A DNA stretch of 64,000 nucleotides, from positions 2,976,001 through 3,040,000 of the forward strand of contig NZ_CP094529.1 of NCBI RefSeq assembly GCF_022811665.1. The letters run 5' to 3'. Numbering within the stretch: the stretch's first letter is position 1; the number at the start of each line of letters is the position of its first letter. The position numbers and the translations under genes are program-made. The stretch comes from Chryseobacterium oryzae. GTDB lineage: Bacteria > Bacteroidota > Bacteroidia > Flavobacteriales > Weeksellaceae. Shown in pieces: positions 1-64,000 of the stretch. Under the pieces are notes generated by a model. That model worked only from the letters and a program-made list of their open reading frames with translations. It had not been told where the DNA came from and ran no database searches.

Positions 1-197
1 ATGGGCGGAAGTTCTTTCTTTTTCCGGTTGGGATCAAGCATTTTCATCATTCCTTTCAGTTGCTTATCATCCAGCTTAGAAAAATTTTCCATAAGTTTCG
101 GAAGATTTACTTTTTGTGAAATCTCATCAAGCTGATCAAAATCTATTGATTTAAAAAGTTGTAAAGCATTTTTTATTTTGGAAAAAGTAGTAGACAT
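1..197 (-). CDS. Uncharacterised protein, truncated by the window edge
   Basis: A minus-strand frame opens with ATG at 197 and runs off the left edge with no stop. The 65 visible codons encode a hydrophilic, Lys-, Leu- and Met-rich, probably all-helical protein with no signal peptide or membrane segment. A short helical repeat of the form LPKLMENFSKLDDKQLKGMMKML is spread over residues about 33-55. I do not recognise the family. It is divergent from the DUF4349 gene, so the 198-396 spacer should hold two promoters. The frame is open, codon use matches the neighbours, and the start is the only ATG at the 5' end. The C-terminus is unknown. Confidence 0.6.
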   Translation of the reverse strand, partial: MSTTFSKIKNALQLFKSIDFDQLDEISQKVNLPKLMENFSKLDDKQLKGMMKMLDPNRKKKELPP

Positions 198-396
198 AAT
201 GAATAAATGTATTTGATTTTGTAAAACATCAGCAAAAATTACTCCGAAATAACATAGACTAAATTGTAGTTGTTTTACAATTATTTGAAATTCAATGCTT
301 TAATAATATTTATTTGTTTGCAAAAGATTTACTTTTCTTATTCAAATAATACAAAAAATTCTGTAGCACCTTTGAACTAGCAAAACATAAAAATCT

Positions 397-1299
397 ATGA
401 AAACAAAGTACATTAAATTATCATTGGCAAGTATTTTATTATTTGGAATTTATTCATGTAAAAAAGGGGAATCACTATCTGATAGTAGTAATGATAATAA
501 AAAAATCACTGCAATATCAGACAGTATTTCTTCGGCAGCAACCATGAAGGTAAAAGAAAAGCAGTTCATAAAGACAGCAGCGGTAAATATGGAAGTGAAA
601 GATGTATATGATGCTACAATTTTCATTGAAAAATCGGCTCAGGATTTGAGTGGTTTTGTAACGCATAGTGATCTAAAAAGCAATGTAGTATCGGAGGAAA
701 CCTATGATACATCTGATGAACAGGCTATTTTAATTAAGAAGTATCAGACAGAAAATACGATGCAAGTTCGGGTTCCCACAGAAAGGCTGGGAGAATTGCT
801 GACTCTTATTAACGATAAAAAACTATTCCTTAATTCCAGAGTAATCAATGCTGAAGATGTTACCTCAAATATTAAATATGGAAAGTTGGAGGGAGAAAGA
901 ATCAAAAAGAACGAAGAAAATATTTCTAAGCTCAAAAACAACAAAGGAAAAGTTCAACTTGATAATAATAACACGTCTGAAGGTAATCAGCAACAGTTGG
1001 AAAATATGAATATTGCTGACAATCTAAAATACAGCACTATTGATATTTATCTGAAAGAACCTAAAATAAGAGTTGCAGAAATTACCGTTACCAATACCAA
1101 AAATATTGAAGATAAATATAAATTCAATTTCTTTTACAGTATAAAAAATGCTTTTGTAGAAGGATATTATTTAGTTCAGAAATTGATAGTTGGCTTAATA
1201 ACGGTTTGGCCATTGGTAATCATTGCTGCAATCACATTATACTTTTACCGGAAAAATAAATCAAACAAAATAACAAAAAACAGCAATTTTGAAAAATAA
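397..1299 (+). CDS. DUF4349-type lipoprotein with C-terminal membrane anchor
   Basis: 300 residues. The N-terminus is a lipoprotein signal with the candidate lipidated Cys at residue 21 (GIYSC). The middle (about 60-160) has the feel of DUF4349: a paired-strand region containing the V-R-V-P motif, then NAEDVTSNI. A Lys/Glu/Asn-rich coiled coil follows (about 165-210). A hydrophobic helix near 262-284 is followed by a basic tail. DUF4349 proteins are envelope proteins of unknown role. The gene stands alone, with a secreted protein 83 bp downstream. The start fits the signal peptide directly. Function is not known, and the family call rests on motif memory only. Confidence 0.75.
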   Translation: MKTKYIKLSLASILLFGIYSCKKGESLSDSSNDNKKITAISDSISSAATMKVKEKQFIKTAAVNMEVKDVYDATIFIEKSAQDLSGFVTHSDLKSNVVSEETYDTSDEQAILIKKYQTENTMQVRVPTERLGELLTLINDKKLFLNSRVINAEDVTSNIKYGKLEGERIKKNEENISKLKNNKGKVQLDNNNTSEGNQQQLENMNIADNLKYSTIDIYLKEPKIRVAEITVTNTKNIEDKYKFNFFYSIKNAFVEGYYLVQKLIVGLITVWPLVIIAAITLYFYRKNKSNKITKNSNFEK

Positions 1300-1382
1300 T
1301 CTGTCCATCTAACCGTTTGATTATCTATATGCCTCTGAAATCTCTGCCTATTGTAGGGGTTTTCAGTATTTTAAATAAACAA

Positions 1383-2246
1383 ATGAAGATTTTTTTTACC
1401 CTTGCACTCATTATAAGTTCAACGCTAGTTTTAGCACAAAAAATTAAAATTTTAGATGCTGAAACAAGAGAGCCAATACCCTATGCAAAAATTATTTTAA
1501 ATGGTAAAGATTATTACAAAAATACCGAAAAAGATGGAGAAATTATTTTAGAAAAAGATGAACAAATCTCTTCGGTAGAATATTTCGGGTACGAAAATTT
1601 GAAAGTTGAAAAATATCAGTCTGTTTACTTTCTGAAACCTAAATTTACTGAAATTACGGAAGTACAGATTACTAAACCGAAATATCAAAACAATATTAAA
1701 ATAGGAAGTTTAAAAACGTACGGAAGCTTTGGCGGAGGGATCAATCACACAAGTTCAGCTTTATTGGGGAAAGTAATTACTTTTAATAATGAAAAGAACG
1801 AAACTCTTTTCATTAAAAAAATTAGTTTCAAAACCATATCTTACAAGCCAAATACAGTCATCCGAATAATGATTTATGAGAATGTTAATGGCTTACCCGG
1901 AGAAATTTTACAGAGCGAAGAAATTACTTGTAAAGCAGGAATAAATAAATTACATGAGTTTTTCCCGAAACAAATGAGATTCCCGAAAGAAGGAATCGTC
2001 GTGGGTTTTGAATGGATTTTAAATGAAAATAATCTGTACGAAACCACTATGAAGATGAAAGGTTCTAATGAATACAAAAAAGTATTCTCTTTTTATCCTC
2101 AAATATCAGGAAGTAAAGAAGATACCAATAAAGATAGAATTATTGGCGTTTATAATGAAGGAAAATGGCATTTTCAGTCAGCTGAAGATTCCGGTTATGT
2201 AAAGATTAAGTATAACCCTGCCATTCAGCTTGAGCTCACGAATTGA
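1383..2246 (+). CDS. Secreted protein with carboxypeptidase-regulatory-like (beta-sandwich) domain
   Basis: The frame is open from a TTG at 1317, but the ATG at 1383 gives a clean signal peptide ending near LVLAQ, so I place the start there (287 residues). Residues about 20-90 look like a carboxypeptidase-D regulatory-like or CNA-B-like beta-sandwich: DAETREPIPYAKI, then a DGE turn. This is the fold often found at the start of Bacteroidetes TonB receptors, but no receptor follows here. The remaining 190 residues are a second beta-rich domain of unknown type with several aromatic strands. Probably periplasmic or surface-exposed. Role unknown. Confidence 0.65.
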   Translation: MKIFFTLALIISSTLVLAQKIKILDAETREPIPYAKIILNGKDYYKNTEKDGEIILEKDEQISSVEYFGYENLKVEKYQSVYFLKPKFTEITEVQITKPKYQNNIKIGSLKTYGSFGGGINHTSSALLGKVITFNNEKNETLFIKKISFKTISYKPNTVIRIMIYENVNGLPGEILQSEEITCKAGINKLHEFFPKQMRFPKEGIVVGFEWILNENNLYETTMKMKGSNEYKKVFSFYPQISGSKEDTNKDRIIGVYNEGKWHFQSAEDSGYVKIKYNPAIQLELTN

Positions 2247-2285
2247 TTTTTAATGATGCATTAACATCTTTGCACTAAAATTCCG

Positions 2286-2293
2286 TAAATTTG
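2286..2293 (+). promoter_or_regulatory. Candidate -7 element (TAAATTTG) for pgi
   Basis: TAAATTTG matches the Bacteroidetes -7 consensus TAnnTTTG and lies 78 bp before the pgi ATG. A TTG at 2270-2272 is too close (13 bp) to be an ideal -33 element, so the call rests on the -7 box alone. Confidence 0.35.
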
Positions 2294-2371
2294 CCAATCG
2301 GAATTTAATAACAGTGATTTTTGACGTTTTAACTCATTTTTACTCAAAAAATCTTATTCAAACTTACAAAT

Positions 2372-4012
2372 ATGCTATCTAAAATAAATCCTACCCATAC
2401 AGAAAGCTGGAAAGCTCTTGACGAACATTTCGCTAATAATGACTTTGATTTAAGAAGTCTTTTTCAGTACAACCCAAACCGATTTAACGAATTTTCTATC
2501 AAGAAAACCAATTTTCTGTTTGATTATTCAAAAAATTTAATTGATTCTAAAACAAAAAATCTTCTTTTGAATCTTGCGGAAGAATGCCAGTTGAAAGATG
2601 CGATTTCTAAAATGTTTTCGGGAGATAAAATCAACGAAACGGAAGGAAGAGCAGTGCTTCATACCGCATTAAGAGATTTTTCGGATAACGAAATTTTGGT
2701 AGATGGCGAAAATATTAAGCCTCAGATTAAAAGAGTTCTCGATCATATGAAATCGTTTTCTGAAAGCATTATTTCAGGAACGCACAAAGGTTTCAGCGGA
2801 AAAGAAATCACAGATGTGGTCAACATCGGGATCGGAGGTTCAGATTTAGGGCCTGTGATGGTGGTTTCTGCTTTAAAGCATTTTAAGACAAGACTGAACG
2901 TTCATTTCGTTTCAAATGTAGACGGAAATCATATTGCAGAAGTGGTGAAAGACTTAAACCCTGAAACTACATTATTTATCATAGCTTCTAAAACGTTTAC
3001 TACCCAAGAAACCATGACCAATGCTCTTTCTGCGAGAGGTTGGTTTTTAAAGTCTGGAAAACAGGAGGATGTGGCTAAGCATTTTGTTGCTTTATCTACT
3101 AACGTTCAAGCTGTTAAAGACTTCGGGATTGCAGAAGAAAATATTTTCGAATTTTGGGATTGGGTAGGCGGAAGATATTCACTTTGGAGTGCGATTGGCT
3201 TAAGCATCGTTCTTGCCGTAGGTTACGAAAATTTTGAGCAGTTATTAAGAGGAGCTTATGATACCGATCAACACTTTCAGACCTCCGATTTTTCTGAAAA
3301 CATTCCGGTTTTAATGGGATTATTGGGAATTTGGTATCGTAATTTTTATGCGGCCACCACGTATGCCATACTTCCGTATTCTCAGTATTTAGACAGATTT
3401 CCTGCCTATTTCCAGCAAGGAGATATGGAAAGTAACGGGAAATGTGTAGACAGAAACGGAGAATTTGTAGAATATGAAACCGGACCCATCATTTGGGGCG
3501 AGCCGGGAACGAACGGACAGCATGCTTTCTATCAGCTTATCCATCAGGGAACAGAATTAATTCCTGCAGATTTTATTGCGTATGCGAAAAGTCCAAATAA
3601 AGTTTCGGATCATCAGGATAAACTTTTAGCGAATTTCTTTGCTCAAACTGAGGCACTTGCCTTTGGAAAAACAGAGGAGGAAGCAGAAGCTGAGCTTAAG
3701 ACATCAGGAAAATCTGATGAAGAAATAGATTTCTTATTAAATTATAAAGTCTTCCATGGAAATACGCCTACTAATTCATTTCTAATTAATGAATTAACTC
3801 CTTTTTCTTTAGGGCAATTAATTGCTTTGTATGAGCATAAAATTTTTGTACAGGGCGTGATTTGGAATATTTATAGTTTTGACCAGTTTGGGGTAGAATT
3901 AGGAAAAGTTTTAGCGAATAAAATCCTTCCGGAACTTGAAAGTAATGAGACAATTAGCTCACATGACAGCTCAACAAACGGTTTGATTAATTATTATAAA
4001 GCAAACAAATAA
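2372..4012 (+). CDS. pgi: Glucose-6-phosphate isomerase
   Basis: Interconverts glucose-6-phosphate and fructose-6-phosphate in the cytoplasm (glycolysis, gluconeogenesis). 546 residues, the normal length of the large bacterial PGI class. The substrate-binding stretch [11 protein letters not shown], the signature [14 protein letters not shown] and the active-site region [11 protein letters not shown] are all present and in the usual order. The start is the first ATG after a plausible -7 element and aligns with the usual SIS-fold N-terminus. It has no operon partner in glycolysis: folD follows 107 bp later. Nothing is unusual in the coding sequence. Confidence 0.97.
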
Positions 4013-4119
4013 AAACTGGTAAAGATTAAAAGTATGGTTGATTATAAATGAAAGTAAATTCAACCTTCAAATATTTAATTTTTATCTAAAATCTAATAAT
4101 TAAAGTAATAAAAGTAAAA

Positions 4120-5004
4120 ATGGCAGAAATTCTCGACGGATTAAAAGTATCCAAAGAAATAAAACAGGAAATAAAAGCTGAAGTTGAAAAAATTGTTGCC
4201 GGAAAAAGAAGAGCTCCGCATTTGGTGGCTATTCTTGTAGGGAACAACGGTGCGAGCAAAGCTTATGTCAATTCTAAAGTGAAAGACTGCGAAGAAGTAG
4301 GATTTCAGTCGAGTCTTATTAAATTTCCCAGTACAGTTTCCGAATCTGAATTACTGGAAAAAATTGATGAATTAAATAAGTCGAAAGCAGTGGACGGATT
4401 TATCGTTCAGCTTCCGCTGCCAAAACAGATCGACCAGGAAAAGATCATCAATGCAATCGATCCAAGAAAGGATGTTGATGGATTCCACCCCGAAAATTTC
4501 GGAAGAATGGCATTGGAAATGGACACTTTTTTACCCGCCACTCCTTTTGGAATCTTAACATTACTGGAAAGATATAATATTGAAACAAAAGGAAAAGACT
4601 GTGTCATCATCGGAAGAAGCAAAATCGTAGGAAGACCGATGAGTATATTAATGGGAAGAAAAGATTTCCCAGGAAATTCTACCGTTACTTTAACGCATTC
4701 ATACACCAAAGATATAGAAGAATACACCAAAAAAGCAGACATTGTAATTACCGCTTTAGGAGATCCTCACTTTTTAAAAGGCGAAATGATTAAAGACGGA
4801 GCTGTAATTGTGGATGTTGGGATCACAAGAGTAGATGATGATTCTCCTAAAGGATATCATCTTGCAGGTGATGTAGATTTTGATAGCTGTGCAGCAAAAG
4901 CAAGCTGGATTACGCCGGTTCCCGGAGGTGTAGGACCAATGACCAGAGCTATGCTGATGAAAAATACCATCATCGCCTACAAAACTTCGGTCTACAACGA
5001 TTAA
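4120..5004 (+). CDS. folD: Bifunctional methylenetetrahydrofolate dehydrogenase/cyclohydrolase
   Basis: Cytosolic one-carbon enzyme. It oxidises 5,10-methylene-THF to methenyl-THF with NADP+ and hydrolyses that to 10-formyl-THF. 294 residues, standard length. Seen in order: YVNSKVKDCEEVG with the catalytic Lys, the GFIVQLPLPKQ segment, DVDGFHP, the nucleotide-binding GRSKIVGRP, and the C-terminal signature PVPGGVGPMT. The gene is followed after 6 bp by queE and the two are probably co-transcribed. No sign of degradation. Confidence 0.97.
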   Translation: MAEILDGLKVSKEIKQEIKAEVEKIVAGKRRAPHLVAILVGNNGASKAYVNSKVKDCEEVGFQSSLIKFPSTVSESELLEKIDELNKSKAVDGFIVQLPLPKQIDQEKIINAIDPRKDVDGFHPENFGRMALEMDTFLPATPFGILTLLERYNIETKGKDCVIIGRSKIVGRPMSILMGRKDFPGNSTVTLTHSYTKDIEEYTKKADIVITALGDPHFLKGEMIKDGAVIVDVGITRVDDDSPKGYHLAGDVDFDSCAAKASWITPVPGGVGPMTRAMLMKNTIIAYKTSVYND

Positions 5005-5010
5005 TTAAAA

Positions 5011-5640
5011 ATGAAAATAGAAGAAAATATTTTATTGAAAGAAGGTAAAATGCTCCCTGTAATGGAGCATTTTTACACTCTTCAGGGCGAAGGTGCCCAT
5101 ACCGGAAAAGCAGCTTATTTCATCAGGTTAGGAGGCTGTGATGTGGGTTGCCATTGGTGCGATGTGAAAGAAAGCTGGGATCCGAACTTGCATCCGCTGA
5201 TGAATGCAGAGGAAATTGCAGAAACTGCTGCAAAACATTGCAAAACTATTGTTTTAACTGGTGGAGAACCTTTGATGTGGAATCTTGATATTCTTACATC
5301 CAAATTAAAAGAATTAGGATGTACCATTCATATTGAAACTTCTGGGGCTTATCCTATGAGTGGACAAATCGATTGGATTACGCTTTCACCAAAGAAAACA
5401 GGGCTTCCCAAAGAAGAAATTTATGCTAAAGCCCATGAGCTCAAAGTAATTGTTTTCAATAATAACGATTTTAAATTTGCAGAGGAACAGGCTGCAAAAG
5501 TTTCGGCGAGTTGTACACTGTATCTTCAAAGTGAGTGGAGCAAAAGAGATGAAATGTACCCGAAAATTACAGATTTCATATTGGAGCATCCGGAATGGAG
5601 AGCCTCTGTACAGACCCATAAGTATCTGAATATTCCTTAG
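5011..5640 (+). CDS. queE: 7-carboxy-7-deazaguanine synthase (radical SAM)
   Basis: Radical SAM enzyme of queuosine and 7-deazapurine biosynthesis, converting 6-carboxytetrahydropterin to 7-carboxy-7-deazaguanine. 209 residues. The cluster motif is C43-x3-C47-x2-C50 (GGCDVGCHWC), followed by TGGEPL. The short length and the YTLQGEG opening are typical of QueE. It begins 6 bp after folD, so it is likely in the same transcript. No other queuosine gene is in the window, although miaB (49.6 kb) is another tRNA-modification gene. Confidence 0.93.
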   Translation: MKIEENILLKEGKMLPVMEHFYTLQGEGAHTGKAAYFIRLGGCDVGCHWCDVKESWDPNLHPLMNAEEIAETAAKHCKTIVLTGGEPLMWNLDILTSKLKELGCTIHIETSGAYPMSGQIDWITLSPKKTGLPKEEIYAKAHELKVIVFNNNDFKFAEEQAAKVSASCTLYLQSEWSKRDEMYPKITDFILEHPEWRASVQTHKYLNIP

Positions 5641-5767
5641 AAAATACTGTAATTAATTTTTAAGTTCACAAAAAGGTTACTGTTTTTTGTATGAATTTAG
5701 AATAATTTTTGCTTTGAAAAATAGTGTTTATTATTATTTTAACACATTGGTCTTAGTTTTGATTTGT

Positions 5768-5806
5768 TTTTGGATGTTTATAATTCGAAAATAAAAACAT
5801 CCAAAA
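5768..5806. other. Long hairpin in the queE-mlaE spacer
   Basis: TTTTGGATGTTT (5768-5779) is the exact reverse complement of AAACATCCAAAA (5795-5806), giving a 12-bp stem with a 15-nt loop. No clear T-run follows on either strand, so it is not a convincing terminator. The rest of the 247-bp spacer is AT-rich without other structure that I can see. Confidence 0.5.
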
Positions 5807-5887
5807 TTGAAAATACAACGATTAAGTGTTAATAATGGAAGCCATTAGACAGCATTTAATTTCAATAAAATAGCCTAATTTAGCAGA

Positions 5888-6640
5888 ATGTTAAAAAAGT
5901 TTTTTACAGCAATAGGAGAATACATGCTCCTTCTTGGCAAATCGATGCAAAAACCACAGAAAATGAGGGTTTTCTGGAAACTTTTGTTACGGGAAATAAA
6001 CGATTTGGGAGTTAATTCCTTTGGATTGGTTATTTTTACCTCCATCTTTGTGGGTGCGGTTGTTGCCATACAGATGTTTAACAATTTCGATGCCTCTTCA
6101 TTCCCCATTCCGCCATCTTTTGTGGGATATGCTACTAAAGCGGTATTGGTTTTAGAATTCTCCCCTACTATTATCAGCTTAATTTTAGCAGGAAAAGTAG
6201 GTTCTTATATTGCATCCAGTATAGGTACGATGAGAGTTTCAGAACAAATTGATGCTCTAGACATTATGGGAGTTAATTCACCTAATTTTTTAATATTTCC
6301 AAAAATAATCGCCTGCATAATATTTAATCCTCTGCTTATTGCCATCAGTATTGTTTTTGGTATTGGAGGAGGTTATATTGCCGGAATTCTTACAGGAAAC
6401 TGGACCACAGCAGACTATATTAACGGTATCCAAATGTACATGCCTAATCTTTTTATCTATTACGCATTTACAAAAACAATAGCCTTTGCATTTATTATTG
6501 CTACAGTACCTTCTTATTTTGGATATTATGTTAACGGAGGATCTCTAGAAGTTGGTAGAGCAAGTACGCAGGCTGTAGTATGGACAATGGTTTTTATCAT
6601 TATCTCCGAATTAATTCTAACCCAGTTAATATTAAGCTGA
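5888..6640 (+). CDS. MlaE-family ABC transporter permease (lipid asymmetry)
   Basis: Inner-membrane permease of an MlaFEDB-like phospholipid transporter. 250 residues with about five or six hydrophobic helices. The family's conserved central stretch is clear: LEFSPTIISLILAGKVG, then TMRVSEQIDAL and MGVN. Its stop overlaps the start of the ATPase gene (TGATG), so the two are translationally coupled. No MlaD/MCE substrate-binding gene is adjacent; in Bacteroidetes it is often encoded elsewhere. A TAATTTAG box 4 bp before the ATG suggests an almost leaderless message. Confidence 0.9.
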   Translation: MLKKFFTAIGEYMLLLGKSMQKPQKMRVFWKLLLREINDLGVNSFGLVIFTSIFVGAVVAIQMFNNFDASSFPIPPSFVGYATKAVLVLEFSPTIISLILAGKVGSYIASSIGTMRVSEQIDALDIMGVNSPNFLIFPKIIACIIFNPLLIAISIVFGIGGGYIAGILTGNWTTADYINGIQMYMPNLFIYYAFTKTIAFAFIIATVPSYFGYYVNGGSLEVGRASTQAVVWTMVFIIISELILTQLILS

Positions 6641-7455
6641 TGATTGAGGTAAAAGATCTGAAAAAAAGTTTCGAACATGTAGAAGTTCTTAAAGGAATTA
6701 CAACAACATTTGAAAAAGGAAAAGTAAATCTCATCATCGGGCAGAGTGGTTCGGGTAAAACCGTTTTTCTTAAAAGCCTTTTGAACGTTTATCAACCATC
6801 TTCAGGAGAAATTCTTTTTGATGGTAGAGATATCAATGTAATGACCAGAGATGAAAAACAGCATTTGCGATCTGAAATTGGCACCGTATTTCAAGGAAGT
6901 GCTCTTTTCGATTCGCTTACTGTGGAAGAAAATATTATGTTTCCGCTAGATATGTTTACCAACCTTACCTTCCGGGAGAAAAAGAAAAGAGTTTTTGATG
7001 TAATTGGAAGAGTTCATTTAGATAAAGCAAATAAAAAGTTTCCTTCTGAAATATCCGGAGGGATGCAGAAACGTGTAGCAATTGCAAGAGCTATTGTAAA
7101 CAATCCTAAATATTTATTCTGTGATGAACCCAACTCAGGTTTAGATCCTTACACTTCTAATATTATTGATGATTTGTTATTGGAAATTACCAAAGAATAC
7201 AACACAACCACTATCATCAATACCCACGATATGAATTCTGTGATGACCATCGGAGAAAAAATTGTATATCTGAGACTGGGCATTAAAGAATGGGAAGGTA
7301 ATAAAGACATTTTGATAACTGCGGGTAATAAAAACCTGATAGATTTCGTTTATTCATCAGAATTATTTAAGGAATTAAGAGAATATTTGTTGGAAAACAA
7401 TAAAACGATAGAGAATAATATTACAAAATTTGACGATCATGAAAAAATGGATTAG
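6640..7455 (+). CDS. MlaF-family ABC transporter ATP-binding protein
   Basis: Cytoplasmic ATPase partner of the preceding MlaE-type permease. The frame is open from 6580, but the ATG at 6640 overlaps the permease stop and gives the canonical MIEVKDLKKSF start (271 residues). Walker A GQSGSGKT, the ABC signature SGGMQKRVAIARA, Walker B YLFCDEP and a switch His (NTHDM) are all visible, so it should be catalytically competent. Its last 17 bp overlap the next gene, indicating a three-gene operon. Confidence 0.92.
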   Translation: MIEVKDLKKSFEHVEVLKGITTTFEKGKVNLIIGQSGSGKTVFLKSLLNVYQPSSGEILFDGRDINVMTRDEKQHLRSEIGTVFQGSALFDSLTVEENIMFPLDMFTNLTFREKKKRVFDVIGRVHLDKANKKFPSEISGGMQKRVAIARAIVNNPKYLFCDEPNSGLDPYTSNIIDDLLLEITKEYNTTTIINTHDMNSVMTIGEKIVYLRLGIKEWEGNKDILITAGNKNLIDFVYSSELFKELREYLLENNKTIENNITKFDDHEKMD

Positions 7456-8077
7456 TGCAGCTTTTATAGGCTTAAGTATTATGGCTTCGGCACAGATTTC
7501 ACTAGCGGGAAAAGCAAATGTGCTAATTCCTACGAGTTCTGCTTCATGGAAAAATCTTAAAACAGCAGCAACTAATGCGGTAGAACAAAAGGGTAAAAAC
7601 ATCACCGGGTTTAATGTTGGGCTTTCCCTGAAAATCGATCTACCAAGCTCTTTATTTTTGATGCCGGAAATATACTATACCAATTTCAGCAACGAAGTTA
7701 CTGTGCAAAATGATGCCAGTTCAGAGCAAACCACTATTAAAGCTAAAAACAACAGAGTAGACATTCCTGTTTTGATTGGCACCAATATATTAGGCAATCT
7801 ATTGAGTGCTTATGTTGGTCCTGTAGGAAGTTTTAATCTTGCCAAAGACGATAATTTCGACAATTTCGTTCAGAAAGTGAATACTAAATCTTTTACTTTA
7901 GGTTATCAATTAGGATTGCAAAGCGAAATTTCTAAAGTTATTATTTCGGCTCGATATGAAGGTGCTTTTTCTAAAGATCAAAGAAAATTCATCAATAATA
8001 TTGCAGGATCTAACCAGGAAATTAACTACGATAACAGATCCAGTTTATTTTTATTGGGATTAGGATATAAGTTTTAG
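7439..8077 (+). CDS. Outer-membrane beta-barrel protein (porin family)
   Basis: Starts at ATG 7439, inside the end of the ATPase gene. A second in-frame ATG three codons earlier is less likely because MKKWISAAFIGLSIMASAQ is a clean signal peptide. The 212-residue product has alternating strands with aromatic girdles and ends in GLGYKF. A C-terminal Phe is the usual BAM recognition feature of outer-membrane barrels. Overlap with mlaF-like DNA suggests it belongs to the lipid-transport operon. It could be its outer-membrane partner, but that is inference. Confidence 0.75.
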   Translation: MKKWISAAFIGLSIMASAQISLAGKANVLIPTSSASWKNLKTAATNAVEQKGKNITGFNVGLSLKIDLPSSLFLMPEIYYTNFSNEVTVQNDASSEQTTIKAKNNRVDIPVLIGTNILGNLLSAYVGPVGSFNLAKDDNFDNFVQKVNTKSFTLGYQLGLQSEISKVIISARYEGAFSKDQRKFINNIAGSNQEINYDNRSSLFLLGLGYKF

Positions 8078-8099
8078 TATAAACTTAATAAAGATAATG

Positions 8100-8131
8100 A
8101 ATGAGACCGTGTTTAGCAGTCTCATTTTTTT
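8100..8131 (+). terminator. Intrinsic terminator after the beta-barrel gene
   Basis: AATGAGAC (8100-8107) pairs with GTCTCATT (8119-8126), followed by a T-run. It also lies at the 3' end of the convergent exosortase-associated gene. Confidence 0.8.
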
Positions 8132-8567
8132 ATTTTGAAGTTTTTAAAAGCTGCTTTCTATAGTAAAACAAAGGTATAATAAGCAAAATAATGATAGGCT
8201 GAATGACAAATCTTCTCATATAAAAAGAGAAAAGATAACCTATCTTAAATTCGTTGTGTATGCAGAAAAGGTAAATAGGAAATGTGATGACAAAAACAAT
8301 TGTAATCATGATGAAAGCTTGAATTGTCCATTGCTTATTTTTAAACAGAAAATGAATGATTAAGCAGGAAAAAAACAGATTCAGTACAAATCTAAATAAG
8401 TGGCTTAAGATTAATTTACCCCACACAAAATGGGGAAATGGTATATTCTGAACCGCTTCATGAAAATAATTCAAAAAAGGATCATAGAAAATCTTATCTT
8501 CAAGCATTCTCACACTTACAAGACCGAAAATCCCTATCAAAACCAAAAGCCAACTAAGAATTTTCAT
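8130..8567 (-). CDS. Exosortase F system-associated membrane protein
   Basis: 145 residues, almost entirely hydrophobic, with about four predicted membrane helices (near 3-20, 50-70, 82-103 and 122-138) and a basic C-terminus. It lies immediately downstream of xrtF and overlaps it by 14 bp, which is the conserved arrangement of the exosortase F pair in Flavobacteria. Recognition rests on that context plus the RMLEDKIFYDPF segment after the first helix. Its biochemical role is unknown; it presumably acts with the exosortase in the inner membrane. Confidence 0.82.
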   Translation of the reverse strand: MKILSWLLVLIGIFGLVSVRMLEDKIFYDPFLNYFHEAVQNIPFPHFVWGKLILSHLFRFVLNLFFSCLIIHFLFKNKQWTIQAFIMITIVFVITFPIYLFCIHNEFKIGYLFSFYMRRFVIQPIIILLIIPLFYYRKQLLKTSK

Positions 8568-9084
8568 TTTTTAGAGCAAAAAATTTAATCCACACCAACC
8601 ACAAAATGACGACGCTTCCATAGATTACCGCCGGAAAAAAATAGTCGTGTGCAGTCTTGCTGTAATCCGGGTAATCGCTAATAATAATATTTAGCCCAAC
8701 AATTCTCAAAACATTCATCACGTACAAAAGAATAAGGCTTAAACCTACAAATACAAAAGTTTTTGCTCCTTTATAGAAAGCAAATATAAACGCAGTGAAA
8801 AGAATGATAACCGAGATGGCATTACAGCCTTCTACCATTCTGCTCACAACTTCTTTATTGATATAAAAAAAAATCTGCTGGTTCGGAACATCATCATAAA
8901 AATTTGTAGGAAAACCTAAAGCATCCTGAACAATCCCAACATGGCCAACTATCATCCTAGAATAAGGGTCTAAACCAGAATCCTGAAAATTATTGAGGTA
9001 AAACTGATACCCAAAGAGCAACACCATATAAATAATGATGAAACGAAGCAAAATTCCCAAGACAGGTTTAAAGTCCTTTAGCAT
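8554..9084 (-). CDS. xrtF: Exosortase XrtF
   Basis: Inner-membrane transpeptidase-like protein that should cleave and sort proteins bearing a C-terminal PEP-CTERM-like anchor. The start at 9084 (MLKDFK) is chosen over an ATG nine codons upstream because a -7 box TATATTTG sits at 9089-9096. The 176-residue product has several membrane helices and the exosortase catalytic triad: Cys87 (EGCNAIS), Arg127 (NVLRI) and His146 (AHDYFFP). No protein in this window has an obvious matching C-terminal sorting signal, so the substrates are elsewhere. Confidence 0.9.
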   Translation of the reverse strand: MLKDFKPVLGILLRFIIIYMVLLFGYQFYLNNFQDSGLDPYSRMIVGHVGIVQDALGFPTNFYDDVPNQQIFFYINKEVVSRMVEGCNAISVIILFTAFIFAFYKGAKTFVFVGLSLILLYVMNVLRIVGLNIIISDYPDYSKTAHDYFFPAVIYGSVVILWLVWIKFFALKNENS

Positions 9085-9088
9085 ACTG

Positions 9089-9096
9089 CAAATATA
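9089..9096 (-). promoter_or_regulatory. -7 element (TATATTTG) of xrtF
   Basis: Exact TAnnTTTG match read on the minus strand, only 4 nt before the xrtF ATG at 9084. Transcription would start at or next to the start codon, so the message would be leaderless. Confidence 0.55.
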
Positions 9097-9116
9097 AAAA
9101 TTAGGATTCAATTTAG

Positions 9117-9124
9117 TATATTTG
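9117..9124 (+). promoter_or_regulatory. -7 element (TATATTTG) of the kinase-RapZ-nucleotidyltransferase operon
   Basis: Exact TAnnTTTG match 10 nt before the ATG at 9135. It is the same octamer as the divergent xrtF box 20 bp away, so the two promoters share one small region. Confidence 0.55.
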
Positions 9125-9134
9125 TTTCGGTATT

Positions 9135-10154
9135 ATGATTTCAGAAGACGCAAAATTATTTTTAGAAAACTACTGCAAAGGGAAATCCGACAGATTTCTT
9201 ACTTTAGCACAAAGTGGTTCTGCAAGAATTAATTTTTTAGCAGAAAACAAGGGTTGCGAATATATTATTACTTATAATGAAAACATCCGAGAGAACAACA
9301 GTTTTCTCTATTTTTCGGAAGTTTTTTCCCAATTAAAACTCAACACGCCCAAAATATATACGGTTTCGGAAGACAGAACAATGTACATTCAGGAATTTTT
9401 GGGAAACAAAACGCTTTCTGAGATTATCAGCGAAGAAAAATTATCAGAAAGAGTACAAAATTTGATAAAACAAACGCTTGAAAAGCTTTTCGAACTTCAA
9501 TCTAAAACCGAAAATAAAATCGATTTCCGTAAAACTTTCGAATACGAATCTTATGATGAGTTGCCTGTAATAAACGATTTATATTATTTTAAAAATTTTG
9601 TTGCAGATATTCTGGAACTCGAATACCACAAATCTTCATTACTGAAAGAATTTAAAAAAATTGCTGCACTTATTGAAGATTTACAGCCTAAAGGCATTAT
9701 GATCAGGGACTTTCAGGCGAGAAATATCATGGTAAATAATCAGGATCAGGTTTCTTTTATAGATTATCAATCGGCTATGAAAGGTCCGCTGATGTATGAT
9801 GTAATTTCTTTTTTGTTTCAGGCAAAAGCTAATTTTCCGGATGATTTTAAAAATGAAATGTTGGATTATTATATAAGTCAATTTAAAAATACAGACTTAC
9901 AAAATGATCTTAAAGCATCTGTTAAGCCCATCCAGTTAATGAGATTTCTTCAGGTTTTAGGAGCGTACGGATTTCGCGGACTGATTCAAAAAAAGCCACA
10001 TTTTATTTCAAGCATTGAAAAAGGAATACAGAACATTACAGATTTTGCCCAAAACTGGGAAATGATGGATAATTTTCCTGAGTTGAAAAACGTTATCCAA
10101 CAACTGGATACTCCACAAACAAAAAATAAAATAGAAGATATTTTAAAACATTAG
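9135..10154 (+). CDS. APH-fold sugar kinase, AmgK-like
   Basis: 339-residue phosphotransferase of the aminoglycoside/choline-kinase fold. The catalytic loop is IMIRDFQARNIMV, with the H of the usual HxDxxxxN replaced by R, and the metal-binding Asp is in SFIDYQSA. This version of the loop (RDFQARN) is typical of AmgK, the anomeric MurNAc/GlcNAc kinase of cell-wall recycling. The downstream genes encode a RapZ C-terminal domain and a MurU-like nucleotidyltransferase, which supports an amino-sugar role over antibiotic resistance. Substrate is inferred, not shown. Confidence 0.8.
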   Translation: MISEDAKLFLENYCKGKSDRFLTLAQSGSARINFLAENKGCEYIITYNENIRENNSFLYFSEVFSQLKLNTPKIYTVSEDRTMYIQEFLGNKTLSEIISEEKLSERVQNLIKQTLEKLFELQSKTENKIDFRKTFEYESYDELPVINDLYYFKNFVADILELEYHKSSLLKEFKKIAALIEDLQPKGIMIRDFQARNIMVNNQDQVSFIDYQSAMKGPLMYDVISFLFQAKANFPDDFKNEMLDYYISQFKNTDLQNDLKASVKPIQLMRFLQVLGAYGFRGLIQKKPHFISSIEKGIQNITDFAQNWEMMDNFPELKNVIQQLDTPQTKNKIEDILKH

Positions 10155-10223
10155 CCGATTTTTAAATTCAAAATCTATCGGTTTGAAATTTTAATTTTCT
10201 TCAAAAAACAAATTATAAAAAAT

Positions 10224-10634
10224 ATGCTACACATAGACATTCACAGTTTTTCATACAAAAAAGGTGGAATTCCGAAAGACGAAACAGGAAACGGTGGCGG
10301 ATTCACTTTCGATTGCAGAGGAATTCTTAATCCGGGAAGAGTTGAAGAATACAAATCTCAAACAGGAAACGACATTGGCGTGCAGGAATATCTTGAAACA
10401 AAAACAGAGATGCCGCAATTTTTAGATTTGGTTAAAAAAATAGTTTCCATTAATATTGATAATTATCTCGGAAGAGACTTCGATAATCTTCAGATTAATT
10501 TCGGTTGTACCGGAGGACAGCACAGATCTGTGTATTCAGCAATAAAAATAGCGAAGTTTATTGAAGAAAAATACGGAAATAAGGTAGAAATCAGTCTGCA
10601 TCACGATGAGCAACATCAGCTTAATCATCAATAA
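10224..10634 (+). CDS. Stand-alone RapZ C-terminal domain protein
   Basis: 136 residues matching only the C-terminal half of RapZ/YvcJ: FSYKKGGIP near the start, FDCRGILNPG, and the signature GCTGGQHRSV near residues 92-101. The N-terminal P-loop domain of RapZ is absent, and the gene is complete (own start and stop). In E. coli this domain binds glucosamine-6-phosphate and controls the RNase E adaptor function. Here it lies 69 bp after an AmgK-like kinase and 50 bp before a MurU-like nucleotidyltransferase, so a sensor or enzymatic role in amino-sugar recycling is the simplest reading. Confidence 0.88.
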   Translation: MLHIDIHSFSYKKGGIPKDETGNGGGFTFDCRGILNPGRVEEYKSQTGNDIGVQEYLETKTEMPQFLDLVKKIVSINIDNYLGRDFDNLQINFGCTGGQHRSVYSAIKIAKFIEEKYGNKVEISLHHDEQHQLNHQ

Positions 10635-10684
10635 TTATTGTTTTCAATAAAAAACCATCAGACTTTTCTCAATTTTAGCATTTT

Positions 10685-11398
10685 ATGAAAGCATTAATTT
10701 TTGCAGCCGGAAAAGGAACACGCCTTAAACCTTTCACCGATCATCATCCAAAAGCTTTGGCAAAAGTAAACGGAATTCCGCTCCTTGAGCGAAATATTAA
10801 ATACCTTAAAAGTTTTGGCATTACCGATTTTGTGATCAATATTCATCATTTTGGAAATCAAATTGTTGAATTTCTAAAAGAGAATGATAATTTCAACTGC
10901 AAGATTGAAATATCTGATGAATCTAAAGAACTTCTTGAAACCGGAGGCGGTCTTGTTTTTGCCAAAAAATTTCTGGATCATGGCGAAGATTTTTTAATCA
11001 TGAATGCTGATATTTTAACCAATATCAACATAACCGACTTTGTAAGATACCACAAAGAAATTAAAGATTTTGCTACCTTAGCGGTTTCAGATAGAGAAAG
11101 TTCCCGAAAATTATTGTTTAATGACGATCTTGTTTTGCGGGGATGGCTTAATGTACAAACGGGAGAACAGAGGCTTGCAGAATTCAACAAAGGATTTAAG
11201 CCTTTAGCGTTTAGCGGTGTGCACTGTATTAATCCGGTTATGTTTACCAAAATGAAAAGAACGGGTAAATTTTCGGTTATGGAAGAATATTTGGACTTAA
11301 TGCTGAGCGAAAAAATTCATGGTTATGTACACGACAGCATTCTTGTAGATGTTGGTAGACCCGCGTCTGTACTTGAAGCTGAAAAATATTTTAAATAA
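10685..11398 (+). CDS. Sugar-1-phosphate nucleotidyltransferase, MurU-like
   Basis: 237 residues. The N-terminal signature AAGKGTRLKPFTDHHPKAL is the NTP-transferase loop. NADIL near residue 102 supplies the metal-binding Asp. The short length without a left-handed helix domain matches MurU/HddC-type enzymes rather than GlmU. Third gene of the kinase-RapZ_C-nucleotidyltransferase set: in Pseudomonas, AmgK makes MurNAc-1-phosphate and MurU converts it to UDP-MurNAc. The same two-step salvage is likely here, but the sugar cannot be read from sequence. Confidence 0.85.
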   Translation: MKALIFAAGKGTRLKPFTDHHPKALAKVNGIPLLERNIKYLKSFGITDFVINIHHFGNQIVEFLKENDNFNCKIEISDESKELLETGGGLVFAKKFLDHGEDFLIMNADILTNINITDFVRYHKEIKDFATLAVSDRESSRKLLFNDDLVLRGWLNVQTGEQRLAEFNKGFKPLAFSGVHCINPVMFTKMKRTGKFSVMEEYLDLMLSEKIHGYVHDSILVDVGRPASVLEAEKYFK

Positions 11399-11404
11399 AT
11401 TTAA

Positions 11405-12157
11405 ATGAATACGGAAAATATAAAAGACGGAAATTTAGAAAATAATCCCCTTAATATTGACGAAACTAAACTGCACAACAGTTTAAGAGAGAAAACATGG
11501 GACGAAACCATTACCAAAGACAGTTGGATGGTTTTCAAGATTATGGCAGAATTTGTAGAAGGATACGAAAAAATGGCAAGAATTGGTCCGTGCGTATCCA
11601 TCTTTGGATCTGCAAGATTGAAGCCCGAAAGCAAATACTATAATATGGCAGTAGAAATTGCCGAAAAAATAACCAAAATTGGATTTGGAGTAATTACCGG
11701 TGGCGGACCAGGAATTATGGAAGCCGGAAATAAAGGAGCTCACAATGGCGAAGGAAAATCTATCGGACTGAATATTGACCTTCCTTTTGAACAGCATTTT
11801 AATCCTTACATCAACAAACTGTACTCACTTAATTTTGATTATTTTTTTGTGAGAAAAGTAATGTTTGTAAAGTATTCTCAGGGCTTTATCGTAATGCCCG
11901 GAGGATTTGGCACTTTGGACGAGCTTACAGAAGCCATTACCTTAATCCAGACCTATAAAATCGGAAGATTCCCAATTGTTTTGGTAGGAACAGAATTTTG
12001 GAGCGGATTATTAGACTGGTTTAAAGACACTTTACTAAAAGAAGGAATGATTTCTGAAGGAGATTTAGACCTTTACCGTGTGGTAGATACAGCAGACGAA
12101 GCTGTTGCCCATATTAAAGCATTTTATGATAAATATTCTGTAAACGTTAACTTTTAA
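11405..12157 (+). CDS. LOG family protein (lysine-decarboxylase-like Rossmann fold)
   Basis: 250 residues, TIGR00730 type. Seen: a conserved SIFGSAR strand, GGGPGIMEAGNKGA, and PGGFGTLDE, the phosphate-binding signature of the family. LOG enzymes hydrolyse cytokinin or AMP ribotides to the base and ribose-5-phosphate. Many bacterial members are annotated lysine decarboxylase in error. It follows the nucleotidyltransferase by 6 bp and is probably in the same transcript. An approximately 60-residue acidic and polar N-terminal extension precedes the fold. Confidence 0.9.
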   Translation: MNTENIKDGNLENNPLNIDETKLHNSLREKTWDETITKDSWMVFKIMAEFVEGYEKMARIGPCVSIFGSARLKPESKYYNMAVEIAEKITKIGFGVITGGGPGIMEAGNKGAHNGEGKSIGLNIDLPFEQHFNPYINKLYSLNFDYFFVRKVMFVKYSQGFIVMPGGFGTLDELTEAITLIQTYKIGRFPIVLVGTEFWSGLLDWFKDTLLKEGMISEGDLDLYRVVDTADEAVAHIKAFYDKYSVNVNF

Positions 12158-12215
12158 TTGGCATATTATTTGTGATATTTTTAAACAGTCAATATGCTGA
12201 AAATCTACTACTGAG

Positions 12216-12686
12216 ATGAAAAAATTATTATATATTTCTAGTTTACTTACATTAATAATAATGATGAGTTTTAATGTTGCAGACTTCTATTCTTCTATGA
12301 CGAAAGTAGATTACGTAGATGGCAGTAAAACTTTGAAGTTTACAACAAAAATGAATACGAGCCATATTTCTGATGCTATTAAAATCAACAGAAATACAGC
12401 AGGCTTCGAAGCTGAAGTAAAAAAATACGTTAATAATAATTTTGATGTATTTGTAAATGGATCTCCCAAAACGCTCACTTTTACCGGAAGCCAGGTAAGT
12501 GGAGAAACAGTTTGGGTTTATTTTGAAACATCCGGAGTTTCTGACATTAACAGCCTGAAAATAAAAAACACCATTCTTTTAAGTGCATTTCCAAAGCAGA
12601 TTAACTTGGTGAATATCGCTTATATGGGAAATCTAAAAACAATGAATTTTCAGCGCGGTAAAGAAGTGAATGAAGTTTCTTTTTAA
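12216..12686 (+). CDS. Exported protein, DUF6702-like
   Basis: 156 residues with an N-terminal signal or anchor (residues 4-20). The mature part is a small beta-sandwich with the pattern FYSSMTKVDY near the start and FPKQINLVNI near the end, as I remember for the DUF6702 family, which often sits next to M1 peptidases or HupE-like genes. Here it is last in the + strand run and is closed by a bidirectional terminator. Function unknown. Confidence 0.6.
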   Translation: MKKLLYISSLLTLIIMMSFNVADFYSSMTKVDYVDGSKTLKFTTKMNTSHISDAIKINRNTAGFEAEVKKYVNNNFDVFVNGSPKTLTFTGSQVSGETVWVYFETSGVSDINSLKIKNTILLSAFPKQINLVNIAYMGNLKTMNFQRGKEVNEVSF

Positions 12687-12704
12687 AAAATAATTTATCA
12701 AAAT

Positions 12705-12740
12705 AAAATCCGGTAGCATTATTAAACGTACCGGATTTTT
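12705..12740. terminator. Bidirectional intrinsic terminator
   Basis: AAAATCCGGTA (12705-12715) and TACCGGATTTT (12729-12739) form a perfect 11-bp stem, with A and T runs at the two ends. It separates the convergent DUF6702-like gene and the small membrane-protein gene. Confidence 0.9.
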
Positions 12741-12757
12741 CATTTTATAAATCAGCA

Positions 12758-13069
12758 TTAATATGGACTGTTAAATTTTCTGCTTTCAAGCTCAGCTTTT
12801 TGCTTTTCCATTTCCAAAGTCTGTTTTTCAAGTTCTTCTTTCTCTTTTTGAAGTTGCTTAAATTCTTTTCTTTTGGCTTCGGCCTTCATCGCAGTTCCTT
12901 TGCTTACATAACCCACCATTCCTCCAACGATAAGACCAATTCCTATTCCTGCCATTACACCCATTACATGAGAAATGGTAATTCTCTCCACTGTAAAGTC
13001 TGTTGTAAGATAAAATAGCAGTGCCGATACTGCTAAAAGTATCATGCCTATTACTGTTATGCTTTTCAT
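12758..13069 (-). CDS. Small membrane protein with C-terminal coiled coil
   Basis: 103 residues. Two hydrophobic segments (about 3-22 and 34-56, the second Gly-rich as in GIGIGLIVGGMVG) are followed by a 40-residue Lys/Glu coiled coil running to the C-terminus. No signal peptidase site is evident, so it is probably an inner-membrane hairpin with a cytoplasmic coil. It lies 75 bp downstream of the M48 peptidase gene on the same strand. No family recognised. Confidence 0.65.
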   Translation of the reverse strand: MKSITVIGMILLAVSALLFYLTTDFTVERITISHVMGVMAGIGIGLIVGGMVGYVSKGTAMKAEAKRKEFKQLQKEKEELEKQTLEMEKQKAELESRKFNSPY

Positions 13070-13144
13070 ATCTGGTTATTTAATTATTCGGATTTTATAA
13101 AAAATCCTGAATTAAAATTTAAATCAGGATTCTAAGAATTTTTA

Positions 13145-13945
13145 TTATTTTCCACCTGCTGCTCTGTAATATTCCAAAGCTTTAGGTAAATCTTTTTCAA
13201 TATCACCAATTCTTGTCTGTGGACTTGGGTGAGTAGATAAAAATTCTGGCTGTCTGCTTCCAGAAGACTGAGCTTCCATCCTGCTCCAGAAAGGAACTGC
13301 CTGTCTAGGATCGTATCCCGCCATTGCCATTAAATATAAACCCATTTTATCTGCCTCAGATTCTTGTCCTCTACCATATTTAAGCAAAACAACCTGTGAA
13401 GTCGGAGTATATAATGCCTGGATAATCTGAGCCGTTTTTTCATTTTTAACTGCCAATCCTGAAGCCATTCCTATTCCCTGAGCAACCATAGCCTGAGAAA
13501 TTCTCTCATTACCATGACCAGCTAAAGCATGAGCAACTTCGTGCCCCATAACTACTGCAAGACCTGTTTCATCTTTGGTAATAGGAAGAATTCCTGTATA
13601 AACAGCCACTTTTCCACCAGGCATACACCAAGCATTTACCTGTTTATCTTGTAAAAGATTAAATTCCCACTGATAGTTTGCTAAATCTGCACTTCTGCCA
13701 ATACTTGCATAATATTTTTCTGCAGCAGCTTTTATTCTGTTTCCAACAGTTCTTACCATTTGAGCCTGAGCTCCAGTAACAACTTTAGATTCTTTTAAAG
13801 TTTGTTGATATTGCTGCACTGCACTATTTCTGATATCTGAATCGTTTGCAAACTGCAAAGATGATCTTCCAGTCATTGGATTTGTAGTACACGCTGTTAC
13901 ACTTAACGCAAATGCACCTATCCCTAATAAATGTGTAATTTTCAT
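13145..13945 (-). CDS. M48 family zinc metallopeptidase lipoprotein
   Basis: The frame is open to 14017, but the ATG at 13945 gives a lipoprotein signal with Cys19 (SVTAC), so the protein has 267 residues. The zinc motif H135-E136-x2-H139 (GHEVAHALAGH) and the third-ligand segment ESEADKMG are intact, as is STHPSPQTRI near the C-terminus. This is the periplasmic LoiP/BepA-like M48 group, which processes or quality-controls outer-membrane proteins. Divergent from the DUF4251 gene, with about 100 bp between the two starts. Confidence 0.93.
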   Translation of the reverse strand: MKITHLLGIGAFALSVTACTTNPMTGRSSLQFANDSDIRNSAVQQYQQTLKESKVVTGAQAQMVRTVGNRIKAAAEKYYASIGRSADLANYQWEFNLLQDKQVNAWCMPGGKVAVYTGILPITKDETGLAVVMGHEVAHALAGHGNERISQAMVAQGIGMASGLAVKNEKTAQIIQALYTPTSQVVLLKYGRGQESEADKMGLYLMAMAGYDPRQAVPFWSRMEAQSSGSRQPEFLSTHPSPQTRIGDIEKDLPKALEYYRAAGGK

Positions 13946-14052
13946 AACTATGTTTATTATTTTATTTTGAAGGCTTACAATTTCTGTTCCAAAACATATT
14001 TCAACAAGACTTTGCACAGATTTTGATATATAAATTTACTAAATTTATGGTC

Positions 14053-14589
14053 ATGAAAAAAATTATCACAATATTCTCGATATTTTCTGTGTTTTTATTT
14101 TTACAAAACTGCTCAGCACAAGGAAAAAGTGATCCTCAAGTTGTAAATAATCTTTTAAACTCGGAAGAATTTACTTTTTATGCAGAAAAAGCACTCCCAT
14201 ATAATCAGGATGTAATAAATATTGCCTACTCTATGCCCAATGCTGCTGCACAGAGAATTTTCGATTTATCTGGAGAAGGATATTCTATTGAAATAAAAAA
14301 CAAAGTTTTAGATGTTGTAATGCCTTATTTTGGAAGAACTTACAACCCAAGTTATGGAAGTACAGACAACAGTTACCGATTTACATCAAAAGATTTTACT
14401 CTAACTAAAACTCAAAACAAAAAAGGAAACTGGACCGTTAAAATAAAACCAAACGATATAAAAAATTCACTTCAAATATTTATAGATATCTCTAAAAGCG
14501 GATCGTCATCGGTTTCCATACAGAGTAACGACAGACAGCCAATTACTTATAATGGTTATGTTGCTAAAAATGAAGAAACTGAAGAATAA
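14053..14589 (+). CDS. DUF4251 secreted protein
   Basis: 179 residues from ATG 14053. An ATG two codons earlier is also possible, but MKKIITIFSIFSVF gives the best signal peptide, ending near NCSAQ. An upstream TTG at 14023 is rejected. The domain shows the DUF4251 pattern: F-Y-A-E-K-A-L-P near residue 50, a SGEGYSIEI strand, VMPYFGR, and KDFTLTKTQNKKGNW. DUF4251 proteins are periplasmic or lipid-anchored Bacteroidetes proteins of unknown function. Convergent with meaB, with only 12 bp between the stops. Confidence 0.85.
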   Translation: MKKIITIFSIFSVFLFLQNCSAQGKSDPQVVNNLLNSEEFTFYAEKALPYNQDVINIAYSMPNAAAQRIFDLSGEGYSIEIKNKVLDVVMPYFGRTYNPSYGSTDNSYRFTSKDFTLTKTQNKKGNWTVKIKPNDIKNSLQIFIDISKSGSSSVSIQSNDRQPITYNGYVAKNEETEE

Positions 14590-14601
14590 AATCTTGTTAT
14601 T

Positions 14602-15585
14602 TTAAGACTTGTTAAAGAATTTTTCGACAAATTGTTTTGCTTCTGTAATGGGATTAGACACCAACGCAGAAGCATTTTTTTTGTGTGCAATATAAGCCTC
14701 TTCAGAGGAACCATTGTTTCTGATTTTCGCTAAAATATATTCCTGAACCCAATACTCATATCTTTTTTCTGCCTGAATTTTCCTTACCTCATCGAAACGG
14801 TTTTCTTTCTTTTTTAATGAAATAAAATCATCAATTTTTTCATAGACATCTTCTAAACCAACATTATTAAGAGCGGAACCTAATAAAACAGGAACTCTCC
14901 AACCTTTTTCTTTAGGTGGAATAAAATCCAACGCACGTTTTAATTCAAGTTTGGTATTTTTGGCTTTCTGTAGATTATTTTCTTCTACTTTATTGATGAA
15001 AATTACATCTACCATTTCCATAATTCCACGTTTAATCCCCTGAAGTTCATCTCCACCACCTATAATTTTCAAAAACAGAAAAACATCCGTAATATCTGCA
15101 ACCAACACTTCAGACTGCCCTACTCCAACAGTTTCTATTAAAACATAATCGTAACCTGCGGCCTCACAAATAAGCATGGTTTCGAAAGTAGTATTGGCAA
15201 CACCACCCAAAAATCCGGAACTCGGTGAAGGTCGAATAAACGCATTTTCTTCTTTTGCCAACTCTTCCATCCTGGTTTTATCTCCCAGAATACTTCCTTT
15301 ATTAATTGCAGAACTGGGATCAATAGCCAAAACAGCGACTTTCTTGCCTTTGGAAATAGCCATTCTTCCAAAATTTTCTATAAAAGTCGATTTACCGGCT
15401 CCCGGAACGCCTGTAATCCCTATTCTGACAGAATTTCCCGATAAGGGAAGAATTTTTTCTAAAAGTTCTTCTGCCTGAATTCTATGCTCAGGTTTTGAGC
15501 TTTCTGCTAAGGTGATCGCTTTACCAATAAGGCGTTTGTTGCCAGTTTTTATTCCGTTAAAAAGTTCTTCTGTAGAAAATTTCAT
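14602..15585 (-). CDS. meaB: Methylmalonyl-CoA mutase-associated GTPase MeaB
   Basis: 327-residue G3E-family GTPase that chaperones and protects adenosylcobalamin-dependent methylmalonyl-CoA mutase. Walker A GVPGAGKST is at residues 59-67. The DPSS and ETVGVGQSE motifs and the NKVEENN base-recognition loop (NKxD-like, with E in place of D) follow. Older annotations call the family ArgK. The mutase genes are not in this window. The start fits the usual N-terminus. Confidence 0.94.
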   Translation of the reverse strand: MKFSTEELFNGIKTGNKRLIGKAITLAESSKPEHRIQAEELLEKILPLSGNSVRIGITGVPGAGKSTFIENFGRMAISKGKKVAVLAIDPSSAINKGSILGDKTRMEELAKEENAFIRPSPSSGFLGGVANTTFETMLICEAAGYDYVLIETVGVGQSEVLVADITDVFLFLKIIGGGDELQGIKRGIMEMVDVIFINKVEENNLQKAKNTKLELKRALDFIPPKEKGWRVPVLLGSALNNVGLEDVYEKIDDFISLKKKENRFDEVRKIQAEKRYEYWVQEYILAKIRNNGSSEEAYIAHKKNASALVSNPITEAKQFVEKFFNKS

Positions 15586-15728
15586 TTGGGCATTATCTTC
15601 TTTAAAAACAAACTGTTTTTATTTATATATTTCAAAAATATAAAAATAACCTGCAAAACAGAATGAAAGATTTAATTTTAATTCTTCTAAATTAATATTC
15701 GATACAGAAACCTACCTCAAAATTTTGC

Positions 15729-15736
15729 TATTTTTG
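15729..15736 (+). promoter_or_regulatory. Candidate -7 element (TATTTTTG) for the cytochrome pair
   Basis: Exact TAnnTTTG match in the 240-bp divergent spacer between meaB and the first cytochrome gene, about 90 bp before its ATG. The longer leader makes this less certain than the boxes close to start codons. Confidence 0.35.
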
Positions 15737-15825
15737 TTTAGTAAACTATGATCATTGTACTGATTTACAAATAAAACGATTATTTCAATTTTATAAACCC
15801 GAATTTTAATATCAAAAATAAATAC

Positions 15826-16119
15826 ATGAAAAATATACTTTTAACAGGATTAGCAATCGGTCTTTTATCCGTTTCTTGTACCCCTAAATCTAATGCAGCG
15901 ACAGAAGCTCAAAAAGTTTCGACCAGTACAGCAGAACAAATTGCACAGGGAAAAACGATTTTTGAGAACGCATGCAAAAGATGCCACGAATTACCGGAAC
16001 CTACAAAATTCACTTCTGTAGAATGGGTGGGAATTATGAACTCTATGGCTCCTAAAGCAAAACTGAGCGACGAACAACATCAGTGGGTTTACGATTATGT
16101 AGTATCGGTAAAGAAATAA
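15826..16119 (+). CDS. Small cytochrome c lipoprotein (first of a tandem pair)
   Basis: 97 residues. Lipoprotein signal with the candidate Cys at 18 (SVSC). One class-I heme site, CKRCH near residues 51-55, and a candidate distal Met in SMAPKAKL. The QGKTIFENAC opening and the DEQHQWVYDYV closing helix are typical of a minimal cytochrome c fold. Probably a membrane-tethered periplasmic electron carrier. The next gene, 29 bp away, is a clear paralogue, so this is a local duplication. Confidence 0.85.
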   Translation: MKNILLTGLAIGLLSVSCTPKSNAATEAQKVSTSTAEQIAQGKTIFENACKRCHELPEPTKFTSVEWVGIMNSMAPKAKLSDEQHQWVYDYVVSVKK

Positions 16120-16148
16120 ATTTCGTTTAACCATCAAAAAATATTAAC

Positions 16149-16436
16149 ATGAAAAAAAGTATTGCACTTGCCTTATTGGCTTCAGCTTTTATTATTTCCT
16201 GCGGACCAAAAAGTTCTGCGGTTACAGGTCCAAAATTTACTTCTTCAGAGCATCTTGCTCAAGGAAAAACGGTATTTGAAAATTCTTGTAACAGATGTCA
16301 TAAATTACCAGATCCTGCAAAACATGATGACAAAGGCTGGATTAAAACTTTAAGCAGAATGGCTCCTAAAGCAAAACTTACGGATGAGCAACATCAAATG
16401 GTGTATGATTATTTGATATCAGTAAATAAGAAATAA
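16149..16436 (+). CDS. Small cytochrome c lipoprotein (second of a tandem pair)
   Basis: 95 residues, a paralogue of the preceding gene. Shared blocks: AQGKT(I/V)FEN(A/S)C, CxRCH, MAPKAKL and DEQHQ. Lipidated Cys at about 17 (FIISC), heme site CNRCH, axial Met in RMAPKAKL. The N-terminal linkers differ, so divergence is well advanced. The pair ends at a strong bidirectional terminator. The partner oxidase or reductase is not in the window. Confidence 0.85.
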   Translation: MKKSIALALLASAFIISCGPKSSAVTGPKFTSSEHLAQGKTVFENSCNRCHKLPDPAKHDDKGWIKTLSRMAPKAKLTDEQHQMVYDYLISVNKK

Positions 16437-16466
16437 CTGTCAATCTTTCAGAACGACTGAAATTAA

Positions 16467-16503
16467 AAACTGCCGTTTACAAATTTTGTAAAACGGCAGT
16501 TTA
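16467..16503. terminator. Bidirectional intrinsic terminator
   Basis: AAACTGCCGTTTACAA (16467-16482) pairs with TTGTAAAACGGCAGTTT (16487-16503) with one bulged A. It separates the convergent cytochrome and pseudouridine synthase genes. Confidence 0.85.
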
Positions 16504-16520
16504 TTTTTATAAAAAACATT

Positions 16521-17201
16521 TTATTCTTCACAAGCCCTCCAAACTGCATCATTTTGAGGAACTTTAGCTACAATTACAATATCTTCTTTTGTAACAGGAT
16601 GTACAAACTCTAGTTTTCTTGCATGAAGATTAATTCCGCCATCGGGGTTAGAACGAGGAGAACCATATTTCAGATCGCCTTTAATGGGAACACCTGTTTT
16701 GGATAATTGTGCTCTTATTTGATGATGTCTTCCGGTTTCCAAATCAATTTCCAGCAAAAGATAATTATCTAATGTTTTGATGGTATGATAAGTTAAAACA
16801 GCCTCTTTTGCCCCCTCTGTTGCTTTGGGAAATACAATAGCTTTATTGTTTTTCTCATTTTTCTTTAAATAATGAACAAGCCTTTGGCTTTGCGGAATCA
16901 TTTCTTTAGCAACAACTGCCCAATATGTTTTTTTAATTTCTCTGTTTTTAACCATTTGGGTAAGTCTAGATAAGGCTTTGGAAGTCTTAGCGTAAATTAC
17001 CAAACCGGATGTAGGTCGGTCTATCCTATGCACCAATCCCAAAAAAACATTTCCGGGTTTTCCGTCTCTTTTTTTAATAAAGTTTTTTATAGCATCCAAT
17101 AAAGATTCGTCGCCCGTTTTGTCACCCTGTACCAGCTGACCAACTTTTTTATTGATAATTAAAATATGGTTGTCTTCATAGACAATTTGCTCTCCGATCA
17201 T
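16521..17201 (-). CDS. RluA-family RNA pseudouridine synthase
   Basis: The start at 17201 (MIGEQIVYEDNHIL) is preferred over an open extension to 17264, because the -7 box at 17233-17240 lies inside that extension. 226 residues. The catalytic signature is HRIDRPTSG with Asp61. TGRHHQIRAQL and INLHARKL are the further family motifs. No S4 RNA-binding domain, so this is the single-domain RluA/TruC-like group. The exact rRNA or tRNA target cannot be assigned. Confidence 0.9.
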   Translation of the reverse strand: MIGEQIVYEDNHILIINKKVGQLVQGDKTGDESLLDAIKNFIKKRDGKPGNVFLGLVHRIDRPTSGLVIYAKTSKALSRLTQMVKNREIKKTYWAVVAKEMIPQSQRLVHYLKKNEKNNKAIVFPKATEGAKEAVLTYHTIKTLDNYLLLEIDLETGRHHQIRAQLSKTGVPIKGDLKYGSPRSNPDGGINLHARKLEFVHPVTKEDIVIVAKVPQNDAVWRACEE

Positions 17202-17232
17202 TTCTAAGGAAGAAAATCTTGTTTTCTTGCTG

Positions 17233-17240
17233 CAAAGATA
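17233..17240 (-). promoter_or_regulatory. -7 element (TATCTTTG) of the pseudouridine synthase gene
   Basis: Exact TAnnTTTG match on the minus strand, 31 nt before the chosen ATG. It decides against the longer open frame. Confidence 0.5.
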
Positions 17241-17493
17241 ATCACTTCTGCAAAACTGCTTCAAAAGATGATTACTCTCTACAAAACCATATAATCAACA
17301 AATTCTTGAAGATAATATTATTGCTCACATAACAGTTTCATAATTATTTTTAAGAAAAAATAAAAATATTTATAATTAAATGTTAAAAGAAGTGTTTTTA
17401 AGAAAAAAAATACAATAATTTGGCTTATATTTTGTTGGTAGAATCTTAAAATGATTAATTTTAACATTTATAAATTTAATTTAAAATAAATTA

Positions 17494-19041
17494 ATGAATA
17501 ACAAATTCATTCCGATAATTTCTGTTTTTATGACAATATCTCTTATTGTCTTTGTAACGTTGCAGTTTTATTGGCTAAAAGGTTATTATGTGGCTTTAGA
17601 TCAGGAGTTTTCCAATAAAGTATATTCTGTATTAGAAAGTACTTCAGACAATATTGCAAAGCTTGAGACTGATAAAGTTTTAAATGAAAAATATCCTAAC
17701 CTCAGAAATTATATTCTTGCTAATAAAAATAAGCCTTCTCTTACTACAATACAACAAATTGAAGATTCGGGTACTCAAAAATCAATTACTTATTATCGAA
17801 ATATTATAGAAACTCAGCAACTTCCTATTTCGAAACTCGGAGACACGCTCAAACTTACTACAATGTATAAGGATGATGCAAGATATAAAGTAAAAAAAGA
17901 TACCGTCAAAAGAGAAATACTTACGCCACAAATTAGTCAGGACATAGAAAGTGGAGATTATCAAATGGCTGAGTTTGCAAAAATAACCGGAACCAACCTT
18001 CCTATCAATAAACGGGTGGATACCAAAAAGCTGGATTCTATTATTATTAAAGAACTCAGAATGAAAGGAATTAACTCCGAATTCGGTTATGGTATTTATG
18101 ACAGCAACAATAAACTTACTTCAGTTGCCAATAAAATTTTTAAAGAAAAAAAAGACAGCAATACATACTCATATCCTTTGTTTACAGACGATAAAGACCA
18201 CACTTTATATACTTTAGCACTCATTTTCCCTAAAAAAGAATATTCTTTGGCGATGAATAACTGGCCAATGCTTTTGGGAACTTTCTTATCTCTACTTACC
18301 ATTTTGGGTATTTACATTATTTCCATTAATTACATGATGAGACAAAAAAAATTGGCGGAAGTAAAAACAGATTTCATCAACAATATGTCGCATGAGTTTA
18401 AAACGCCTTTGGCAACAATCTCTGTAGCAACAGATTCTTTGGCAAATGATAAGATTGCAACCAATCCCGACAAAGTAAAGTACTATTCTAACCTCATTAA
18501 GCAGGAAAATCTCAGAATGAAAAAACAGGTAGAAAATGTTCTGAACATGTCTAAACTAGAGCGAAATGAAGTTAAATTATTTCTGAAAGAAACCAACGTA
18601 AGAGAGCTGATAAAAAAGACCACAGAATCTTTCGGACTCATCGTGGCACAGCGAAACGGAATTCTCACACAGAATTTCCTTGCAGATAAATACCAGTTTA
18701 AAATTGACGAATTTCATATCTCTAATATGTTGGTTAATCTTTTGGATAATGCCAATAAATATTCTCCAGAAACTCCAGAAATTAAAATTGAAACCAGAAA
18801 TGAAGGCAATTTTTATGTGATTGAAGTTTCAGACAAAGGCATGGGAATGGAAACTCAAAATAAAACAAAGATTTTCGAAAAATTCTTTCGTGAAGAAACA
18901 GGAAATATTCACAATGTAAAAGGACAAGGTTTGGGATTATCTTATGTGAAGAAAATTGTAGAACTGCATAAAGGTCAGATTATTGTAGAATCTCAAAAAG
19001 ATAAAGGAAGCAGATTTATCATTAAACTTCCTATGAATTAA
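17494..19041 (+). CDS. Membrane sensor histidine kinase
   Basis: 515 residues. Transmembrane helices near 7-27 and 258-280 enclose a roughly 230-residue periplasmic sensor region of no recognised fold. No HAMP domain is obvious: the kinase core follows directly, with the phospho-acceptor His300 (MSHEFKTPL), N box NLLDNANKYS, G1 DKGMGM and G2 GQGLGLSYVKKI. All catalytic boxes are intact. The response regulator gene starts 24 bp later. The signal is unknown. Confidence 0.93.
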   Translation: MNNKFIPIISVFMTISLIVFVTLQFYWLKGYYVALDQEFSNKVYSVLESTSDNIAKLETDKVLNEKYPNLRNYILANKNKPSLTTIQQIEDSGTQKSITYYRNIIETQQLPISKLGDTLKLTTMYKDDARYKVKKDTVKREILTPQISQDIESGDYQMAEFAKITGTNLPINKRVDTKKLDSIIIKELRMKGINSEFGYGIYDSNNKLTSVANKIFKEKKDSNTYSYPLFTDDKDHTLYTLALIFPKKEYSLAMNNWPMLLGTFLSLLTILGIYIISINYMMRQKKLAEVKTDFINNMSHEFKTPLATISVATDSLANDKIATNPDKVKYYSNLIKQENLRMKKQVENVLNMSKLERNEVKLFLKETNVRELIKKTTESFGLIVAQRNGILTQNFLADKYQFKIDEFHISNMLVNLLDNANKYSPETPEIKIETRNEGNFYVIEVSDKGMGMETQNKTKIFEKFFREETGNIHNVKGQGLGLSYVKKIVELHKGQIIVESQKDKGSRFIIKLPMN

Positions 19042-19065
19042 AATAAATATTAAAAAGATAAAATC

Positions 19066-19752
19066 ATGAGTAACAGAATATTATTAGTAGAAGACGACCA
19101 AAGTTTTGGTGCAGTGCTAAAAGATTATCTTACCATCAATAATTTTGAAGTTACCCTCGCTATAGATGGAGAGCAAGGACTTAAAGAATTTACTGAAAAC
19201 GAATTCGACATCTGCATTTTTGATGTGATGATGCCTAAAAAAGACGGATTTTCTTTAGCAGAAGACGTTAAAAAAATCGATAAAAATACGCCTATCATTT
19301 TCCTTACTGCCAGAAATATGCGAGAAGATATTCTTAAAGGATATCAATTAGGAGCAGACGATTACATTACAAAACCTTTTGACACAGAATTACTTCTATA
19401 TAAAATTAAAGCCATTTTACAAAGAAGCTCAACGTTAGAAAATGAAGAGCAGGAACAGTTTAAGATCAGCAATATTTTCTTCGATTCTATGCTGAGACAG
19501 CTTAGAGTAGGCGATAACGAATATAAATTATCTCCTAAAGAGAACGAACTTCTTAAATTGCTTTGTCTTCACAGAAACGATTTTATGCCAAGAGACCTCG
19601 CTTTGAGAAAAATCTGGAAAAAAGAAAATTATTTTACGGCAAGAAGTATGGACGTTTATATCGCAAAACTTCGTAAACTTTTGAAAGATGATGAAGGTTT
19701 AGAAATTATTAATGTTCATGGAGAAGGGTTTAGACTTTTGGTAAAGAACTAA
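19066..19752 (+). CDS. OmpR-type response regulator
   Basis: 228 residues. Receiver domain with the acidic pair Asp10-Asp11, phospho-acceptor Asp53 (IFDVMMPKKDG), the switch Thr in FLTARN and the conserved Lys in TKPFD. A winged-helix DNA-binding domain (about 130-228) carries the LSPKENELLKLL and DVYIAKLRKLL motifs. Partner of the preceding kinase and in the same operon. It ends in an 11-bp-stem terminator that overlaps the next promoter. Regulon unknown. Confidence 0.93.
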   Translation: MSNRILLVEDDQSFGAVLKDYLTINNFEVTLAIDGEQGLKEFTENEFDICIFDVMMPKKDGFSLAEDVKKIDKNTPIIFLTARNMREDILKGYQLGADDYITKPFDTELLLYKIKAILQRSSTLENEEQEQFKISNIFFDSMLRQLRVGDNEYKLSPKENELLKLLCLHRNDFMPRDLALRKIWKKENYFTARSMDVYIAKLRKLLKDDEGLEIINVHGEGFRLLVKN

Positions 19753-19772
19753 TTTAAAACAACATATCATTC

Positions 19773-19808
19773 AAAATAGCAAAGCAATTCAAAATGTTTT
19801 GCTATTTT
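19773..19808 (+). terminator. Intrinsic terminator of the two-component operon
   Basis: AAAATAGCAAA (19773-19783) and TTTGCTATTTT (19798-19808) are perfect complements. The 3' arm and T-run double as the TATTTTTG -7 box of the next gene (19803-19810). Confidence 0.8.
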
Positions 19809-19810
19809 TG
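19803..19810 (+). promoter_or_regulatory. -7 element (TATTTTTG) of the His/Cys-repeat lipoprotein gene
   Basis: Exact TAnnTTTG match 5 nt before ATG 19816, embedded in the 3' arm of the upstream terminator. It implies a leaderless message, or a 10-15 nt leader if the ATG at 19831 is used. Confidence 0.5.
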
Positions 19811-19815
19811 TTTTT

Positions 19816-20469
19816 ATGAAGAGATTTGATATGAAAAATTTACTGTTAGCGTTTTTGGCATTTTCGAGTGTTATTTCGTGTAAAAAAGACGAAAAGCCGA
19901 CCTACATAAAAGAAGAAGGAGGAATACAGCAACCCAATGTAGCTTTCAGTCAGCCTCAGACAACGCTTATGGATCAGGCTGGAATTAAAAAATCCAGTGG
20001 TTCTACAATGGTAACCGCTCCAGGAATGAATCCTCCACACGGAGAACCTGGACACAGATGTGACATTCCTGTTGGACAGCCTCTTAACGGAGCTGCTCCT
20101 CAACAGATAAATTCTTCTACCCAAAATATAACCGTTAATCCAAATACTCCTATACAAATTGATCCCAACTCTGTAAATCCGGGTAAAATTGCTATTGACC
20201 AAAATGGAAAAGCAGTAACAACAGTACCAGGAATGAATCCACCTCACGGACAGCCGGGACATCGTTGCGATATTCCTGTTGGACAGCCTTTAAACAGCAA
20301 ACCATCTCCAGCAGCTCAGACGTCAAAAAATACGGCAACTGTTCAGGCTCCGCAAACTGTTACTGCCAATCAGCCAGTCGCAGCTAATACCGGACCGAAG
20401 CCAAAACTTAATCCTGCACATGGGGAACCTTGGCACGATTGTGCAAAAAAGGTAGGAGATCCACTTTAA
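19816..20469 (+). CDS. Lipoprotein with three His/Cys-containing PPHGxPGHRCDIPVG repeats
   Basis: 217 residues, or 212 if the second ATG at 19831 is the start. Lipobox Cys22 (SVISC). The mature chain is Pro/Gln/Thr-rich and low complexity, and holds three copies of one motif. Copies 1 and 2 (residues 69-91 and 138-160) are nearly identical, PGMNPPHG(E/Q)PGHRCDIPVG. A diverged third (198-217) ends the protein. Each copy has two His and one Cys in fixed spacing, which suggests metal binding. It is followed by a Cys-rich exported protein and a receptor with heavy-metal domains. I know the motif only from uncharacterised Bacteroidetes proteins. Confidence 0.75.
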   Translation: MKRFDMKNLLLAFLAFSSVISCKKDEKPTYIKEEGGIQQPNVAFSQPQTTLMDQAGIKKSSGSTMVTAPGMNPPHGEPGHRCDIPVGQPLNGAAPQQINSSTQNITVNPNTPIQIDPNSVNPGKIAIDQNGKAVTTVPGMNPPHGQPGHRCDIPVGQPLNSKPSPAAQTSKNTATVQAPQTVTANQPVAANTGPKPKLNPAHGEPWHDCAKKVGDPL

Positions 20470-20480
20470 TCATTTTTTAT

Positions 20481-20488
20481 TAACTTTG
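20481..20488 (+). promoter_or_regulatory. -7 element (TAACTTTG) of the Cys-rich protein gene
   Basis: Exact TAnnTTTG match 5 nt before the GTG start at 20494. It supports a leaderless GTG start and so fixes the start of the downstream gene. Confidence 0.45.
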
Positions 20489-20493
20489 CATTT

Positions 20494-20856
20494 GTGAAAC
20501 CGGGTCGCTTTTTAATAATTATTTTCACTTTAGTAATTTTCTTAATTCCTAAAGATAATTTTTATGCACAGGCTTCTCAGGAGAATTGCTGTAAAACAGA
20601 ATCGGAAACCAAATCTTGCTGTGATAAAAACAACGAGCACCATTCTGAAGAATCTAAAAAAGAACACCAGTCTTGCAATGATGATTGCTGCTCTTTCTGT
20701 ATGACATGCCATACTTTTGTGGAAAACAATCTGCCTAAAAGCAATTTTCCGGAAATTTCTTCATTTCAAAACATTAGCAAAATTCAGGTTCAATACATTG
20801 ATCCCTTCTTTACAAACCGTTTAAAAGAGATTTGGCAACCGCCTAAATTAGTTTAA
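20494..20856 (+). CDS. Small Cys/His-rich exported protein of a metal-transport locus
   Basis: 120 residues from a GTG start, chosen because the -7 box sits 5 nt upstream and because the signal segment (residues 5-25, ending near FYAQ) starts here. The mature part has four Cys-Cys or Cys-x2-Cys clusters (ENCCK, KSCCD, DDCCSFCMTC) mixed with His, then a tail ending IWQPPKLV. The general form resembles the HYC_CC_PP small proteins found in front of TonB receptors, but the HYC element is missing. Probably binds a soft metal in the periplasm; this is inference. Confidence 0.7.
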   Translation: MKPGRFLIIIFTLVIFLIPKDNFYAQASQENCCKTESETKSCCDKNNEHHSEESKKEHQSCNDDCCSFCMTCHTFVENNLPKSNFPEISSFQNISKIQVQYIDPFFTNRLKEIWQPPKLV

Positions 20857-20954
20857 AATTACACGAAAAATTACGCTTTCAATTTAATAATGTATCATAA
20901 TGATAACATTGTTAGGTTGTTGGAGAAAAAATAATTCAACTAATTTTTAAACTC

Positions 20955-23645
20955 ATGAAATCATATATTACCAAGATTTTTCTTGGAACATTATTTTTCT
21001 TATCTCTTTCTCTATCTGCACAAAACCTTAGCAAACACCAGTCTATGGTTAAAGGAAACTGTAATATGTGTAAAGAAAGGATAGAAACTACCGCGAAAAA
21101 AGCAGGTGCAAAATCTGCAGTATACTCAATCGACACACAAACTTTAAGTTTCGAAACCCCTGAAAAAATTTCAGCAGACGAAATTCTCAAGAAAGTAGCA
21201 GAAGCAGGGCACGACAACGATTCTTACAAAGCATCGGATGATGTTTATAAAAATCTTCCTGCTTGTTGCCATTACCAAAGAGATTCAGAATCTCCCGTTC
21301 CAGCAATGAATCATTCAGATTCAACGAAAAAAGAAAATGAGTTTTTTGTAAAAGGGAACTGCAGTTCTTGTAAAGCCAGAATAGAAAAAGCAGCCAAATA
21401 TGCTGGTGCAGATTCTGCAGAGTGGAGCGCAGAAAAACAGACCGTTATCCTAAATTTCAATCCTTCTAAAACTTCAGCAGATAAAATTTTAAAGAAAATT
21501 GCTGATGTGGGACATGATAATGAAATGTATAAAACTACGGAAGAAGTATATAAAAAACTACCCGGTTGCTGCCTGTATGATAGAAACATACCTTTCGGAG
21601 ATACCAATCCCAATGTTCATTACGATGAATCTGCAAAGAAGGAAAATCATAGCAATCATATAGGATCAGAAGATCACAGCTCTCATTCAGCTTCAGAAAA
21701 AAATATTGAGCAGGTAAATATCATAGGTTCAAAAGCAGCAACTTCTATTGGTAAAAAAGAGGCTGGACTTGTTTTTAATATTGATTCTAAAGAACTTCTG
21801 AAAGCAGCATGTTGCAATTTATCTGAAAGTTTTGAAACCAACGCAACGGTAGATGTTTCTTTCAGTAATGCGGTAACGGGAACAAAGCAACTGAAAATGT
21901 TAGGTTTAGACCAAAAATACACCAGTCTTACAAAAGAATTACTTCCTGAGATCCGAGGTATAGCTTCTGCTTATGGCTTGAGCCTCATTCCGGGACGTTG
22001 GATTGAAAGTATTCAGCTCACCAAAGGAGGAAGTACCGTAACAAACGGCTACGAAAGTATTACGGGGCAGATTAATACAGAATTAATAAAGCATGCCGAA
22101 AAATCTGAAACTTCTCTAAATCTTTTTGCCGATTTTAATGGCAGAGCTGAAGCGAACATTACTCACGTAGAACCTATCAACGATCATTGGACACAGACTT
22201 TTCTTCTCCACGGAAACGGAACTTTCGGAGATACAGATATGAATAAAGACACGTTTCTGGACAGACCGAAAGGAACTCAGATTAACGCTGCTTATCTGTT
22301 AAATTTCAATGATTTAACGCATTCGGGATTTGGTTCTCACTTCGGAATTAATTTTGTGAAGGATGAAAGAACTTCCGGACAAATAGGATTTGATAAAAAA
22401 ATACCTCAGGCTCAACAAAACCTTTATGGTGTAGGAATTGATATTTCCAGATTTCAGGTTTGGAACAAAACAGGGTATGTTTTTAAAGGAAAACCATATC
22501 AGAGTTTAGGCTGGATGAACCAGTACACCTATCACCAACAAGACAGTTTTTTCGGACTTAGAAATTACTCAGGAAATCAACATACGTATTATTCTAATTT
22601 AATTTTTGAAAGTATTATTGGCAATACCAACCATAAATACAAAACTGGAGCAAGTTTCTTATACGATGGTTACAACGAAACCTATCTTAATAACCAGTTT
22701 AAAAGAACAGAAACCGTTCCGGGAATTTTTGCTGAATATACTTTAACCGGCTCAAAATACACTTTAGTTGCAGGAGCAAGAGCAGATTTTCACAATTTAG
22801 CAGGTACTCAGTTCACTCCGAGATTAAATTTTAAATACGATTTTACTCCGAAAACTATTCTAAGACTTTCCGCAGGACGTGGTTTTAGGACAGCGAATGT
22901 ATTTGCTGAAAACCAGCAATATTTTGCATCCAACAGAAGTATTCAGATTTTAGAAAACGGTGGAAATATTTACGGATTAAAACCGGAAATTGCATGGAAT
23001 TTTGGGGCAAGTTTACAGCAGGAATTTAAAATTTTCGGCAGAAAATCTACCATTATTGCAGATTTTTTCAGAACCGATTTTCAGAACCAAGTGGTTGTAG
23101 ATCTCGACAGATCACCTCAGCTTCTTACTTTTTATAATCTGGACGGAAAATCTTTTGCCAATTCTTTTCAAACCCAATGGGATTTTAGTCCGATAAAGAA
23201 TTTTGATGTACGACTGGCGTATAAATATTATGATGTTCAGGCTCAATATCTTGACGGAAAACGTGAAGTTCCATTCATGGCGAAACATCGTGGATTTATC
23301 AATTTGGCGTATTCTACCAACAAAAATTCAAAAGAAGGTTTCTGGAGTTTCGACACCACTCTAAATTGGGTCGGAAAACAAAGATTGCCTAATACATCTA
23401 ACAATCCTTCAGAATTTCAATTATCTAAACGTTCAGAATCTTATGCGGTTCTAAATGCACAAATTTCCCGAAATTTCAACAAAAAACTAAGAGCTTACTT
23501 AGGTGGTGAAAATTTAACATCATATTATCAAAAAAATGCTATTGTAGATTTCAGAAATCCATTTGGTAATTATTTTGATGGCGGAATGGTCTACGCACCT
23601 ATTATGAAAGCCAATTTCTATGTTGGGTTCGATGTAACTTTTTAA
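20955..23645 (+). CDS. TonB-dependent receptor with two N-terminal heavy-metal-associated (HMA) domains
   Basis: 896 residues. After a signal peptide (1-22) come two tandem HMA-like domains with an exact 100-residue period: CxxC at 36/39 and again at 136/139, each followed by LP(A/G)CC at about 104 and 205. A His-rich linker (HSNHIGSEDHSSH, about 231-244) leads to the plug (about 253-370), which itself has a Cys pair at 286/287 (KAACCNLSESF). A 22-strand-type barrel follows, ending in DVTF. The HMA domains stand where a carboxypeptidase-like domain normally sits, so metal capture on the periplasmic side is likely. Closed by a hairpin at 23714. Confidence 0.9.
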   Translation: MKSYITKIFLGTLFFLSLSLSAQNLSKHQSMVKGNCNMCKERIETTAKKAGAKSAVYSIDTQTLSFETPEKISADEILKKVAEAGHDNDSYKASDDVYKNLPACCHYQRDSESPVPAMNHSDSTKKENEFFVKGNCSSCKARIEKAAKYAGADSAEWSAEKQTVILNFNPSKTSADKILKKIADVGHDNEMYKTTEEVYKKLPGCCLYDRNIPFGDTNPNVHYDESAKKENHSNHIGSEDHSSHSASEKNIEQVNIIGSKAATSIGKKEAGLVFNIDSKELLKAACCNLSESFETNATVDVSFSNAVTGTKQLKMLGLDQKYTSLTKELLPEIRGIASAYGLSLIPGRWIESIQLTKGGSTVTNGYESITGQINTELIKHAEKSETSLNLFADFNGRAEANITHVEPINDHWTQTFLLHGNGTFGDTDMNKDTFLDRPKGTQINAAYLLNFNDLTHSGFGSHFGINFVKDERTSGQIGFDKKIPQAQQNLYGVGIDISRFQVWNKTGYVFKGKPYQSLGWMNQYTYHQQDSFFGLRNYSGNQHTYYSNLIFESIIGNTNHKYKTGASFLYDGYNETYLNNQFKRTETVPGIFAEYTLTGSKYTLVAGARADFHNLAGTQFTPRLNFKYDFTPKTILRLSAGRGFRTANVFAENQQYFASNRSIQILENGGNIYGLKPEIAWNFGASLQQEFKIFGRKSTIIADFFRTDFQNQVVVDLDRSPQLLTFYNLDGKSFANSFQTQWDFSPIKNFDVRLAYKYYDVQAQYLDGKREVPFMAKHRGFINLAYSTNKNSKEGFWSFDTTLNWVGKQRLPNTSNNPSEFQLSKRSESYAVLNAQISRNFNKKLRAYLGGENLTSYYQKNAIVDFRNPFGNYFDGGMVYAPIMKANFYVGFDVTF

Positions 23646-23713
23646 AATTTTAAATTTTCAAAATAGAGCTGAGATAATTTGTGAAAATCATTTCATGCGG
23701 AAATTTATATTAT

Positions 23714-23762
23714 AAAAATGCATGGTTTCAATTATTTATTAGTTTGAAATCGTGCATTTTTC
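23714..23762 (+). terminator. Hairpin terminator after the HMA-TonB receptor gene
   Basis: AAAAATGCATGGTTTCAA and TTGAAATCGTGCATTTTT pair over 17-18 positions with two G-U-type mismatches, followed by TTTTTCG. Confidence 0.7.
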
Positions 23763-23803
23763 GTATTTTTAATCTCAAATTTAACTCACCTAAATATTAA
23801 TAC

Positions 23804-24220
23804 ATGAAACGTAACGCAACCGCCGTTTGGAACGGAACCGTAAAAGAAGGTAAAGGACATTTAACCACTCAGAGTACCACTTTAAACCAAACCCAGTATT
23901 CTTTCAGCAGCAGATTTGAAGAAGGTGTAGGAACCAATCCGGAAGAATTACTTGCAGCAGCTCACGCAGGATGTTTTACCATGAAACTGAGTGCAGAACT
24001 TTCTGAAGCAGGTTTTATTCCCGAAGAATTAACCACAAAATCTGTGATTACCTTAGATCCAAAGATTGGAAAAATTACAAAATCTGAACTGACTTTAACG
24101 GCAAAAATTCCTGGAATTTCTCAGGAAGACTTTCAGAAATATGCCAAAATTGCTGAAGAAGGATGCCCTGTAAGTGCAGCTTTTAATTTTGAAATTACAT
24201 TAAATGCCGAACTGGTTTAA
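23804..24220 (+). CDS. OsmC/Ohr-family peroxiredoxin-like protein
   Basis: 138 residues. The two conserved redox Cys are Cys57 (AAHAGCFTM) and Cys121 (EEGCPVSAA), in the usual OsmC context. GTNPEELLAAAH is the helix that carries the first Cys. The opening WNGTVKEGKGHL is typical of the OsmC rather than the Ohr branch. It reduces organic hydroperoxides in the cytoplasm. It stands as a single gene between the metal locus and the tetR operon. Confidence 0.93.
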   Translation: MKRNATAVWNGTVKEGKGHLTTQSTTLNQTQYSFSSRFEEGVGTNPEELLAAAHAGCFTMKLSAELSEAGFIPEELTTKSVITLDPKIGKITKSELTLTAKIPGISQEDFQKYAKIAEEGCPVSAAFNFEITLNAELV

Positions 24221-24291
24221 TGATTTAAAATTCAGCATCTCATCAAACAATTAAATCTGAATTTGTATGAGTTCAGATTTATTTTTCTAAT

Positions 24292-24315
24292 AAAATATAC
24301 CGATTGGTATATTTT
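24292..24315. promoter_or_regulatory. Perfect 10-bp inverted repeat, candidate TetR operator
   Basis: AAAATATACC (24292-24301) and GGTATATTTT (24306-24315) are exact reverse complements around GATT. The site lies just upstream of the -7 box at 24318 and 27 bp before the tetR ATG, the expected place for autoregulation of a TetR-family repressor. Confidence 0.7.
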
Positions 24316-24317
24316 TG

Positions 24318-24325
24318 TATATTTG
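24318..24325 (+). promoter_or_regulatory. -7 element (TATATTTG) of the tetR-thioesterase-KAS operon
   Basis: Exact TAnnTTTG match 16 nt before ATG 24342, directly abutting the inverted repeat. A second, overlapping TATTTTTG lies at 24310-24317. Confidence 0.55.
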
Positions 24326-24341
24326 TTCTATAATCTTCGAA

Positions 24342-24944
24342 ATGTCTAAAGCCGAAAAAACGAAACAGTATATCATAGAGAAAACAGCTACCTTATTCAA
24401 CACACAAGGGTATGCTTCTACATCTCTTTCTGATATTATCGCTGAGACAGGCTTAAGCAAAGGAAGCATTTACGGAAATTTTGAAAACAAAGAACAGGTT
24501 GCTTTAGATGTTTATCATTATAATGCACTATCATTAAAAAAAAGGTTAGCAGAATCTTTAAATAAAGAATTCTTAACAGTAACCGAAAAACTTCTCGTTT
24601 TTTTATCTTTTTATAGAGAAAACTGGAGACAGGTTTTTCAGAATGGAGGTTGCCCGTTGCTAAATGCTGCCGTAGAATGCGATGATACTTTTCCGGAACT
24701 TAAAAATCTAGTTCAGATTTCGTTTACGGAATGGATTGAAATGATATCGGAAGTTATTAAAGACGGACAGATATCTAATGAATTCAAACCGGAAATTAAC
24801 GCGGAAGAATATGCATCTCAGATCATTATGATTATAGAAGGCGGAATTCTTTTGGCAAAAACTATGGATGATAAAAACTTTCTATATCTCGCTTTAGACA
24901 GAATATCGTATATTATTGAAAAAGAAATTAAATTCATAAAATAA
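24342..24944 (+). CDS. TetR/AcrR-family transcriptional regulator
   Basis: Start at ATG 24342 (MSKAEKTKQ). An upstream ATG nine codons earlier overlaps the -7 box and is rejected. 200 residues. The N-terminal helix-turn-helix (about 8-52) reads TSLSDIIAETGLSKGSIYGNFENKEQVALDV, in the classic TetR pattern. The C-terminal half has the YcdC/TetR_C-like pattern with GGCPLLNAAVE. The operator-like palindrome upstream suggests autoregulation. It heads an operon with a hotdog thioesterase (2 bp gap) and a ketoacyl synthase, so an acyl-CoA-like ligand is plausible. Confidence 0.93.
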   Translation: MSKAEKTKQYIIEKTATLFNTQGYASTSLSDIIAETGLSKGSIYGNFENKEQVALDVYHYNALSLKKRLAESLNKEFLTVTEKLLVFLSFYRENWRQVFQNGGCPLLNAAVECDDTFPELKNLVQISFTEWIEMISEVIKDGQISNEFKPEINAEEYASQIIMIIEGGILLAKTMDDKNFLYLALDRISYIIEKEIKFIK

Positions 24945-24946
24945 CT

Positions 24947-25372
24947 ATGGATAAACTAGAAATACTAAAAACATTTATCGGAAAAGAGTTTTCAGGCTCT
25001 CCTTCACCTTTTATGAGATGGCTCAATCCAACAGTAATTTCGGCAGAAGAAGGTCATCTGGAATTTCAGTATACTGTAAGACAAGAATGGCTTAATCCAA
25101 TGGGTAATCTTCATGGTGGAGTAACCGCAGCAATTTTTGACGATATTATTGGGGCAACCATGTTTTCCCTCAACGAAAATAATTTTATTGTAACCATAAA
25201 TAACAGCATAGATTATTTTTCAACTGCGAAAGAAAACGAAACTATCATTGCCGAAACAAAAATAATTAAAAGAGGAAAACAGTTTGTGAATGCCGAATGC
25301 GAAATATGGAACTCAGACAAAACGAGACTTATTGCACGAGGAACTTCCAATTTATTCAAAATTAATAATTAA
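24947..25372 (+). CDS. PaaI-type hotdog thioesterase
   Basis: 141 residues, single hotdog domain. The active-site segment is NPMGNLHGGVTAAIFDDIIG, with the His-Gly-Gly turn and acidic helix of the PaaI/YdiI group. These enzymes hydrolyse acyl-CoA or acyl-ACP thioesters. It begins 2 bp after tetR, and its stop codon directly abuts the ATG of the ketoacyl synthase, so the three genes form a tight operon. The substrate cannot be read from the sequence. Confidence 0.88.
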   Translation: MDKLEILKTFIGKEFSGSPSPFMRWLNPTVISAEEGHLEFQYTVRQEWLNPMGNLHGGVTAAIFDDIIGATMFSLNENNFIVTINNSIDYFSTAKENETIIAETKIIKRGKQFVNAECEIWNSDKTRLIARGTSNLFKINN

Positions 25373-26614
25373 ATGAAAAGAGTTGTCATTACAGGTCTTG
25401 GTGCGGTTACCCCTTTGGGAAACAGCATAGAAGAATTCTGGAAGAACTGTATAAACGGAGTAAGTGGTGCTAATGCGATTACTCATTTCGATACCGAAAA
25501 GTTTAAAGTAAAATTTGCCTGTGAGGTTAAAAATTTCGATTCGAAACTTCATCTGAACCATACCGAAATTAAAAGAAGCGACCTTTTCACACAATATGCA
25601 CTGTATGCCGCTTCCGAAGCTTTACAAGATTCCGGATTGGAAATTGAACGCATGGATCCTTTCGACATAGGAGTGATTTGGGGAACCGGACAGGGCGGAA
25701 TGTGGACATTCGAAAATGAAGTTATGGAATTTGCCAAAGGAGACGAAAACCCACGTTTCAATCCTTTTTTTGTGCCGAAATTTATTTCTAACATGGCTGC
25801 AGGAATGATTTCTATGAAATTTGGACTTCAGGGAATTAATTATGCTACCAATTCTGCTTGTGCTACCGGAAATACAGCTTTAATGGATGCGTTTAATTAC
25901 ATCCGTCTTGGAAAAGCAAAAGTTTTTGTAAGCGGAGGTTCGGAAGCTGCCATTACACCTGCATCTGTTGGAGGTTTTTCTGTAATGAAAGCAATGTCTT
26001 CCAGAAATGATGATTTTGCTACAGCAAGCAGACCTTACGATAAAGACAGAGATGGATTTGTAATGGGAGAAGGAGCTGGAGCTTTAATTTTGGAAGAATA
26101 TGAACATGCAAAAGCCAGAGGTGCAAAAATTTATGCAGAATTAGCAGGTGCAGCAATGACAGCCGACGCTTACCACATGACCGCTCCTCATCCGGACGGA
26201 AATGGTGCCATTAAAGCAATGCAATTGGCTATGAATGAAGCAGGAATCAATACAGAAAATATTGATTACATTAATCCTCACGCCACATCTACTCCTTTGG
26301 GAGATTTGGTAGAACTGAATGGAATTAACAAATTATTCAAGGGGAGTAAATCCCTAGATATTAGTGCAACAAAATCTATGACCGGTCATTTATTGGGAGC
26401 AGCTGGTGCGGTAGAAGCAATTATCTCTATTAAAGCAATTGAAAACGGAATTATACCTCCAACAATAAACCTGCATTCTATTGACGAAAATATTCCGAGG
26501 GATATTAATATTGTATTTGGTGAAGCTAAAGAAAAAAATATTAATTATGCTTTAAGTAACGCTTTCGGATTTGGAGGGCATAATGCTACTCTTATCTTTA
26601 AGAAGTTTAACTAA
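25373..26614 (+). CDS. Beta-ketoacyl-ACP synthase II-like (KAS II) enzyme
   Basis: 413 residues, full-length thiolase fold. Catalytic Cys163 (NSACATG) and the two His in NPHATST and SMTGHLLGAAGA form the Cys-His-His triad of elongating KAS enzymes. The glycine-rich end NAFGFGGHNATLIFK is intact. It is in an operon with a TetR regulator and a thioesterase instead of acpP, so it may be an accessory KAS rather than the housekeeping FabF. That is inference from context. Confidence 0.9.
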   Translation: MKRVVITGLGAVTPLGNSIEEFWKNCINGVSGANAITHFDTEKFKVKFACEVKNFDSKLHLNHTEIKRSDLFTQYALYAASEALQDSGLEIERMDPFDIGVIWGTGQGGMWTFENEVMEFAKGDENPRFNPFFVPKFISNMAAGMISMKFGLQGINYATNSACATGNTALMDAFNYIRLGKAKVFVSGGSEAAITPASVGGFSVMKAMSSRNDDFATASRPYDKDRDGFVMGEGAGALILEEYEHAKARGAKIYAELAGAAMTADAYHMTAPHPDGNGAIKAMQLAMNEAGINTENIDYINPHATSTPLGDLVELNGINKLFKGSKSLDISATKSMTGHLLGAAGAVEAIISIKAIENGIIPPTINLHSIDENIPRDINIVFGEAKEKNINYALSNAFGFGGHNATLIFKKFN

Positions 26615-26621
26615 TTTATAT

Positions 26622-26659
26622 AATTCTCTCAGAAAACTTCGCCGTTATTTGAGGGAATT
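26622..26659. terminator. Hairpin between convergent genes
   Basis: AATTCTCTCA (26622-26631) pairs with TGAGGGAATT (26650-26659) with one G-U pair. No long T-run follows, so it is a moderate terminator candidate for the KAS operon. Confidence 0.5.
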
Positions 26660-26709
26660 ATTATGAATAATTACTTATAAAAAGTAAATTTCCAGTGATA
26701 AGATTTTCC

Positions 26710-27753
26710 TTAAAACAACCTTAACTGCTGTTCTTTTGCTCCAGTAAAACCATCTGTTGAAAGCTTTGGAAATTCTTTACCTTCAAAATATTTCTTTTTT
26801 CCGATTTTAAAAGTATTATGGATCATTTCAGCAATATTTCCTTCTCCAATATGCCGGTCAAACAATCTTTTATCTCCTAATTTTCCGCCGCGCATAGAAC
26901 GAATTAGGTTTAAAACTCGTTGTGCTTTATCAGGAAAAGCCGTTTCAATCCATTTTATAAAAACAGGTTCTACGGTATCATTTAAACGCACCAAAGTATA
27001 ACCAAAACTGTTTGCACCTGCATCAGAAATAGCCTTTAAAATAGTTAATGGTTCATCGCTGTTAAGTCCGGGAATGATGGGAGCTACCATTACATGAGTG
27101 GGGATTCCGTTATCAGATAAAATTTCTACTGCTTTCAGCTTATTTTTTGATGAACTCGTTCTGGGTTCCATCTTTCGACGTAATTCTTCGTTGATGGTCG
27201 GAATGCTTAAAGAAACGGAAACCAAATTTTGCTCTGCCATAGGCTTCAAAATATCCAAATCACGAAGAACTAAAGCGTTTTTTGTAAGCACATTAACAGG
27301 ATGTCTGTAATCTAAACAAACCTGTAAAAGTTTTCTTGTAATTTCAAACTGTCGTTCTGCGGGTTGATAGCAGTCTGTATTTCCTGAAAGCAGAATCGGT
27401 GCGGGTGAATGTCCTTTTTTTCTGAAAAGTTTTTCTAAAAGTTCTGGTGCATTTTTCTTGACCATAATTTTTCTTTCGAAATCAATTCCTGCACTGTAAC
27501 CCCAATATTCATGCGTAGGTCTTGCAAAACAGTAAGAACAACCATGTTCGCAACCTTGGTAAGGATTCATAGAATATTCCATCGGTAAATCTTCACTTTT
27601 TACCTTATTGACGATGGTCTTTGGAAAAATTTCTGTAAAAGTGGTTTTTATGGTTTCGAAGTCATCATCTTCAGGCTCAAAGGTAAACCTGTCGAAACGA
27701 TTAATTACATTTCGCTGTGCACCCTGTCCTTTAATGATATTATTGTTCTGCAT
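26710..27753 (-). CDS. PA0069/Rv2578c-family radical SAM protein
   Basis: Start at 27753 (MQNNNIIKGQGAQRN). The frame is open 28 codons further, but the family typically begins with KGRGAxxN. 347 residues. Cluster motif C-x3-C-x2-C in GCEHGCSYCFARPTHEY, then LSGNTDCYQPAE and the C-terminal KKKYFEGKEFPKL region. Related to spore photoproduct lyase and often annotated so, but it lacks that enzyme's N-terminal part, and its substrate is unknown. Cytosolic. No operon partner is evident. Confidence 0.88.
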   Translation of the reverse strand: MQNNNIIKGQGAQRNVINRFDRFTFEPEDDDFETIKTTFTEIFPKTIVNKVKSEDLPMEYSMNPYQGCEHGCSYCFARPTHEYWGYSAGIDFERKIMVKKNAPELLEKLFRKKGHSPAPILLSGNTDCYQPAERQFEITRKLLQVCLDYRHPVNVLTKNALVLRDLDILKPMAEQNLVSVSLSIPTINEELRRKMEPRTSSSKNKLKAVEILSDNGIPTHVMVAPIIPGLNSDEPLTILKAISDAGANSFGYTLVRLNDTVEPVFIKWIETAFPDKAQRVLNLIRSMRGGKLGDKRLFDRHIGEGNIAEMIHNTFKIGKKKYFEGKEFPKLSTDGFTGAKEQQLRLF

Positions 27754-27891
27754 ATTCAAGATTGTAAAAATAGTTTCAGTACTTTCAAAAACAATTAGTT
27801 TTAACACAGAAGTTTTCCACAAAAAAATCCGGAACAAAAATGTTTCCGGATTTTAAAAAAAATTATATTCTACTATTATTTTAGTAATGTA

Positions 27892-28083
27892 TTATTTGAG
27901 GGCAAAAAACTCAATCCCATGATCATCGTCAGAATTATTTTCATCAAAATGTCTGTGATAATCAGAGTAGTAATCGTTATACTTTTTGTTTTTCTTGGAT
28001 AATAATTTTTTTACACTTAGGAAACTCAAAACTGTCAAAAGTCCAACTCCTCCTGCTAGTAAAACCGCTACTTCTTTTCTCAT
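27892..28083 (-). CDS. Small single-pass membrane protein
   Basis: 63 residues. One hydrophobic helix (about 6-25, VAVLLAGGVGLLTVLSFLSV) is followed by a Lys-rich turn and an Asp/Tyr/His-rich tail (YNDYYSDYHRHFDENNSDDDHG). The positive-inside rule places the tail in the cytoplasm. It has a clear ATG and stop and codon use like its neighbours. I do not recognise it. A small hairpin with a T-run lies 38-60 bp upstream (28113-28142). Confidence 0.55.
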   Translation of the reverse strand: MRKEVAVLLAGGVGLLTVLSFLSVKKLLSKKNKKYNDYYSDYHRHFDENNSDDDHGIEFFALK

Positions 28084-28112
28084 ATTGAAGATATTATTTA
28101 ATGTTTTGCCAA

Positions 28113-28142
28113 TCTAAAAAAAATCTACATCTTCTTAGATTT
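28113..28142 (-). other. Short terminator-like hairpin in the leader of the 63-residue membrane protein gene
   Basis: Read on the minus strand, AAATCTA (28136-28142) and TAGATTT (28121-28127) pair around an 8-nt loop and are followed by a T-run. It is weak (all A/T except one G-C pair). It lies where a 5' leader would be. Confidence 0.35.
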
Positions 28143-28266
28143 GAATGTGTATATCAAATAATATACCTTTTCGTATTTGTTTCAGGATAAATTTTGTTAA
28201 CATAAAAAAAATTACCTTATAAACTCTATGGTTTAATAATTGTATCTATTCTAGAAAAATATTATT

Positions 28267-28611
28267 ATGGAAAATCACGAAAATATAGACAGAATGTCCA
28301 CCCTTAGCCAAGTAATGGAGACCCTGAGAAAAAGAGGGATACATAAAGAATTCAGAATGAATGAGCAATGTGAGATGAAATACGAAAACTCTGAAAAAAA
28401 TTATCAACCAGACGAATTAACGATTGTAAAAAGTTACCGTTTTGAAGGCGACAGCAACCCGGATGATAATGCAGTTTTATATATTATTCAGGATAATGAA
28501 AAAAATGTAGGAATCATCATAGATTCTTATGGAGCCGACAGTAATTATCCCGGTGAAGAATTTGACGCTTTTCTTAGAGATATTCCCATTCAGGATAGTG
28601 ACGAATTTTAA
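28267..28611 (+). CDS. Small conserved Bacteroidetes protein (YRFEGxSNPDD family)
   Basis: 114 residues, cytosolic and acidic. The core is TLSQVMETLRKRG, then SYRFEGDSNPDDNAVLYII and GIIIDSYGAD. This pattern belongs to a small Bacteroidetes family that databases often mislabel phosphoribosylpyrophosphate synthetase. It has none of the PRPP synthetase motifs and is far too short, so I do not use that name. Single gene, closed by a very strong bidirectional terminator. Function unknown. Confidence 0.75.
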   Translation: MENHENIDRMSTLSQVMETLRKRGIHKEFRMNEQCEMKYENSEKNYQPDELTIVKSYRFEGDSNPDDNAVLYIIQDNEKNVGIIIDSYGADSNYPGEEFDAFLRDIPIQDSDEF

Positions 28612-28630
28612 TCCGTTTTTATTCTCGAAA

Positions 28631-28667
28631 AAACAATCCCGATTCTGTTGAGAATCGGGATTGTTTT
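28631..28667. terminator. Strong bidirectional intrinsic terminator
   Basis: AAACAATCCCGATTCT (28631-28646) and AGAATCGGGATTGTTT (28651-28666) form a perfect 16-bp stem with a GTTG loop. It lies between the convergent small-protein gene and the AsmA-like gene. Confidence 0.93.
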
Positions 28668-28688
28668 ATATATTTTTTTGAAAGTTTA

Positions 28689-31298
28689 TTATTTTTTGTC
28701 CTTATTTTTCCTTTTATGTTGAGTTGAAGATGAGGAAGTGAGTGTGGAAATATCTTTTTTGGCATCTTTAATAGATTTTTTCACAGATTCAATTTTTTTC
28801 TCTGCTTTTTCAACTTTCTTCTTTGTTTTATCTACATTTATTCCCACTAATGTTTGTTTAAGCCCACTTTCGATACCTTTCCAGAACATATTGAAGAAAG
28901 ATTTTGTAGGATCTCTTTCCACACCTTCTACAACAACCGATTCTGGAAATTTCCCTGAATCTGATTTGATGAAAAGATTGGCAACCGCACTAAGTAAATT
29001 CTTTTTCTCCCGGCTTTTTTTGTCTAAAACTGAAATTTTCAGGTCTTTATGCTTCAAATTGAATGTCCCGCCAATTCCTTTAGGATTCCCTTTGAAGTTA
29101 AACAGCATTTGCTGTATAGATCCCGTTGCAGAAACACTTAAATATGGAACAATAAATGAATTTAATGCCACTGCAGGAATATTGCTTAGTTTTCCTGAAA
29201 TGGCAAAATTATCGTTTACATCTGCAGTATTAAAGCTCCAGTTAACATCCAAAGGAGTAGTTTTCATAAAATTACAATCGATTTTAATGTCTACATTGGT
29301 AGGTTTCCCTTTCATTTTTGCAGAATTCAGGTTTTTAACATTCATATTGAAATTGCTGAATGTTAATTTCCCAGGTCCATTGCTTTTTGGAGTATCTTCT
29401 TCATATTCCAGAATAGAATTTTTCAGTTGAAGCTGATTAATATACATCGGAATTTTAATTGATCTCAGTAATTTAGAATACAGAGGTTTTATTTTCGGAT
29501 CATCTGCAGGAATTTTACTTCGGAAAATATTGGCATTGGCAGACTGAATAATTACATTAGAAGCATTAACAGATTTATTTTCTCCAAACAAATCCCAATT
29601 ACCCTGTGCTGTAATCTGGTTAACTTTAATATTGTACAAATCCTGCTCTACAGGAATCATTCTGATGAACTGAGCTCTTGACACCAACGGAAGCATAGAA
29701 AATTGTGTTATCTGTACTGCATTTTGGGTAGCATTCAGATTTGCCATTTTCATTTGGTAAAAACGGGTTTTATACTGAAAATCGTCCGCAACAATTTTGT
29801 AGCTTTTTATTTTTGCTGCCATTCCGTTTTTGGCTGAATTTTCAATCAGTTCAAGATTTTCTACCTGTGCATTGAGGTTACGTAAACTCAAAGGCTGATT
29901 ATTCGCATCGTAAGTTATATTAGAATTTTTAACATTTATTTTTCTTACCGTAATCGGATAATTGATTCCTTGCGATGAACCTTTCTTTTTCGGAGCAGAT
30001 TTTAGCGACGTAATCTTACCGTTTATTCCGTCTACCAAAACATTGCTGATGTCGAGATTAAGCTTTTTTTCATCAAACCCAAATTTAGCTATGTTGAATT
30101 GAAGCAAGTTGGTTTTAAAATCCAGCAAAGCATTGGAAGACTGCACAGGCTTAGCAATAATATTTTTTATCTCACCAGTTTTGGGTGTTAAACTAAAACT
30201 TTCGGCAAATAAATCCTGCTTATCGTTGTAGTAGATATTCTTCCCATAAATTTTAAAATCTTTGTACAATACAGGAATTAGTTCCTCTGAACTTTCTTTG
30301 TTCATTTGAAGCTGATTGATATTAATATTAAGATCCTGAGCAAAAAGCAAATCTTTTTCATTGCTTTTTACCATCTGAACTTTAGCATGATCTACTTTCA
30401 CATCTTTAAAATCAATATCAAAAGATTTTTTCTTCACTGCTTTTTTAACTGAAATGCCAGTATCGTAAGCTTTTATAAAAGGATTTATTATATGGGCATT
30501 CGCCAAAGAAATTTTATTCTTCTCCAAAGCAATATCCGTAAAATTCATTTTTGGAATACTGAACTGAAACATTTTAGATTTCTCAGGATAATTCTGCTTA
30601 AATTCCTCAAAAGAAATAAGTGGCTGCAACTGAAAATTTTCAACAGACATCTGTCCATTGGTGGTGGTAATTTTATCTATTTTAAGAGCATATACATCAT
30701 CCGGCTGGAAAAAGAAATTTTTCCCTTTAATACTGTATTGGTCGAATACTACCGGAAGTTTTTCTTCTACAGATTCTTCTGTAAGCTGAAGATTTTCAAC
30801 ATAAAGATTAAATGCCTCAACTCCAACATATTTTTGTCTGTTGTAGCGAAAGATATTAATTGTTCCATCGTTAATTCTGATATTTTCAAACTTAACAGGA
30901 TTTGGTTTTTTACTTGTTTTCTGGTCTACAGGCTTTGCCAAAATAATATTAAGATTAGGTTTTGCCAGTAATAAATCTGATGAACTGATTACTTTATTGA
31001 AAATCGCATCATAAATACCGAAACGGCTTATTTTCAGGGTATCAATAGTTCCCTGCAGCCCAATTACATTAGTATTCTGTGGGTTTTTATTGTTAACGGT
31101 AATTCCGGTGGCAAGAATATTACCCGTTCCCAAATCTACATTAAGAGATTTGTAAGAAACTTTATAATCTGTGTTTTTTTTAATATAATCGGGAAGTTGG
31201 GTCTTAAGCCAGATATTTAAGCCAAAATTTGCCAGTAAGATAATTCCCAGCAAAATTCCAAAGCCTATTAAAAGCTTTTTAACCCAATTTTTTTTCAT
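28689..31298 (-). CDS. AsmA/DUF748-like envelope protein
   Basis: 869 residues. One N-terminal membrane helix (about 8-29) is followed by a very long beta-rich periplasmic region. That region holds three diverged repeats of about 165-175 residues. Each opens with a pattern like Y-x-I-x-G-x-x-F and continues through a short helix-and-strand block such as FQLQPLISFEEF or FSMLPLVSRAQF. The C-terminal part (about 640-800) resembles the AsmA_2 end domain. The last 60 residues are a Lys-rich coiled coil. The architecture fits the AsmA/TamB/YhdP-like bridge proteins that move phospholipids to the outer membrane. The role is inferred from fold alone. Confidence 0.75.
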   Translation of the reverse strand: MKKNWVKKLLIGFGILLGIILLANFGLNIWLKTQLPDYIKKNTDYKVSYKSLNVDLGTGNILATGITVNNKNPQNTNVIGLQGTIDTLKISRFGIYDAIFNKVISSSDLLLAKPNLNIILAKPVDQKTSKKPNPVKFENIRINDGTINIFRYNRQKYVGVEAFNLYVENLQLTEESVEEKLPVVFDQYSIKGKNFFFQPDDVYALKIDKITTTNGQMSVENFQLQPLISFEEFKQNYPEKSKMFQFSIPKMNFTDIALEKNKISLANAHIINPFIKAYDTGISVKKAVKKKSFDIDFKDVKVDHAKVQMVKSNEKDLLFAQDLNININQLQMNKESSEELIPVLYKDFKIYGKNIYYNDKQDLFAESFSLTPKTGEIKNIIAKPVQSSNALLDFKTNLLQFNIAKFGFDEKKLNLDISNVLVDGINGKITSLKSAPKKKGSSQGINYPITVRKINVKNSNITYDANNQPLSLRNLNAQVENLELIENSAKNGMAAKIKSYKIVADDFQYKTRFYQMKMANLNATQNAVQITQFSMLPLVSRAQFIRMIPVEQDLYNIKVNQITAQGNWDLFGENKSVNASNVIIQSANANIFRSKIPADDPKIKPLYSKLLRSIKIPMYINQLQLKNSILEYEEDTPKSNGPGKLTFSNFNMNVKNLNSAKMKGKPTNVDIKIDCNFMKTTPLDVNWSFNTADVNDNFAISGKLSNIPAVALNSFIVPYLSVSATGSIQQMLFNFKGNPKGIGGTFNLKHKDLKISVLDKKSREKKNLLSAVANLFIKSDSGKFPESVVVEGVERDPTKSFFNMFWKGIESGLKQTLVGINVDKTKKKVEKAEKKIESVKKSIKDAKKDISTLTSSSSTQHKRKNKDKK

Positions 31299-31327
31299 GA
31301 TTATAACTTGTATTAATGTTATATATT

Positions 31328-32119
31328 TTAAATTTTCAGTTCAATTACAAATCCTTCATGACCTCTTACATTCATAAAATTTCCACCTTCAAAACCTAAA
31401 TACTGCCCTTTAATTCCGGTTAATTTCCCCGTAAATTCAGGATTTTTACTTAGTGTAAAAGAATTTATTTTTTCCGGCTTTTCATAAGGATAATCGAAAC
31501 TCCAGAGATTTTCTCCTTCCGAATAAAACTTTTGAAAATCTTCAGGAAAATACTCTTTTATTTTCTGTTGAAAATCTGCTAAATCTATTTCGTCTTCAAA
31601 ATCGTCCTGAAGCATTTTTTTCCAACTTGTTTTATCTGCAACATGTTGTTTCAGTGCAACTTCTATCATTCCAGCTTCATAACGGTTTTCGGTTCTTGCA
31701 ATAGGCAAAGCAAAAGTTGCACCCTGATCGATCCACCTTGTAGGAATTTGGGTATTTCTGGTTACTCCAACTTTCACATCTCCTGTATACGCCAAATACA
31801 CAGTATGCGGCTGTAACTGAATTTGTTTTTCAATATCCAAATCCCGTTCCGCAATTCCCAAATGGGCTGTAGACAGTTCTGGGCGAATGATGGTATCGCT
31901 TGCATAAGGACTTTCAAAAAAACAGCTTTTGCAGAAACCCATTCTGTAAATAGGTTTATCTAATCCGCAATTTACACACTGATATCCAATATGTTTAATA
32001 GATAGTTCTCGCCCAAACAATTCATTCATGTGAATTAAATCATTAGAAAGATTAAGATAATATTGAATTGGCTGAGCATTGAAACTCGTCATTTTTAAAA
32101 TTTGCCCTTGAAACTGCAT
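31328..32119 (-). CDS. DUF2797 zinc-ribbon protein
   Basis: 263 residues. A treble-clef-like zinc site, CVNC (about 49-52) and CKSC (about 67-70), follows an N-terminal beta region. The rest has the DUF2797 pattern: HTVYLAYTGDVKVGVTRNTQIPTRWIDQGA, which looks like a GIY-YIG-type core (YLAYTG, VGVTR). The nuclease activity of such cores is often lost, and the catalytic set is not certain here. Cytosolic, 29 bp downstream of the AsmA-like gene's start side and on the same strand. Function unknown. Confidence 0.85.
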   Translation of the reverse strand: MQFQGQILKMTSFNAQPIQYYLNLSNDLIHMNELFGRELSIKHIGYQCVNCGLDKPIYRMGFCKSCFFESPYASDTIIRPELSTAHLGIAERDLDIEKQIQLQPHTVYLAYTGDVKVGVTRNTQIPTRWIDQGATFALPIARTENRYEAGMIEVALKQHVADKTSWKKMLQDDFEDEIDLADFQQKIKEYFPEDFQKFYSEGENLWSFDYPYEKPEKINSFTLSKNPEFTGKLTGIKGQYLGFEGGNFMNVRGHEGFVIELKI

Positions 32120-32230
32120 GATATTTTATTTGAAAGTAAAAGTACAAAAAGCAGTATATTAAATTTAAGAAATAAAGCCTGTTTTATCATTTTCTAAAAA
32201 AATATTAATCTGAAAAACTCTTAAAATTCC

Positions 32231-32238
32231 TATTTTTG
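32231..32238 (+). promoter_or_regulatory. -7 element (TATTTTTG) of the epimerase gene
   Basis: Exact TAnnTTTG match 18 nt before the ATG at 32257. Confidence 0.5.
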
Positions 32239-32256
32239 CTTAACTAAAACACGCAA

Positions 32257-33279
32257 ATGACATATCTCATTACCGGAGGGAGCGGTTTTATTGGTTCCCA
32301 TCTCGTCGAAAATTTATTAAAAAAAGGACATTCTGTCATTAATATTGACAATTTTGATGATTTTTACGATTATAAAATAAAAATTCAAAATACAATAGAT
32401 TCTTTAGGTAAAAATATTCAGTTTGAATTTTCTGAAAAGAGAAAAGACATTATCAAGTTATCAAATGATTTAAAATCAGATCATTATCAATTATTTTTTC
32501 AGGACATCCGCGATAAGAATAAACTTGCTGAAATTTTCAGAGAAAATAAGATCGATATGGTTATACATCTTGCAGCATTAGCGGGAGTTCGCCCATCCAT
32601 CGAAAGACCTTTAGAATATGAAGAGGTAAATATTCGTGGCACCATGAATATTTGGGAACTTTGTCAGGAATTCGGAGTTAAAAAATTTGTATGTGCATCT
32701 TCTTCAAGTGTTTATGGCAACAACGAGAAGATTCCTTTCTCTGAAACCGACAATGTGGATAATCCCATATCACCTTATGCAGCAACCAAAAAATGCGTGG
32801 AAATTTTGGGACACGTTTATCACGATTTATATCAGATAGATATTATTCAGCTCAGATTTTTCACGGTATATGGCCCAAGACAAAGACCAGATTTAGCCAT
32901 ACATAAATTTACAAAATTAATTTCCGAAAATAAAGAAATTCCTTTTTACGGAGACGGAAGCACCGCCAGAGACTACACTTATATTGATGATATTATTGAT
33001 GGAATCCTGAAATCTGTAGAATATCTGCAACAAAACTCGAATGTTTATGAAATCATCAACCTTGGAGAAAGTGAAGTTGTTACCCTTTCTGAAATGCTTT
33101 CTGAGATAGAAAAGAACTTACAAAAATCTGCCATCAAAAAAAATCTGCCATTACAACCCGGAGATGTGCTAAGAACCAATGCCGATATTGCAAAAGCAAA
33201 GCGACTTATTGGCTATAAACCTGACACCAACTTCCAAAATGGCATGAAAAAATTTGTGGAATGGTTTTTGAGAAAATGA
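32257..33279 (+). CDS. NAD-dependent sugar-nucleotide epimerase/dehydratase
   Basis: 340-residue extended short-chain dehydrogenase. NAD-binding GGSGFIG at residues 7-13, catalytic SSSSVYG and YAATKK (Tyr-x3-Lys), substrate loop RFFTVYGPRQRPDLAIHKF. The loop is typical of UDP-glucuronate 4-epimerase and related UDP-hexuronate or UDP-HexNAc epimerases, so a role in capsule or LPS sugar supply is likely. No glycosyltransferases are adjacent. The exact sugar is not decided by sequence alone. Confidence 0.85.
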   Translation: MTYLITGGSGFIGSHLVENLLKKGHSVINIDNFDDFYDYKIKIQNTIDSLGKNIQFEFSEKRKDIIKLSNDLKSDHYQLFFQDIRDKNKLAEIFRENKIDMVIHLAALAGVRPSIERPLEYEEVNIRGTMNIWELCQEFGVKKFVCASSSSVYGNNEKIPFSETDNVDNPISPYAATKKCVEILGHVYHDLYQIDIIQLRFFTVYGPRQRPDLAIHKFTKLISENKEIPFYGDGSTARDYTYIDDIIDGILKSVEYLQQNSNVYEIINLGESEVVTLSEMLSEIEKNLQKSAIKKNLPLQPGDVLRTNADIAKAKRLIGYKPDTNFQNGMKKFVEWFLRK

Positions 33280-33396
33280 TCTCATTATGCAGGAAAATCC
33301 TCTTACACAACAAACTAAGAGATTTTGGCAATTAAATTTTTATTAAAAGAATTGAAAATCAACCGATAAAAAAGTTTATAATATAACCTATTTTTA

Positions 33397-33404
33397 TACT
33401 TTTG
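33397..33404 (+). promoter_or_regulatory. -7 element (TACTTTTG) of the DUF2795 gene
   Basis: Exact TAnnTTTG match 16 nt before ATG 33421. Confidence 0.5.
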
Positions 33405-33420
33405 CAAAAAAAATAAAATT

Positions 33421-33642
33421 ATGTACTGGACATTAGAATTAGCTTCTTATTTAAGCGACGCACCTTGGCCGATGACAAAAGCAGAACTTATCGACTATGC
33501 GATCAGAACTGGTGCACCTATGGAAGTGGTAGAAAACCTTCAGGCAATTGAAGATGAAGGTGAAATCTACGATGCAATAGACGAAATTTGGAGCGACTAT
33601 CCTACAGACGAGGATTATCTTTGGAACGAAGACGAATATTAA
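33421..33642 (+). CDS. DUF2795 small acidic protein
   Basis: 73 residues, strongly acidic at the C-terminus (DYPTDEDYLWNEDEY). The N-terminal PWPMTKAELIDYAIRTGAP and VVENLQAIEDEGE helices match DUF2795, a small helical domain widespread in bacteria with no known function. It has its own promoter-like box and a hairpin after the stop, and it precedes secA by 123 bp. The same DUF2795-before-secA order may be conserved in relatives; I cannot check. Confidence 0.85.
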   Translation: MYWTLELASYLSDAPWPMTKAELIDYAIRTGAPMEVVENLQAIEDEGEIYDAIDEIWSDYPTDEDYLWNEDEY

Positions 33643-33650
33643 TAAAGCAT

Positions 33651-33681
33651 AAAGGCTTTAGGCATCTCGCCTGAAGCTTTT
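33651..33681 (+). repeat. Hairpin 1 of a covarying pair before secA
   Basis: GCTTTAGGC (33655-33663), loop ATCTC, GCCTGAAGC (33669-33677). The outer AAAG and TTTT extend the stem, and TTTTTG follows, so this copy could also terminate the DUF2795 message. It shares its plan with hairpin 2 at 33728. Confidence 0.65.
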
Positions 33682-33727
33682 TGCCGATTCTAGATATTAT
33701 CATTTACACGATAAGTGTTATTAAAAC

Positions 33728-33750
33728 GCTTAAAGCATTTCGCTTGAAGC
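33728..33750 (+). repeat. Hairpin 2 of a covarying pair, in the secA 5' leader
   Basis: GCTTAAAGC (33728-33736), loop ATTTC, GCTTGAAGC (33742-33750). The stem plan, loop size and position of the single mismatch are the same as in hairpin 1. Bases on both sides of the stem changed together (GGC/GCC became AGC/GCT). It ends 15 nt before the secA ATG. Confidence 0.65.
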
Positions 33751-33765
33751 ATAAAGCAAAAATTT

Positions 33766-36700
33766 ATGAGTTTTTTAAACAAAGTTCTTAAAGGGTTTTT
33801 GGGAGACAAAAAAGCGCAGGACCTAAAGGAAGTAAAAAAAGTTGTAACAAAAATCAAAGCCGTTGAACCCAACATTCAGCAATTATCTGATGATGGTTTA
33901 AGAGAAAAAACTGCAGAGTTCAAATCTAAAATTAAAGAGGCAACAAGCAGCATATCGGCACAGATAGAACAGATTAAAGAGCAGATCAAAAACTCTAAAA
34001 ATGTAGACGAAAAAGAAGCTCTTTTCTCCAGAATTGAAGCTCTAAAGAAAGATTCTTACGAAATTGAAGAGAAAATTCTTGCACAGGTTCTTCCGGAAGC
34101 ATTCGCTTTAATTAAAGAAACATCCAGAAGATGGGCAGAAAATGGCGAAATCCGTGTAACTGCTACCGATTGGGACAGACAATTGGCTGCTGCAGGAAAA
34201 GATTTCATAGAAATTCAGGGTGACCAGGCAATTTGGAAAAACTCTTGGAATGCCGCAGGAACACCTGTTGTTTGGGACATGGTGCATTACGATGTACAGT
34301 TTATCGGAGGTATTGTTCTTCACAGCGGAAAAATTGCAGAAATGGCAACCGGAGAAGGTAAAACTTTGGTAGGAACACTTCCTATATACTTAAATGCTCT
34401 TCCGGAAAGAGGTGTTCACGTAGTAACGGTGAACGACTATCTTGCAAAAAGAGACTCGGCTTGGATGGGACCATTATATCAGTTTCATGGAATGTCTATT
34501 GACTGTATCGACAACCACCAACCCAATTCAGACGGCAGAAGAAAAGCATACAACTCAGATATTACGTACGGAACCAATAATGAATTCGGTTTCGATTATT
34601 TGAGAGACAACATGGTTACTTCACCTACAGAATTAGTTCAGAGAGAATTAAATTTTGCTATTGTGGATGAGGTAGATTCTGTATTGGTAGATGATGCGAG
34701 AACACCATTAATTATTTCCGGGCCTGTTCCTCAAGGAGACAGACAGGAGTTTGATGTTCTAAAGCCTTCTATCGACAGAATTGTTGAAGTTCAGAAAAAA
34801 ACAGTTTCTGCTATTTTCAATGAAGCTAAAAAATTAATTGCTTCAGGAAATACAAAAGAAGGTGGTTTCAAATTACTTCAGGCTTACAGAGGTCTTCCTA
34901 AAAACAGACAGCTCATTAAATTTTTATCCGAAAGCGGAAACCGTGCTTTGCTTCAGAAAGTTGAAGCTCAGTATATGCAGGATAACAACCGCGATATGCC
35001 AATCGTAGATAAAGATCTTTACTTTGTAATTGAAGAAAAGAACAATCAGGTTGACTTAACCGATAAAGGGGTTGAATACATGTCTCAAGGAAATTCTGAC
35101 CCTAACTTCTTCGTACTTCCTGATATTGGGACAGAAATTGCAGAAGTTGAAGCCAAAAATTTATCTAAAGAAGAAGAATTCGAGGCAAAAGAAAAATTAT
35201 TCTCAGAATTTGCAGAAAAATCTGAGCGTGTACATACCATGAGCCAATTGCTTAAAGCATATACTTTATTCGAAAAAGACGACGAATATGTTGTTATTGA
35301 CGGGGAAGTAAAAATTGTAGATGAGCAGACGGGTCGTATTATGGAAGGAAGACGTTATTCCGACGGTCTTCACCAAGCTATTGAGGCTAAAGAAAGTGTA
35401 AAAATTGAAGCAGCAACTCAAACTTTTGCAACAGTTACCCTTCAGAATTATTTCCGTATGTACAACAAACTTGCGGGGATGACGGGTACTGCAGAAACGG
35501 AAGCTGGAGAATTGTGGCAGATTTACAAATTGGATGTTGTGGTGATCCCAACTAACAGACAGATTCTTAGACACGACAGACAAGATTTGGTATTTAAAAC
35601 CAATAGAGAAAAATACAATGCTGTAATTGAAGAAATTGAAAATTTAACAGCTGCAAAAAGACCTGTTTTAGTAGGTACTACTTCTGTTGAAATTTCTCAG
35701 TTGCTTTCAAAAGCACTTCAGTTAAGAAAAATTCCGCACCAGGTTCTGAATGCAAAACTTCATAAGAAAGAAGCAGAAATTGTAGCGGGAGCAGGACAGC
35801 CGGGAGTGGTAACGATTGCAACAAACATGGCAGGTCGTGGTACCGATATTAAGCTTTCTAAAGAAGTAAAAGAAGCCGGAGGTTTGGCAATTATTGGTAC
35901 AGAAAGACACGATTCCAGACGTGTAGACAGACAGTTGAGAGGTAGAGCGGGACGTCAGGGAGATCCGGGAAGTTCTCAGTTCTATGTTTCTTTGGAAGAT
36001 AATTTAATGCGTTTATTCGGTTCTGAAAGAATTGCTAAAATGATGGACAGAATGGGACATAAAGAAGGTGAAGTTATTCAGCATTCTATGATCTCAAAAT
36101 CTATCGAAAGAGCTCAGAAAAAAGTAGAGGAAAACAACTTCGGAACAAGAAAAAGACTTTTGGAGTATGATGACGTAATGAACAAACAGCGTGATGTAAT
36201 CTACAAAAGAAGAAAGAATGCTCTTTTTGGAGATCATTTGAAATACGATATTGCAAACATGATTTTCGATGTAGCCAATTCTATCGTAACTAAAGGAAAA
36301 GCATCTGGAAACTATAAAGATTTTGAATTTGAAGTCATTAAAAACTTTACGATGGAATCTCCGGTATCTGAAAATGATTTCAAGAACAAAACCATACAGG
36401 AGTTAACAAATATCCTTTTCAAAGCAGCAGAAGATGATTACAGCATGAAACTGAATTTGCTGAAAGAAAAATCTTTCCCTATCATTGAAAATGTATTCCA
36501 GACACAGGGATCAATGTTTAAAATGATTCAGGTGCCTTTTACAGATGGTATTAAAACATTAACTATTGTTACAGACCTTAAAGAAGCTTACGAAACTCAG
36601 TGCGACAGCTTAATTAATGATTTTGAAAAAAATATCACGCTATCGATTATTGATGAGAACTGGAAACTTCATTTAAGAGAAATGGACGACTTGAGAAGAT

Positions 36701-36840
36701 CTTCTCAAGGTGCTGTTTACGAGCAGAAAGATCCTTTGGTAATCTACAAACAGGAGTCTTTCCATCTCTTTACAGAAATGGTCGATAAAATGAATAAAGA
36801 AATCATTTCTTTCTTATACAGAGGAGAAATTCCTGCTTAA
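33766..36840 (+). CDS. secA: Preprotein translocase ATPase SecA
   Basis: 1024 residues. DEAD-like motor with [14 protein letters not shown] (Walker A), [33 protein letters not shown] and [14 protein letters not shown], plus the wing and scaffold domains. It drives Sec-dependent export at the inner membrane. Longer than the approximately 900-residue E. coli enzyme because of insertions in the first half, such as the coiled segment at about 55-110, as usual in Bacteroidetes. The chain ends at FLYRGEIPA and has no C-terminal Cys/His zinc motif for SecB binding. The ATG is preceded by two similar hairpins, and a strong terminator follows. Confidence 0.98.
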
Positions 36841-36860
36841 GAAGTAGAATATAAATTTTT

Positions 36861-36888
36861 ACCCGCTTTTCACGAAGCGGGTTTTTTC
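36861..36888 (+). terminator. Intrinsic terminator of secA
   Basis: ACCCGCTT (36861-36868) and AAGCGGGT (36875-36882) pair around a 6-nt loop, followed by TTTTTT. Confidence 0.92.
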
Positions 36889-36937
36889 TTGCTAAAAACT
36901 TTAGGATTAGAAATATGACAAATGTCAAACTAATTAT

Positions 36938-36950
36938 TTATTTAGAATAA
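36938..36950. promoter_or_regulatory. Iron-box-like inverted repeat before the siderophore receptor
   Basis: TTATT-TAG-AATAA is a perfect 5-bp inverted repeat lying 10 bp before the -7 box, at the -33 position. The core TTATTTAGA recurs on the other strand before the PepSY gene (39199-39207). A Fur- or DtxR-type repressor is the likely ligand, by inference. Confidence 0.5.
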
Positions 36951-36960
36951 GTAAAAACAA

Positions 36961-36968
36961 TACCTTTG
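36961..36968 (+). promoter_or_regulatory. -7 element (TACCTTTG) of the siderophore receptor gene
   Basis: Exact TAnnTTTG match 17 nt before ATG 36986. Confidence 0.55.
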
Positions 36969-36985
36969 CAGGAAAATAATCATTC

Positions 36986-39121
36986 ATGAATAAACTTTTG
37001 ATATCTGCTTCGTTATTGGCAACTGTATTTACTTTCGCTCAGGAAAACGATTCAGTTAAGACAAATAAAATTGACGAAGTTGTTGTACAAGGCTATATTA
37101 CTCGCGATAGAGAGTCTGTAAACAAGATGCCTTTGAAAGAAATTGAAAATCCGCAAGTTTACAATATCGTTAATAAAAATGTTATCAAAGAACAGGTTGT
37201 AACTAACTTTAATGATGCATTAAAAAATGTGACCGGTATTACAAGACTATGGGAGTCTACAGGAAGAGGAAATGATGGAGGTGAATATTACACAATGAGA
37301 GGATTCTCTTTACAACCAAGTTTGACGAATGGAATGCCCTCTCTTACCAATGGAACTTTAGATCTTGCCGGAGTTGAAACCATCGAAGCAATTAAAGGTC
37401 CATCAGGAACACTTTATGGTGGAAGCGTAATTTCTTATGGTGGATTAATCAATGTAATTACTAAAAAACCTTATCAATATTTTGGAGGTGAGGTAAATTA
37501 CGTTAACGGAAGTTACGGACTTAATAGAGTTTCAGCTGATGTAAACGCTCCTTTAAGCAAAAACTTATTTGCAAGAGTAAACGCTGCTTATCAAAAACAA
37601 AATACTTTTCAAGATGCTGGATTTAGCGAATCTTTTTATGTTGCACCTTCAATTAAATTTATTGCAAATGACAGACTTACATTCTATGTAAATACTGAAA
37701 TTAAAAAAAGTGAGTCAGCAAATGCACCAATGCTTTTCTTGAATAGATATAATCCTCTTACTTATTATTCTATCGGTGTTTTCAAAGACAACTATAAAAA
37801 TTCATACACCAATGATGATTTAACGATTAATAATACTACTTTCAATCTTCAGGCAACAGCAAATTATAAAATTTCAGAAAACTGGACTTCTAAAACAATT
37901 GTTTCACGAAGCATTACAAAAACAGAAGGTTATTATCAATATTTATGGGATCAGTCTAATGGAAAAGACTTTACAAGATTCATTGCTGATGTAGGTGGAG
38001 AAACCAACACCACAGGAATTCAGCAAAACTTTGTTGGTAATTTAAATTTCGGAAGTGTTAAAAATAAATTATTAGTTGGTTTAGATTATTTCCAAAGAGA
38101 TTTTATTCAAGGAGGAACAGGATGGATTGGCTATGGAACAGTAAATATTGTTGATCAAACTGATACTAATGCAGGTGTACTAACAAAATCTTCTGTTTCT
38201 GCAGCTTTAGAAGGAGCTGGGCAAAAAATCGGCCACGCTCAAGCAAAAATATACAGTGCTTATGTTTCTGACGTGGTAAACATTTTGCCAAATTTATCTG
38301 CAATGTTAAGCTTAAGAGTAGATCATTTTACAGGTAGAGCAAGTGCATATGCTACTGATGATTCTAAAGAACAAACCACCTTGTCTCCAAAATTAGGATT
38401 AGTTTATCAACCAATTCCGGATAAAGTTTCTGTTTTTGGTAATTATATGAACGGATTCCGAAATGTAGATCCTTCTACAGTACAAATTACAGACAATCTT
38501 GGAAATGTATTAAGCAGTGAACTCCGTTATTTTGATCCAGAACATGCTAATCAATGGGAAGTTGGGACAAAAGCAAACTTAGCTGGTGATAAATTCTCTA
38601 TTACTGCAAGTTATTACAGCATCAATGTTAAAAACAAAGTGATGGGTAATGGTGTCAATATAAATCAAGGAGGAGAAGTTGACAGTAAAGGGTTTGAAGT
38701 AAGTGTTTTAGGAAGTCCAATTCCTGGAATGAATATTATTGCAGGTTATAGCTATAACGACAGTAATGTTGTAAAAGGTGATGAAGGTTATCCAGGTCAC
38801 AGAACAGAAGATGCAGGACCGAAGAATTTGATTAATTTTTGGGGAACATACAAAATACAGGAAGGCTCTTTAAAGAATTTCGGGATCGGTTTCGGAGGGA
38901 ATTCTGCAAGCAGATTTTACACACTCAACAGAGGTGAAATCGGAGCATTTCCGCTTCCTAGCTACATTATTATGAATTCTTCTCTTTCATATACAGAAGA
39001 CAGATACAGCATTATTTTAAAATTAGACAATATTGCTAATAAAAAATATTTCTCCGGTTGGTCTACTGTAACGCCTCAGAGATTAAGAACGTTATCTTTA
39101 AGTCTGAATTATAAATTCTAA
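36986..39121 (+). CDS. TonB-dependent siderophore receptor
   Basis: 711 residues. Signal peptide (1-18), a TonB-box-like IDEVVVQGY (about 29-37), a plug with the motif NVTGITRLWESTGRGND..YYTMRGFS, and a FhuA/FpvA-type barrel ending in SLNYKF. It lacks the N-terminal carboxypeptidase-like extension. It imports ferric siderophores across the outer membrane. The next gene encodes a PepSY membrane protein, the usual partner for reducing or transferring iron on the periplasmic face. The promoter has an iron-box-like repeat. Confidence 0.92.
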   Translation: MNKLLISASLLATVFTFAQENDSVKTNKIDEVVVQGYITRDRESVNKMPLKEIENPQVYNIVNKNVIKEQVVTNFNDALKNVTGITRLWESTGRGNDGGEYYTMRGFSLQPSLTNGMPSLTNGTLDLAGVETIEAIKGPSGTLYGGSVISYGGLINVITKKPYQYFGGEVNYVNGSYGLNRVSADVNAPLSKNLFARVNAAYQKQNTFQDAGFSESFYVAPSIKFIANDRLTFYVNTEIKKSESANAPMLFLNRYNPLTYYSIGVFKDNYKNSYTNDDLTINNTTFNLQATANYKISENWTSKTIVSRSITKTEGYYQYLWDQSNGKDFTRFIADVGGETNTTGIQQNFVGNLNFGSVKNKLLVGLDYFQRDFIQGGTGWIGYGTVNIVDQTDTNAGVLTKSSVSAALEGAGQKIGHAQAKIYSAYVSDVVNILPNLSAMLSLRVDHFTGRASAYATDDSKEQTTLSPKLGLVYQPIPDKVSVFGNYMNGFRNVDPSTVQITDNLGNVLSSELRYFDPEHANQWEVGTKANLAGDKFSITASYYSINVKNKVMGNGVNINQGGEVDSKGFEVSVLGSPIPGMNIIAGYSYNDSNVVKGDEGYPGHRTEDAGPKNLINFWGTYKIQEGSLKNFGIGFGGNSASRFYTLNRGEIGAFPLPSYIIMNSSLSYTEDRYSIILKLDNIANKKYFSGWSTVTPQRLRTLSLSLNYKF

Positions 39122-39145
39122 TACAGAGAAAAAACAATCAATCAG

Positions 39146-39173
39146 CTGCCAAACTGCGCAAGTAGTTTGGCAG
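39146..39173 (+). terminator. Hairpin after the siderophore receptor gene
   Basis: CTGCCAAACT (39146-39155) and AGTTTGGCAG (39164-39173) form a perfect 10-bp stem. The T-run is weak (TTTC). Confidence 0.7.
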
Positions 39174-39177
39174 TTTC

Positions 39178-39207
39178 AATTAATCTAATTTGAATTAATC
39201 TAAATAA
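39178..39207. promoter_or_regulatory. Direct repeat AATTAATCTAA x2 with iron-box core, before the PepSY gene
   Basis: AATTAATCTAA occurs at 39178-39188 and 39193-39203 (15-bp period). The second copy continues as TCTAAATAA, the complement of the TTATTTAGA core seen before the siderophore receptor. It overlaps the -33 position of the 39220 promoter. Confidence 0.5.
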
Positions 39208-39219
39208 AAATAGAAAACC

Positions 39220-39227
39220 TATCTTTG
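39220..39227 (+). promoter_or_regulatory. -7 element (TATCTTTG) of the PepSY gene
   Basis: Exact TAnnTTTG match 16 nt before ATG 39244. The PepSY gene therefore has its own promoter despite following the receptor. Confidence 0.55.
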
Positions 39228-39243
39228 TATAACTCTAGAATTC

Positions 39244-40470
39244 ATGAAGAAAAAACATCATCCAAAAAAGAAGCCCGGTAGATTTAAAAAATGGACAGGA
39301 AAACTGCATCTGTGGTTCGGTCTATCTATTGGCATTCTTATTTTTATTATTTCGATAACAGGAGCTCTGTATGTTTTCAAAGATGAAATAGAAAACTTTA
39401 CCCGCAAAGAAGTAATTTATCATAACGAAAAAAACATAGCCCAAAAAAAGACGCTTCCTATTCGGGTATTAGAAAAAGCCGTTGAAGAGCAAGTTCCCGA
39501 AAAATTTAAAATACATTGGGTAAATGTTCCTATCGATAAAAAAATGTCTTATCAGTTTTACTGGTACGAACACGACACTCATGGGACATGGAATTATTTT
39601 GATGAATTCCCTATTTACCAATCGGCATACGTAAATCCTTATACTGGAAAAGTTTTAGAGGTTATTGATGAGAAAAACGGTTTTTTTCAAATCATAAAAA
39701 GCATCCATTGGAGTTTCTTGCTTAAGCAGGATTGGGGAAAATACGTTGTGGGAATTCCTGTAATTATCTTTATAATTATGCTTATTTCCGGAATTATATT
39801 GTGGTGGCCCAAGAACAAAGCCGCCCGAAAACAGAGATTTTCATTCCATTGGAAAAATGTTAAAAGCTGGAAAAGAAAAAATTATGATCTACACAATATT
39901 TTCGGATTTTACGCTTCCGTATTTGGTTTAGTTTTTGCGATTACCGGTCTTTTTTATGCGTTTTTTGCTGTACAGGCAATGATTTATGTTATATTCTCAG
40001 GAGGAAATACAGTATATCCGGATTTCTCGCACATTACTACAAAAGCACCCATCGAAATGCGTAACGAAACCACGCTCGACAAAGTAATGGCAACCGTAGA
40101 GAAAAAATATCCTCAATCGTATGGCTACTCAATAGATTTGGGACACGAGCACATGGACGATCATGAACATACAAACTTTTCGGTTTTTGTAAAACATTTA
40201 TCGTATTCTTATCATAAAAACAGCAGTTTAATTTTTGATGAAAATTCAGGAGAGCTTCTCCACACCCATAATCATGAAGATAAGAATTTGGGAGAAAAAG
40301 CTATCGCCGCCAATTACGATGTACATGTAGGTTCTATTTTGGGTCTTCCTACTAAAATAATAGCTTTTATAGTAAGCTTAATGTGTGCATCACTTCCAGT
40401 AACAGGATTTCTAATTTGGTGGGGAAGACGTAAAAAAGCAAAAAAAACAGTGTCGACAAATCATAATTAA
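39244..40470 (+). CDS. PepSY-associated transmembrane protein (iron-siderophore reductase type)
   Basis: 408 residues. A basic cytoplasmic N-terminus is followed by membrane helices near 30-50, 175-195, 225-250 and 375-395. LHLWFGLSIGI with His in helix 1 and HNIFGFYASV with His in helix 3 are the conserved PepSY_TM His positions that can carry heme. Family members transfer electrons across the inner membrane to ferric siderophores. A His-rich periplasmic loop (LGHEHMDDHEHTNF, about 297-310) is notable. It is paired with a siderophore receptor and shares an iron-box-like core. Confidence 0.9.
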   Translation: MKKKHHPKKKPGRFKKWTGKLHLWFGLSIGILIFIISITGALYVFKDEIENFTRKEVIYHNEKNIAQKKTLPIRVLEKAVEEQVPEKFKIHWVNVPIDKKMSYQFYWYEHDTHGTWNYFDEFPIYQSAYVNPYTGKVLEVIDEKNGFFQIIKSIHWSFLLKQDWGKYVVGIPVIIFIIMLISGIILWWPKNKAARKQRFSFHWKNVKSWKRKNYDLHNIFGFYASVFGLVFAITGLFYAFFAVQAMIYVIFSGGNTVYPDFSHITTKAPIEMRNETTLDKVMATVEKKYPQSYGYSIDLGHEHMDDHEHTNFSVFVKHLSYSYHKNSSLIFDENSGELLHTHNHEDKNLGEKAIAANYDVHVGSILGLPTKIIAFIVSLMCASLPVTGFLIWWGRRKKAKKTVSTNHN

Positions 40471-40550
40471 ACAATTATTTTTTCTCATTAATAAATGATT
40501 AATTCAATCTTTTTTATAAATTTATTGCTTCTAAAATTATAAAGCAAGAA

Positions 40551-41516
40551 ATGTCATTAGTAGATTTGTCTAAACAGGTTGCATTAGGTATCGACATCGG
40601 TGGAACCAATACTAAATTTGGTTTGGTTAACCACAGAGGTGAAATCTTAATAAAAGGATCTATACCCACAGATCGCTATGCTACTCCGGAAGAATTTGTA
40701 GATGCTCTTTATAAGGAAATTCAACCTATGATTGAAAATCATTGCAAAAATGGTGTTGAAGGAATTGGTGTAGGTGCTCCTAATGCCAATTATTATAAAG
40801 GAACCATAGAGCTTGCTCCCAATTTGCCTTGGAAAGGAATCATTAATTTCGCAGACCTCATGTCCGCTAAATTTAACAGCCCATGTAAAATGACCAATGA
40901 TGCTAATGCCGCAGCTTTAGGTGAAATGATGTATGGTGCAGCAAGAGGAATGAAAGATTTTATCATGATTACTTTGGGAACCGGAGTTGGAAGCGGAATT
41001 GTTTCTGGAGGTCATTTAATCTACGGAAACGATGGTTTTGCCGGAGAATTAGGTCACACTATCGTAAAACCAGGCGGGAGAAAACATTGGAGTACCGGTT
41101 CTGAAGGAAGTTTAGAGTCTTATGCATCCGCTACCGGAATTGCAATCACCGCTAAAAAAATGAGAGCAGAATTTCCAGACTCCATGCTCAATCAGTATCC
41201 GGAAGAAGAAATAAACTCTAAAACAGTACACGAATGTGCCGTAAAAGGAGATCCAGTCGCTATTGAGGTCTTTAGATATACCGGACAGAAATTAGGTGAA
41301 GCATTGGCAAATTTTGTAATGTTTTCTTCACCTGAAGCCATTCTTTTGTTTGGTGGAGTCATCAAAGCCGGAGATTTCATCTTAAAACCTGCTAAACTTC
41401 ACATGGAAAGAAACTTACTGCCTATTTTCAGAAATAAAGTAAAATTAGTTTTCAGTGAGCTTGATGAAGCAGACGCAGCCATTCTTGGAGCCAGTGCTCT
41501 GGTATGGGAAAAATAA
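40551..41516 (+). CDS. ROK-family sugar kinase lacking the zinc-binding Cys motif
   Basis: 321 residues. ATP-binding GIDIGGTNTKFGLV at the N-terminus, catalytic TNDANAAALGE, and TLGTGVGSGIV. The ROK zinc site, normally GHxxx..CxCGxxGCxE, reads GELGHTIV then GRKHWSTGSEGSLES here, so the three Cys are replaced while the surrounding glycines and Leu-Glu stay. The zinc-ligand His (GELGH) remains. Substrate could be glucose or an amino sugar. There is no helix-turn-helix, so it is an enzyme rather than a NagC-type repressor. Single gene with its own terminator. Confidence 0.88.
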   Translation: MSLVDLSKQVALGIDIGGTNTKFGLVNHRGEILIKGSIPTDRYATPEEFVDALYKEIQPMIENHCKNGVEGIGVGAPNANYYKGTIELAPNLPWKGIINFADLMSAKFNSPCKMTNDANAAALGEMMYGAARGMKDFIMITLGTGVGSGIVSGGHLIYGNDGFAGELGHTIVKPGGRKHWSTGSEGSLESYASATGIAITAKKMRAEFPDSMLNQYPEEEINSKTVHECAVKGDPVAIEVFRYTGQKLGEALANFVMFSSPEAILLFGGVIKAGDFILKPAKLHMERNLLPIFRNKVKLVFSELDEADAAILGASALVWEK

Positions 41517-41543
41517 AATGAAGAGCTAATCATCATAAATAAC

Positions 41544-41571
41544 AAAAGCATCCAATGAAGGATGCTTTTTT
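41544..41571. terminator. Bidirectional intrinsic terminator
   Basis: AAAAGCATCC (41544-41553) and GGATGCTTTT (41560-41569) form a perfect 10-bp stem followed by more T. It separates the convergent ROK and thioredoxin genes. Confidence 0.88.
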
Positions 41572-41592
41572 GGTATATTGAATGAGAATATT

Positions 41593-41901
41593 TTATATAT
41601 TTTCAGATAACTGTTTCAAAAGATCTGTTAAGGTATTCACATCATGTACTCCGCTTTGCTTGTACAGAAGTTCACCATTTTTAAAAACTGCCAGAGTAGG
41701 AACTCTCCTTACACCAACTTGTGCCGCAATTTCCGGATATTGATCTACATCCAGCATCATAATTCTGGCAGATTCACCAATATTTTCCTTTACTTTATTC
41801 AGAACCGACGACTGAACCTTACACGGTTGACACCAAGTTGCAAAAAAATCGATAAGAACAGGACGTTCAGAATTAATAACTTCCAGAAATTTTTGTGACA
41901 T
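41593..41901 (-). CDS. Thioredoxin
   Basis: 102 residues, no signal peptide, so cytosolic. Active site WCQPC (ATWCQPCKVQ) with the changed dipeptide Gln-Pro in place of Gly-Pro, then the cis-Pro segment RRVPTLAVF. The gene lies 11 bp after the persulfide dioxygenase/rhodanese gene and is surely co-transcribed. It probably reduces the persulfide or sulfurtransferase intermediates of that enzyme. Confidence 0.9.
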   Translation of the reverse strand: MSQKFLEVINSERPVLIDFFATWCQPCKVQSSVLNKVKENIGESARIMMLDVDQYPEIAAQVGVRRVPTLAVFKNGELLYKQSGVHDVNTLTDLLKQLSENI

Positions 41902-41912
41902 TCACAATGATT

Positions 41913-43322
41913 TTAAAGTGTTTTAGACTGACATACAAAATTAGTTAATGGTAGTTTTTCTGTTTTTTTAATTCCATTAAAACCTCCATCAATTTCAGTA
42001 AAATTTCTGATTCCGTGAGAGTTTAGGATACTTGCTGCAATCATACTTCTGTATCCACCTGCACAGTGAAGAAAGAAATGCTCAGAATTATCTATCCCCG
42101 AAACCCAATCACTAATCATATCTAAAGGTCTGTTATAGGCATTTTCGATATGCTCCGCAGAATATTCAGAAATTTTTCTTACATCAATTACTTTAGCTTG
42201 GCTGTTAAATACTTCAGCAAATTCAGAAGATGAAATTCTATTAACTTGGTCAGTTTCTTTGTCTGCATTTTTCCACGCAATAAATCCACCCTTCAAATAA
42301 CCCAAGACATTATCAAACCCTACTCTACTCAATCTTGTAATAACTTCTTCTTCCGTTCCTTCATCAGATACAAGCAATATAGGCTGCTTCACATCTACCA
42401 CCAAAGCACCTACCCACGGTGCAAAATCTCCTTTTAAACCTACATTAATTGAATTTGGAATAAATTCTTTGTAAAAATCTCCCGGACTTCTTGTGTCTAA
42501 AATCAACGAACCTGTTTCTTCGGCAAAACCTTCAAAATCTTCAGCTGAAATAGGATTTAAACCTTTATTCATTACTTCATCAAGACTTTCATAACCTCCT
42601 TTATTCATGGCAACATTCATCCCGAAATATTTGGGCGGTGCGGTAAGACCCTCTAAAACTTCTCTCACAAAAGATTCTTTATCTGGCTGATTTAGAGCAT
42701 AATTTGTTCTTTTCTGATTTCCCAAAATATCCACCGTTTCTTTCTGCATGTTTTTTCCGCAAGCCGAACCCGCACCATGCGCAGGATAAACAGTAATACT
42801 GTCATCCAAAGGCATTATTTTATTCTGCAAACTGTCGTATAAAATCCCTGCAAGATCTTCCTGAGTTACACTTCCCGCTTTTTGGGCTAAATCTGGTCTT
42901 CCTACATCTCCTAAAAACAAAGTATCTCCGGTAAAAATAGCTGTTTCAACGCCATTTTCGTCAATAAGAAGATAGGTTGTACTTTCCATGGTATGTCCTG
43001 GAGTGTGAAGAATCTTAATCTTTATTTTTCCAACTTCAAAAATTTGATTATCTTCTGCTATAATTGCCTCAAACTGAGGTTCAGCGGTTGGTCCGTAAAC
43101 AATCGGTGCACCCGTTTTCTTGCTTAAATCTAAGTGTCCTGAAACAAAATCTGCATGAAAATGTGTTTCAAAAATATATTTTAAGGTTACTTTATCTTTT
43201 TCCAGACGGTCAAGATAAGGTTTTACTTCTCTCAGCGGATCTATAATTGCCGCTTCATTTTCAGATACAATATAATATGCACCTTGAGCAAGACAGCCTG
43301 TATATATTTGTTCAATCTTCAT
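41913..43322 (-). CDS. Metallo-beta-lactamase-fold persulfide dioxygenase fused to two rhodanese domains
   Basis: The start at 43322 (MKIEQIYTGCLAQGAYYI) is preferred over an ATG 11 codons upstream. 469 residues. An ETHE1-like MBL domain (1-250) has HFHADFVSGH, GHTMESTTY and VYPAHGAGS. The first rhodanese domain (about 260-355) has no active-site Cys (LLVSDEGTEEE). The second (about 370-460) has the active loop HCAGGYRS. The fusion is a CstB/BlhA-like sulfide-detoxification enzyme that oxidises persulfides and transfers sulfur. A palindrome at 43406 may be its operator. Confidence 0.92.
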   Translation of the reverse strand: MKIEQIYTGCLAQGAYYIVSENEAAIIDPLREVKPYLDRLEKDKVTLKYIFETHFHADFVSGHLDLSKKTGAPIVYGPTAEPQFEAIIAEDNQIFEVGKIKIKILHTPGHTMESTTYLLIDENGVETAIFTGDTLFLGDVGRPDLAQKAGSVTQEDLAGILYDSLQNKIMPLDDSITVYPAHGAGSACGKNMQKETVDILGNQKRTNYALNQPDKESFVREVLEGLTAPPKYFGMNVAMNKGGYESLDEVMNKGLNPISAEDFEGFAEETGSLILDTRSPGDFYKEFIPNSINVGLKGDFAPWVGALVVDVKQPILLVSDEGTEEEVITRLSRVGFDNVLGYLKGGFIAWKNADKETDQVNRISSSEFAEVFNSQAKVIDVRKISEYSAEHIENAYNRPLDMISDWVSGIDNSEHFFLHCAGGYRSMIAASILNSHGIRNFTEIDGGFNGIKKTEKLPLTNFVCQSKTL

Positions 43323-43731
43323 TTTAATAATGCGTTTATGTTCTTCAATATGCAAAAATCGACTTTATTTTTATAAAAAGCATTATCGTTTCACAATAGC
43401 TTTTCATAGACCTGGTCTATTTTGAAAAAATTTTCTCAATTTATTTTATGTAAAAAGGCTTTATTTTGCTGATATTAATACCCTTTCTGAATCCGTATAA
43501 AGTAAAAATTGTTTCCTTTTTTCTTTTTTGGAAATATAACTTATTCTCCTATTTTTGTCTAAAAATAAATCCCCAACTTCATTGTATAATTTTTAATGAA
43601 ATTAATGACAAAATTCTGTAATAAATGCTAAATTAGGTTTATTTTTTCAAAAAAATCTACTTTCCGGATGTGATATACAACAGCTTGTTTTAATATTCTC
43701 AAAAAATTATCTTTAAAAAATAAAAATTCAA
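43323..43731. other. 409-bp intergenic region
   Basis: Divergent spacer between the persulfide gene and the HerA-like gene, very AT-rich. It holds the 15-bp palindrome at 43406-43420. I see no exact TAnnTTTG box for either gene: a near match, GATTTTTG on the minus strand, occurs about 40 bp before the persulfide start. No small open frame with convincing features, no tRNA-like fold. Confidence 0.5.
43406..43420. promoter_or_regulatory. 15-bp palindrome, candidate operator of the persulfide operon
   Basis: ATAGACC-T-GGTCTAT is a perfect 7-bp inverted repeat around one base, 84 bp upstream of the persulfide dioxygenase start. The TAGACC/GGTCTA half-sites resemble those of TetR-type repressors such as NemR, but the spacer differs. 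Confidence 0.5.
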
Positions 43732-45261
43732 ATGGCAGACAAAACAAAATTTATTGAAGAGCTCAGTAAAAGATACACTCCGAGTGGAGATCACATTATA
43801 TTAGGAAAAGGAATGTTAGACGGTGAAGTTGTTATCGAAGTGAACGTTACCATTCCCCTAAAAACCATTAACAGACACGGCTTAATTGCCGGAGCCACCG
43901 GAACCGGAAAAACAAAAACACTTCAGGTATTTGCTGAACAGCTTTCTCACGCGGGAATTCCTTCCTTAGTTTTAGACATTAAAGGAGATTTTTCTGGAAT
44001 TGCAGAAGCCGGAAAAATGAATCCAATTATCGAGGAACGCTATGCCAAAACTCAGCTTCCTTACAATCCGCAGGCTTTTCCTGTGGAACTGATGAGCATT
44101 TCGGGTGAAAAAGGTGTAAAATTACGGGCGACAGTAACAGAATTCGGTCCCATTTTGTTATCTAAAATTTTGGAATTAAACGATACACAGCAAAGCATTA
44201 TGTCTATCGTTTTTAAATATTGTGATGATAAAGGACTTCCGTTAATTGATCTGAATGATTTAAAGAAAGTTCTTCAATATGTAAGCGATAACCCTCAGGG
44301 AAAATCCGAATTAGCAGCAAATTATGGCTCTATTGCTCCTGCTTCTTTAGGAGCAATTCTAAGATCTATTGTTGCTTTAGAACAGCAGGGAGCTTCAGAT
44401 TTCTTTGGAGAACCCAGTTTCGATGTACACGATTTGCTGGAAACCCGCGATGGAAAAGGCGTGGTAAATATTTTAAGAGTTGCAGACATTCAAAATAAGC
44501 CACAACTGTTCTCTACTTTTATGCTTTCACTTTTTGCTGAAATTTACATGACTTTTCCTGAAGAAGGCGACAGTGGAAGACCAAAACTCGTTTTGTTTAT
44601 CGACGAGGCACATTTAATTTTTGATGAATCTTCTAAAGCGCTGGTTTCTCAAATTGAAACCATGGTAAAACTCATTCGTTCCAAAGGAGTGGGAATTTAT
44701 TTTATTACTCAAATTCCGGGGGATGTTCCGGAGAATGTACTTTCGCAGTTGGGACTAAAAATTCAGCATGCATTAAGAGGATTTACCGCTAAAGACAAAA
44801 AAGAAATTTCGAAAGCGGTAGAAAATTATCCTACAACCGAATTTTACAATGCTTCAGAATTAATTCAGAATCTGGGAATTGGAGAAGCTTTTGTGACTGC
44901 TTTAGACGAAAAGGGAATTCCTACGCCACTTGTTCAGACTTACTTAATTTCTCCTGAATCGAGAATGGATGTTTTGAGCGATTCTGAAATTTCAGACTTA
45001 ACTTCAAAATCGGCTTTGGTTGCTAAATATGAAAACTCTGTAGACCGCGAATCTGCTTACGAAATTTTAGCCAAAAGAATGGAACAGGCAGTAGAAAATT
45101 CTGTATCTTCTCAAAAAACAAAACCCGTAAAAGAAGAGCCCGGAATGTTTGAACAAGTCATGAAAAGCAGCGCGGGAAGAACATTTGCAAATACATTAAT
45201 GCGAGAAGGTGCGAAAGCTATTTTGGGAATGCTTGGTTTAGGAGGAAGAAAAAGAAGATAA
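43732..45261 (+). CDS. HerA-like ATPase, DUF853 (YjgR type)
   Basis: 509 residues, cytosolic. Walker A GATGTGKT at residues 54-61, Walker B LVLFIDEAHLIF, and the long DUF853 insertions. YjgR-type proteins are HerA/FtsK-superfamily ATPases of unknown role, common in bacteria. The last 50 residues hold a Gly-rich basic tail (LGLGGRKRR) that could bind nucleic acid. It is followed 99 bp later by an exonuclease gene, which fits a DNA-processing role, although the pairing may be accidental. Confidence 0.9.
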   Translation: MADKTKFIEELSKRYTPSGDHIILGKGMLDGEVVIEVNVTIPLKTINRHGLIAGATGTGKTKTLQVFAEQLSHAGIPSLVLDIKGDFSGIAEAGKMNPIIEERYAKTQLPYNPQAFPVELMSISGEKGVKLRATVTEFGPILLSKILELNDTQQSIMSIVFKYCDDKGLPLIDLNDLKKVLQYVSDNPQGKSELAANYGSIAPASLGAILRSIVALEQQGASDFFGEPSFDVHDLLETRDGKGVVNILRVADIQNKPQLFSTFMLSLFAEIYMTFPEEGDSGRPKLVLFIDEAHLIFDESSKALVSQIETMVKLIRSKGVGIYFITQIPGDVPENVLSQLGLKIQHALRGFTAKDKKEISKAVENYPTTEFYNASELIQNLGIGEAFVTALDEKGIPTPLVQTYLISPESRMDVLSDSEISDLTSKSALVAKYENSVDRESAYEILAKRMEQAVENSVSSQKTKPVKEEPGMFEQVMKSSAGRTFANTLMREGAKAILGMLGLGGRKRR

Positions 45262-45360
45262 TCAGTTTACGGGGAATTTTATTATTTTAGCAGATTGCGT
45301 TAAAAAAACTGTCGGTTAAAAGGTTTGGTTTTTGATTGTTGTATTGTAAGAGAAAAATAA

Positions 45361-46584
45361 ATGTATTCAATTATAGATATAGAAAGTAATGGTGCAGGTT
45401 TCAGAAAAGAATGCATTATAGATATCGCCATTTATCGTTATGACGGTCACAAAATTGTAGATCAGTTTATTTCTCTGGTAAACCCCGAAAGCGATATTAC
45501 TCCTTTTGTACAGAAACTTACCGGTATTACGCCCAAAATGGTGAAAACAGCACCGAAATTTCACGAACTGGCAAAAAGAGTGGTAGAAATTACCCAAAAT
45601 ACAACTTTAGTAGGACACAATATTGATTTCGATTACAGAATGTTGCGGCAATCGTTCAGCAGACTCGGCTACGATTTTAAAATCAACACCTTAGATACAA
45701 TTCCTTTAGCCAAAAAACTGATTCCGGATGAAGCAAGTTATTCTCTTCAAAAGCTGGTAAAATCTTTGGGAATTCCGTTAACCAACGCTCACAGAGCAGA
45801 TGGCGATGCAAGAGCTACTCTAGAACTTTTTAAACTTCTTGTTTCTAAAGATACAGAAAATGAGATTATACAGAAGCAGCACGAAGAGAGCAACGCAAAG
45901 AATTACATCAACAAAATCAAAGAATTAACTCAGGATTTACCTCACGAAAAAGGATTTGTTTATTTTCAGAACAGCGATGGTAAAATTGTTCTTTCCGACT
46001 ATGTTCAGGATGTTAATAAATATTCCAAAAAACTGTTCAATTCCAAATCCAAAAAATGGGAAAAGGTACAAAATGATACAGAGCAGATTCATTTTGAACT
46101 TACAGGCTCTGATATTATTGCAAAACTGATGTTAAATTCTAAAGGAATCAAGAAAAGAGAAGTATTTCCTTATGGTTTATATTTTAGAAATCAGAAATAT
46201 ATTGTAGAAAAAAATAATCTGAATAAAGAAGAAAAACCTATTCTTAAATTCAAGGCTTTTACACAAGGAATGAAGGCAGTGCATTTCATCAACGAGAATG
46301 AGGAGTTCAAAACGCCAGAAAATCTTTCAAAAAAAATAGATTTTAGAAAAAGAAATGAAATTTGGCTTGGATCAGGAAAAAAAATGGGAGAAAAACTTTT
46401 TATCGTTATTAAAAACGGAAAGCCAGAATCCTATGGTTTTTATGAACTTTTCACCCAAATTCAAACCTTGACTAAAGTTTCTAAACTGAAAATAGATTTA
46501 CCACTTCCTGCTTCAGATTTAATTAGTGACCTGCAATTGGCTTTGCTTCGTGGTGATTTCGAAACACTTCCGTTACCACAATAA
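45361..46584 (+). CDS. DnaQ-like 3'-5' exonuclease with an unknown C-terminal domain
   Basis: 407 residues. The DEDDh exonuclease domain occupies about 1-170: Asp6 and Glu8 in IIDIESNG, HNIDFDYRML, and AHRADGDARATLEL with the catalytic His and Asp. It matches the DNA polymerase III epsilon-like group. The remaining 230 residues, starting near QDLPHEKGFVYFQ (a GIY-YIG-like entry but without the YIG), are a domain I do not recognise. A short A/T hairpin lies at the stop. The large C-terminal domain makes it unlikely to be the polymerase proofreading subunit itself. Confidence 0.85.
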   Translation: MYSIIDIESNGAGFRKECIIDIAIYRYDGHKIVDQFISLVNPESDITPFVQKLTGITPKMVKTAPKFHELAKRVVEITQNTTLVGHNIDFDYRMLRQSFSRLGYDFKINTLDTIPLAKKLIPDEASYSLQKLVKSLGIPLTNAHRADGDARATLELFKLLVSKDTENEIIQKQHEESNAKNYINKIKELTQDLPHEKGFVYFQNSDGKIVLSDYVQDVNKYSKKLFNSKSKKWEKVQNDTEQIHFELTGSDIIAKLMLNSKGIKKREVFPYGLYFRNQKYIVEKNNLNKEEKPILKFKAFTQGMKAVHFINENEEFKTPENLSKKIDFRKRNEIWLGSGKKMGEKLFIVIKNGKPESYGFYELFTQIQTLTKVSKLKIDLPLPASDLISDLQLALLRGDFETLPLPQ

Positions 46585-46607
46585 AAAATGTTATTGCTAG
46601 CATTTTT
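46584..46607 (+). terminator. Weak A/T-rich hairpin after the exonuclease gene
   Basis: AAAAATG (46584-46590) and CATTTTT (46601-46607) pair around a 10-nt loop. If functional, it separates the exonuclease gene from the lysA leader. Confidence 0.35.
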
Positions 46608-46629
46608 CTTTCATATAAAAAAGAAATAG

Positions 46630-46637
46630 TATTTTTG
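46630..46637 (+). promoter_or_regulatory. -7 element (TATTTTTG) of the lysA leader transcript
   Basis: Exact TAnnTTTG match 19 nt before the leader-peptide ATG at 46657. It predicts transcription starting near 46643 and so a leader RNA of about 160 nt before lysA. Confidence 0.5.
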
Positions 46638-46656
46638 CTAAAAATTAAACAGAGCA

Positions 46657-46728
46657 ATGCAAAATTTTAAACAAAATAAAACCGGAAAAAAGGGAGCTGT
46701 AAAGTTCTCTAAGGTTTGGAATATTTAA
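46657..46728 (+). CDS. Candidate lysine-rich leader peptide of lysA
   Basis: A 23-codon open frame (MQNFKQNKTGKKGAV, then KFSKVWNI) with its own ATG and TAA, in the 222-bp exonuclease-lysA spacer. Six of 23 residues are Lys, five of them in codons 8-19, including a Lys-Lys pair. The stop codon overlaps the left arm of a helix (46727-46734) that competes with the terminator at 46757-46790. This is what a ribosome-mediated attenuator for a lysine biosynthesis gene would look like. It could also be a chance frame in AT-rich DNA; no homologue is known to me. Confidence 0.55.
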   Translation: MQNFKQNKTGKKGAVKFSKVWNI

Positions 46729-46770
46729 AAGAGTAGCTTGCATAAAATAATCATTGCGGCAGACTCTTTT
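46727..46770 (+). promoter_or_regulatory. Candidate antiterminator helix of the lysA leader
   Basis: AAAAGAGT (46727-46734) is the exact complement of ACTCTTTT (46763-46770), extendable by two G-U pairs and one A-U pair. Its right arm is the upper half of the terminator's 5' arm, so the two structures exclude each other, apart from a pseudoknot. Its left arm begins inside the leader-peptide stop codon. Confidence 0.55.
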
Positions 46771-46790
46771 GGAAGAATCTGCCGTTTTTT
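46757..46790 (+). terminator. Intrinsic terminator/attenuator before lysA
   Basis: CGGCAGA (46757-46763) pairs with TCTGCCG (46778-46784). Inside, TCTT pairs with AAGA around a TTGG loop after one mismatch, and TTTTTT follows. It ends 16 bp before the lysA ATG, too close to be only a terminator of the distant upstream gene. Confidence 0.85.
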
Positions 46791-46806
46791 ATGTTAAAAT
46801 GAAATT

Positions 46807-48006
46807 ATGAATTCAAAAGATTTACTTAAGATTGCCAATGAATTTGGCACGCCGTTGTACGTTTACGACGCAGATTCGATTAAAGCTCAATACGAAACAC
46901 TTTCTTCGTCTTTTCTAAAACACACTAAGTTTTTTTACGCAGCAAAAGCTTTAACCAACATCAACATCTTAAAGTACATCAAAAACCTAGGTGCTTCTTT
47001 AGATTGTGTTTCCATTAATGAAGTAAAACTTGGCTTAAAAGCGGGCTTCACCAAAGAAAAAATACTTTTCACTCCCAATTGTGTAGATTTAGCCGAAATT
47101 GAAGAAGCAATGCATCATGGAGTGCATATCAATATCGACAACATTTCAATTTTGGAACAGTTTGGGAATAAATACGGAAATTCTTATCCTATTTTTGTGA
47201 GAATTAACCCACACATTTATGCGGGAGGAAATCACAAAATCTCTACAGGACATATTGATTCTAAATTCGGAATTTCTATCCACCAGATGCGACACATTGA
47301 GCGTGTTATGAAATCTACGAACGTTAATGTTGAAGGTCTTCACATGCACACGGGAAGTGAGATTAAAGATCCTGAAGTTTTCATCCAAGCATTAGAAATC
47401 ATGCTGGATTTAGCAGAAAATTTCCCAAATTTAAAATATCTGGATATGGGGAGCGGTTTCAAAATTCCTTATCAGGAAAGCGAACTGGAAACCGATGTAA
47501 AAACTTTAGGCAAAAAAGTAGAAAAAGTACTTTCGGAATACGCTAAAACTACCGGAAGAAAGTTTGAACTTTGGTTTGAACCGGGAAAATTTTTAGTAGG
47601 AAAAAGCGGCTATCTTCTGGTGAAAGCTAATGTAATTAAACAGACTACGGCGACCGTTTTCGTGGGAGTGAATTCGGGATTCAATCACTTAATTCGTCCG
47701 ATGTTTTACGATTCATATCATGAGATTGAAAACCTTTCTAACCCTAAAGGTGCCGAAAGAATATATACCGTTGTAGGAAATATTTGTGAAACCGACACAT
47801 TTGCATGGGACAGAAAACTGAATGAAGTAAGAGAAGGCGATATTCTGGCTTTTCACACCGCAGGAGCTTATGGTTTTGAGATGAGTTCTAATTTCAATTC
47901 CCGATTAAAGCCTGCTGAAGTTCTATTTTTAGACGGAAAAGCTCATCTTATCCGAAAAAGAGACGAATTTGAAGATTTACTGAGAAATCAGATAGAAGTT
48001 TTATAA
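46807..48006 (+). CDS. lysA: Diaminopimelate decarboxylase
   Basis: Last step of lysine biosynthesis: PLP-dependent decarboxylation of meso-diaminopimelate, in the cytosol. 399 residues, group III decarboxylase fold. PLP Lys47 (FYAAKALTN), the HMHTGSEI loop, the DMGSGFKIPY glycine turn, FEPGKFLVG, and the substrate-site CETDTFA are all present. The preceding 150 bp look like a transcription attenuator with a Lys-rich leader peptide. It is followed by its own terminator, so it is a single-gene unit. Confidence 0.96.
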   Translation: MNSKDLLKIANEFGTPLYVYDADSIKAQYETLSSSFLKHTKFFYAAKALTNINILKYIKNLGASLDCVSINEVKLGLKAGFTKEKILFTPNCVDLAEIEEAMHHGVHINIDNISILEQFGNKYGNSYPIFVRINPHIYAGGNHKISTGHIDSKFGISIHQMRHIERVMKSTNVNVEGLHMHTGSEIKDPEVFIQALEIMLDLAENFPNLKYLDMGSGFKIPYQESELETDVKTLGKKVEKVLSEYAKTTGRKFELWFEPGKFLVGKSGYLLVKANVIKQTTATVFVGVNSGFNHLIRPMFYDSYHEIENLSNPKGAERIYTVVGNICETDTFAWDRKLNEVREGDILAFHTAGAYGFEMSSNFNSRLKPAEVLFLDGKAHLIRKRDEFEDLLRNQIEVL

Positions 48007-48029
48007 TTCAAGTTCAATAAAGGTTTCAG

Positions 48030-48061
48030 GAACTTCATTATTTATAGTGAAGTTCTTTTTT
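48030..48061 (+). terminator. Intrinsic terminator of lysA
   Basis: GAACTTCA (48030-48037) and TGAAGTTC (48048-48055) pair, with further inner pairs, followed by TTTTTT. Confidence 0.88.
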
Positions 48062-48123
48062 GGCTCAATTTTTACTGTTCTTTTCAATGAAAGAATGATA
48101 TTTTACTTTTAAAAAATCTATAT

Positions 48124-48606
48124 ATGAAAACACTTACCTTTTTATTCGCTTTACTTACGGCAAATTTTGCATTTACTCAGGTAATAGACGAAAGAGACGA
48201 TTCTTTTATTATGGAAAACAATAAGAATCTCATCAAAATAGATATTAAAGAACCATTTATGCAGGTTGCAGTAAAAGGATGCAACCATTTTGAACCGGCA
48301 AGTTTCGAAGGAGGAGCGGCAGCTTACAAAGAAATCCTGTCCAAATACATGTATACTTATCTGAATTCTGATTTTTATACTTTATCCGGAGATTTTACTT
48401 TCACATTAACCATTGATGCTATGGGCAAGGTTGTAGATGTTACCGGAGAACCTAAAGTGCTGAAAAGCGAAGTTTTCTTCGATGATATGCAGTATATAGT
48501 AAGACGAATTAAGAAAAACTGGAAACCTGCAATGTGCAACGGAGAACCTGTAAAATCTGAAATGAAATTAAAAATGAATTTCTCTTCTTTATCGGCAGAT
48601 ATATAG
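48124..48606 (+). CDS. Secreted TonB_C-like small protein
   Basis: 160 residues with a signal peptide ending near FAFTQ. Residues 50-155 have the strand-helix-strand pattern of a TonB C-terminal-like domain: F-E-G-G-x-x-x-Y..I, a middle strand FTFTLTIDAMGKVVDV, and NWKPAMCNGEPVKSEMKLKMNF. In Bacteroidetes such domains occur as stand-alone periplasmic proteins of unknown role. It lacks the TonB membrane anchor, so it is not an energy transducer itself. A similar gene follows at 48711. Confidence 0.7.
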   Translation: MKTLTFLFALLTANFAFTQVIDERDDSFIMENNKNLIKIDIKEPFMQVAVKGCNHFEPASFEGGAAAYKEILSKYMYTYLNSDFYTLSGDFTFTLTIDAMGKVVDVTGEPKVLKSEVFFDDMQYIVRRIKKNWKPAMCNGEPVKSEMKLKMNFSSLSADI

Positions 48607-48710
48607 GAAAAAATTATTGAAGTTTAAATTTTAGAGAATTAATAATTTTTAATATTCAAATTCTAAATAATACATAGGTTGTACTTTTACGACAGCTTTT
48701 ATTTTTCAAC

Positions 48711-49370
48711 ATGAATAGAATTATCATTTTCTCTTTAATGCTTTTTTCAGCAGCTGTAAGCGCTCAGATATTATATAAATACCCTAAAGATCAGGATTTT
48801 TATGAAGGTGGCAGAGAAGCATTCTTTAAAGATCTTCAGCAGATTACAGTAAATAACAATTACAAACCTTGTGATAAACAAGAGGCTTTAGCGATGAGAT
48901 TTGTGGTATATCCAGACAATACTGTTAAATATGTAGCAGATGAGGACACAAAAGCCGTTGAAAACAACAAATGCCTCAAAGACAAAGTACTGAACGCCAT
49001 TTCTCAGACAAAAAAATGGAAATCAGCCGAAGTTGATGGAAAAAAAGTACCCGCTATGTTTTTTGCCAGTTTCTCTGATGACTTGTTATTTAATAAGCCA
49101 ACTGAACGTTCAGATTTCACTCTGCCGGTTTATATGTATAAAGATAAAGAAAGTGACATTATGAAATTCCGGGATAATTTTATCAAGTGCTTCGACAACA
49201 GCTATCGTTCTGATAATAATTATTCTTTCACAATTTATTTTGACGTTAATACCCATGGAGAAGCAACATTTTTCCACATTGATAATATTTCTAATTTAGA
49301 CAAGTTTAACGAAATGGTAATTAAATGTGCCTCCAACACCAAAAAATCTTATATAAAGGAATTCCTGTAA
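48711..49370 (+). CDS. Secreted protein with one or two TonB_C-like domains
   Basis: 219 residues, signal peptide ending near AVSAQ. The first half has YEGGREAFFKDLQQI, RFVVYPDNTVKYV and KKWKSAEVDGKKVPAMFFASF, the same plan as the preceding protein (FEGGxxxY, NWKPAxxNGEPV), so the two are diverged paralogues. The second half repeats the plan weakly (FTIYFDVNTHGEATF). Function unknown. It lies 104 bp after its paralogue and 194 bp before miaB. Confidence 0.7.
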   Translation: MNRIIIFSLMLFSAAVSAQILYKYPKDQDFYEGGREAFFKDLQQITVNNNYKPCDKQEALAMRFVVYPDNTVKYVADEDTKAVENNKCLKDKVLNAISQTKKWKSAEVDGKKVPAMFFASFSDDLLFNKPTERSDFTLPVYMYKDKESDIMKFRDNFIKCFDNSYRSDNNYSFTIYFDVNTHGEATFFHIDNISNLDKFNEMVIKCASNTKKSYIKEFL

Positions 49371-49459
49371 AACACTACTTTAAATTACCGGTCACCCTTA
49401 AGGTAAACTAACACCTCGGAAACAAAATTTCTCTCCTGCCATTCTGTCACAATATTTTG

Positions 49460-49467
49460 TATCTTTG
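49460..49467 (+). promoter_or_regulatory. -7 element (TATCTTTG) upstream of miaB
   Basis: Exact TAnnTTTG match about 97 nt before the miaB GTG start. The following leader contains a short direct repeat of the form TTTGAAAT, with no strong hairpin. Confidence 0.45.
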
Positions 49468-49564
49468 CAAACTGAATTGATTTGAAATCTGATGCTTGAT
49501 GTTTGAAATTGCCCAGCAGTAAAAACATTAAACCCTGAATTTTAAATCTCAAATTTTAAAGACC

Positions 49565-51001
49565 GTGCAGGAAAAATATATAGACGAAACTAAACAGGGC
49601 GAAGCTTTTGCCATAGCTGAAAAAGAAGGAAATTCCAAGAAATTATTTTTGGAAAGTTATGGTTGCCAAATGAATTTTTCAGATTCGGAAATTGTAGCTT
49701 CTATCTTAAACGAACAAGGTTACAACACGACATTGAAAGTAGAAGAAGCTGACTTGATTCTTCTTAACACCTGCTCCATTCGTGAAAAAGCTGAGCAAAC
49801 TGTTAGAATGCGTCTTTCACAGTTCAAAAACCTGAAAAAAGAGCGTCCGAGCATGACGGTTGGCGTTTTAGGATGTATGGCAGAAAGACTTAAAACTAAA
49901 TTTTTAGAGGAAGAGCAACTTGTCGATTTAGTCGTAGGTCCCGATGCGTACAGAGATTTACCCAATCTTTTAAAAGAAACCGAAGACGGAAGAGATGCCA
50001 TTAATGTTATTCTTTCTAAAGAAGAGACCTATGCAGACATCAACCCGGTTCGTTTAGGCGGAAACGGCGTTACAGCTTATGTTACCATCACAAGAGGTTG
50101 CGATAATATGTGTACTTTTTGTGTAGTTCCTTTCACAAGAGGCCGAGAAAGAAGCAGAGATCCGCATTCTATTCTTGAAGAATGCAAAAGTCTTTCTGAA
50201 AGCGGATATAAAGAAATTACATTATTGGGGCAGAACGTAGATTCTTATTTATGGTACGGTGGCGGTCCTAAGAAAGATTTTGAAAAAGCCTCTGAAATGC
50301 AAAAAGCAACGGCAGTAAATTTTGCTCAATTGCTGGATTTGGTTGCTAAGGCTGTTCCAGAAATGAGAATCCGTTTTTCTACATCCAATCCGCAGGATAT
50401 GAGTTTAGAGGTATTCAGAATGATGGCGAAGCATGACAACATTTGTAAATATGTACATTTACCTGTACAAAGCGGAAGCAACGCGATGTTGGAAGCGATG
50501 AACAGACAACATACCCGTGAAGAATATTTAGATTTAATAAAAAAAGCAAAAGAAATCGTTCCGGAAGTGGCTTTTTCCCAAGATATGATTGTAGGTTTCT
50601 GCAACGAGTCTGAGGAAGATCATCAAGATACACTTTCCTTAATGAAAGAGGTTGAATATGATTACGGATATATGTTTGCGTATTCAGAAAGACCCGGAAC
50701 TCCCGCACACAAGAAAATGGAAGACAACATTCCTGCAGATGTTAAACAGAGACGTTTGGCAGAAGTAATTGCATTGCAGGGAGAATTATCCAGAAAGCGA
50801 ATGAAGTCTTATGTAGGAAAATCTCATCAGATTTTAATTGAAGGAATTTCTAAAAAGAATAAAAACCAATGGAAAGGAAGAAATTCTCAAAATGCCGTTT
50901 GTGTATTCGATATGCTTGAAGGACAGAAAATTGGTGACATTGTGGATGTTTTTGTTTTTGATAATACACAGGGCACACTTTTAGGGGAAACCGTAAAGTA
51001 A
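49565..51001 (+). CDS. miaB: tRNA-2-methylthio-N6-dimethylallyladenosine synthase MiaB
   Basis: 478 residues from a GTG start. Radical SAM methylthiotransferase acting on i6A37 of tRNA. The N-terminal UPF0004 domain carries the three auxiliary-cluster Cys (SYGCQMNFSD, NTCSIR, LGCMAER). The SAM domain has C-x3-C-x2-C (RGCDNMCTFC). A TRAM domain closes the protein (ILIEGISKKN..FDMLEGQKIGD). It heads a run of same-strand genes with short gaps up to 56.8 kb. No earlier in-frame ATG is available, and the GTG gives the typical acidic start. Confidence 0.96.
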   Translation: MQEKYIDETKQGEAFAIAEKEGNSKKLFLESYGCQMNFSDSEIVASILNEQGYNTTLKVEEADLILLNTCSIREKAEQTVRMRLSQFKNLKKERPSMTVGVLGCMAERLKTKFLEEEQLVDLVVGPDAYRDLPNLLKETEDGRDAINVILSKEETYADINPVRLGGNGVTAYVTITRGCDNMCTFCVVPFTRGRERSRDPHSILEECKSLSESGYKEITLLGQNVDSYLWYGGGPKKDFEKASEMQKATAVNFAQLLDLVAKAVPEMRIRFSTSNPQDMSLEVFRMMAKHDNICKYVHLPVQSGSNAMLEAMNRQHTREEYLDLIKKAKEIVPEVAFSQDMIVGFCNESEEDHQDTLSLMKEVEYDYGYMFAYSERPGTPAHKKMEDNIPADVKQRRLAEVIALQGELSRKRMKSYVGKSHQILIEGISKKNKNQWKGRNSQNAVCVFDMLEGQKIGDIVDVFVFDNTQGTLLGETVK

Positions 51002-51010
51002 AAATTTCGG

Positions 51011-51526
51011 ATGAAAAACGCTCTGTCTCTTTTATTTTTAATTCCACTCTTCAGCAATTGTCAGATAGATAAAACCGCTGTTTCGAAATATCCTGCTCAT
51101 GTGGGAAATGTAGAATGGGATAAAAAATTAGATGATCCAAATTTTAAGAATTGTTTATCCGAAGGATCTTATTCTTATCAGTATTATAACGGAGGTTCAT
51201 CGGGTATTCAGTACAAAGGAGAGAAATTAGAAATTGTCCGAAAGTTTGAGAAAGAAAACATACATAGTTCAAAAGATGTTAACGGCTATGTTACCATAAG
51301 ATTTGTTGTAAATTGTGAAGGAAAATCCGGAATCTTCAGAATGAAACAGATGGATGAAAATTACAAGGAAACACAGCTGGATTCGAAATTAACATCCCAA
51401 ATTCTTTTTTTTACTAAAAATCTAAATGGCTGGATTCCCAAAGAGATAGACGGAAAAAAAGTAGACTATTACCAATATTTAACCTATAAAATAGAGCATG
51501 GAAAAGTTTCAGAAATACTACCTTAG
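51011..51526 (+). CDS. Lipoprotein with TonB_C-like domain
   Basis: 171 residues. Lipobox Cys17 (LFSNC). The mature part shows VNGYVTIRFVVNCEGKSGIFRM and LNGWIPKEIDGKKVDYYQYLTYKI. This is the same strand plan (a VTIRFVVN strand and a WxP..xDGKxV segment) as in the 48124 and 48711 proteins, so a TonB_C-like fold is likely. Its last 29 bp overlap the start of the next gene, implying translational coupling. Function unknown. Confidence 0.65.
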   Translation: MKNALSLLFLIPLFSNCQIDKTAVSKYPAHVGNVEWDKKLDDPNFKNCLSEGSYSYQYYNGGSSGIQYKGEKLEIVRKFEKENIHSSKDVNGYVTIRFVVNCEGKSGIFRMKQMDENYKETQLDSKLTSQILFFTKNLNGWIPKEIDGKKVDYYQYLTYKIEHGKVSEILP

Positions 51527-52301
51527 CCTTCTCGTATTGGTTATTTATTCTAATCTTCAGGCACAGGTTAACTGCAATACAATGCAGAATGACAACTGTA
51601 AAAAGGCCTGCGAGATGTATAATTATTGGGAAGAATATGGACAGGGAACCCGAGAGTCTCAGGAAGGTTTTGATGAAGCGATAAAACTATGTCCCACATT
51701 TTCCAATTTATATAAAGAAAAAGCAGTTCCTTATCTTAAAAACGGAGATTTTATCTCTTGGAAAATACTAATAGATAAGGCTGTAAATCTCGACCCTAAA
51801 ATGAATTTAGGCTACAGAGGTTGGTGCAAATACCAGTTTTTGAGAGATTACAAAGGAGCTATTGAGGATATTGAGGCTTTAGAAAAATTATATCCCAATG
51901 GTTATTTAGGCTATTCTCAAAATGGAGATTACGAATTGCATATTGCAAAAGCGATTTGCTATTCCGCTTTAGGGCAAAGAGAAAAAGCGGTCTCGATTAT
52001 AGAAAACCAGTTGGCGAAAAAAGACCATACGGTTGGTTTTTACGATTATTACCAATTGGGAGTTACCTATTTTGAACTCGGAAAATACGATAAAGCCTTA
52101 GAAAATTTCGAAAAGCAAAGTAAACAATACGATTTTGCCGAAAATATATATTTTAAAAGTAAAGTTTCAAAAATTAGGAACAAAGATTATTTGGATTTAA
52201 AAAAGTTAGCTCTCAAAAGCTATGATGAAGGAAAAACCATGAAAGATGGCTATACTCATCACTTCAACAAAGTTTACAGAACTGAAATTGAGGAACTTTA
52301 A
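51498..52301 (+). CDS. Exported tetratricopeptide-repeat protein
   Basis: 267 residues from ATG 51498, inside the previous gene. A signal segment (residues 5-23) is followed by a Cys-containing stretch (CNTMQNDNCKKACEMY) and then TPR-like helices. The clearest repeats are YYQLGVTYFELGKYDKALENFEKQ and the GAIEDIEALEKLYPNGYLGYSQNG segment. Probably a periplasmic interaction scaffold. Overlap with the TonB_C-like lipoprotein gene suggests the two proteins work together; no function is known. Confidence 0.75.
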   Translation: MEKFQKYYLSLLVLVIYSNLQAQVNCNTMQNDNCKKACEMYNYWEEYGQGTRESQEGFDEAIKLCPTFSNLYKEKAVPYLKNGDFISWKILIDKAVNLDPKMNLGYRGWCKYQFLRDYKGAIEDIEALEKLYPNGYLGYSQNGDYELHIAKAICYSALGQREKAVSIIENQLAKKDHTVGFYDYYQLGVTYFELGKYDKALENFEKQSKQYDFAENIYFKSKVSKIRNKDYLDLKKLALKSYDEGKTMKDGYTHHFNKVYRTEIEEL

Positions 52302-52327
52302 TATTTAAATCTAAAAAATCAAAAACA

Positions 52328-53623
52328 ATGAACGAACTTCAAAATATAAAAAACCGCTTCGGAATCATCGGGAATTTCCCTGCATTAAACCGAGCATTAG
52401 AAAAAGCAATACAAGTAGCACCAACCGATATTTCGGTACTTGTAATTGGAGAAAGTGGTGTGGGAAAAGAATTTATCCCGAAAATCATTCATTCAGAATC
52501 CAAAAGAAAACATCAGCCTTACATTGTGGTAAACTGTGGTGCAATCCCGGAAGGAACTATTGATTCCGAATTATTCGGTCACGAAAAAGGGGCATTTACA
52601 GGAGCTACGGCAACCAGAAAAGGATATTTTGAGGTTGCCGATGGCGGAACCATTTTTCTTGATGAAGTGGGCGAACTGCCTTTGCAAACCCAGGTGCGTT
52701 TACTAAGAGTTTTAGAAAGCGGAGAGTTTATGAAGGTAGGATCTTCTCAAATTCAGAAAACCAACGTAAGAATTGTTGCTGCAACGAACGTGAATATGAT
52801 GAAGGCAATTCAGGATGGGCGTTTCCGTGAAGATTTATTTTACCGTCTGAACACCGTGCAGATAGATATGCCGCCTTTGAGAGAAAGAAAAGGAGATATC
52901 CATTTACTTTTCAGAAAATTTGCGATAGATTTTGCCGAAAAATACAGAATGCCGGAGTTGGAACTGGAGCCAAGTGCCGTTCATTACATTGAAAATTATT
53001 CTTTCCCGGGAAATGTGCGCCAGCTGAGAAACCTGGTGGAACAAATGACAGTAGTGGAAAGAGACCGAAAAATCTCTGTTGAAAAGCTTGCGGAATACAT
53101 CCCGATGGATGCACATCTGCCAATGGTAGTTACGCAACCCAATACCCCGAAGCAAAATGATTTTGGAAGTGAAAGGGAAATCATGTACAAAATTCTCTTC
53201 GATATGAGAAACGATATAAATGATTTAAAATCCTTAACTTCGGAACTCATTAAGAACAGGGGCAATTCGGATCTGAGCAATCAGGAGAAAAATCTAATCA
53301 GCAGAATTTATACTCCTGAAGCAACTCCTCAGACGGCAAGTCCCAACTCTTTATTATACTTTGAAAATAATAATAACGTAAGCAGTCAGAATATTCAGAA
53401 TCCTACAATTATTTCGAATCCTGAAGATTCTTACGAGGATTTTGAGGATATTGAAATTGAAGAAAACAAGCCGGAATCTCTATCTTTACAAAACAATGAA
53501 AAAGATTTGATTGTAAAAGCTTTAGAGAAGCACAACGGCAGAAGAAACCGCGCTGCAGACGAACTGGGAATTTCGCAACGAACCTTATATAGAAAAATAA
53601 AACAATACAATCTCGAAGAATAA
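52328..53623 (+). CDS. Sigma-54-dependent transcriptional activator without a sensor domain
   Basis: 431 residues. The AAA+ domain begins at once: Walker A GESGVGKE at 41-48, sigma-54 contact loop GAFTGA at 88-93, DEVGELPL, and FPGNVRQLRNLVEQ. A polar linker (about 260-385) with an acidic stretch leads to a C-terminal Fis-type helix-turn-helix (AADELGISQRTLYRKIKQ). There is no receiver, GAF or PAS domain, so control must come from another protein, as in PspF. It is followed within about 700 bp by lptE, which suggests an envelope-stress or outer-membrane role. Confidence 0.93.
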   Translation: MNELQNIKNRFGIIGNFPALNRALEKAIQVAPTDISVLVIGESGVGKEFIPKIIHSESKRKHQPYIVVNCGAIPEGTIDSELFGHEKGAFTGATATRKGYFEVADGGTIFLDEVGELPLQTQVRLLRVLESGEFMKVGSSQIQKTNVRIVAATNVNMMKAIQDGRFREDLFYRLNTVQIDMPPLRERKGDIHLLFRKFAIDFAEKYRMPELELEPSAVHYIENYSFPGNVRQLRNLVEQMTVVERDRKISVEKLAEYIPMDAHLPMVVTQPNTPKQNDFGSEREIMYKILFDMRNDINDLKSLTSELIKNRGNSDLSNQEKNLISRIYTPEATPQTASPNSLLYFENNNNVSSQNIQNPTIISNPEDSYEDFEDIEIEENKPESLSLQNNEKDLIVKALEKHNGRRNRAADELGISQRTLYRKIKQYNLEE

Positions 53624-53635
53624 AAATTTAATTTT

Positions 53636-54340
53636 ATGAATACACACATTACGGCTAAGCCCATCGATTTTAAGTTTGGTGACTACATCAGTAAAGGATT
53701 TAATTTATTGAAAAATAATTATGGGTCAGTTTTTTTGGGTTTTCTTGTAACAATAGTTATGAGTATCATTCCTTTTTGTGGTCTTGTAGCTCTTGGAAAT
53801 TATCACAAGTATTTAAGAAAAATAAGCAAAAACCAAAATGCAAGTGCAGGTGAAATTTTTGATTTTAAGGACTTTATGCCCTACTTCATTTTGCAATTAA
53901 TCATCTTAGCTGCAGTATTTGTAATGTATATTCCCATAATTATTATTGTAGCGATTACTGGTGGAGTTAGTGAATATTCTAATGATGGAGGTTCAAGCTT
54001 TCCGTTCATCTTATTTCCCGTGATGGCGATTATGATTTTCTTTTTATATTATCTTTTGCTTAAAACTTTTTATATCGTTCCTTTGATAAGTCTTAAAGGT
54101 ATTACCGATATTAAAACAGCATGGAATATTTCTAAAGTAATGACTAAAGGTAATTTAATCATGATTTTATTATTCAGCATAGTTTTAAGTTTTTTATCTC
54201 AACTTGGAATTTTAGCTTGTGGTATTGGTATTTTTTTCACGTTACCTTTAATATATACATGCAATCATATTGCCTACGAAGATGCTCTTCAGCAGATTGA
54301 ATATGATGAAATTAAAGAAATAGGTACACAAGAATTATAA
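53636..54340 (+). CDS. Multi-pass membrane protein
   Basis: 234 residues, five or six hydrophobic helices (about 28-50, 80-105, 117-145, 172-205). The opening KPIDFKFGDYISKGFNLLKNN followed by membrane helices and GITDIKTAWNISKVMTKGN recalls the DUF975/glycerophosphodiester phosphodiesterase membrane-domain group. I cannot name it firmly. No signal peptide. It lies 12 bp after the sigma-54 activator and 4 bp before lptE, so it is in their operon. Confidence 0.7.
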   Translation: MNTHITAKPIDFKFGDYISKGFNLLKNNYGSVFLGFLVTIVMSIIPFCGLVALGNYHKYLRKISKNQNASAGEIFDFKDFMPYFILQLIILAAVFVMYIPIIIIVAITGGVSEYSNDGGSSFPFILFPVMAIMIFFLYYLLLKTFYIVPLISLKGITDIKTAWNISKVMTKGNLIMILLFSIVLSFLSQLGILACGIGIFFTLPLIYTCNHIAYEDALQQIEYDEIKEIGTQEL

Positions 54341-54344
54341 TAAA

Positions 54345-54866
54345 ATGAATACGCTCAAAAATCTTTTAATTTTAATGGTATCTGTGGGGTTTCTCAATTC
54401 CTGCTACACCTTTACAGGCTCTTCTCTGAAAGATGAAAAAACAGTTCAGATTAACGAGTTTCCCAACAATGCAGCTTTGGTAAATCCTGCATTATCTCAG
54501 CAATTTTCTACGGATATTCAGAACAGGTTTTTACAGCGTACCACTTTAAAAGGAACCAAAACGAATCCCGATATATTAATTGAGGGTGAAATTACAGATT
54601 ACGGAATTACTCCTACAACCATTAGTTCTTCAACGCAGCAGACCAGTGCGGGAACTATACAACAATCTCAGAATAAGCTTACGATTACTGTAAAAGTGCG
54701 TTACGAAAACAAACTGCATTCTGAATTAAGTTTTGAAAGAACCTATGTGGATGAAGCCGTTTTCAACAGTAATTTATCCCAGAGCCAGATCGAAACTTCT
54801 CAGGTAAAACTGGTAACAGACAGAATTATTAATAAAATTTTCAACGACATTGTCGCTAACTGGTAA
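54345..54866 (+). CDS. lptE: LPS-assembly lipoprotein LptE
   Basis: 173 residues. Lipobox Cys20 (FLNSC) followed by YTFTGSSL. The TVQINEFPNNA and ALSQQFSTDIQNRFLQRTTL segments are the family pattern in Bacteroidetes, and the D-x-x-I-E-G-E-I strand follows. It plugs LptD and delivers LPS to the cell surface. It lies in a tight run: 4 bp after a membrane protein and 4 bp before the large acidic protein. LptD is not in the window. Confidence 0.85.
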   Translation: MNTLKNLLILMVSVGFLNSCYTFTGSSLKDEKTVQINEFPNNAALVNPALSQQFSTDIQNRFLQRTTLKGTKTNPDILIEGEITDYGITPTTISSSTQQTSAGTIQQSQNKLTITVKVRYENKLHSELSFERTYVDEAVFNSNLSQSQIETSQVKLVTDRIINKIFNDIVANW

Positions 54867-54870
54867 GATA

Positions 54871-56832
54871 ATGAATAACAGAGTTTTAGAATTATTAAAA
54901 AATCCAAAAATTATTCAGCCAGAAGATTTAAATCTTTTGAAAGAAGAAATTAATTCTTTTCCTTACATTCAGAATATCCGTGCATTGCATTTGTACGGAG
55001 TTCATCTTTTCGATAAAGAAAACTACCAGAAAGATTTATCTACCACGGCTGCCTATACAACAGACAAGAAAATTCTCTATCAGCTAATTAACGGAAAGCC
55101 ACAGCCAAAACAGGAAATTCAGACAAAAGAAATTCCGGTGGAAGATATTAAAGAAACTGAGAACATTCTACCACAGGAAGAAAAACCTGCAAAACACGAT
55201 TACGAAGCGATTTCCGAGTCTTTAATTATCCCTAAAGCTGAAATAAAGACAGTTATTGTAAACGGAGAGCGAAACAGAATTTTATATGAGGGAGAAGAAA
55301 ATTTCCTGAATGAAGAAAATTCCGAAAAAATAGATTTAGAATCTACCATAGAATCTGGCGTAATTGTTACCCAAAAGGCAGAAAGTTCTCCAATTTCATC
55401 GTCAACTGAAGAAATTATTGTTAATAAAAAAGAAGAAGAATTCCCTGAAGAAAACGAAACTAAAAATAAAGATTCTGAAAAATTTAATGAAAATTCTACA
55501 ACAGAAGATCTTGACATAGAAACGGTAATTGATGAAAGTACAATAAATTCTGAAAAAGTTTCGGAAGAAATAGATAATGAAGCCGAAATCAGCTTTATAG
55601 AAACCGAACCTTTTGAGCCTCAAAAAGAGAATGTAGAAGAAGATGTTGAGGAAATTCATGTAGAAAAAGAAGAAGCCCAAGAACCGCTGAATGCAGAAAC
55701 TATTGTTGAAGAGAATAAAATAGAGAGTCCGAAAATTGAAGAAGAAATTCAGGACGATTCTCAGCTAAGTTTTCACGGGACAGAATCTTTCTTTCCAAAT
55801 GTGAAAATTGAAACTGCTCAACCCAACCAAGAGGTAAAAACTGAAGAGAAAAAATCTTCTGCCAATAAATACGAAGATGAAATGCGCCGTCTGATTGAAG
55901 AGGTTGAAAAAAAGATGAAATCTCAAAAAAAGGCAGAACCGGAGACGGATAAAGAAGAAAGCATTTTGCATTCCGGAAACGAAATCAGTTTCTCTGAAAC
56001 TCAAGATTTTGTTGTTGATTTTTCGCCGAAAGAGGAAAAAGAAGACGTAATTGAAGAGCCTTCAACAGAAGAAATTTCTTCGGATAGCAATGAAATTGAT
56101 GAAGAGCCTATTGCAAATACTGCCTGGAAACCCATGAGTCTTGAAAGCAGTTTGCCCGATTCTTTAATAGATAAAAAAGAGAGTCAGGAAAAAACCGTTG
56201 AAAAGATCATTCCAGAAGCTAAAACCTCTGAAATTACTCCAAATAAAAGTATAGTGGAAGAGCAACCTCAGATTTCTAATGAAGCAAAAGAGGAAACGGC
56301 TGAAGAAGAGAAAACTTTAGAAGAAAAAGAAACTGAGAGTGAAGTTCCTGTGATGAATGTTTCGTTTTTCGGATCTGAAATCTCTTCATTGCCTATCAAT
56401 AACAAGAAAAATGCTGAAGAAAGCGTTGCTCCAAAAGAAGAACCTCTAAAAGAAGAATCTGTAAAGAAAACGGAGTCGGTTGACAGTAATGTTCCAGGCT
56501 TCATCAATACGTGGCAAAGTTGGCTTAAAATAGACCGTACAGAAGAAATTTTAAAAGAAAAAACAGCAACAAAAAATAAAGCTATTGAATCTTTTATAGA
56601 AAACAACCCAAAAATCAGCCAATTAAAAGATGAAGTAAGTTTTACGGTAAAAGAGAAAACGGACGATATTTCTCATTTGATGACCGAAACTCTCGCAAAC
56701 CTTTATATTGAACAAAAGCTGTATACGAAAGCGATAAACGCTTTTCAGGCACTTATCCAAAAGCATCCCGCCAGAAAAGATTATTTTGAAGGTAAAATCC
56801 AGGAAATAAAGGATAGCAGAGGAAAAAACTAA
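54871..56832 (+). CDS. Large acidic protein with repeated SF-x-x-T-E-x-F motif and C-terminal TPR-like helices
   Basis: 653 residues from ATG 54871; an earlier TTG at 54850 overlaps lptE and is rejected. The N-terminal domain (about 1-75) is helical (LKEEINSFPYIQNIRALHLYG). Residues about 85-560 are a Glu/Lys-rich disordered region with four copies of one short motif: ISFIETEPF (240), LSFHGTESF (299), ISFSETQDF (372), VSFFGSEIS (497). The C-terminal segment LMTETLANLYIEQKLYTKAINAFQALIQKHP (about 605-650) is a TPR pair. No signal peptide, so cytosolic or peripheral. Function unknown. Confidence 0.8.
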   Translation: MNNRVLELLKNPKIIQPEDLNLLKEEINSFPYIQNIRALHLYGVHLFDKENYQKDLSTTAAYTTDKKILYQLINGKPQPKQEIQTKEIPVEDIKETENILPQEEKPAKHDYEAISESLIIPKAEIKTVIVNGERNRILYEGEENFLNEENSEKIDLESTIESGVIVTQKAESSPISSSTEEIIVNKKEEEFPEENETKNKDSEKFNENSTTEDLDIETVIDESTINSEKVSEEIDNEAEISFIETEPFEPQKENVEEDVEEIHVEKEEAQEPLNAETIVEENKIESPKIEEEIQDDSQLSFHGTESFFPNVKIETAQPNQEVKTEEKKSSANKYEDEMRRLIEEVEKKMKSQKKAEPETDKEESILHSGNEISFSETQDFVVDFSPKEEKEDVIEEPSTEEISSDSNEIDEEPIANTAWKPMSLESSLPDSLIDKKESQEKTVEKIIPEAKTSEITPNKSIVEEQPQISNEAKEETAEEEKTLEEKETESEVPVMNVSFFGSEISSLPINNKKNAEESVAPKEEPLKEESVKKTESVDSNVPGFINTWQSWLKIDRTEEILKEKTATKNKAIESFIENNPKISQLKDEVSFTVKEKTDDISHLMTETLANLYIEQKLYTKAINAFQALIQKHPARKDYFEGKIQEIKDSRGKN

Positions 56833-56858
56833 GAGTAATTTTATTACAGAATAAAAAT

Positions 56859-56890
56859 GAAGCCCGAAATTAATAATTTCGGGCTTCTTT
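56859..56890. terminator. Strong bidirectional intrinsic terminator
   Basis: GAAGCCCGAAATT (56859-56871) and AATTTCGGGCTTC (56875-56887) form a perfect 13-bp stem. It separates the + strand lptE run from the minus-strand division cluster. Confidence 0.93.
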
Positions 56891-56976
56891 AATCAAATCG
56901 ATATGCAAAGGTTGAATATCCAATAATAAATATAGCTGCATGATGATCATCATCATTTATCAGCCATCAATAATAC

Positions 56977-57423
56977 TTAGGAAAGCAGCTTTTTAGCCAT
57001 TTCGGAAATACTTTTCCCATCAGATTTTCCGGCTAAATTTTTTGAAGCTATTCCCATAACTTTACCTAAATCTTTTACAGATTCGGCTCCTACTTCAGCA
57101 ATAATTGCTTTCATTTCGGTTTCCAGCTCTTCCGCAGAAAGCTGTTTAGGTAAAAACTGCTCTATCACTTTCATCTGAGCTTCTTCTACTTCCGCAAGAT
57201 CGTTTCTTCCCTGTGCAGCAAACTGATCAAAAGAATCTTTACGCTGCTTTACCATTCTCTGAAGAATGGCAATTTCCTGTTCTGCAGAAACTTCTGCTCC
57301 TAAAGCTTCTGTTTTTAATAATAATATTTGAGATTTTACAGCACGAAGAGAGTCCAAAGCTATTTTATCTTTAGCTCTCATTGCTGTTTTAATCGCTTCG
57401 TTTATGGTATTTTCTAAACTCAT
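56977..57423 (-). CDS. GatB/YqeY domain protein
   Basis: 148 residues, all-helical. The opening AIKTAMRAKDKIALDSLRAVKS and the C-terminal DLGKVMGIASKNLAGKSDGKSISEMAKKLL are the YqeY signature, shared with the tRNA-binding tail of GatB. It may bind tRNA, but its role is not established. It is the last gene of the minus-strand cluster, 103 bp after ftsZ. The spacer before it contains copies of the division-cluster repeats. Confidence 0.92.
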   Translation of the reverse strand: MSLENTINEAIKTAMRAKDKIALDSLRAVKSQILLLKTEALGAEVSAEQEIAILQRMVKQRKDSFDQFAAQGRNDLAEVEEAQMKVIEQFLPKQLSAEELETEMKAIIAEVGAESVKDLGKVMGIASKNLAGKSDGKSISEMAKKLLS

Positions 57424-57435
57424 AATTTTTGTATT

Positions 57436-57455
57436 AATGTAAAAAGTACAATGTA
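57436..57455. repeat. Division-cluster spacer repeat, copy A
   Basis: The 20-mer AATGTAAAAAGTACAATGTA, identical to copy B at 61880. It lies between the yqeY start and ftsZ. Confidence 0.75.
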
Positions 57456-57490
57456 TTTATGATTAAAATATAAAACGATTCTGATATATC

Positions 57491-57505
57491 GTAAATACAT
57501 TTTAC
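57491..57505. repeat. Near-palindromic 15-mer, copy A
   Basis: GTAAATACATTTTAC differs at one position from GTAAATGCATTTTAC at 63365-63379. Both are nearly self-complementary and lie in spacers of the same cluster. Confidence 0.65.
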
Positions 57506-57526
57506 GTAAATACATGAGTACAATTC

Positions 57527-59410
57527 TTAATCTACATCTTTATTTAAAAATCTGTTTTCTCTAATCTGCATATTTCCGTTGTTATCAGAAAGATACGTGT
57601 TGATGTTTTGGTCTGATGCGTTACTTCCGTCTATAGAAATATTTTTTCTCTTGAAAGCCGGTACAGATTCAAAATCATTAACTACATCGAAATTTTGGTA
57701 ACGGGAATTAAACTCTTTCAGTTTATTTCTTCTTTCCGTTACGCGCTCCTGATCTGCAGGTTTGCTTACAAAAGTAAATTCGCTTTCTGTCTGAACAGAT
57801 GTTTCAGAATGGAACTCAACAGTATTTTTTGGATCTTCTTTTACTTCGAAAGTGTTCTGAACTTCTACCGCTTTTTCTTCAATGATACTTGTAAAAGTTT
57901 CTACTTCATTTTTTGGCTGTCCAAAATCATTTTTCGGTTCGTTTACGGGCTCATTTACAGTAAAGCTGAATTCTACAGGCTTTTCATCGGAATACACTCT
58001 GGAAAAATCATTGCTTTTTGGCTCTTCTTGTTTATTTTCAAAATCGAATGTGAAAGATTGGGTTTCCAAATCGTTATCTGTTTCTTCATCAAAAGAAAAA
58101 AGATTGTAGGCATCATCCTGAGAATCGTCACCCTTCCAACTTTGAGCCGGATTATCTATTGTATCCTGATCTCTGTCTGAAAATTTGACTTCTGTTTTTA
58201 CATCTTCATCCTCAACAATCATTTTTTTTTCATTGGAAGAAACCTTGAATTGTGGTGTATCCTGCTCTTCATCGTCTAATCTGAAAAGATTTTTTCCTCC
58301 AAAATCATATCCCTGCTCCACTTCTGTTTCTCTTTCTTCTTTTGTTTTGAAAGGCGAAGTTTTTGGCGCATCCAATGCATCATTCAAACCTATTCTGATT
58401 TTTTCAGTAGGTCCGGCAAATTTTTTATTATCATTAGAAAAACCCGTTGCAATAACCAATACACTTACTGCATCGCCCAATTCTTCATCTGCACCCACAC
58501 CAAAGATAATATCCGCAGTGTTTCCTGCTTCCTTCTGAATATAATCCATGATAATACCGATTTCGTCCATAGTAGCTTCTTCGGCACCACTTCGGATTAA
58601 TAAGAGTACATTTCTAGCTCCGGTAATTTTGTTGTCGTTCAATAATGGAGAATCTAATGCTTTTCTTACCGCTTCTTCAGCTTTATTTTCGCCTGAAGCC
58701 ATTCCTGTTGACATTAATGCCGTACCGGAATTCTGAAGCACAGATTTAGCATCTCTAAAGTCAATATTCACATCAAAATAACCTGTAATAACTTCTGCCA
58801 TTCCTTTTGCGGCATTTGTTAAAACTTCATCGGCTTTCGAGAATCCCTGTTTAAAACCTAAATTCCCGAACTGCTGTCTTAATTTATCGTTATTGATGAC
58901 AATTAGAGAATCAACATTATTTCTCAGTTTTTCAAGACCATTTTCTGCCTGCTCCAGTCTTCTTTTCCCTTCAAAACTGAAAGGTACGGTAACAATTCCT
59001 ACCGTAAGAATCCCCATATCTTTGGCAACTTTGGCAATTACGGGAGCGGCTCCGGTTCCGGTTCCACCGCCCATTCCTGCAGTAATAAAGACCATTTTGG
59101 TGTTTTGTCCCATGGCTGCTTTAATGTCTTCTATACTTTCAATAGCAGCTTTCTCTCCTACTTCAGGATCTGCTCCTGCTCCAAGACCTTCTGTAATGGT
59201 AACTCCCAACTGTACTTTGTTGGAAACAGGATTATTGTCTAGAGTTTGGGCATCTGTATTGCAGATAACGAAATCTACACCGTGAATTCCTTTTTCGTAC
59301 ATGTGCTTCAGCGCATTGTTACCGCCGCCACCTACACCGATTACTTTTATAATTGATGAATTTCCTTTTGGCAAATCAAATGAAAATCCTTGTGTACCTA
59401 TATTTTCCAT
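57527..59410 (-). CDS. ftsZ: Cell division protein FtsZ
   Basis: 627 residues. Tubulin-like GTPase that forms the cytokinetic ring. G-box GGGTGTGAAPVIA, the N-terminal GVGGGGNNAL loop and the T7 region VNIDFRDAKSV, which supplies the catalytic Asp of the neighbouring subunit, are all present. The core ends near residue 335. About 290 further residues are a Glu/Asp/Phe-rich disordered tail, much longer than in Proteobacteria but normal for Flavobacteria. The tail ends RENRFLNKDVD, the likely partner-binding peptide. It follows ftsA in the usual dcw order. Confidence 0.97.
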   Translation of the reverse strand: MENIGTQGFSFDLPKGNSSIIKVIGVGGGGNNALKHMYEKGIHGVDFVICNTDAQTLDNNPVSNKVQLGVTITEGLGAGADPEVGEKAAIESIEDIKAAMGQNTKMVFITAGMGGGTGTGAAPVIAKVAKDMGILTVGIVTVPFSFEGKRRLEQAENGLEKLRNNVDSLIVINNDKLRQQFGNLGFKQGFSKADEVLTNAAKGMAEVITGYFDVNIDFRDAKSVLQNSGTALMSTGMASGENKAEEAVRKALDSPLLNDNKITGARNVLLLIRSGAEEATMDEIGIIMDYIQKEAGNTADIIFGVGADEELGDAVSVLVIATGFSNDNKKFAGPTEKIRIGLNDALDAPKTSPFKTKEERETEVEQGYDFGGKNLFRLDDEEQDTPQFKVSSNEKKMIVEDEDVKTEVKFSDRDQDTIDNPAQSWKGDDSQDDAYNLFSFDEETDNDLETQSFTFDFENKQEEPKSNDFSRVYSDEKPVEFSFTVNEPVNEPKNDFGQPKNEVETFTSIIEEKAVEVQNTFEVKEDPKNTVEFHSETSVQTESEFTFVSKPADQERVTERRNKLKEFNSRYQNFDVVNDFESVPAFKRKNISIDGSNASDQNINTYLSDNNGNMQIRENRFLNKDVD

Positions 59411-59488
59411 GCTTTATTTTTTTATAATTGATAATTGATTAATGATATTTGACAATCATTGATCGCATATCATTCATCATTTATATTT
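59411..59488. other. AT-rich ftsA-ftsZ spacer with short internal repeats
   Basis: A 78-bp spacer of nearly pure A/T with several ATTGAT and ATCATT units in both orientations. It could form weak hairpins. No promoter box is clear. It is not the same sequence as the 20-mer repeats in the neighbouring spacers. Confidence 0.4.
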
Positions 59489-60874
59489 TTATTCTACTTC
59501 TTCAAAGAATTTTTTTACTTTCTCCATTAAAGACTGTCCAAATGTTGGTTTAGACGGTTTTGCAGGCTGCTGAACTTTCACTTCCTCTTTCATTTCGTCT
59601 ATAGCAACAATCTGTTGGGAAACCGTAGTTTCGTTTACTGTTTGCTGCTTTTCTTCTGCTTTAGCTTCAACCTTGGTTTCAATAATTTCATCAATAACGG
59701 TAGTTTTCTTATCTCTGATTTTCAAACTCTCCATTAGCAACCCTATTGAAGTGGCAAATTCCGGCCCTTTAAGATACTGATTTTTATCGTTGGCAATATA
59801 CTCATTTGCAAAACCAATTCTACTATCGAATCCTGTGGTATAATTTGCAAGCTGACGAAGATGTTTCAAATTAGAACCACCACCGGTAAGTACAATTCCT
59901 GCAATCAGTTTTTTCTTTTGTTCGAAGGCACCATATGCTTTTAATTCGGTGTTCACCATTTCTAGAATCTCCTCAACTCTTGCATTAATAATCTGTGCTA
60001 AAGTTTTAAGAGAAATTTCTTTATCCGGTCTTCCGTGAAGCCCTGGAATGGTAACAAATGTACTGTCTTTCTCTAATTCCGGAACCGCTGAACCAAATTT
60101 TACCTTTAATTGCTCTGCATGTTTTTCTATGATTGAACAGCCTTCTTTAATATCTTCGGTAATAATTCCTCCACCATAAGGAATTACACAGGTATGACGG
60201 ATAATATTATCTTTAAAAATAGCAATATCTGTAGTTCCACCACCAATATCTACAATGGCAACTCCTGCTTCTTTTTCTTCTTTGGTTAAAACAGCTTCTG
60301 AAGATGCCAAAGGCTCCAAAGTAAGTGCTTCCATCTCTAAACCGGCTTCTCTAACACATCTTGCGATATTTCGGATGCTTCCCATTTGCCCTACAACCAC
60401 ATGGAAATTGGCTTCCAAACGTTTTCCGTGCATACCAACCGGCTCCTGAATTTCCCCTTCAGAATCTACTTTATATTCCTGAGGAAGAACATGGATAATT
60501 TCTTCTCCCGGAAGCATAACCAGTTTTTTTACCTGATCTTTTAATGCTTCTATATCATCATCGGTAATAAATTTATCCGGATGTTCTCGCATAATGTAAT
60601 CGGAATGTTGCAAAGAACGGATATGTTTACCTGCAATTCCTACTGTTACTTTCTTTATGGGAACACCTGCGCTAGACTGTGCTTCGGACACAGCCGCTTT
60701 AATTGAATTAATAGTCTGCGAAATATTATTCACAATCCCTTTGTGTACTCCAAGACTTTTGGCTTTACCAACACCGAGAACTTCTATTTTCCCGTGTGCA
60801 TTCCTCCTTCCGACAATGGCGACAATTTTTGTTGTCCCAATGTCCAGACCTACTGAATACTCTTGATTTTCCAT
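59489..60874 (-). CDS. ftsA: Cell division protein FtsA
   Basis: 461 residues. Actin-fold membrane tether of FtsZ. Phosphate-1 loop VGLDIGTTKIVAIVG, the AIVDIGGGTTDIAIF loop, and IVLTGGGSNLKHLR. Residues about 395-440 are a Lys/Glu/Gln-rich linker, and the C-terminus FGQSLMEKVKKFFEEVE is the amphipathic membrane-targeting helix. It lies between ftsQ (22 bp) and ftsZ (78 bp), the standard order. Complete. Confidence 0.96.
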   Translation of the reverse strand: MENQEYSVGLDIGTTKIVAIVGRRNAHGKIEVLGVGKAKSLGVHKGIVNNISQTINSIKAAVSEAQSSAGVPIKKVTVGIAGKHIRSLQHSDYIMREHPDKFITDDDIEALKDQVKKLVMLPGEEIIHVLPQEYKVDSEGEIQEPVGMHGKRLEANFHVVVGQMGSIRNIARCVREAGLEMEALTLEPLASSEAVLTKEEKEAGVAIVDIGGGTTDIAIFKDNIIRHTCVIPYGGGIITEDIKEGCSIIEKHAEQLKVKFGSAVPELEKDSTFVTIPGLHGRPDKEISLKTLAQIINARVEEILEMVNTELKAYGAFEQKKKLIAGIVLTGGGSNLKHLRQLANYTTGFDSRIGFANEYIANDKNQYLKGPEFATSIGLLMESLKIRDKKTTVIDEIIETKVEAKAEEKQQTVNETTVSQQIVAIDEMKEEVKVQQPAKPSKPTFGQSLMEKVKKFFEEVE

Positions 60875-60896
60875 TGCTTATATTGATTTGATTTTT

Positions 60897-61868
60897 TTAT
60901 TCTATTTTAACTTTTCCTTTTGGCTTTACCGTAGATTTTTTTTCTTTCGGTTTTGCTTCAGTTTTAGGCTTTGCAGCCGTTTTGGGTTTTTCTTTTTCTT
61001 TTGCTTTCGGAAGTGTTGAACTTACCTTCTTCTCTTCCTTTTTGATGCTTATTTCAGGTTTCTTTTCCTGAACTGAAGTTGCAACGGGAACTTTCGCCAA
61101 ATCTTTGTGCCCAGCTTTCAGAATACTGTCATTCTCTTTAAAATAAGGATTTAGCGTAGTTACAATCTGGTTCTGATATTTTACAGAGATCATTTTATAT
61201 TTCTGTGGATCCTGATAAACCAGATATTTTTCTACAAAGGTTTTAAATCCTTTTACTTTAAAATCTATATTATCTAAATCTCCAATTTCCACTTTGTAAT
61301 TTCCTTCACTGGTAAGAAGATTGTAATCGTCATTATTATCTCTGGAAATCCCGATAAAATATTTTTTACTGAATTCATCCTTATCAATTTTCTCTACCAG
61401 TTCTGCCAGTTTTTTATATTCTTCTTTACCGACATTGCCTGTTACCAACATACAGGGATGAGAATAGGTTTTTGAAATCGGAAACTCTACCCCTTTTTCG
61501 TCTACATAAAAATCTTTTCCGTTTTTATTCAGTCTGAAAACCGGAACTCTCTGTTTAATGTCTAAATTGAGTTTTCCATTCAAGTTAAGATAAACATTTG
61601 CGCTGTCTACCGCAGGAAGTGCATTAATCTTCTTTTCCAGCTCTGGAATGTTAAGATCTCCTACTTTTCTTGAAGGGTTTTCTTTATTTACAATCTCACG
61701 GATGTCTTTTTCATCAATAAAATATACCGGAGTTTTCTCATTCATTTTTACAGATATTTTATTGTCTGTAATCTTCTGACTGCTGAATTTCTTCAACGAG
61801 AAACTTAGCAGAAAACCAAGAATGATTACTGTAATGGCAATTTTTAATATTCTGTATTTATTTTTCAT
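60897..61868 (-). CDS. ftsQ: Cell division protein FtsQ
   Basis: Start at 61868 (MKNKYRILKIAI), chosen over an ATG nine codons upstream that lies in the repeat-containing spacer. 323 residues. A membrane helix (about 9-27) is followed by a POTRA-like domain (IDEKDIREIVN..LNIPELEKKINALPAVDSANVYLNLNGKLNLDIKQR) and the FtsQ beta domain. The last 60 residues are a Lys/Pro/Ala-rich low-complexity tail of unknown purpose, an unusual addition. It lies between murC and ftsA as expected for FtsQ. Sequence similarity in this family is low, so context carries weight. Confidence 0.88.
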   Translation of the reverse strand: MKNKYRILKIAITVIILGFLLSFSLKKFSSQKITDNKISVKMNEKTPVYFIDEKDIREIVNKENPSRKVGDLNIPELEKKINALPAVDSANVYLNLNGKLNLDIKQRVPVFRLNKNGKDFYVDEKGVEFPISKTYSHPCMLVTGNVGKEEYKKLAELVEKIDKDEFSKKYFIGISRDNNDDYNLLTSEGNYKVEIGDLDNIDFKVKGFKTFVEKYLVYQDPQKYKMISVKYQNQIVTTLNPYFKENDSILKAGHKDLAKVPVATSVQEKKPEISIKKEEKKVSSTLPKAKEKEKPKTAAKPKTEAKPKEKKSTVKPKGKVKIE

Positions 61869-61879
61869 ATTTCCTGTAC

Positions 61880-61899
61880 AATGTAAAAAGTACAATGTA
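61880..61899. repeat. Division-cluster spacer repeat, copy B
   Basis: The 20-mer AATGTAAAAAGTACAATGTA, identical to copy A. It lies just upstream of the ftsQ start. Confidence 0.75.
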
Positions 61900-61951
61900 C
61901 CTATGTATTTGTTTTATTATCTTTTTATAAAATTTCTCTACGCTATACTTT

Positions 61952-63322
61952 CTATACTACAGTTTGCACAGAGCTTAACCATTCACAAATCGGATCATAT
62001 AGTGTATCTATATTTCCTGCCCCTACCGTGAGCAAAATATCAAAATCTTTTTCTTTTATCTTATTAAAAGCATCGGATAAGTTTGAAATTTCTTTTTTAT
62101 CCAAAGTCACTTTTTCTAGCAGCCAATCTGAAGTGATCCCCTCAAAATTCTCCTGAAGTTCTCTTGCCGGATAAATATCAAGCAAAATCAATTCTTCGGA
62201 TTTACTCAGGCTTTCAGCAAATCCATCTGCAAAATCTCTGGTTCTGCTGAATAAATGCGGCTGAAAAACCACCAATAATTTTTTATCCGGGTAAAATGTT
62301 TTTATTGAACCTACCACCGCATCTATTTCTGTGGGATGATGTGCATAGTCATCAATATAAATTTTACCATTAGGATAAATATGTTTGGTATATCTTCTTT
62401 TAATTCCTTTAAAATTGGCAATCGCCTTCTTCAAAGTTTCAAAATCTACTCCTAAATTGTGCAAAATAGCAATGGCAGCCGTTGCGTTTTCTACATTATG
62501 AATTCCCGGAATTTCCCACACAAAATCTTTTACTGTTTCTGTCGCCGTATGAAAATCAAAATAAATCTTATCATGATCCATCCTCAAATTATCCGAAAAA
62601 TAATCTGCTTTTTCATTTACTGCATACGTATTATGTGCTCTTCCGATTTCAATTCCTTTTCTTACAAAAAGTTGTTTATCTTCAGGAACCAAAGCCGCAA
62701 ACTCTCTGAAACCTTCCTCAATGGTATTTTTGTCGCCGTAGATGTCCAAATGATCTGCATCTATTGACGTAATTACCGCCCAATCCGGAGAAAGATTGAG
62801 GAAACTTCTGTCGTATTCATCAGCTTCAACTACAGAATACCGATTTCCATTATAAAGAAAATTCGATTTAAAATTCTCGGATATTCCACCTAAAAAACAT
62901 GAAAACGGCAAATCTGCTTCTTTACACAAATGCGAAACCAAAGTGGAAGTTGTAGTCTTACCGTGGGTTCCTGCAACTGCGATGCAATCTGTATTTTCTG
63001 TAATTAAACCTAAAACTTTTGCTCTTTTTAAAACTTCAAACTGATTTTCATTAAAATAGTCTAAAATCCCCAGTTTTTTGATTGCAGGAGTATAGATTAC
63101 CAATGTATTTTCTTTCTGAAGTGATGTGATTTTAATATCAATAACATCTTCAAAAACAATATCAATTCCCTCATTCATTAAAGTCTGAGTGAGTTTGGTG
63201 TTGGTTTTATCATAGCCTGAAACTTTTTTGCCCGAGGCATGGAAATAGCGCGCCAAAGCACTCATCCCGATACCTCCGACTCCAACGAAGTAAAAATTTT
63301 GATATGTTTCTAAATTGTTCAT
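61952..63322 (-). CDS. murC: UDP-N-acetylmuramate-L-alanine ligase
   Basis: 456 residues, normal length. It adds the first amino acid of the peptidoglycan stem in the cytosol. N-terminal UDP-binding FVGVGGIGMSALARYF, ATP-binding AVAGTHGKTTTSTLV, central VEADEYDRSFLNLSPD, and YDDYAHHPTEI near the domain boundary. It follows murG by 67 bp and precedes ftsQ by 83 bp. Start confirmed by the family's invariant N-terminus. Confidence 0.97.
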   Translation of the reverse strand: MNNLETYQNFYFVGVGGIGMSALARYFHASGKKVSGYDKTNTKLTQTLMNEGIDIVFEDVIDIKITSLQKENTLVIYTPAIKKLGILDYFNENQFEVLKRAKVLGLITENTDCIAVAGTHGKTTTSTLVSHLCKEADLPFSCFLGGISENFKSNFLYNGNRYSVVEADEYDRSFLNLSPDWAVITSIDADHLDIYGDKNTIEEGFREFAALVPEDKQLFVRKGIEIGRAHNTYAVNEKADYFSDNLRMDHDKIYFDFHTATETVKDFVWEIPGIHNVENATAAIAILHNLGVDFETLKKAIANFKGIKRRYTKHIYPNGKIYIDDYAHHPTEIDAVVGSIKTFYPDKKLLVVFQPHLFSRTRDFADGFAESLSKSEELILLDIYPARELQENFEGITSDWLLEKVTLDKKEISNLSDAFNKIKEKDFDILLTVGAGNIDTLYDPICEWLSSVQTVV

Positions 63323-63364
63323 TTTCTTTGTATTAATGTATTCTGTAAAATGTGTAATGAAGTC

Positions 63365-63379
63365 GTAAATGCATTTTAC
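63365..63379. repeat. Near-palindromic 15-mer, copy B
   Basis: GTAAATGCATTTTAC, one difference from the copy at 57491. It overlaps the 5' end of repeat copy C. Confidence 0.65.
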
Positions 63380-63394
63380 ATTGTACTTTTTACA
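63377..63394. repeat. Division-cluster spacer repeat, copy C (inverted)
   Basis: TACATTGTACTTTTTACA is the exact reverse complement of 18 of the 20 bases of copies A and B. It runs into the last codons of murG, so the murG stop codon lies inside the repeat. Confidence 0.7.
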
Positions 63395-64000
63395 GTTCTT
63401 TTAAAATCTCATCTACAATCTCTTTTGCCGCATTTGGTTTGGCAAAATATTTCAGATTTTCAGACATTTCTTTTCTTACATTTTCGTTTTCGCAGATTTC
63501 TGATAAAGTAGTCCAGAATTTTTCTTTCATTTCTGAATCTTTTACCATTCTTGCTGCATTTTTTTCAACCAGATTCATTGCATTTTTGGTTTGATGATCT
63601 TCCGCCGCAAAAGGGTAAGGAACCAATAAAACAGGTTTCTGTGCCACTGCCAATTCTGAAATGGCAATCGCTCCGGCTCTCGAAACAATGATATCTGCAG
63701 CAGAATAGGCAGTTTCCATATCTTTGATGAATTCTTTCAACTGAATGGAAGCTGGAAGCTGGAGATAAGAAGATAAATCTTTATAATCCAAAGTTCCGGT
63801 TTGCCAAATCAATTGATGACCTTTTTCTTTCAGGTTTTCTAAATTGAGTTTCCAGCCATTATTTAATGTTCTTGAACCTAAAGAGCCGCCCACCGATAAA
63901 ATTGTAAGTTTATCTTTATCCAGCCCCAATTTTTCTTTTGCCTGAGCAGTTTCCTGCATTCCCGAAACAATATTCTCCCGAATAGGATTTCCAAGGAAAA
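63390..64000 (-). CDS. murG: Peptidoglycan GlcNAc-transferase MurG, 5'-truncated by window edge
   Basis: The stop is at 63390, and the frame is still open at base 64000 (203 codons visible). It transfers GlcNAc to lipid I to make lipid II at the inner-membrane face. Visible: the C-terminal GT28 domain with FLGNPIRENIV, LSVGGSLGSRTLN, the IVSRAGAIAISELAVAQKPVLLVPYPFAAEDHQTKNA donor-binding signature and the closing helix. An internal ATG at 63959 is not the start because the frame continues with family-consistent sequence. First gene of the visible division cluster. Confidence 0.95.
   Translation of the reverse strand, partial: FLGNPIRENIVSGMQETAQAKEKLGLDKDKLTILSVGGSLGSRTLNNGWKLNLENLKEKGHQLIWQTGTLDYKDLSSYLQLPASIQLKEFIKDMETAYSAADIIVSRAGAIAISELAVAQKPVLLVPYPFAAEDHQTKNAMNLVEKNAARMVKDSEMKEKFWTTLSEICENENVRKEMSENLKYFAKPNAAKEIVDEILKEL

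What the first reader, a model, noticed from the sequence alone, without database searches (positions are those of the whole stretch)
46630..46806. Candidate lysine-responsive transcription attenuator in front of lysA
Seen: a TATTTTTG -7 box, then a 23-codon frame with 6 Lys codons (five in codons 8-19, including a Lys-Lys pair), then AAAAGAGT starting in the stop codon. ACTCTTTT follows, inside the 5' arm of a strong terminator (7+4 bp, TTGG loop, T6) that ends 16 bp before the lysA ATG. The 8-bp helix and the terminator exclude each other. Inference: with enough lysine the ribosome reaches the stop, covers AAAAGAGT, and the terminator forms. With scarce lysine it stalls at the Lys codons, the antiterminator forms and lysA is read. 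This is the classic trp/his logic, on a lysine gene in a phylum without Shine-Dalgarno starts. I know of a Bacteroidetes trp leader motif but not of a lysA peptide attenuator. A small hairpin after the upstream gene suggests the strong terminator belongs to lysA.
Basis: partly seen in the sequence, partly recalled or inferred. Interest (0 to 1): 0.8.

Follow-up and report, generated by a model that had tools for sequence, protein, structure and literature searches.

The report
Lysine-sensing RNA switch before lysA
A short stretch of DNA in front of a lysine-making gene in Chryseobacterium and its relatives encodes a tiny lysine-rich peptide and foldable RNA parts that very probably let the ribosome itself switch the gene on when lysine is scarce, a trick that is classic for other amino acids but that I did not find described for lysine.

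Summary
A 23-codon frame with six Lys codons (46657-46728), AAAAGAGT starting in its stop codon, and a terminator ending 16 bp before lysA are present. The frame stands before lysA in 67 of the 80 closest named loci. A covariance model finds it in 177 of 296 genomes of the window's family, 8 of 33 genera, one match per genome. The frame is under coding selection (dN/dS 0.22) and two Lys positions are kept in 51 of 52 distinct peptides. Terminator and antiterminator covary between genera. In 46 hand-picked leaders the antiterminator is possible with a ribosome at the last conserved Lys codon in 46 and at the stop in 0. Best explanation: a ribosome-mediated, lysine-responsive transcription attenuator of lysA. 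The leader has probably been lost several times. No convincing copy was seen outside the family, with 9 of 18 weak outside matches opened. Response to lysine in cells is untested. New member of a known kind.

The parts
46630..46637 (+). TAnnTTTG-type -7 box (TATTTTTG) of the leader promoter
   Evidence: In 97 of 98 leaders, 16-29 nt before the leader start; background 3.1% of 53-nt stretches of the window. A -33 TTG was found in only 21 of 97.
46657..46728 (+). leader peptide frame, MQNFKQNKTGKKGAVKFSKVWNI*, 6 Lys codons
   Evidence: Present in 67 of the 80 closest named lysA loci; dN/dS 0.22 over 57 distinct frames, against pN/pS of 1.55 and 1.10 in the other two frames.
46654..46671 (+). region 1: leader start-codon region, 5' arm of the protector helix
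   Evidence: MFE of the leader pairs it with 46724-46741. Swap test: native -11.6 against swapped -7.8 kcal/mol in 15 representatives, P 5e-5. Touches the start codon in 41 of 46 leaders. As a bare duplex, the window's own best register lies further 3' and misses AAAAGAGT.
46691..46710 (+). hairpin H0 inside the frame (8 bp, 4-nt loop); likely RNA polymerase pause hairpin (inferred)
   Evidence: -9.4 kcal/mol, 0 of 200 shuffles as good; 90.6% of cells paired, 3 of 8 pairs with changes on both sides.
46724..46741 (+). region 2: 3' arm of the protector and 5' arm of the antiterminator (AAAAGAGT 46727-46734 is its core)
   Evidence: In bare-duplex calculations the two pairings share at least 3 nt of region 2 in 42 of 46 leaders; the window, L002, L166 and L219 are the exceptions.
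46757..46772 (+). region 3: terminator 5' arm plus loop, 3' partner of the antiterminator (ACTCTTTT 46763-46770)
   Evidence: 93.2% of 190 cells paired, 11 double-change cells against 4.4 shuffled.
46757..46790 (+). intrinsic terminator: 7+4 bp stem 46757-46784, T6 46785-46790
   Evidence: 95% of cells paired in the terminator helix over 32 diverse leaders.
46807..48006 (+). lysA, diaminopimelate decarboxylase
   Evidence: TIGR01048, E 3.2e-117, above cut-off.
48028..48057 (+). terminator-like hairpin after lysA, so lysA is probably transcribed alone
   Evidence: Pattern scan; not tested further.

Best explanation
This is a ribosome-mediated transcription attenuator that senses charged lysyl-tRNA and controls lysA. 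SHOWN by sequence and comparison: a Lys-rich leader frame under coding selection; an intrinsic terminator before lysA; an antiterminator that excludes it; a protector helix that competes with the antiterminator; and geometry in which a ribosome at the conserved Lys codons leaves region 2 free while one at the stop does not. INFERRED: transcription starts just after TATTTTTG. Polymerase pauses near hairpin H0 until the first ribosome disrupts it. With enough lysine the ribosome reaches the stop, covers region 2, and the terminator forms. With scarce lysine it stalls at a Lys codon, region 2 pairs with region 3, and lysA is transcribed. Without translation the start-codon region pairs with region 2, so the terminator forms and the default is off.
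For: Conservation in front of lysA: 67 of 80 named loci; 177 of 296 family genomes at E<=1e-5, one match per genome, with a model trained on some of them; one real copy in the window's genome, next best E 1.8. Coding selection: dN/dS 0.22. Lys share 25% in 52 distinct peptides against 9.1% in 51 long frames of the window; Lys at relative positions 0 and -7 in 51 of 52 each, at -11 in 39 of 52. In the window, position 0 (codon 19) leaves all of AAAAGAGT free while Trp 21 does not. Geometry over 46 hand-picked leaders: antiterminator duplex of -7 kcal/mol or better in 46 with the A site at the last Lys codon, in 30 two codons later, in 0 at the stop. Covariation: one antiterminator pair is C-G in 19 and U-A in 9 of 32; 11 double-change cells against 4.4 shuffled; H0 plus terminator 45 against 14.5. 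Swap tests: protector P 5e-5 and antiterminator P 0.014 in 15 representatives, control pair P 0.47; in all 46, P 5e-5 and 0.00045. The untranslated leader folds with the terminator in 45 of 46 and the protector in 44 of 46. No Rfam match at gathering score in the window.
Against: No expression data. Lys is not kept everywhere: in the 50 distinct frames, codon 8 is Gln in 10 and Arg in 2, and codon 16 is Arg in 7. One peptide has only 4 Lys (L222) and one has Glu at position 0 (L217). Non-Lys residues (G at -6 in 52 of 52; F at -2 and S at -1 in 47 of 52 each) are also conserved, so part of the conservation may serve hairpin H0 or a nascent-chain function. Only 32 of 46 antiterminators beat 95% of letter shuffles. 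The number of pairs with a change on both sides does not exceed shuffles (6 against 4.8; 2 against 1.6). Three of 32 leaders (L180, L204, L214) have C/A at the covarying antiterminator pair. In bare-duplex calculations the window is among 4 of 46 leaders whose protector and antiterminator do not overlap; its MFE register does. The -33 element is weak (21 of 97). Leader absent from 13 of 80 loci. Swaps and shuffles do not correct for relatedness. The 12-nt ribosome edge is assumed from general knowledge.
Confidence: 0.87

Rival explanations
1. The peptide acts as a regulated arrest peptide: its conserved KG..FSK core stalls the ribosome in response to lysine or another ligand, instead of simple shortage of charged tRNA-Lys.
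For: G at -6 is kept in 52 of 52 distinct peptides, F at -2 and S at -1 in 47 of 52 each; V, W and N at +1, +2 and +3 in 29 of 52 each.
Against: The conserved non-Lys residues at -6, -2 and -1 are encoded by the arms of hairpin H0, which covaries. Residues after the core differ between genera (VWN, ENS, ANS, GIS, KPV). It does not explain the Lys enrichment of the N-terminal half.
Confidence: 0.08
2. The hairpin is a constitutive terminator or insulator for the upstream exonuclease-type gene, and the Lys-rich frame is a by-product of A-rich DNA.
For: A-rich intergenic DNA; the leader is absent from 13 of 80 loci, so lysA can do without it.
Against: Promoter box before the leader in 97 of 98; coding selection; alternative, co-evolving helices; the upstream gene is followed by a small hairpin of its own at 46585-46606, though it is weak (11 of 200 shuffles as good for the stretch).
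Confidence: 0.03
3. The leader responds to translation in general (global slowing or ribosome-targeting drugs) and not to lysine in particular.
For: Any slow ribosome before about codon 20 would free region 2.
Against: Lys enrichment to 25% and near-invariant Lys at two positions; the regulated gene makes lysine.
Confidence: 0.02

Closest known systems
trp and his leader-peptide attenuators of enteric bacteria (details recalled; overview passages of PMC1183508 seen)
   Same: Short frame rich in codons for the regulated amino acid, terminator, antiterminator and protector pairing as alternatives; gene of the same pathway downstream.
   Different: Lysine as the sensed amino acid; Bacteroidota; promoter of TAnnTTTG type; the protector uses the leader's start-codon region, and there is an additional hairpin inside the frame. 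[quoted passage not shown] 'lysine' has 0 occurrences in its main text.
Lysine riboswitch (L-box) and T-box control of lysine genes (T-box for lysine recalled)
   Same: Control lysine genes by alternative RNA structures; PMC1262725 names L-box riboswitches for lysine (passage).
   Different: No Rfam match at gathering score; here the apparent sensor is a Lys-rich reading frame.
Bacteroid-trp RNA (RF01692, Bacteroidetes)
   Same: Listed as a probable cis-regulatory RNA of Bacteroidetes (table passage of PMC2864571).
   Different: Not matched in the window; different gene and amino acid by its name.
Proposed Thr/Lys-rich leader SEP5 in Sinorhizobium (PMC10117765, passage seen)
   Same: Short frame with six Thr and three Lys codons in the 5'-UTR of an aspartate-related gene, suggested as a leader peptide.
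   Different: Mainly Thr; no terminator or antiterminator in the passage; another phylum and gene.
Leader-peptide attenuation clues in Flavobacterium psychrophilum (PMC9723704, passage seen)
   Same: A flavobacterium; the paper reports strong clues for leader-peptide attenuation upstream of amino-acid biosynthesis operons.
   Different: Its main text has 0 occurrences of lysine or lysA; its supplement could not be opened here, so an overlap cannot be excluded.

Membership tests
Ribosome-mediated (leader-peptide) transcription attenuator | Short translated frame between promoter and gene | tested here: met
   Frame conserved, dN/dS 0.22 against pN/pS 1.55 and 1.10 in the other frames; translation itself not measured.
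Ribosome-mediated (leader-peptide) transcription attenuator | Enrichment and conservation of codons for the pathway's amino acid | tested here: met
   25% Lys against 9.1%; positions 0 and -7 Lys in 51 of 52 peptides; codons 8 and 16 are looser.
Ribosome-mediated (leader-peptide) transcription attenuator | Intrinsic terminator between frame and gene | tested here: met
   Hairpin plus T-run in 46 of 46 hand-picked leaders; covariation.
Ribosome-mediated (leader-peptide) transcription attenuator | Antiterminator that excludes the terminator and is set by ribosome position | tested here: met
   46 of 46 at last Lys codon, 0 of 46 at stop, 32 of 46 better than 95% of letter shuffles; covariation.
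Ribosome-mediated (leader-peptide) transcription attenuator | Protector pairing that frees the terminator when the leader is untranslated | tested here: met
   Swap test; present in the MFE of 44 of 46 untranslated leaders.
Ribosome-mediated (leader-peptide) transcription attenuator | Promoter upstream of the frame | tested here: inconclusive
   -7 box in 97 of 98, -33 TTG in 21 of 97; no 5'-end data.
Ribosome-mediated (leader-peptide) transcription attenuator | Read-through rises when the amino acid is scarce | not testable with these tools
   Needs an experiment.
Lysine riboswitch (L-box) | Conserved aptamer recognised by the Rfam model | tested here: not met
   No family at gathering score in the window; 5 sub-threshold matches in 46500-46900, none a riboswitch.
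T-box leader | Conserved T-box structure recognised by the Rfam model | tested here: not met
   Same scans.
Bacteroid-trp RNA (RF01692) | Match to the Rfam model | tested here: not met
   No family at gathering score in the window.

The most novel reading that the evidence does not exclude
A lysine-specific leader-peptide attenuator, a class not described before, seen only in one family of Bacteroidota. Its logic is default-off: the leader's own start codon sits in the protector helix, so an untranslated leader shuts both its own translation and lysA, and an in-frame hairpin times polymerase against the ribosome. It has been lost several times within one genus, which makes it a natural series for studying how attenuators decay.
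Probability: 0.5. Interest if true: 0.7.

Novelty: new member of a known kind. Interest (0 to 1): 0.62.

Why it matters
RNA control of lysine genes is known by riboswitch (PMC1262725) and by T-box (recalled). Since attenuation needs close timing of polymerase and ribosome, a working case would bear directly on whether transcription and translation are coupled in Bacteroidota. Many natural variants, and relatives that lost the leader, allow tests without any design work.

Tried and rejected
A first pattern for the frame was badly written and matched 1 locus; replaced. An automatic terminator finder picked the antiterminator in several leaders because of T-runs in the loop; redone with a position limit. 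Model R2 over 395 genomes of the order matched 67 at E<=0.05. 18 of these are outside the family, best E 3.4e-5; I fetched 9 of the 18, and 7 of 16 second-site or weak matches inside the family (16 loci). By reading the listed frames, 15 of 16 are a gene end followed by an ordinary terminator and one (L249) is an intergenic stretch with terminators; I recognised no lysA beside them, without a BLAST check. The window genome's aspartate kinase and dapA show no Lys-rich leader by eye; other dap genes were not checked. Pfam finds no match at E<=1 for the window's peptide and only a sub-cut-off one for a relative's. The finished leader's MFE with a ribosome at Lys 11, 16 or 19 prefers the terminator (at Lys 12 the antiterminator); the antiterminator is favoured in all four if judged before the terminator's 3' arm is made, as attenuation models assume. 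Papers: 9 searches listed nothing recognisable as a lysine leader-peptide attenuator; 'diaminopimelate decarboxylase' with 'attenuator' and 'leader peptide' gave 0 papers. The library lacks most subscription journals; Lopatovskaya 2010 was seen only in a reference list. PMC4833913, PMC11282234 and PMC6386406 were opened for passages and add nothing on lysine control.

Selection told: the 46 leaders were picked by hand from about 111 leader loci read (67 named, the window, 20, 5 new, 18; some near-identical), leaving out near-copies; alignment A3 holds 32 of the 46, and the 15 swap-test representatives were also picked by hand.

Full report
WHAT IS THERE. The window is from a Chryseobacterium-like genome: the nearest named lysA proteins are 97% identical (C. 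echinoideorum and C. binzhouense). Between an exonuclease-type gene (45361-46584; DnaQ-like matches) and lysA (46807-48006, TIGR01048) lie, in order: a TAnnTTTG box (46630-46637), a 23-codon frame (46657-46728) with Lys at codons 5, 8, 11, 12, 16 and 19, AAAAGAGT (46727-46734), and a terminator (stem 46757-46784, T6 46785-46790). No Rfam family matches at gathering score.

CONSERVATION. One search kept the 80 best of 576 lysA relatives in named genomes; 67 of the 80 carry the frame and 13 do not. In the 50 distinct frames Lys 5, 11, 12 and 19 are invariant, Lys 8 is kept in 38 and Lys 16 in 43. A model of sequence plus terminator (R1) hit 149 of 296 family genomes at E<=0.01, one hit each; the window's genome has one. 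Reading the DNA upstream of lysA in other genera showed strongly diverged relatives, several of them in genomes that R1 missed, for example MKVLNSIKKVASKGKKFFSKAYSVE*, MSAVVTFKKVSSKGKKHFFKGISVT*, MNAILKIKSTSSKGKKHFPKAKKWSYSKELQ* and a TTG-started (M)KTVYASKKGMKKGSKKFSKKPV*. Of 34 upstream regions, 8 show a leader by eye and 26 do not; of 30, 18 do and 12 do not. A second model (R2), built from 32 diverse leaders and so biased towards them, hit 177 of 296 family genomes at E<=1e-5, in 8 of 33 genera; lysA itself was found in 279 of 296. That the match lies just before lysA was checked for the 67 named loci and 20 fetched ones, not for every model match. In 395 genomes of the order R2 found nothing convincing outside the family (9 of 18 outside matches opened; strict filters can lose weak matches).

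THE FRAME IS CODING. Over 57 distinct 23-codon frames the in-frame dN/dS is 0.22; simple counts in the two other frames give pN/pS 1.55 and 1.10. One leader has a 6-nt insertion that keeps frame (L153). Lys makes up 25% of 52 distinct peptides, against 9.1% in 51 long frames of the window. Aligned on the last conserved Lys (0), Lys is found at 0 and at -7 in 51 of 52, at -11 in 39 of 52. Gly at -6 (52 of 52), Phe at -2 and Ser at -1 (47 of 52 each) are also conserved; they are encoded by the arms of hairpin H0, so their conservation may be for the RNA.

FOUR RNA ELEMENTS. (1) Terminator and (2) hairpin H0 inside the frame: on 32 diverse leaders 93.0% of 557 cells are paired (shuffled 86.1%), with 45 double-change cells against 14.5; sliding the partner lowers pairing to 45-69%. 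The number of pairs with a double change (6) does not exceed shuffles (4.8). (3) Antiterminator: 93.2% of 190 cells paired, 11 double-change cells against 4.4; one pair is C-G in 19, U-A in 9, U-G in 1 and unpaired (C/A) in 3 of 32 leaders. Only 32 of 46 antiterminators beat 95% of letter shuffles of their own segment. (4) Protector: the leader's start-codon region pairs with the antiterminator's 5' arm. Its sequence differs between genera, so I tested it by swapping arms between leaders: in 15 hand-picked representatives the native mean is -11.6 kcal/mol, swapped -7.8, P 5e-5 (the floor of 20,000 permutations); the antiterminator gives -11.5 against -10.3, P 0.014; a control pair of regions P 0.47. 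In all 46 the values are -11.1 against -8.2 (P 5e-5) and -11.7 against -10.7 (P 0.00045). Swaps and shuffles do not correct for relatedness. As bare duplexes, protector and antiterminator share at least 3 nt of region 2 in 42 of 46 leaders and the protector touches the start codon in 41. The window itself is one of the 4 without overlap as a bare duplex (with L002, L166, L219); in its full-leader MFE region 1 (46654-46671) does pair with 46724-46741, across AAAAGAGT.

GEOMETRY. Assuming that a ribosome shields about 12 nt beyond its A-site codon (general knowledge, not measured here), region 2 in the window is free with the A site at Lys 11, 12, 16 or 19, and largely covered at Trp 21 and the stop. 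Over 46 leaders an antiterminator duplex of -7 kcal/mol or better (my threshold) is possible in 46 with the A site at the last Lys codon, in 30 two codons later, in 0 at the stop. The untranslated leader folds with the terminator in 45 of 46 and the protector in 44 of 46. So three ribosome states predict three outcomes: stalled at Lys, on; at stop, off; absent, off.

MECHANISM. From these facts the likely working is classic attenuation by lysyl-tRNA charging, with default-off when the leader is not translated and H0 as a probable pause hairpin (inferred from its place, by recalled analogy with trp). No step has been shown in cells.

EVOLUTION. On a lysA tree of 84 rows the leader's presence needs 8 changes (shuffled mean 13.2; only 2 are forced by well-supported branches), so several losses within Chryseobacterium are likely but not proven. 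All 13 leaderless named loci have a TAnnTTTG box ending 38-44 nt before lysA instead.

PRIOR WORK. PMC1262725 (passage) says that lysine genes are controlled by L-box riboswitches in other species and names attenuators for his, thr and phe. PMC1183508 (passages) lists known attenuators without lysine. [quoted passage not shown] PMC9723704 (passages) reports leader-peptide clues upstream of amino-acid operons in Flavobacterium psychrophilum without naming lysine. PMC7366714 (passages) mentions leader-like short frames in Bacteroides. PMC10117765 (passage) suggests a Thr/Lys-rich leader in Sinorhizobium. Nine paper searches listed nothing recognisable as a lysine-specific leader-peptide attenuator; the library is open-access only, and an earlier survey in a subscription journal could hold one.

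VERDICT. It is a new member of a known kind, with lysine as the sensed amino acid and a start-codon protector as its distinguishing features.

Noticed in passing
L003, L017, L019, L034, L039, L057, L060, L064, L065, L069, L070, L075, L076, upstream of lysA: These 13 of 80 named lysA loci lack the leader; all 13 carry a TAnnTTTG box ending 38-44 nt before lysA, often followed by a similar AAGAAGTTT stretch. The leader seems to have been lost several times.
   Followed up: partly
L171 and L212, leader frames: The leader frame runs 12 codons past the last core Lys, through the antiterminator arm, before its stop, so a ribosome would open region 2 by passing over it and not by resting at a stop.
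   Followed up: no
L222, leader frame (MNRSSAAPMISLAGKKFSSKKPGAN): A drifting leader with only 4 Lys codons whose RNA pairings are still predicted; it may be on the way to loss or may sense something else.
   Followed up: no
L155 (TTG start) and L211 (GTG start): Leader frames that appear to use non-ATG starts, which may lower leader translation and favour the default-off state.
   Followed up: no
window 46585-46606: Small A/T-rich hairpin after the exonuclease-type gene, perhaps its own terminator; weak (11 of 200 shuffles of the stretch fold as well).
   Followed up: partly
L235-L240: Model R2 repeatedly matched a gene end followed by a strong terminator in Chryseobacterium (E about 3e-5 to 4e-4); a look-alike to beware of when searching with this model.
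   Followed up: yes
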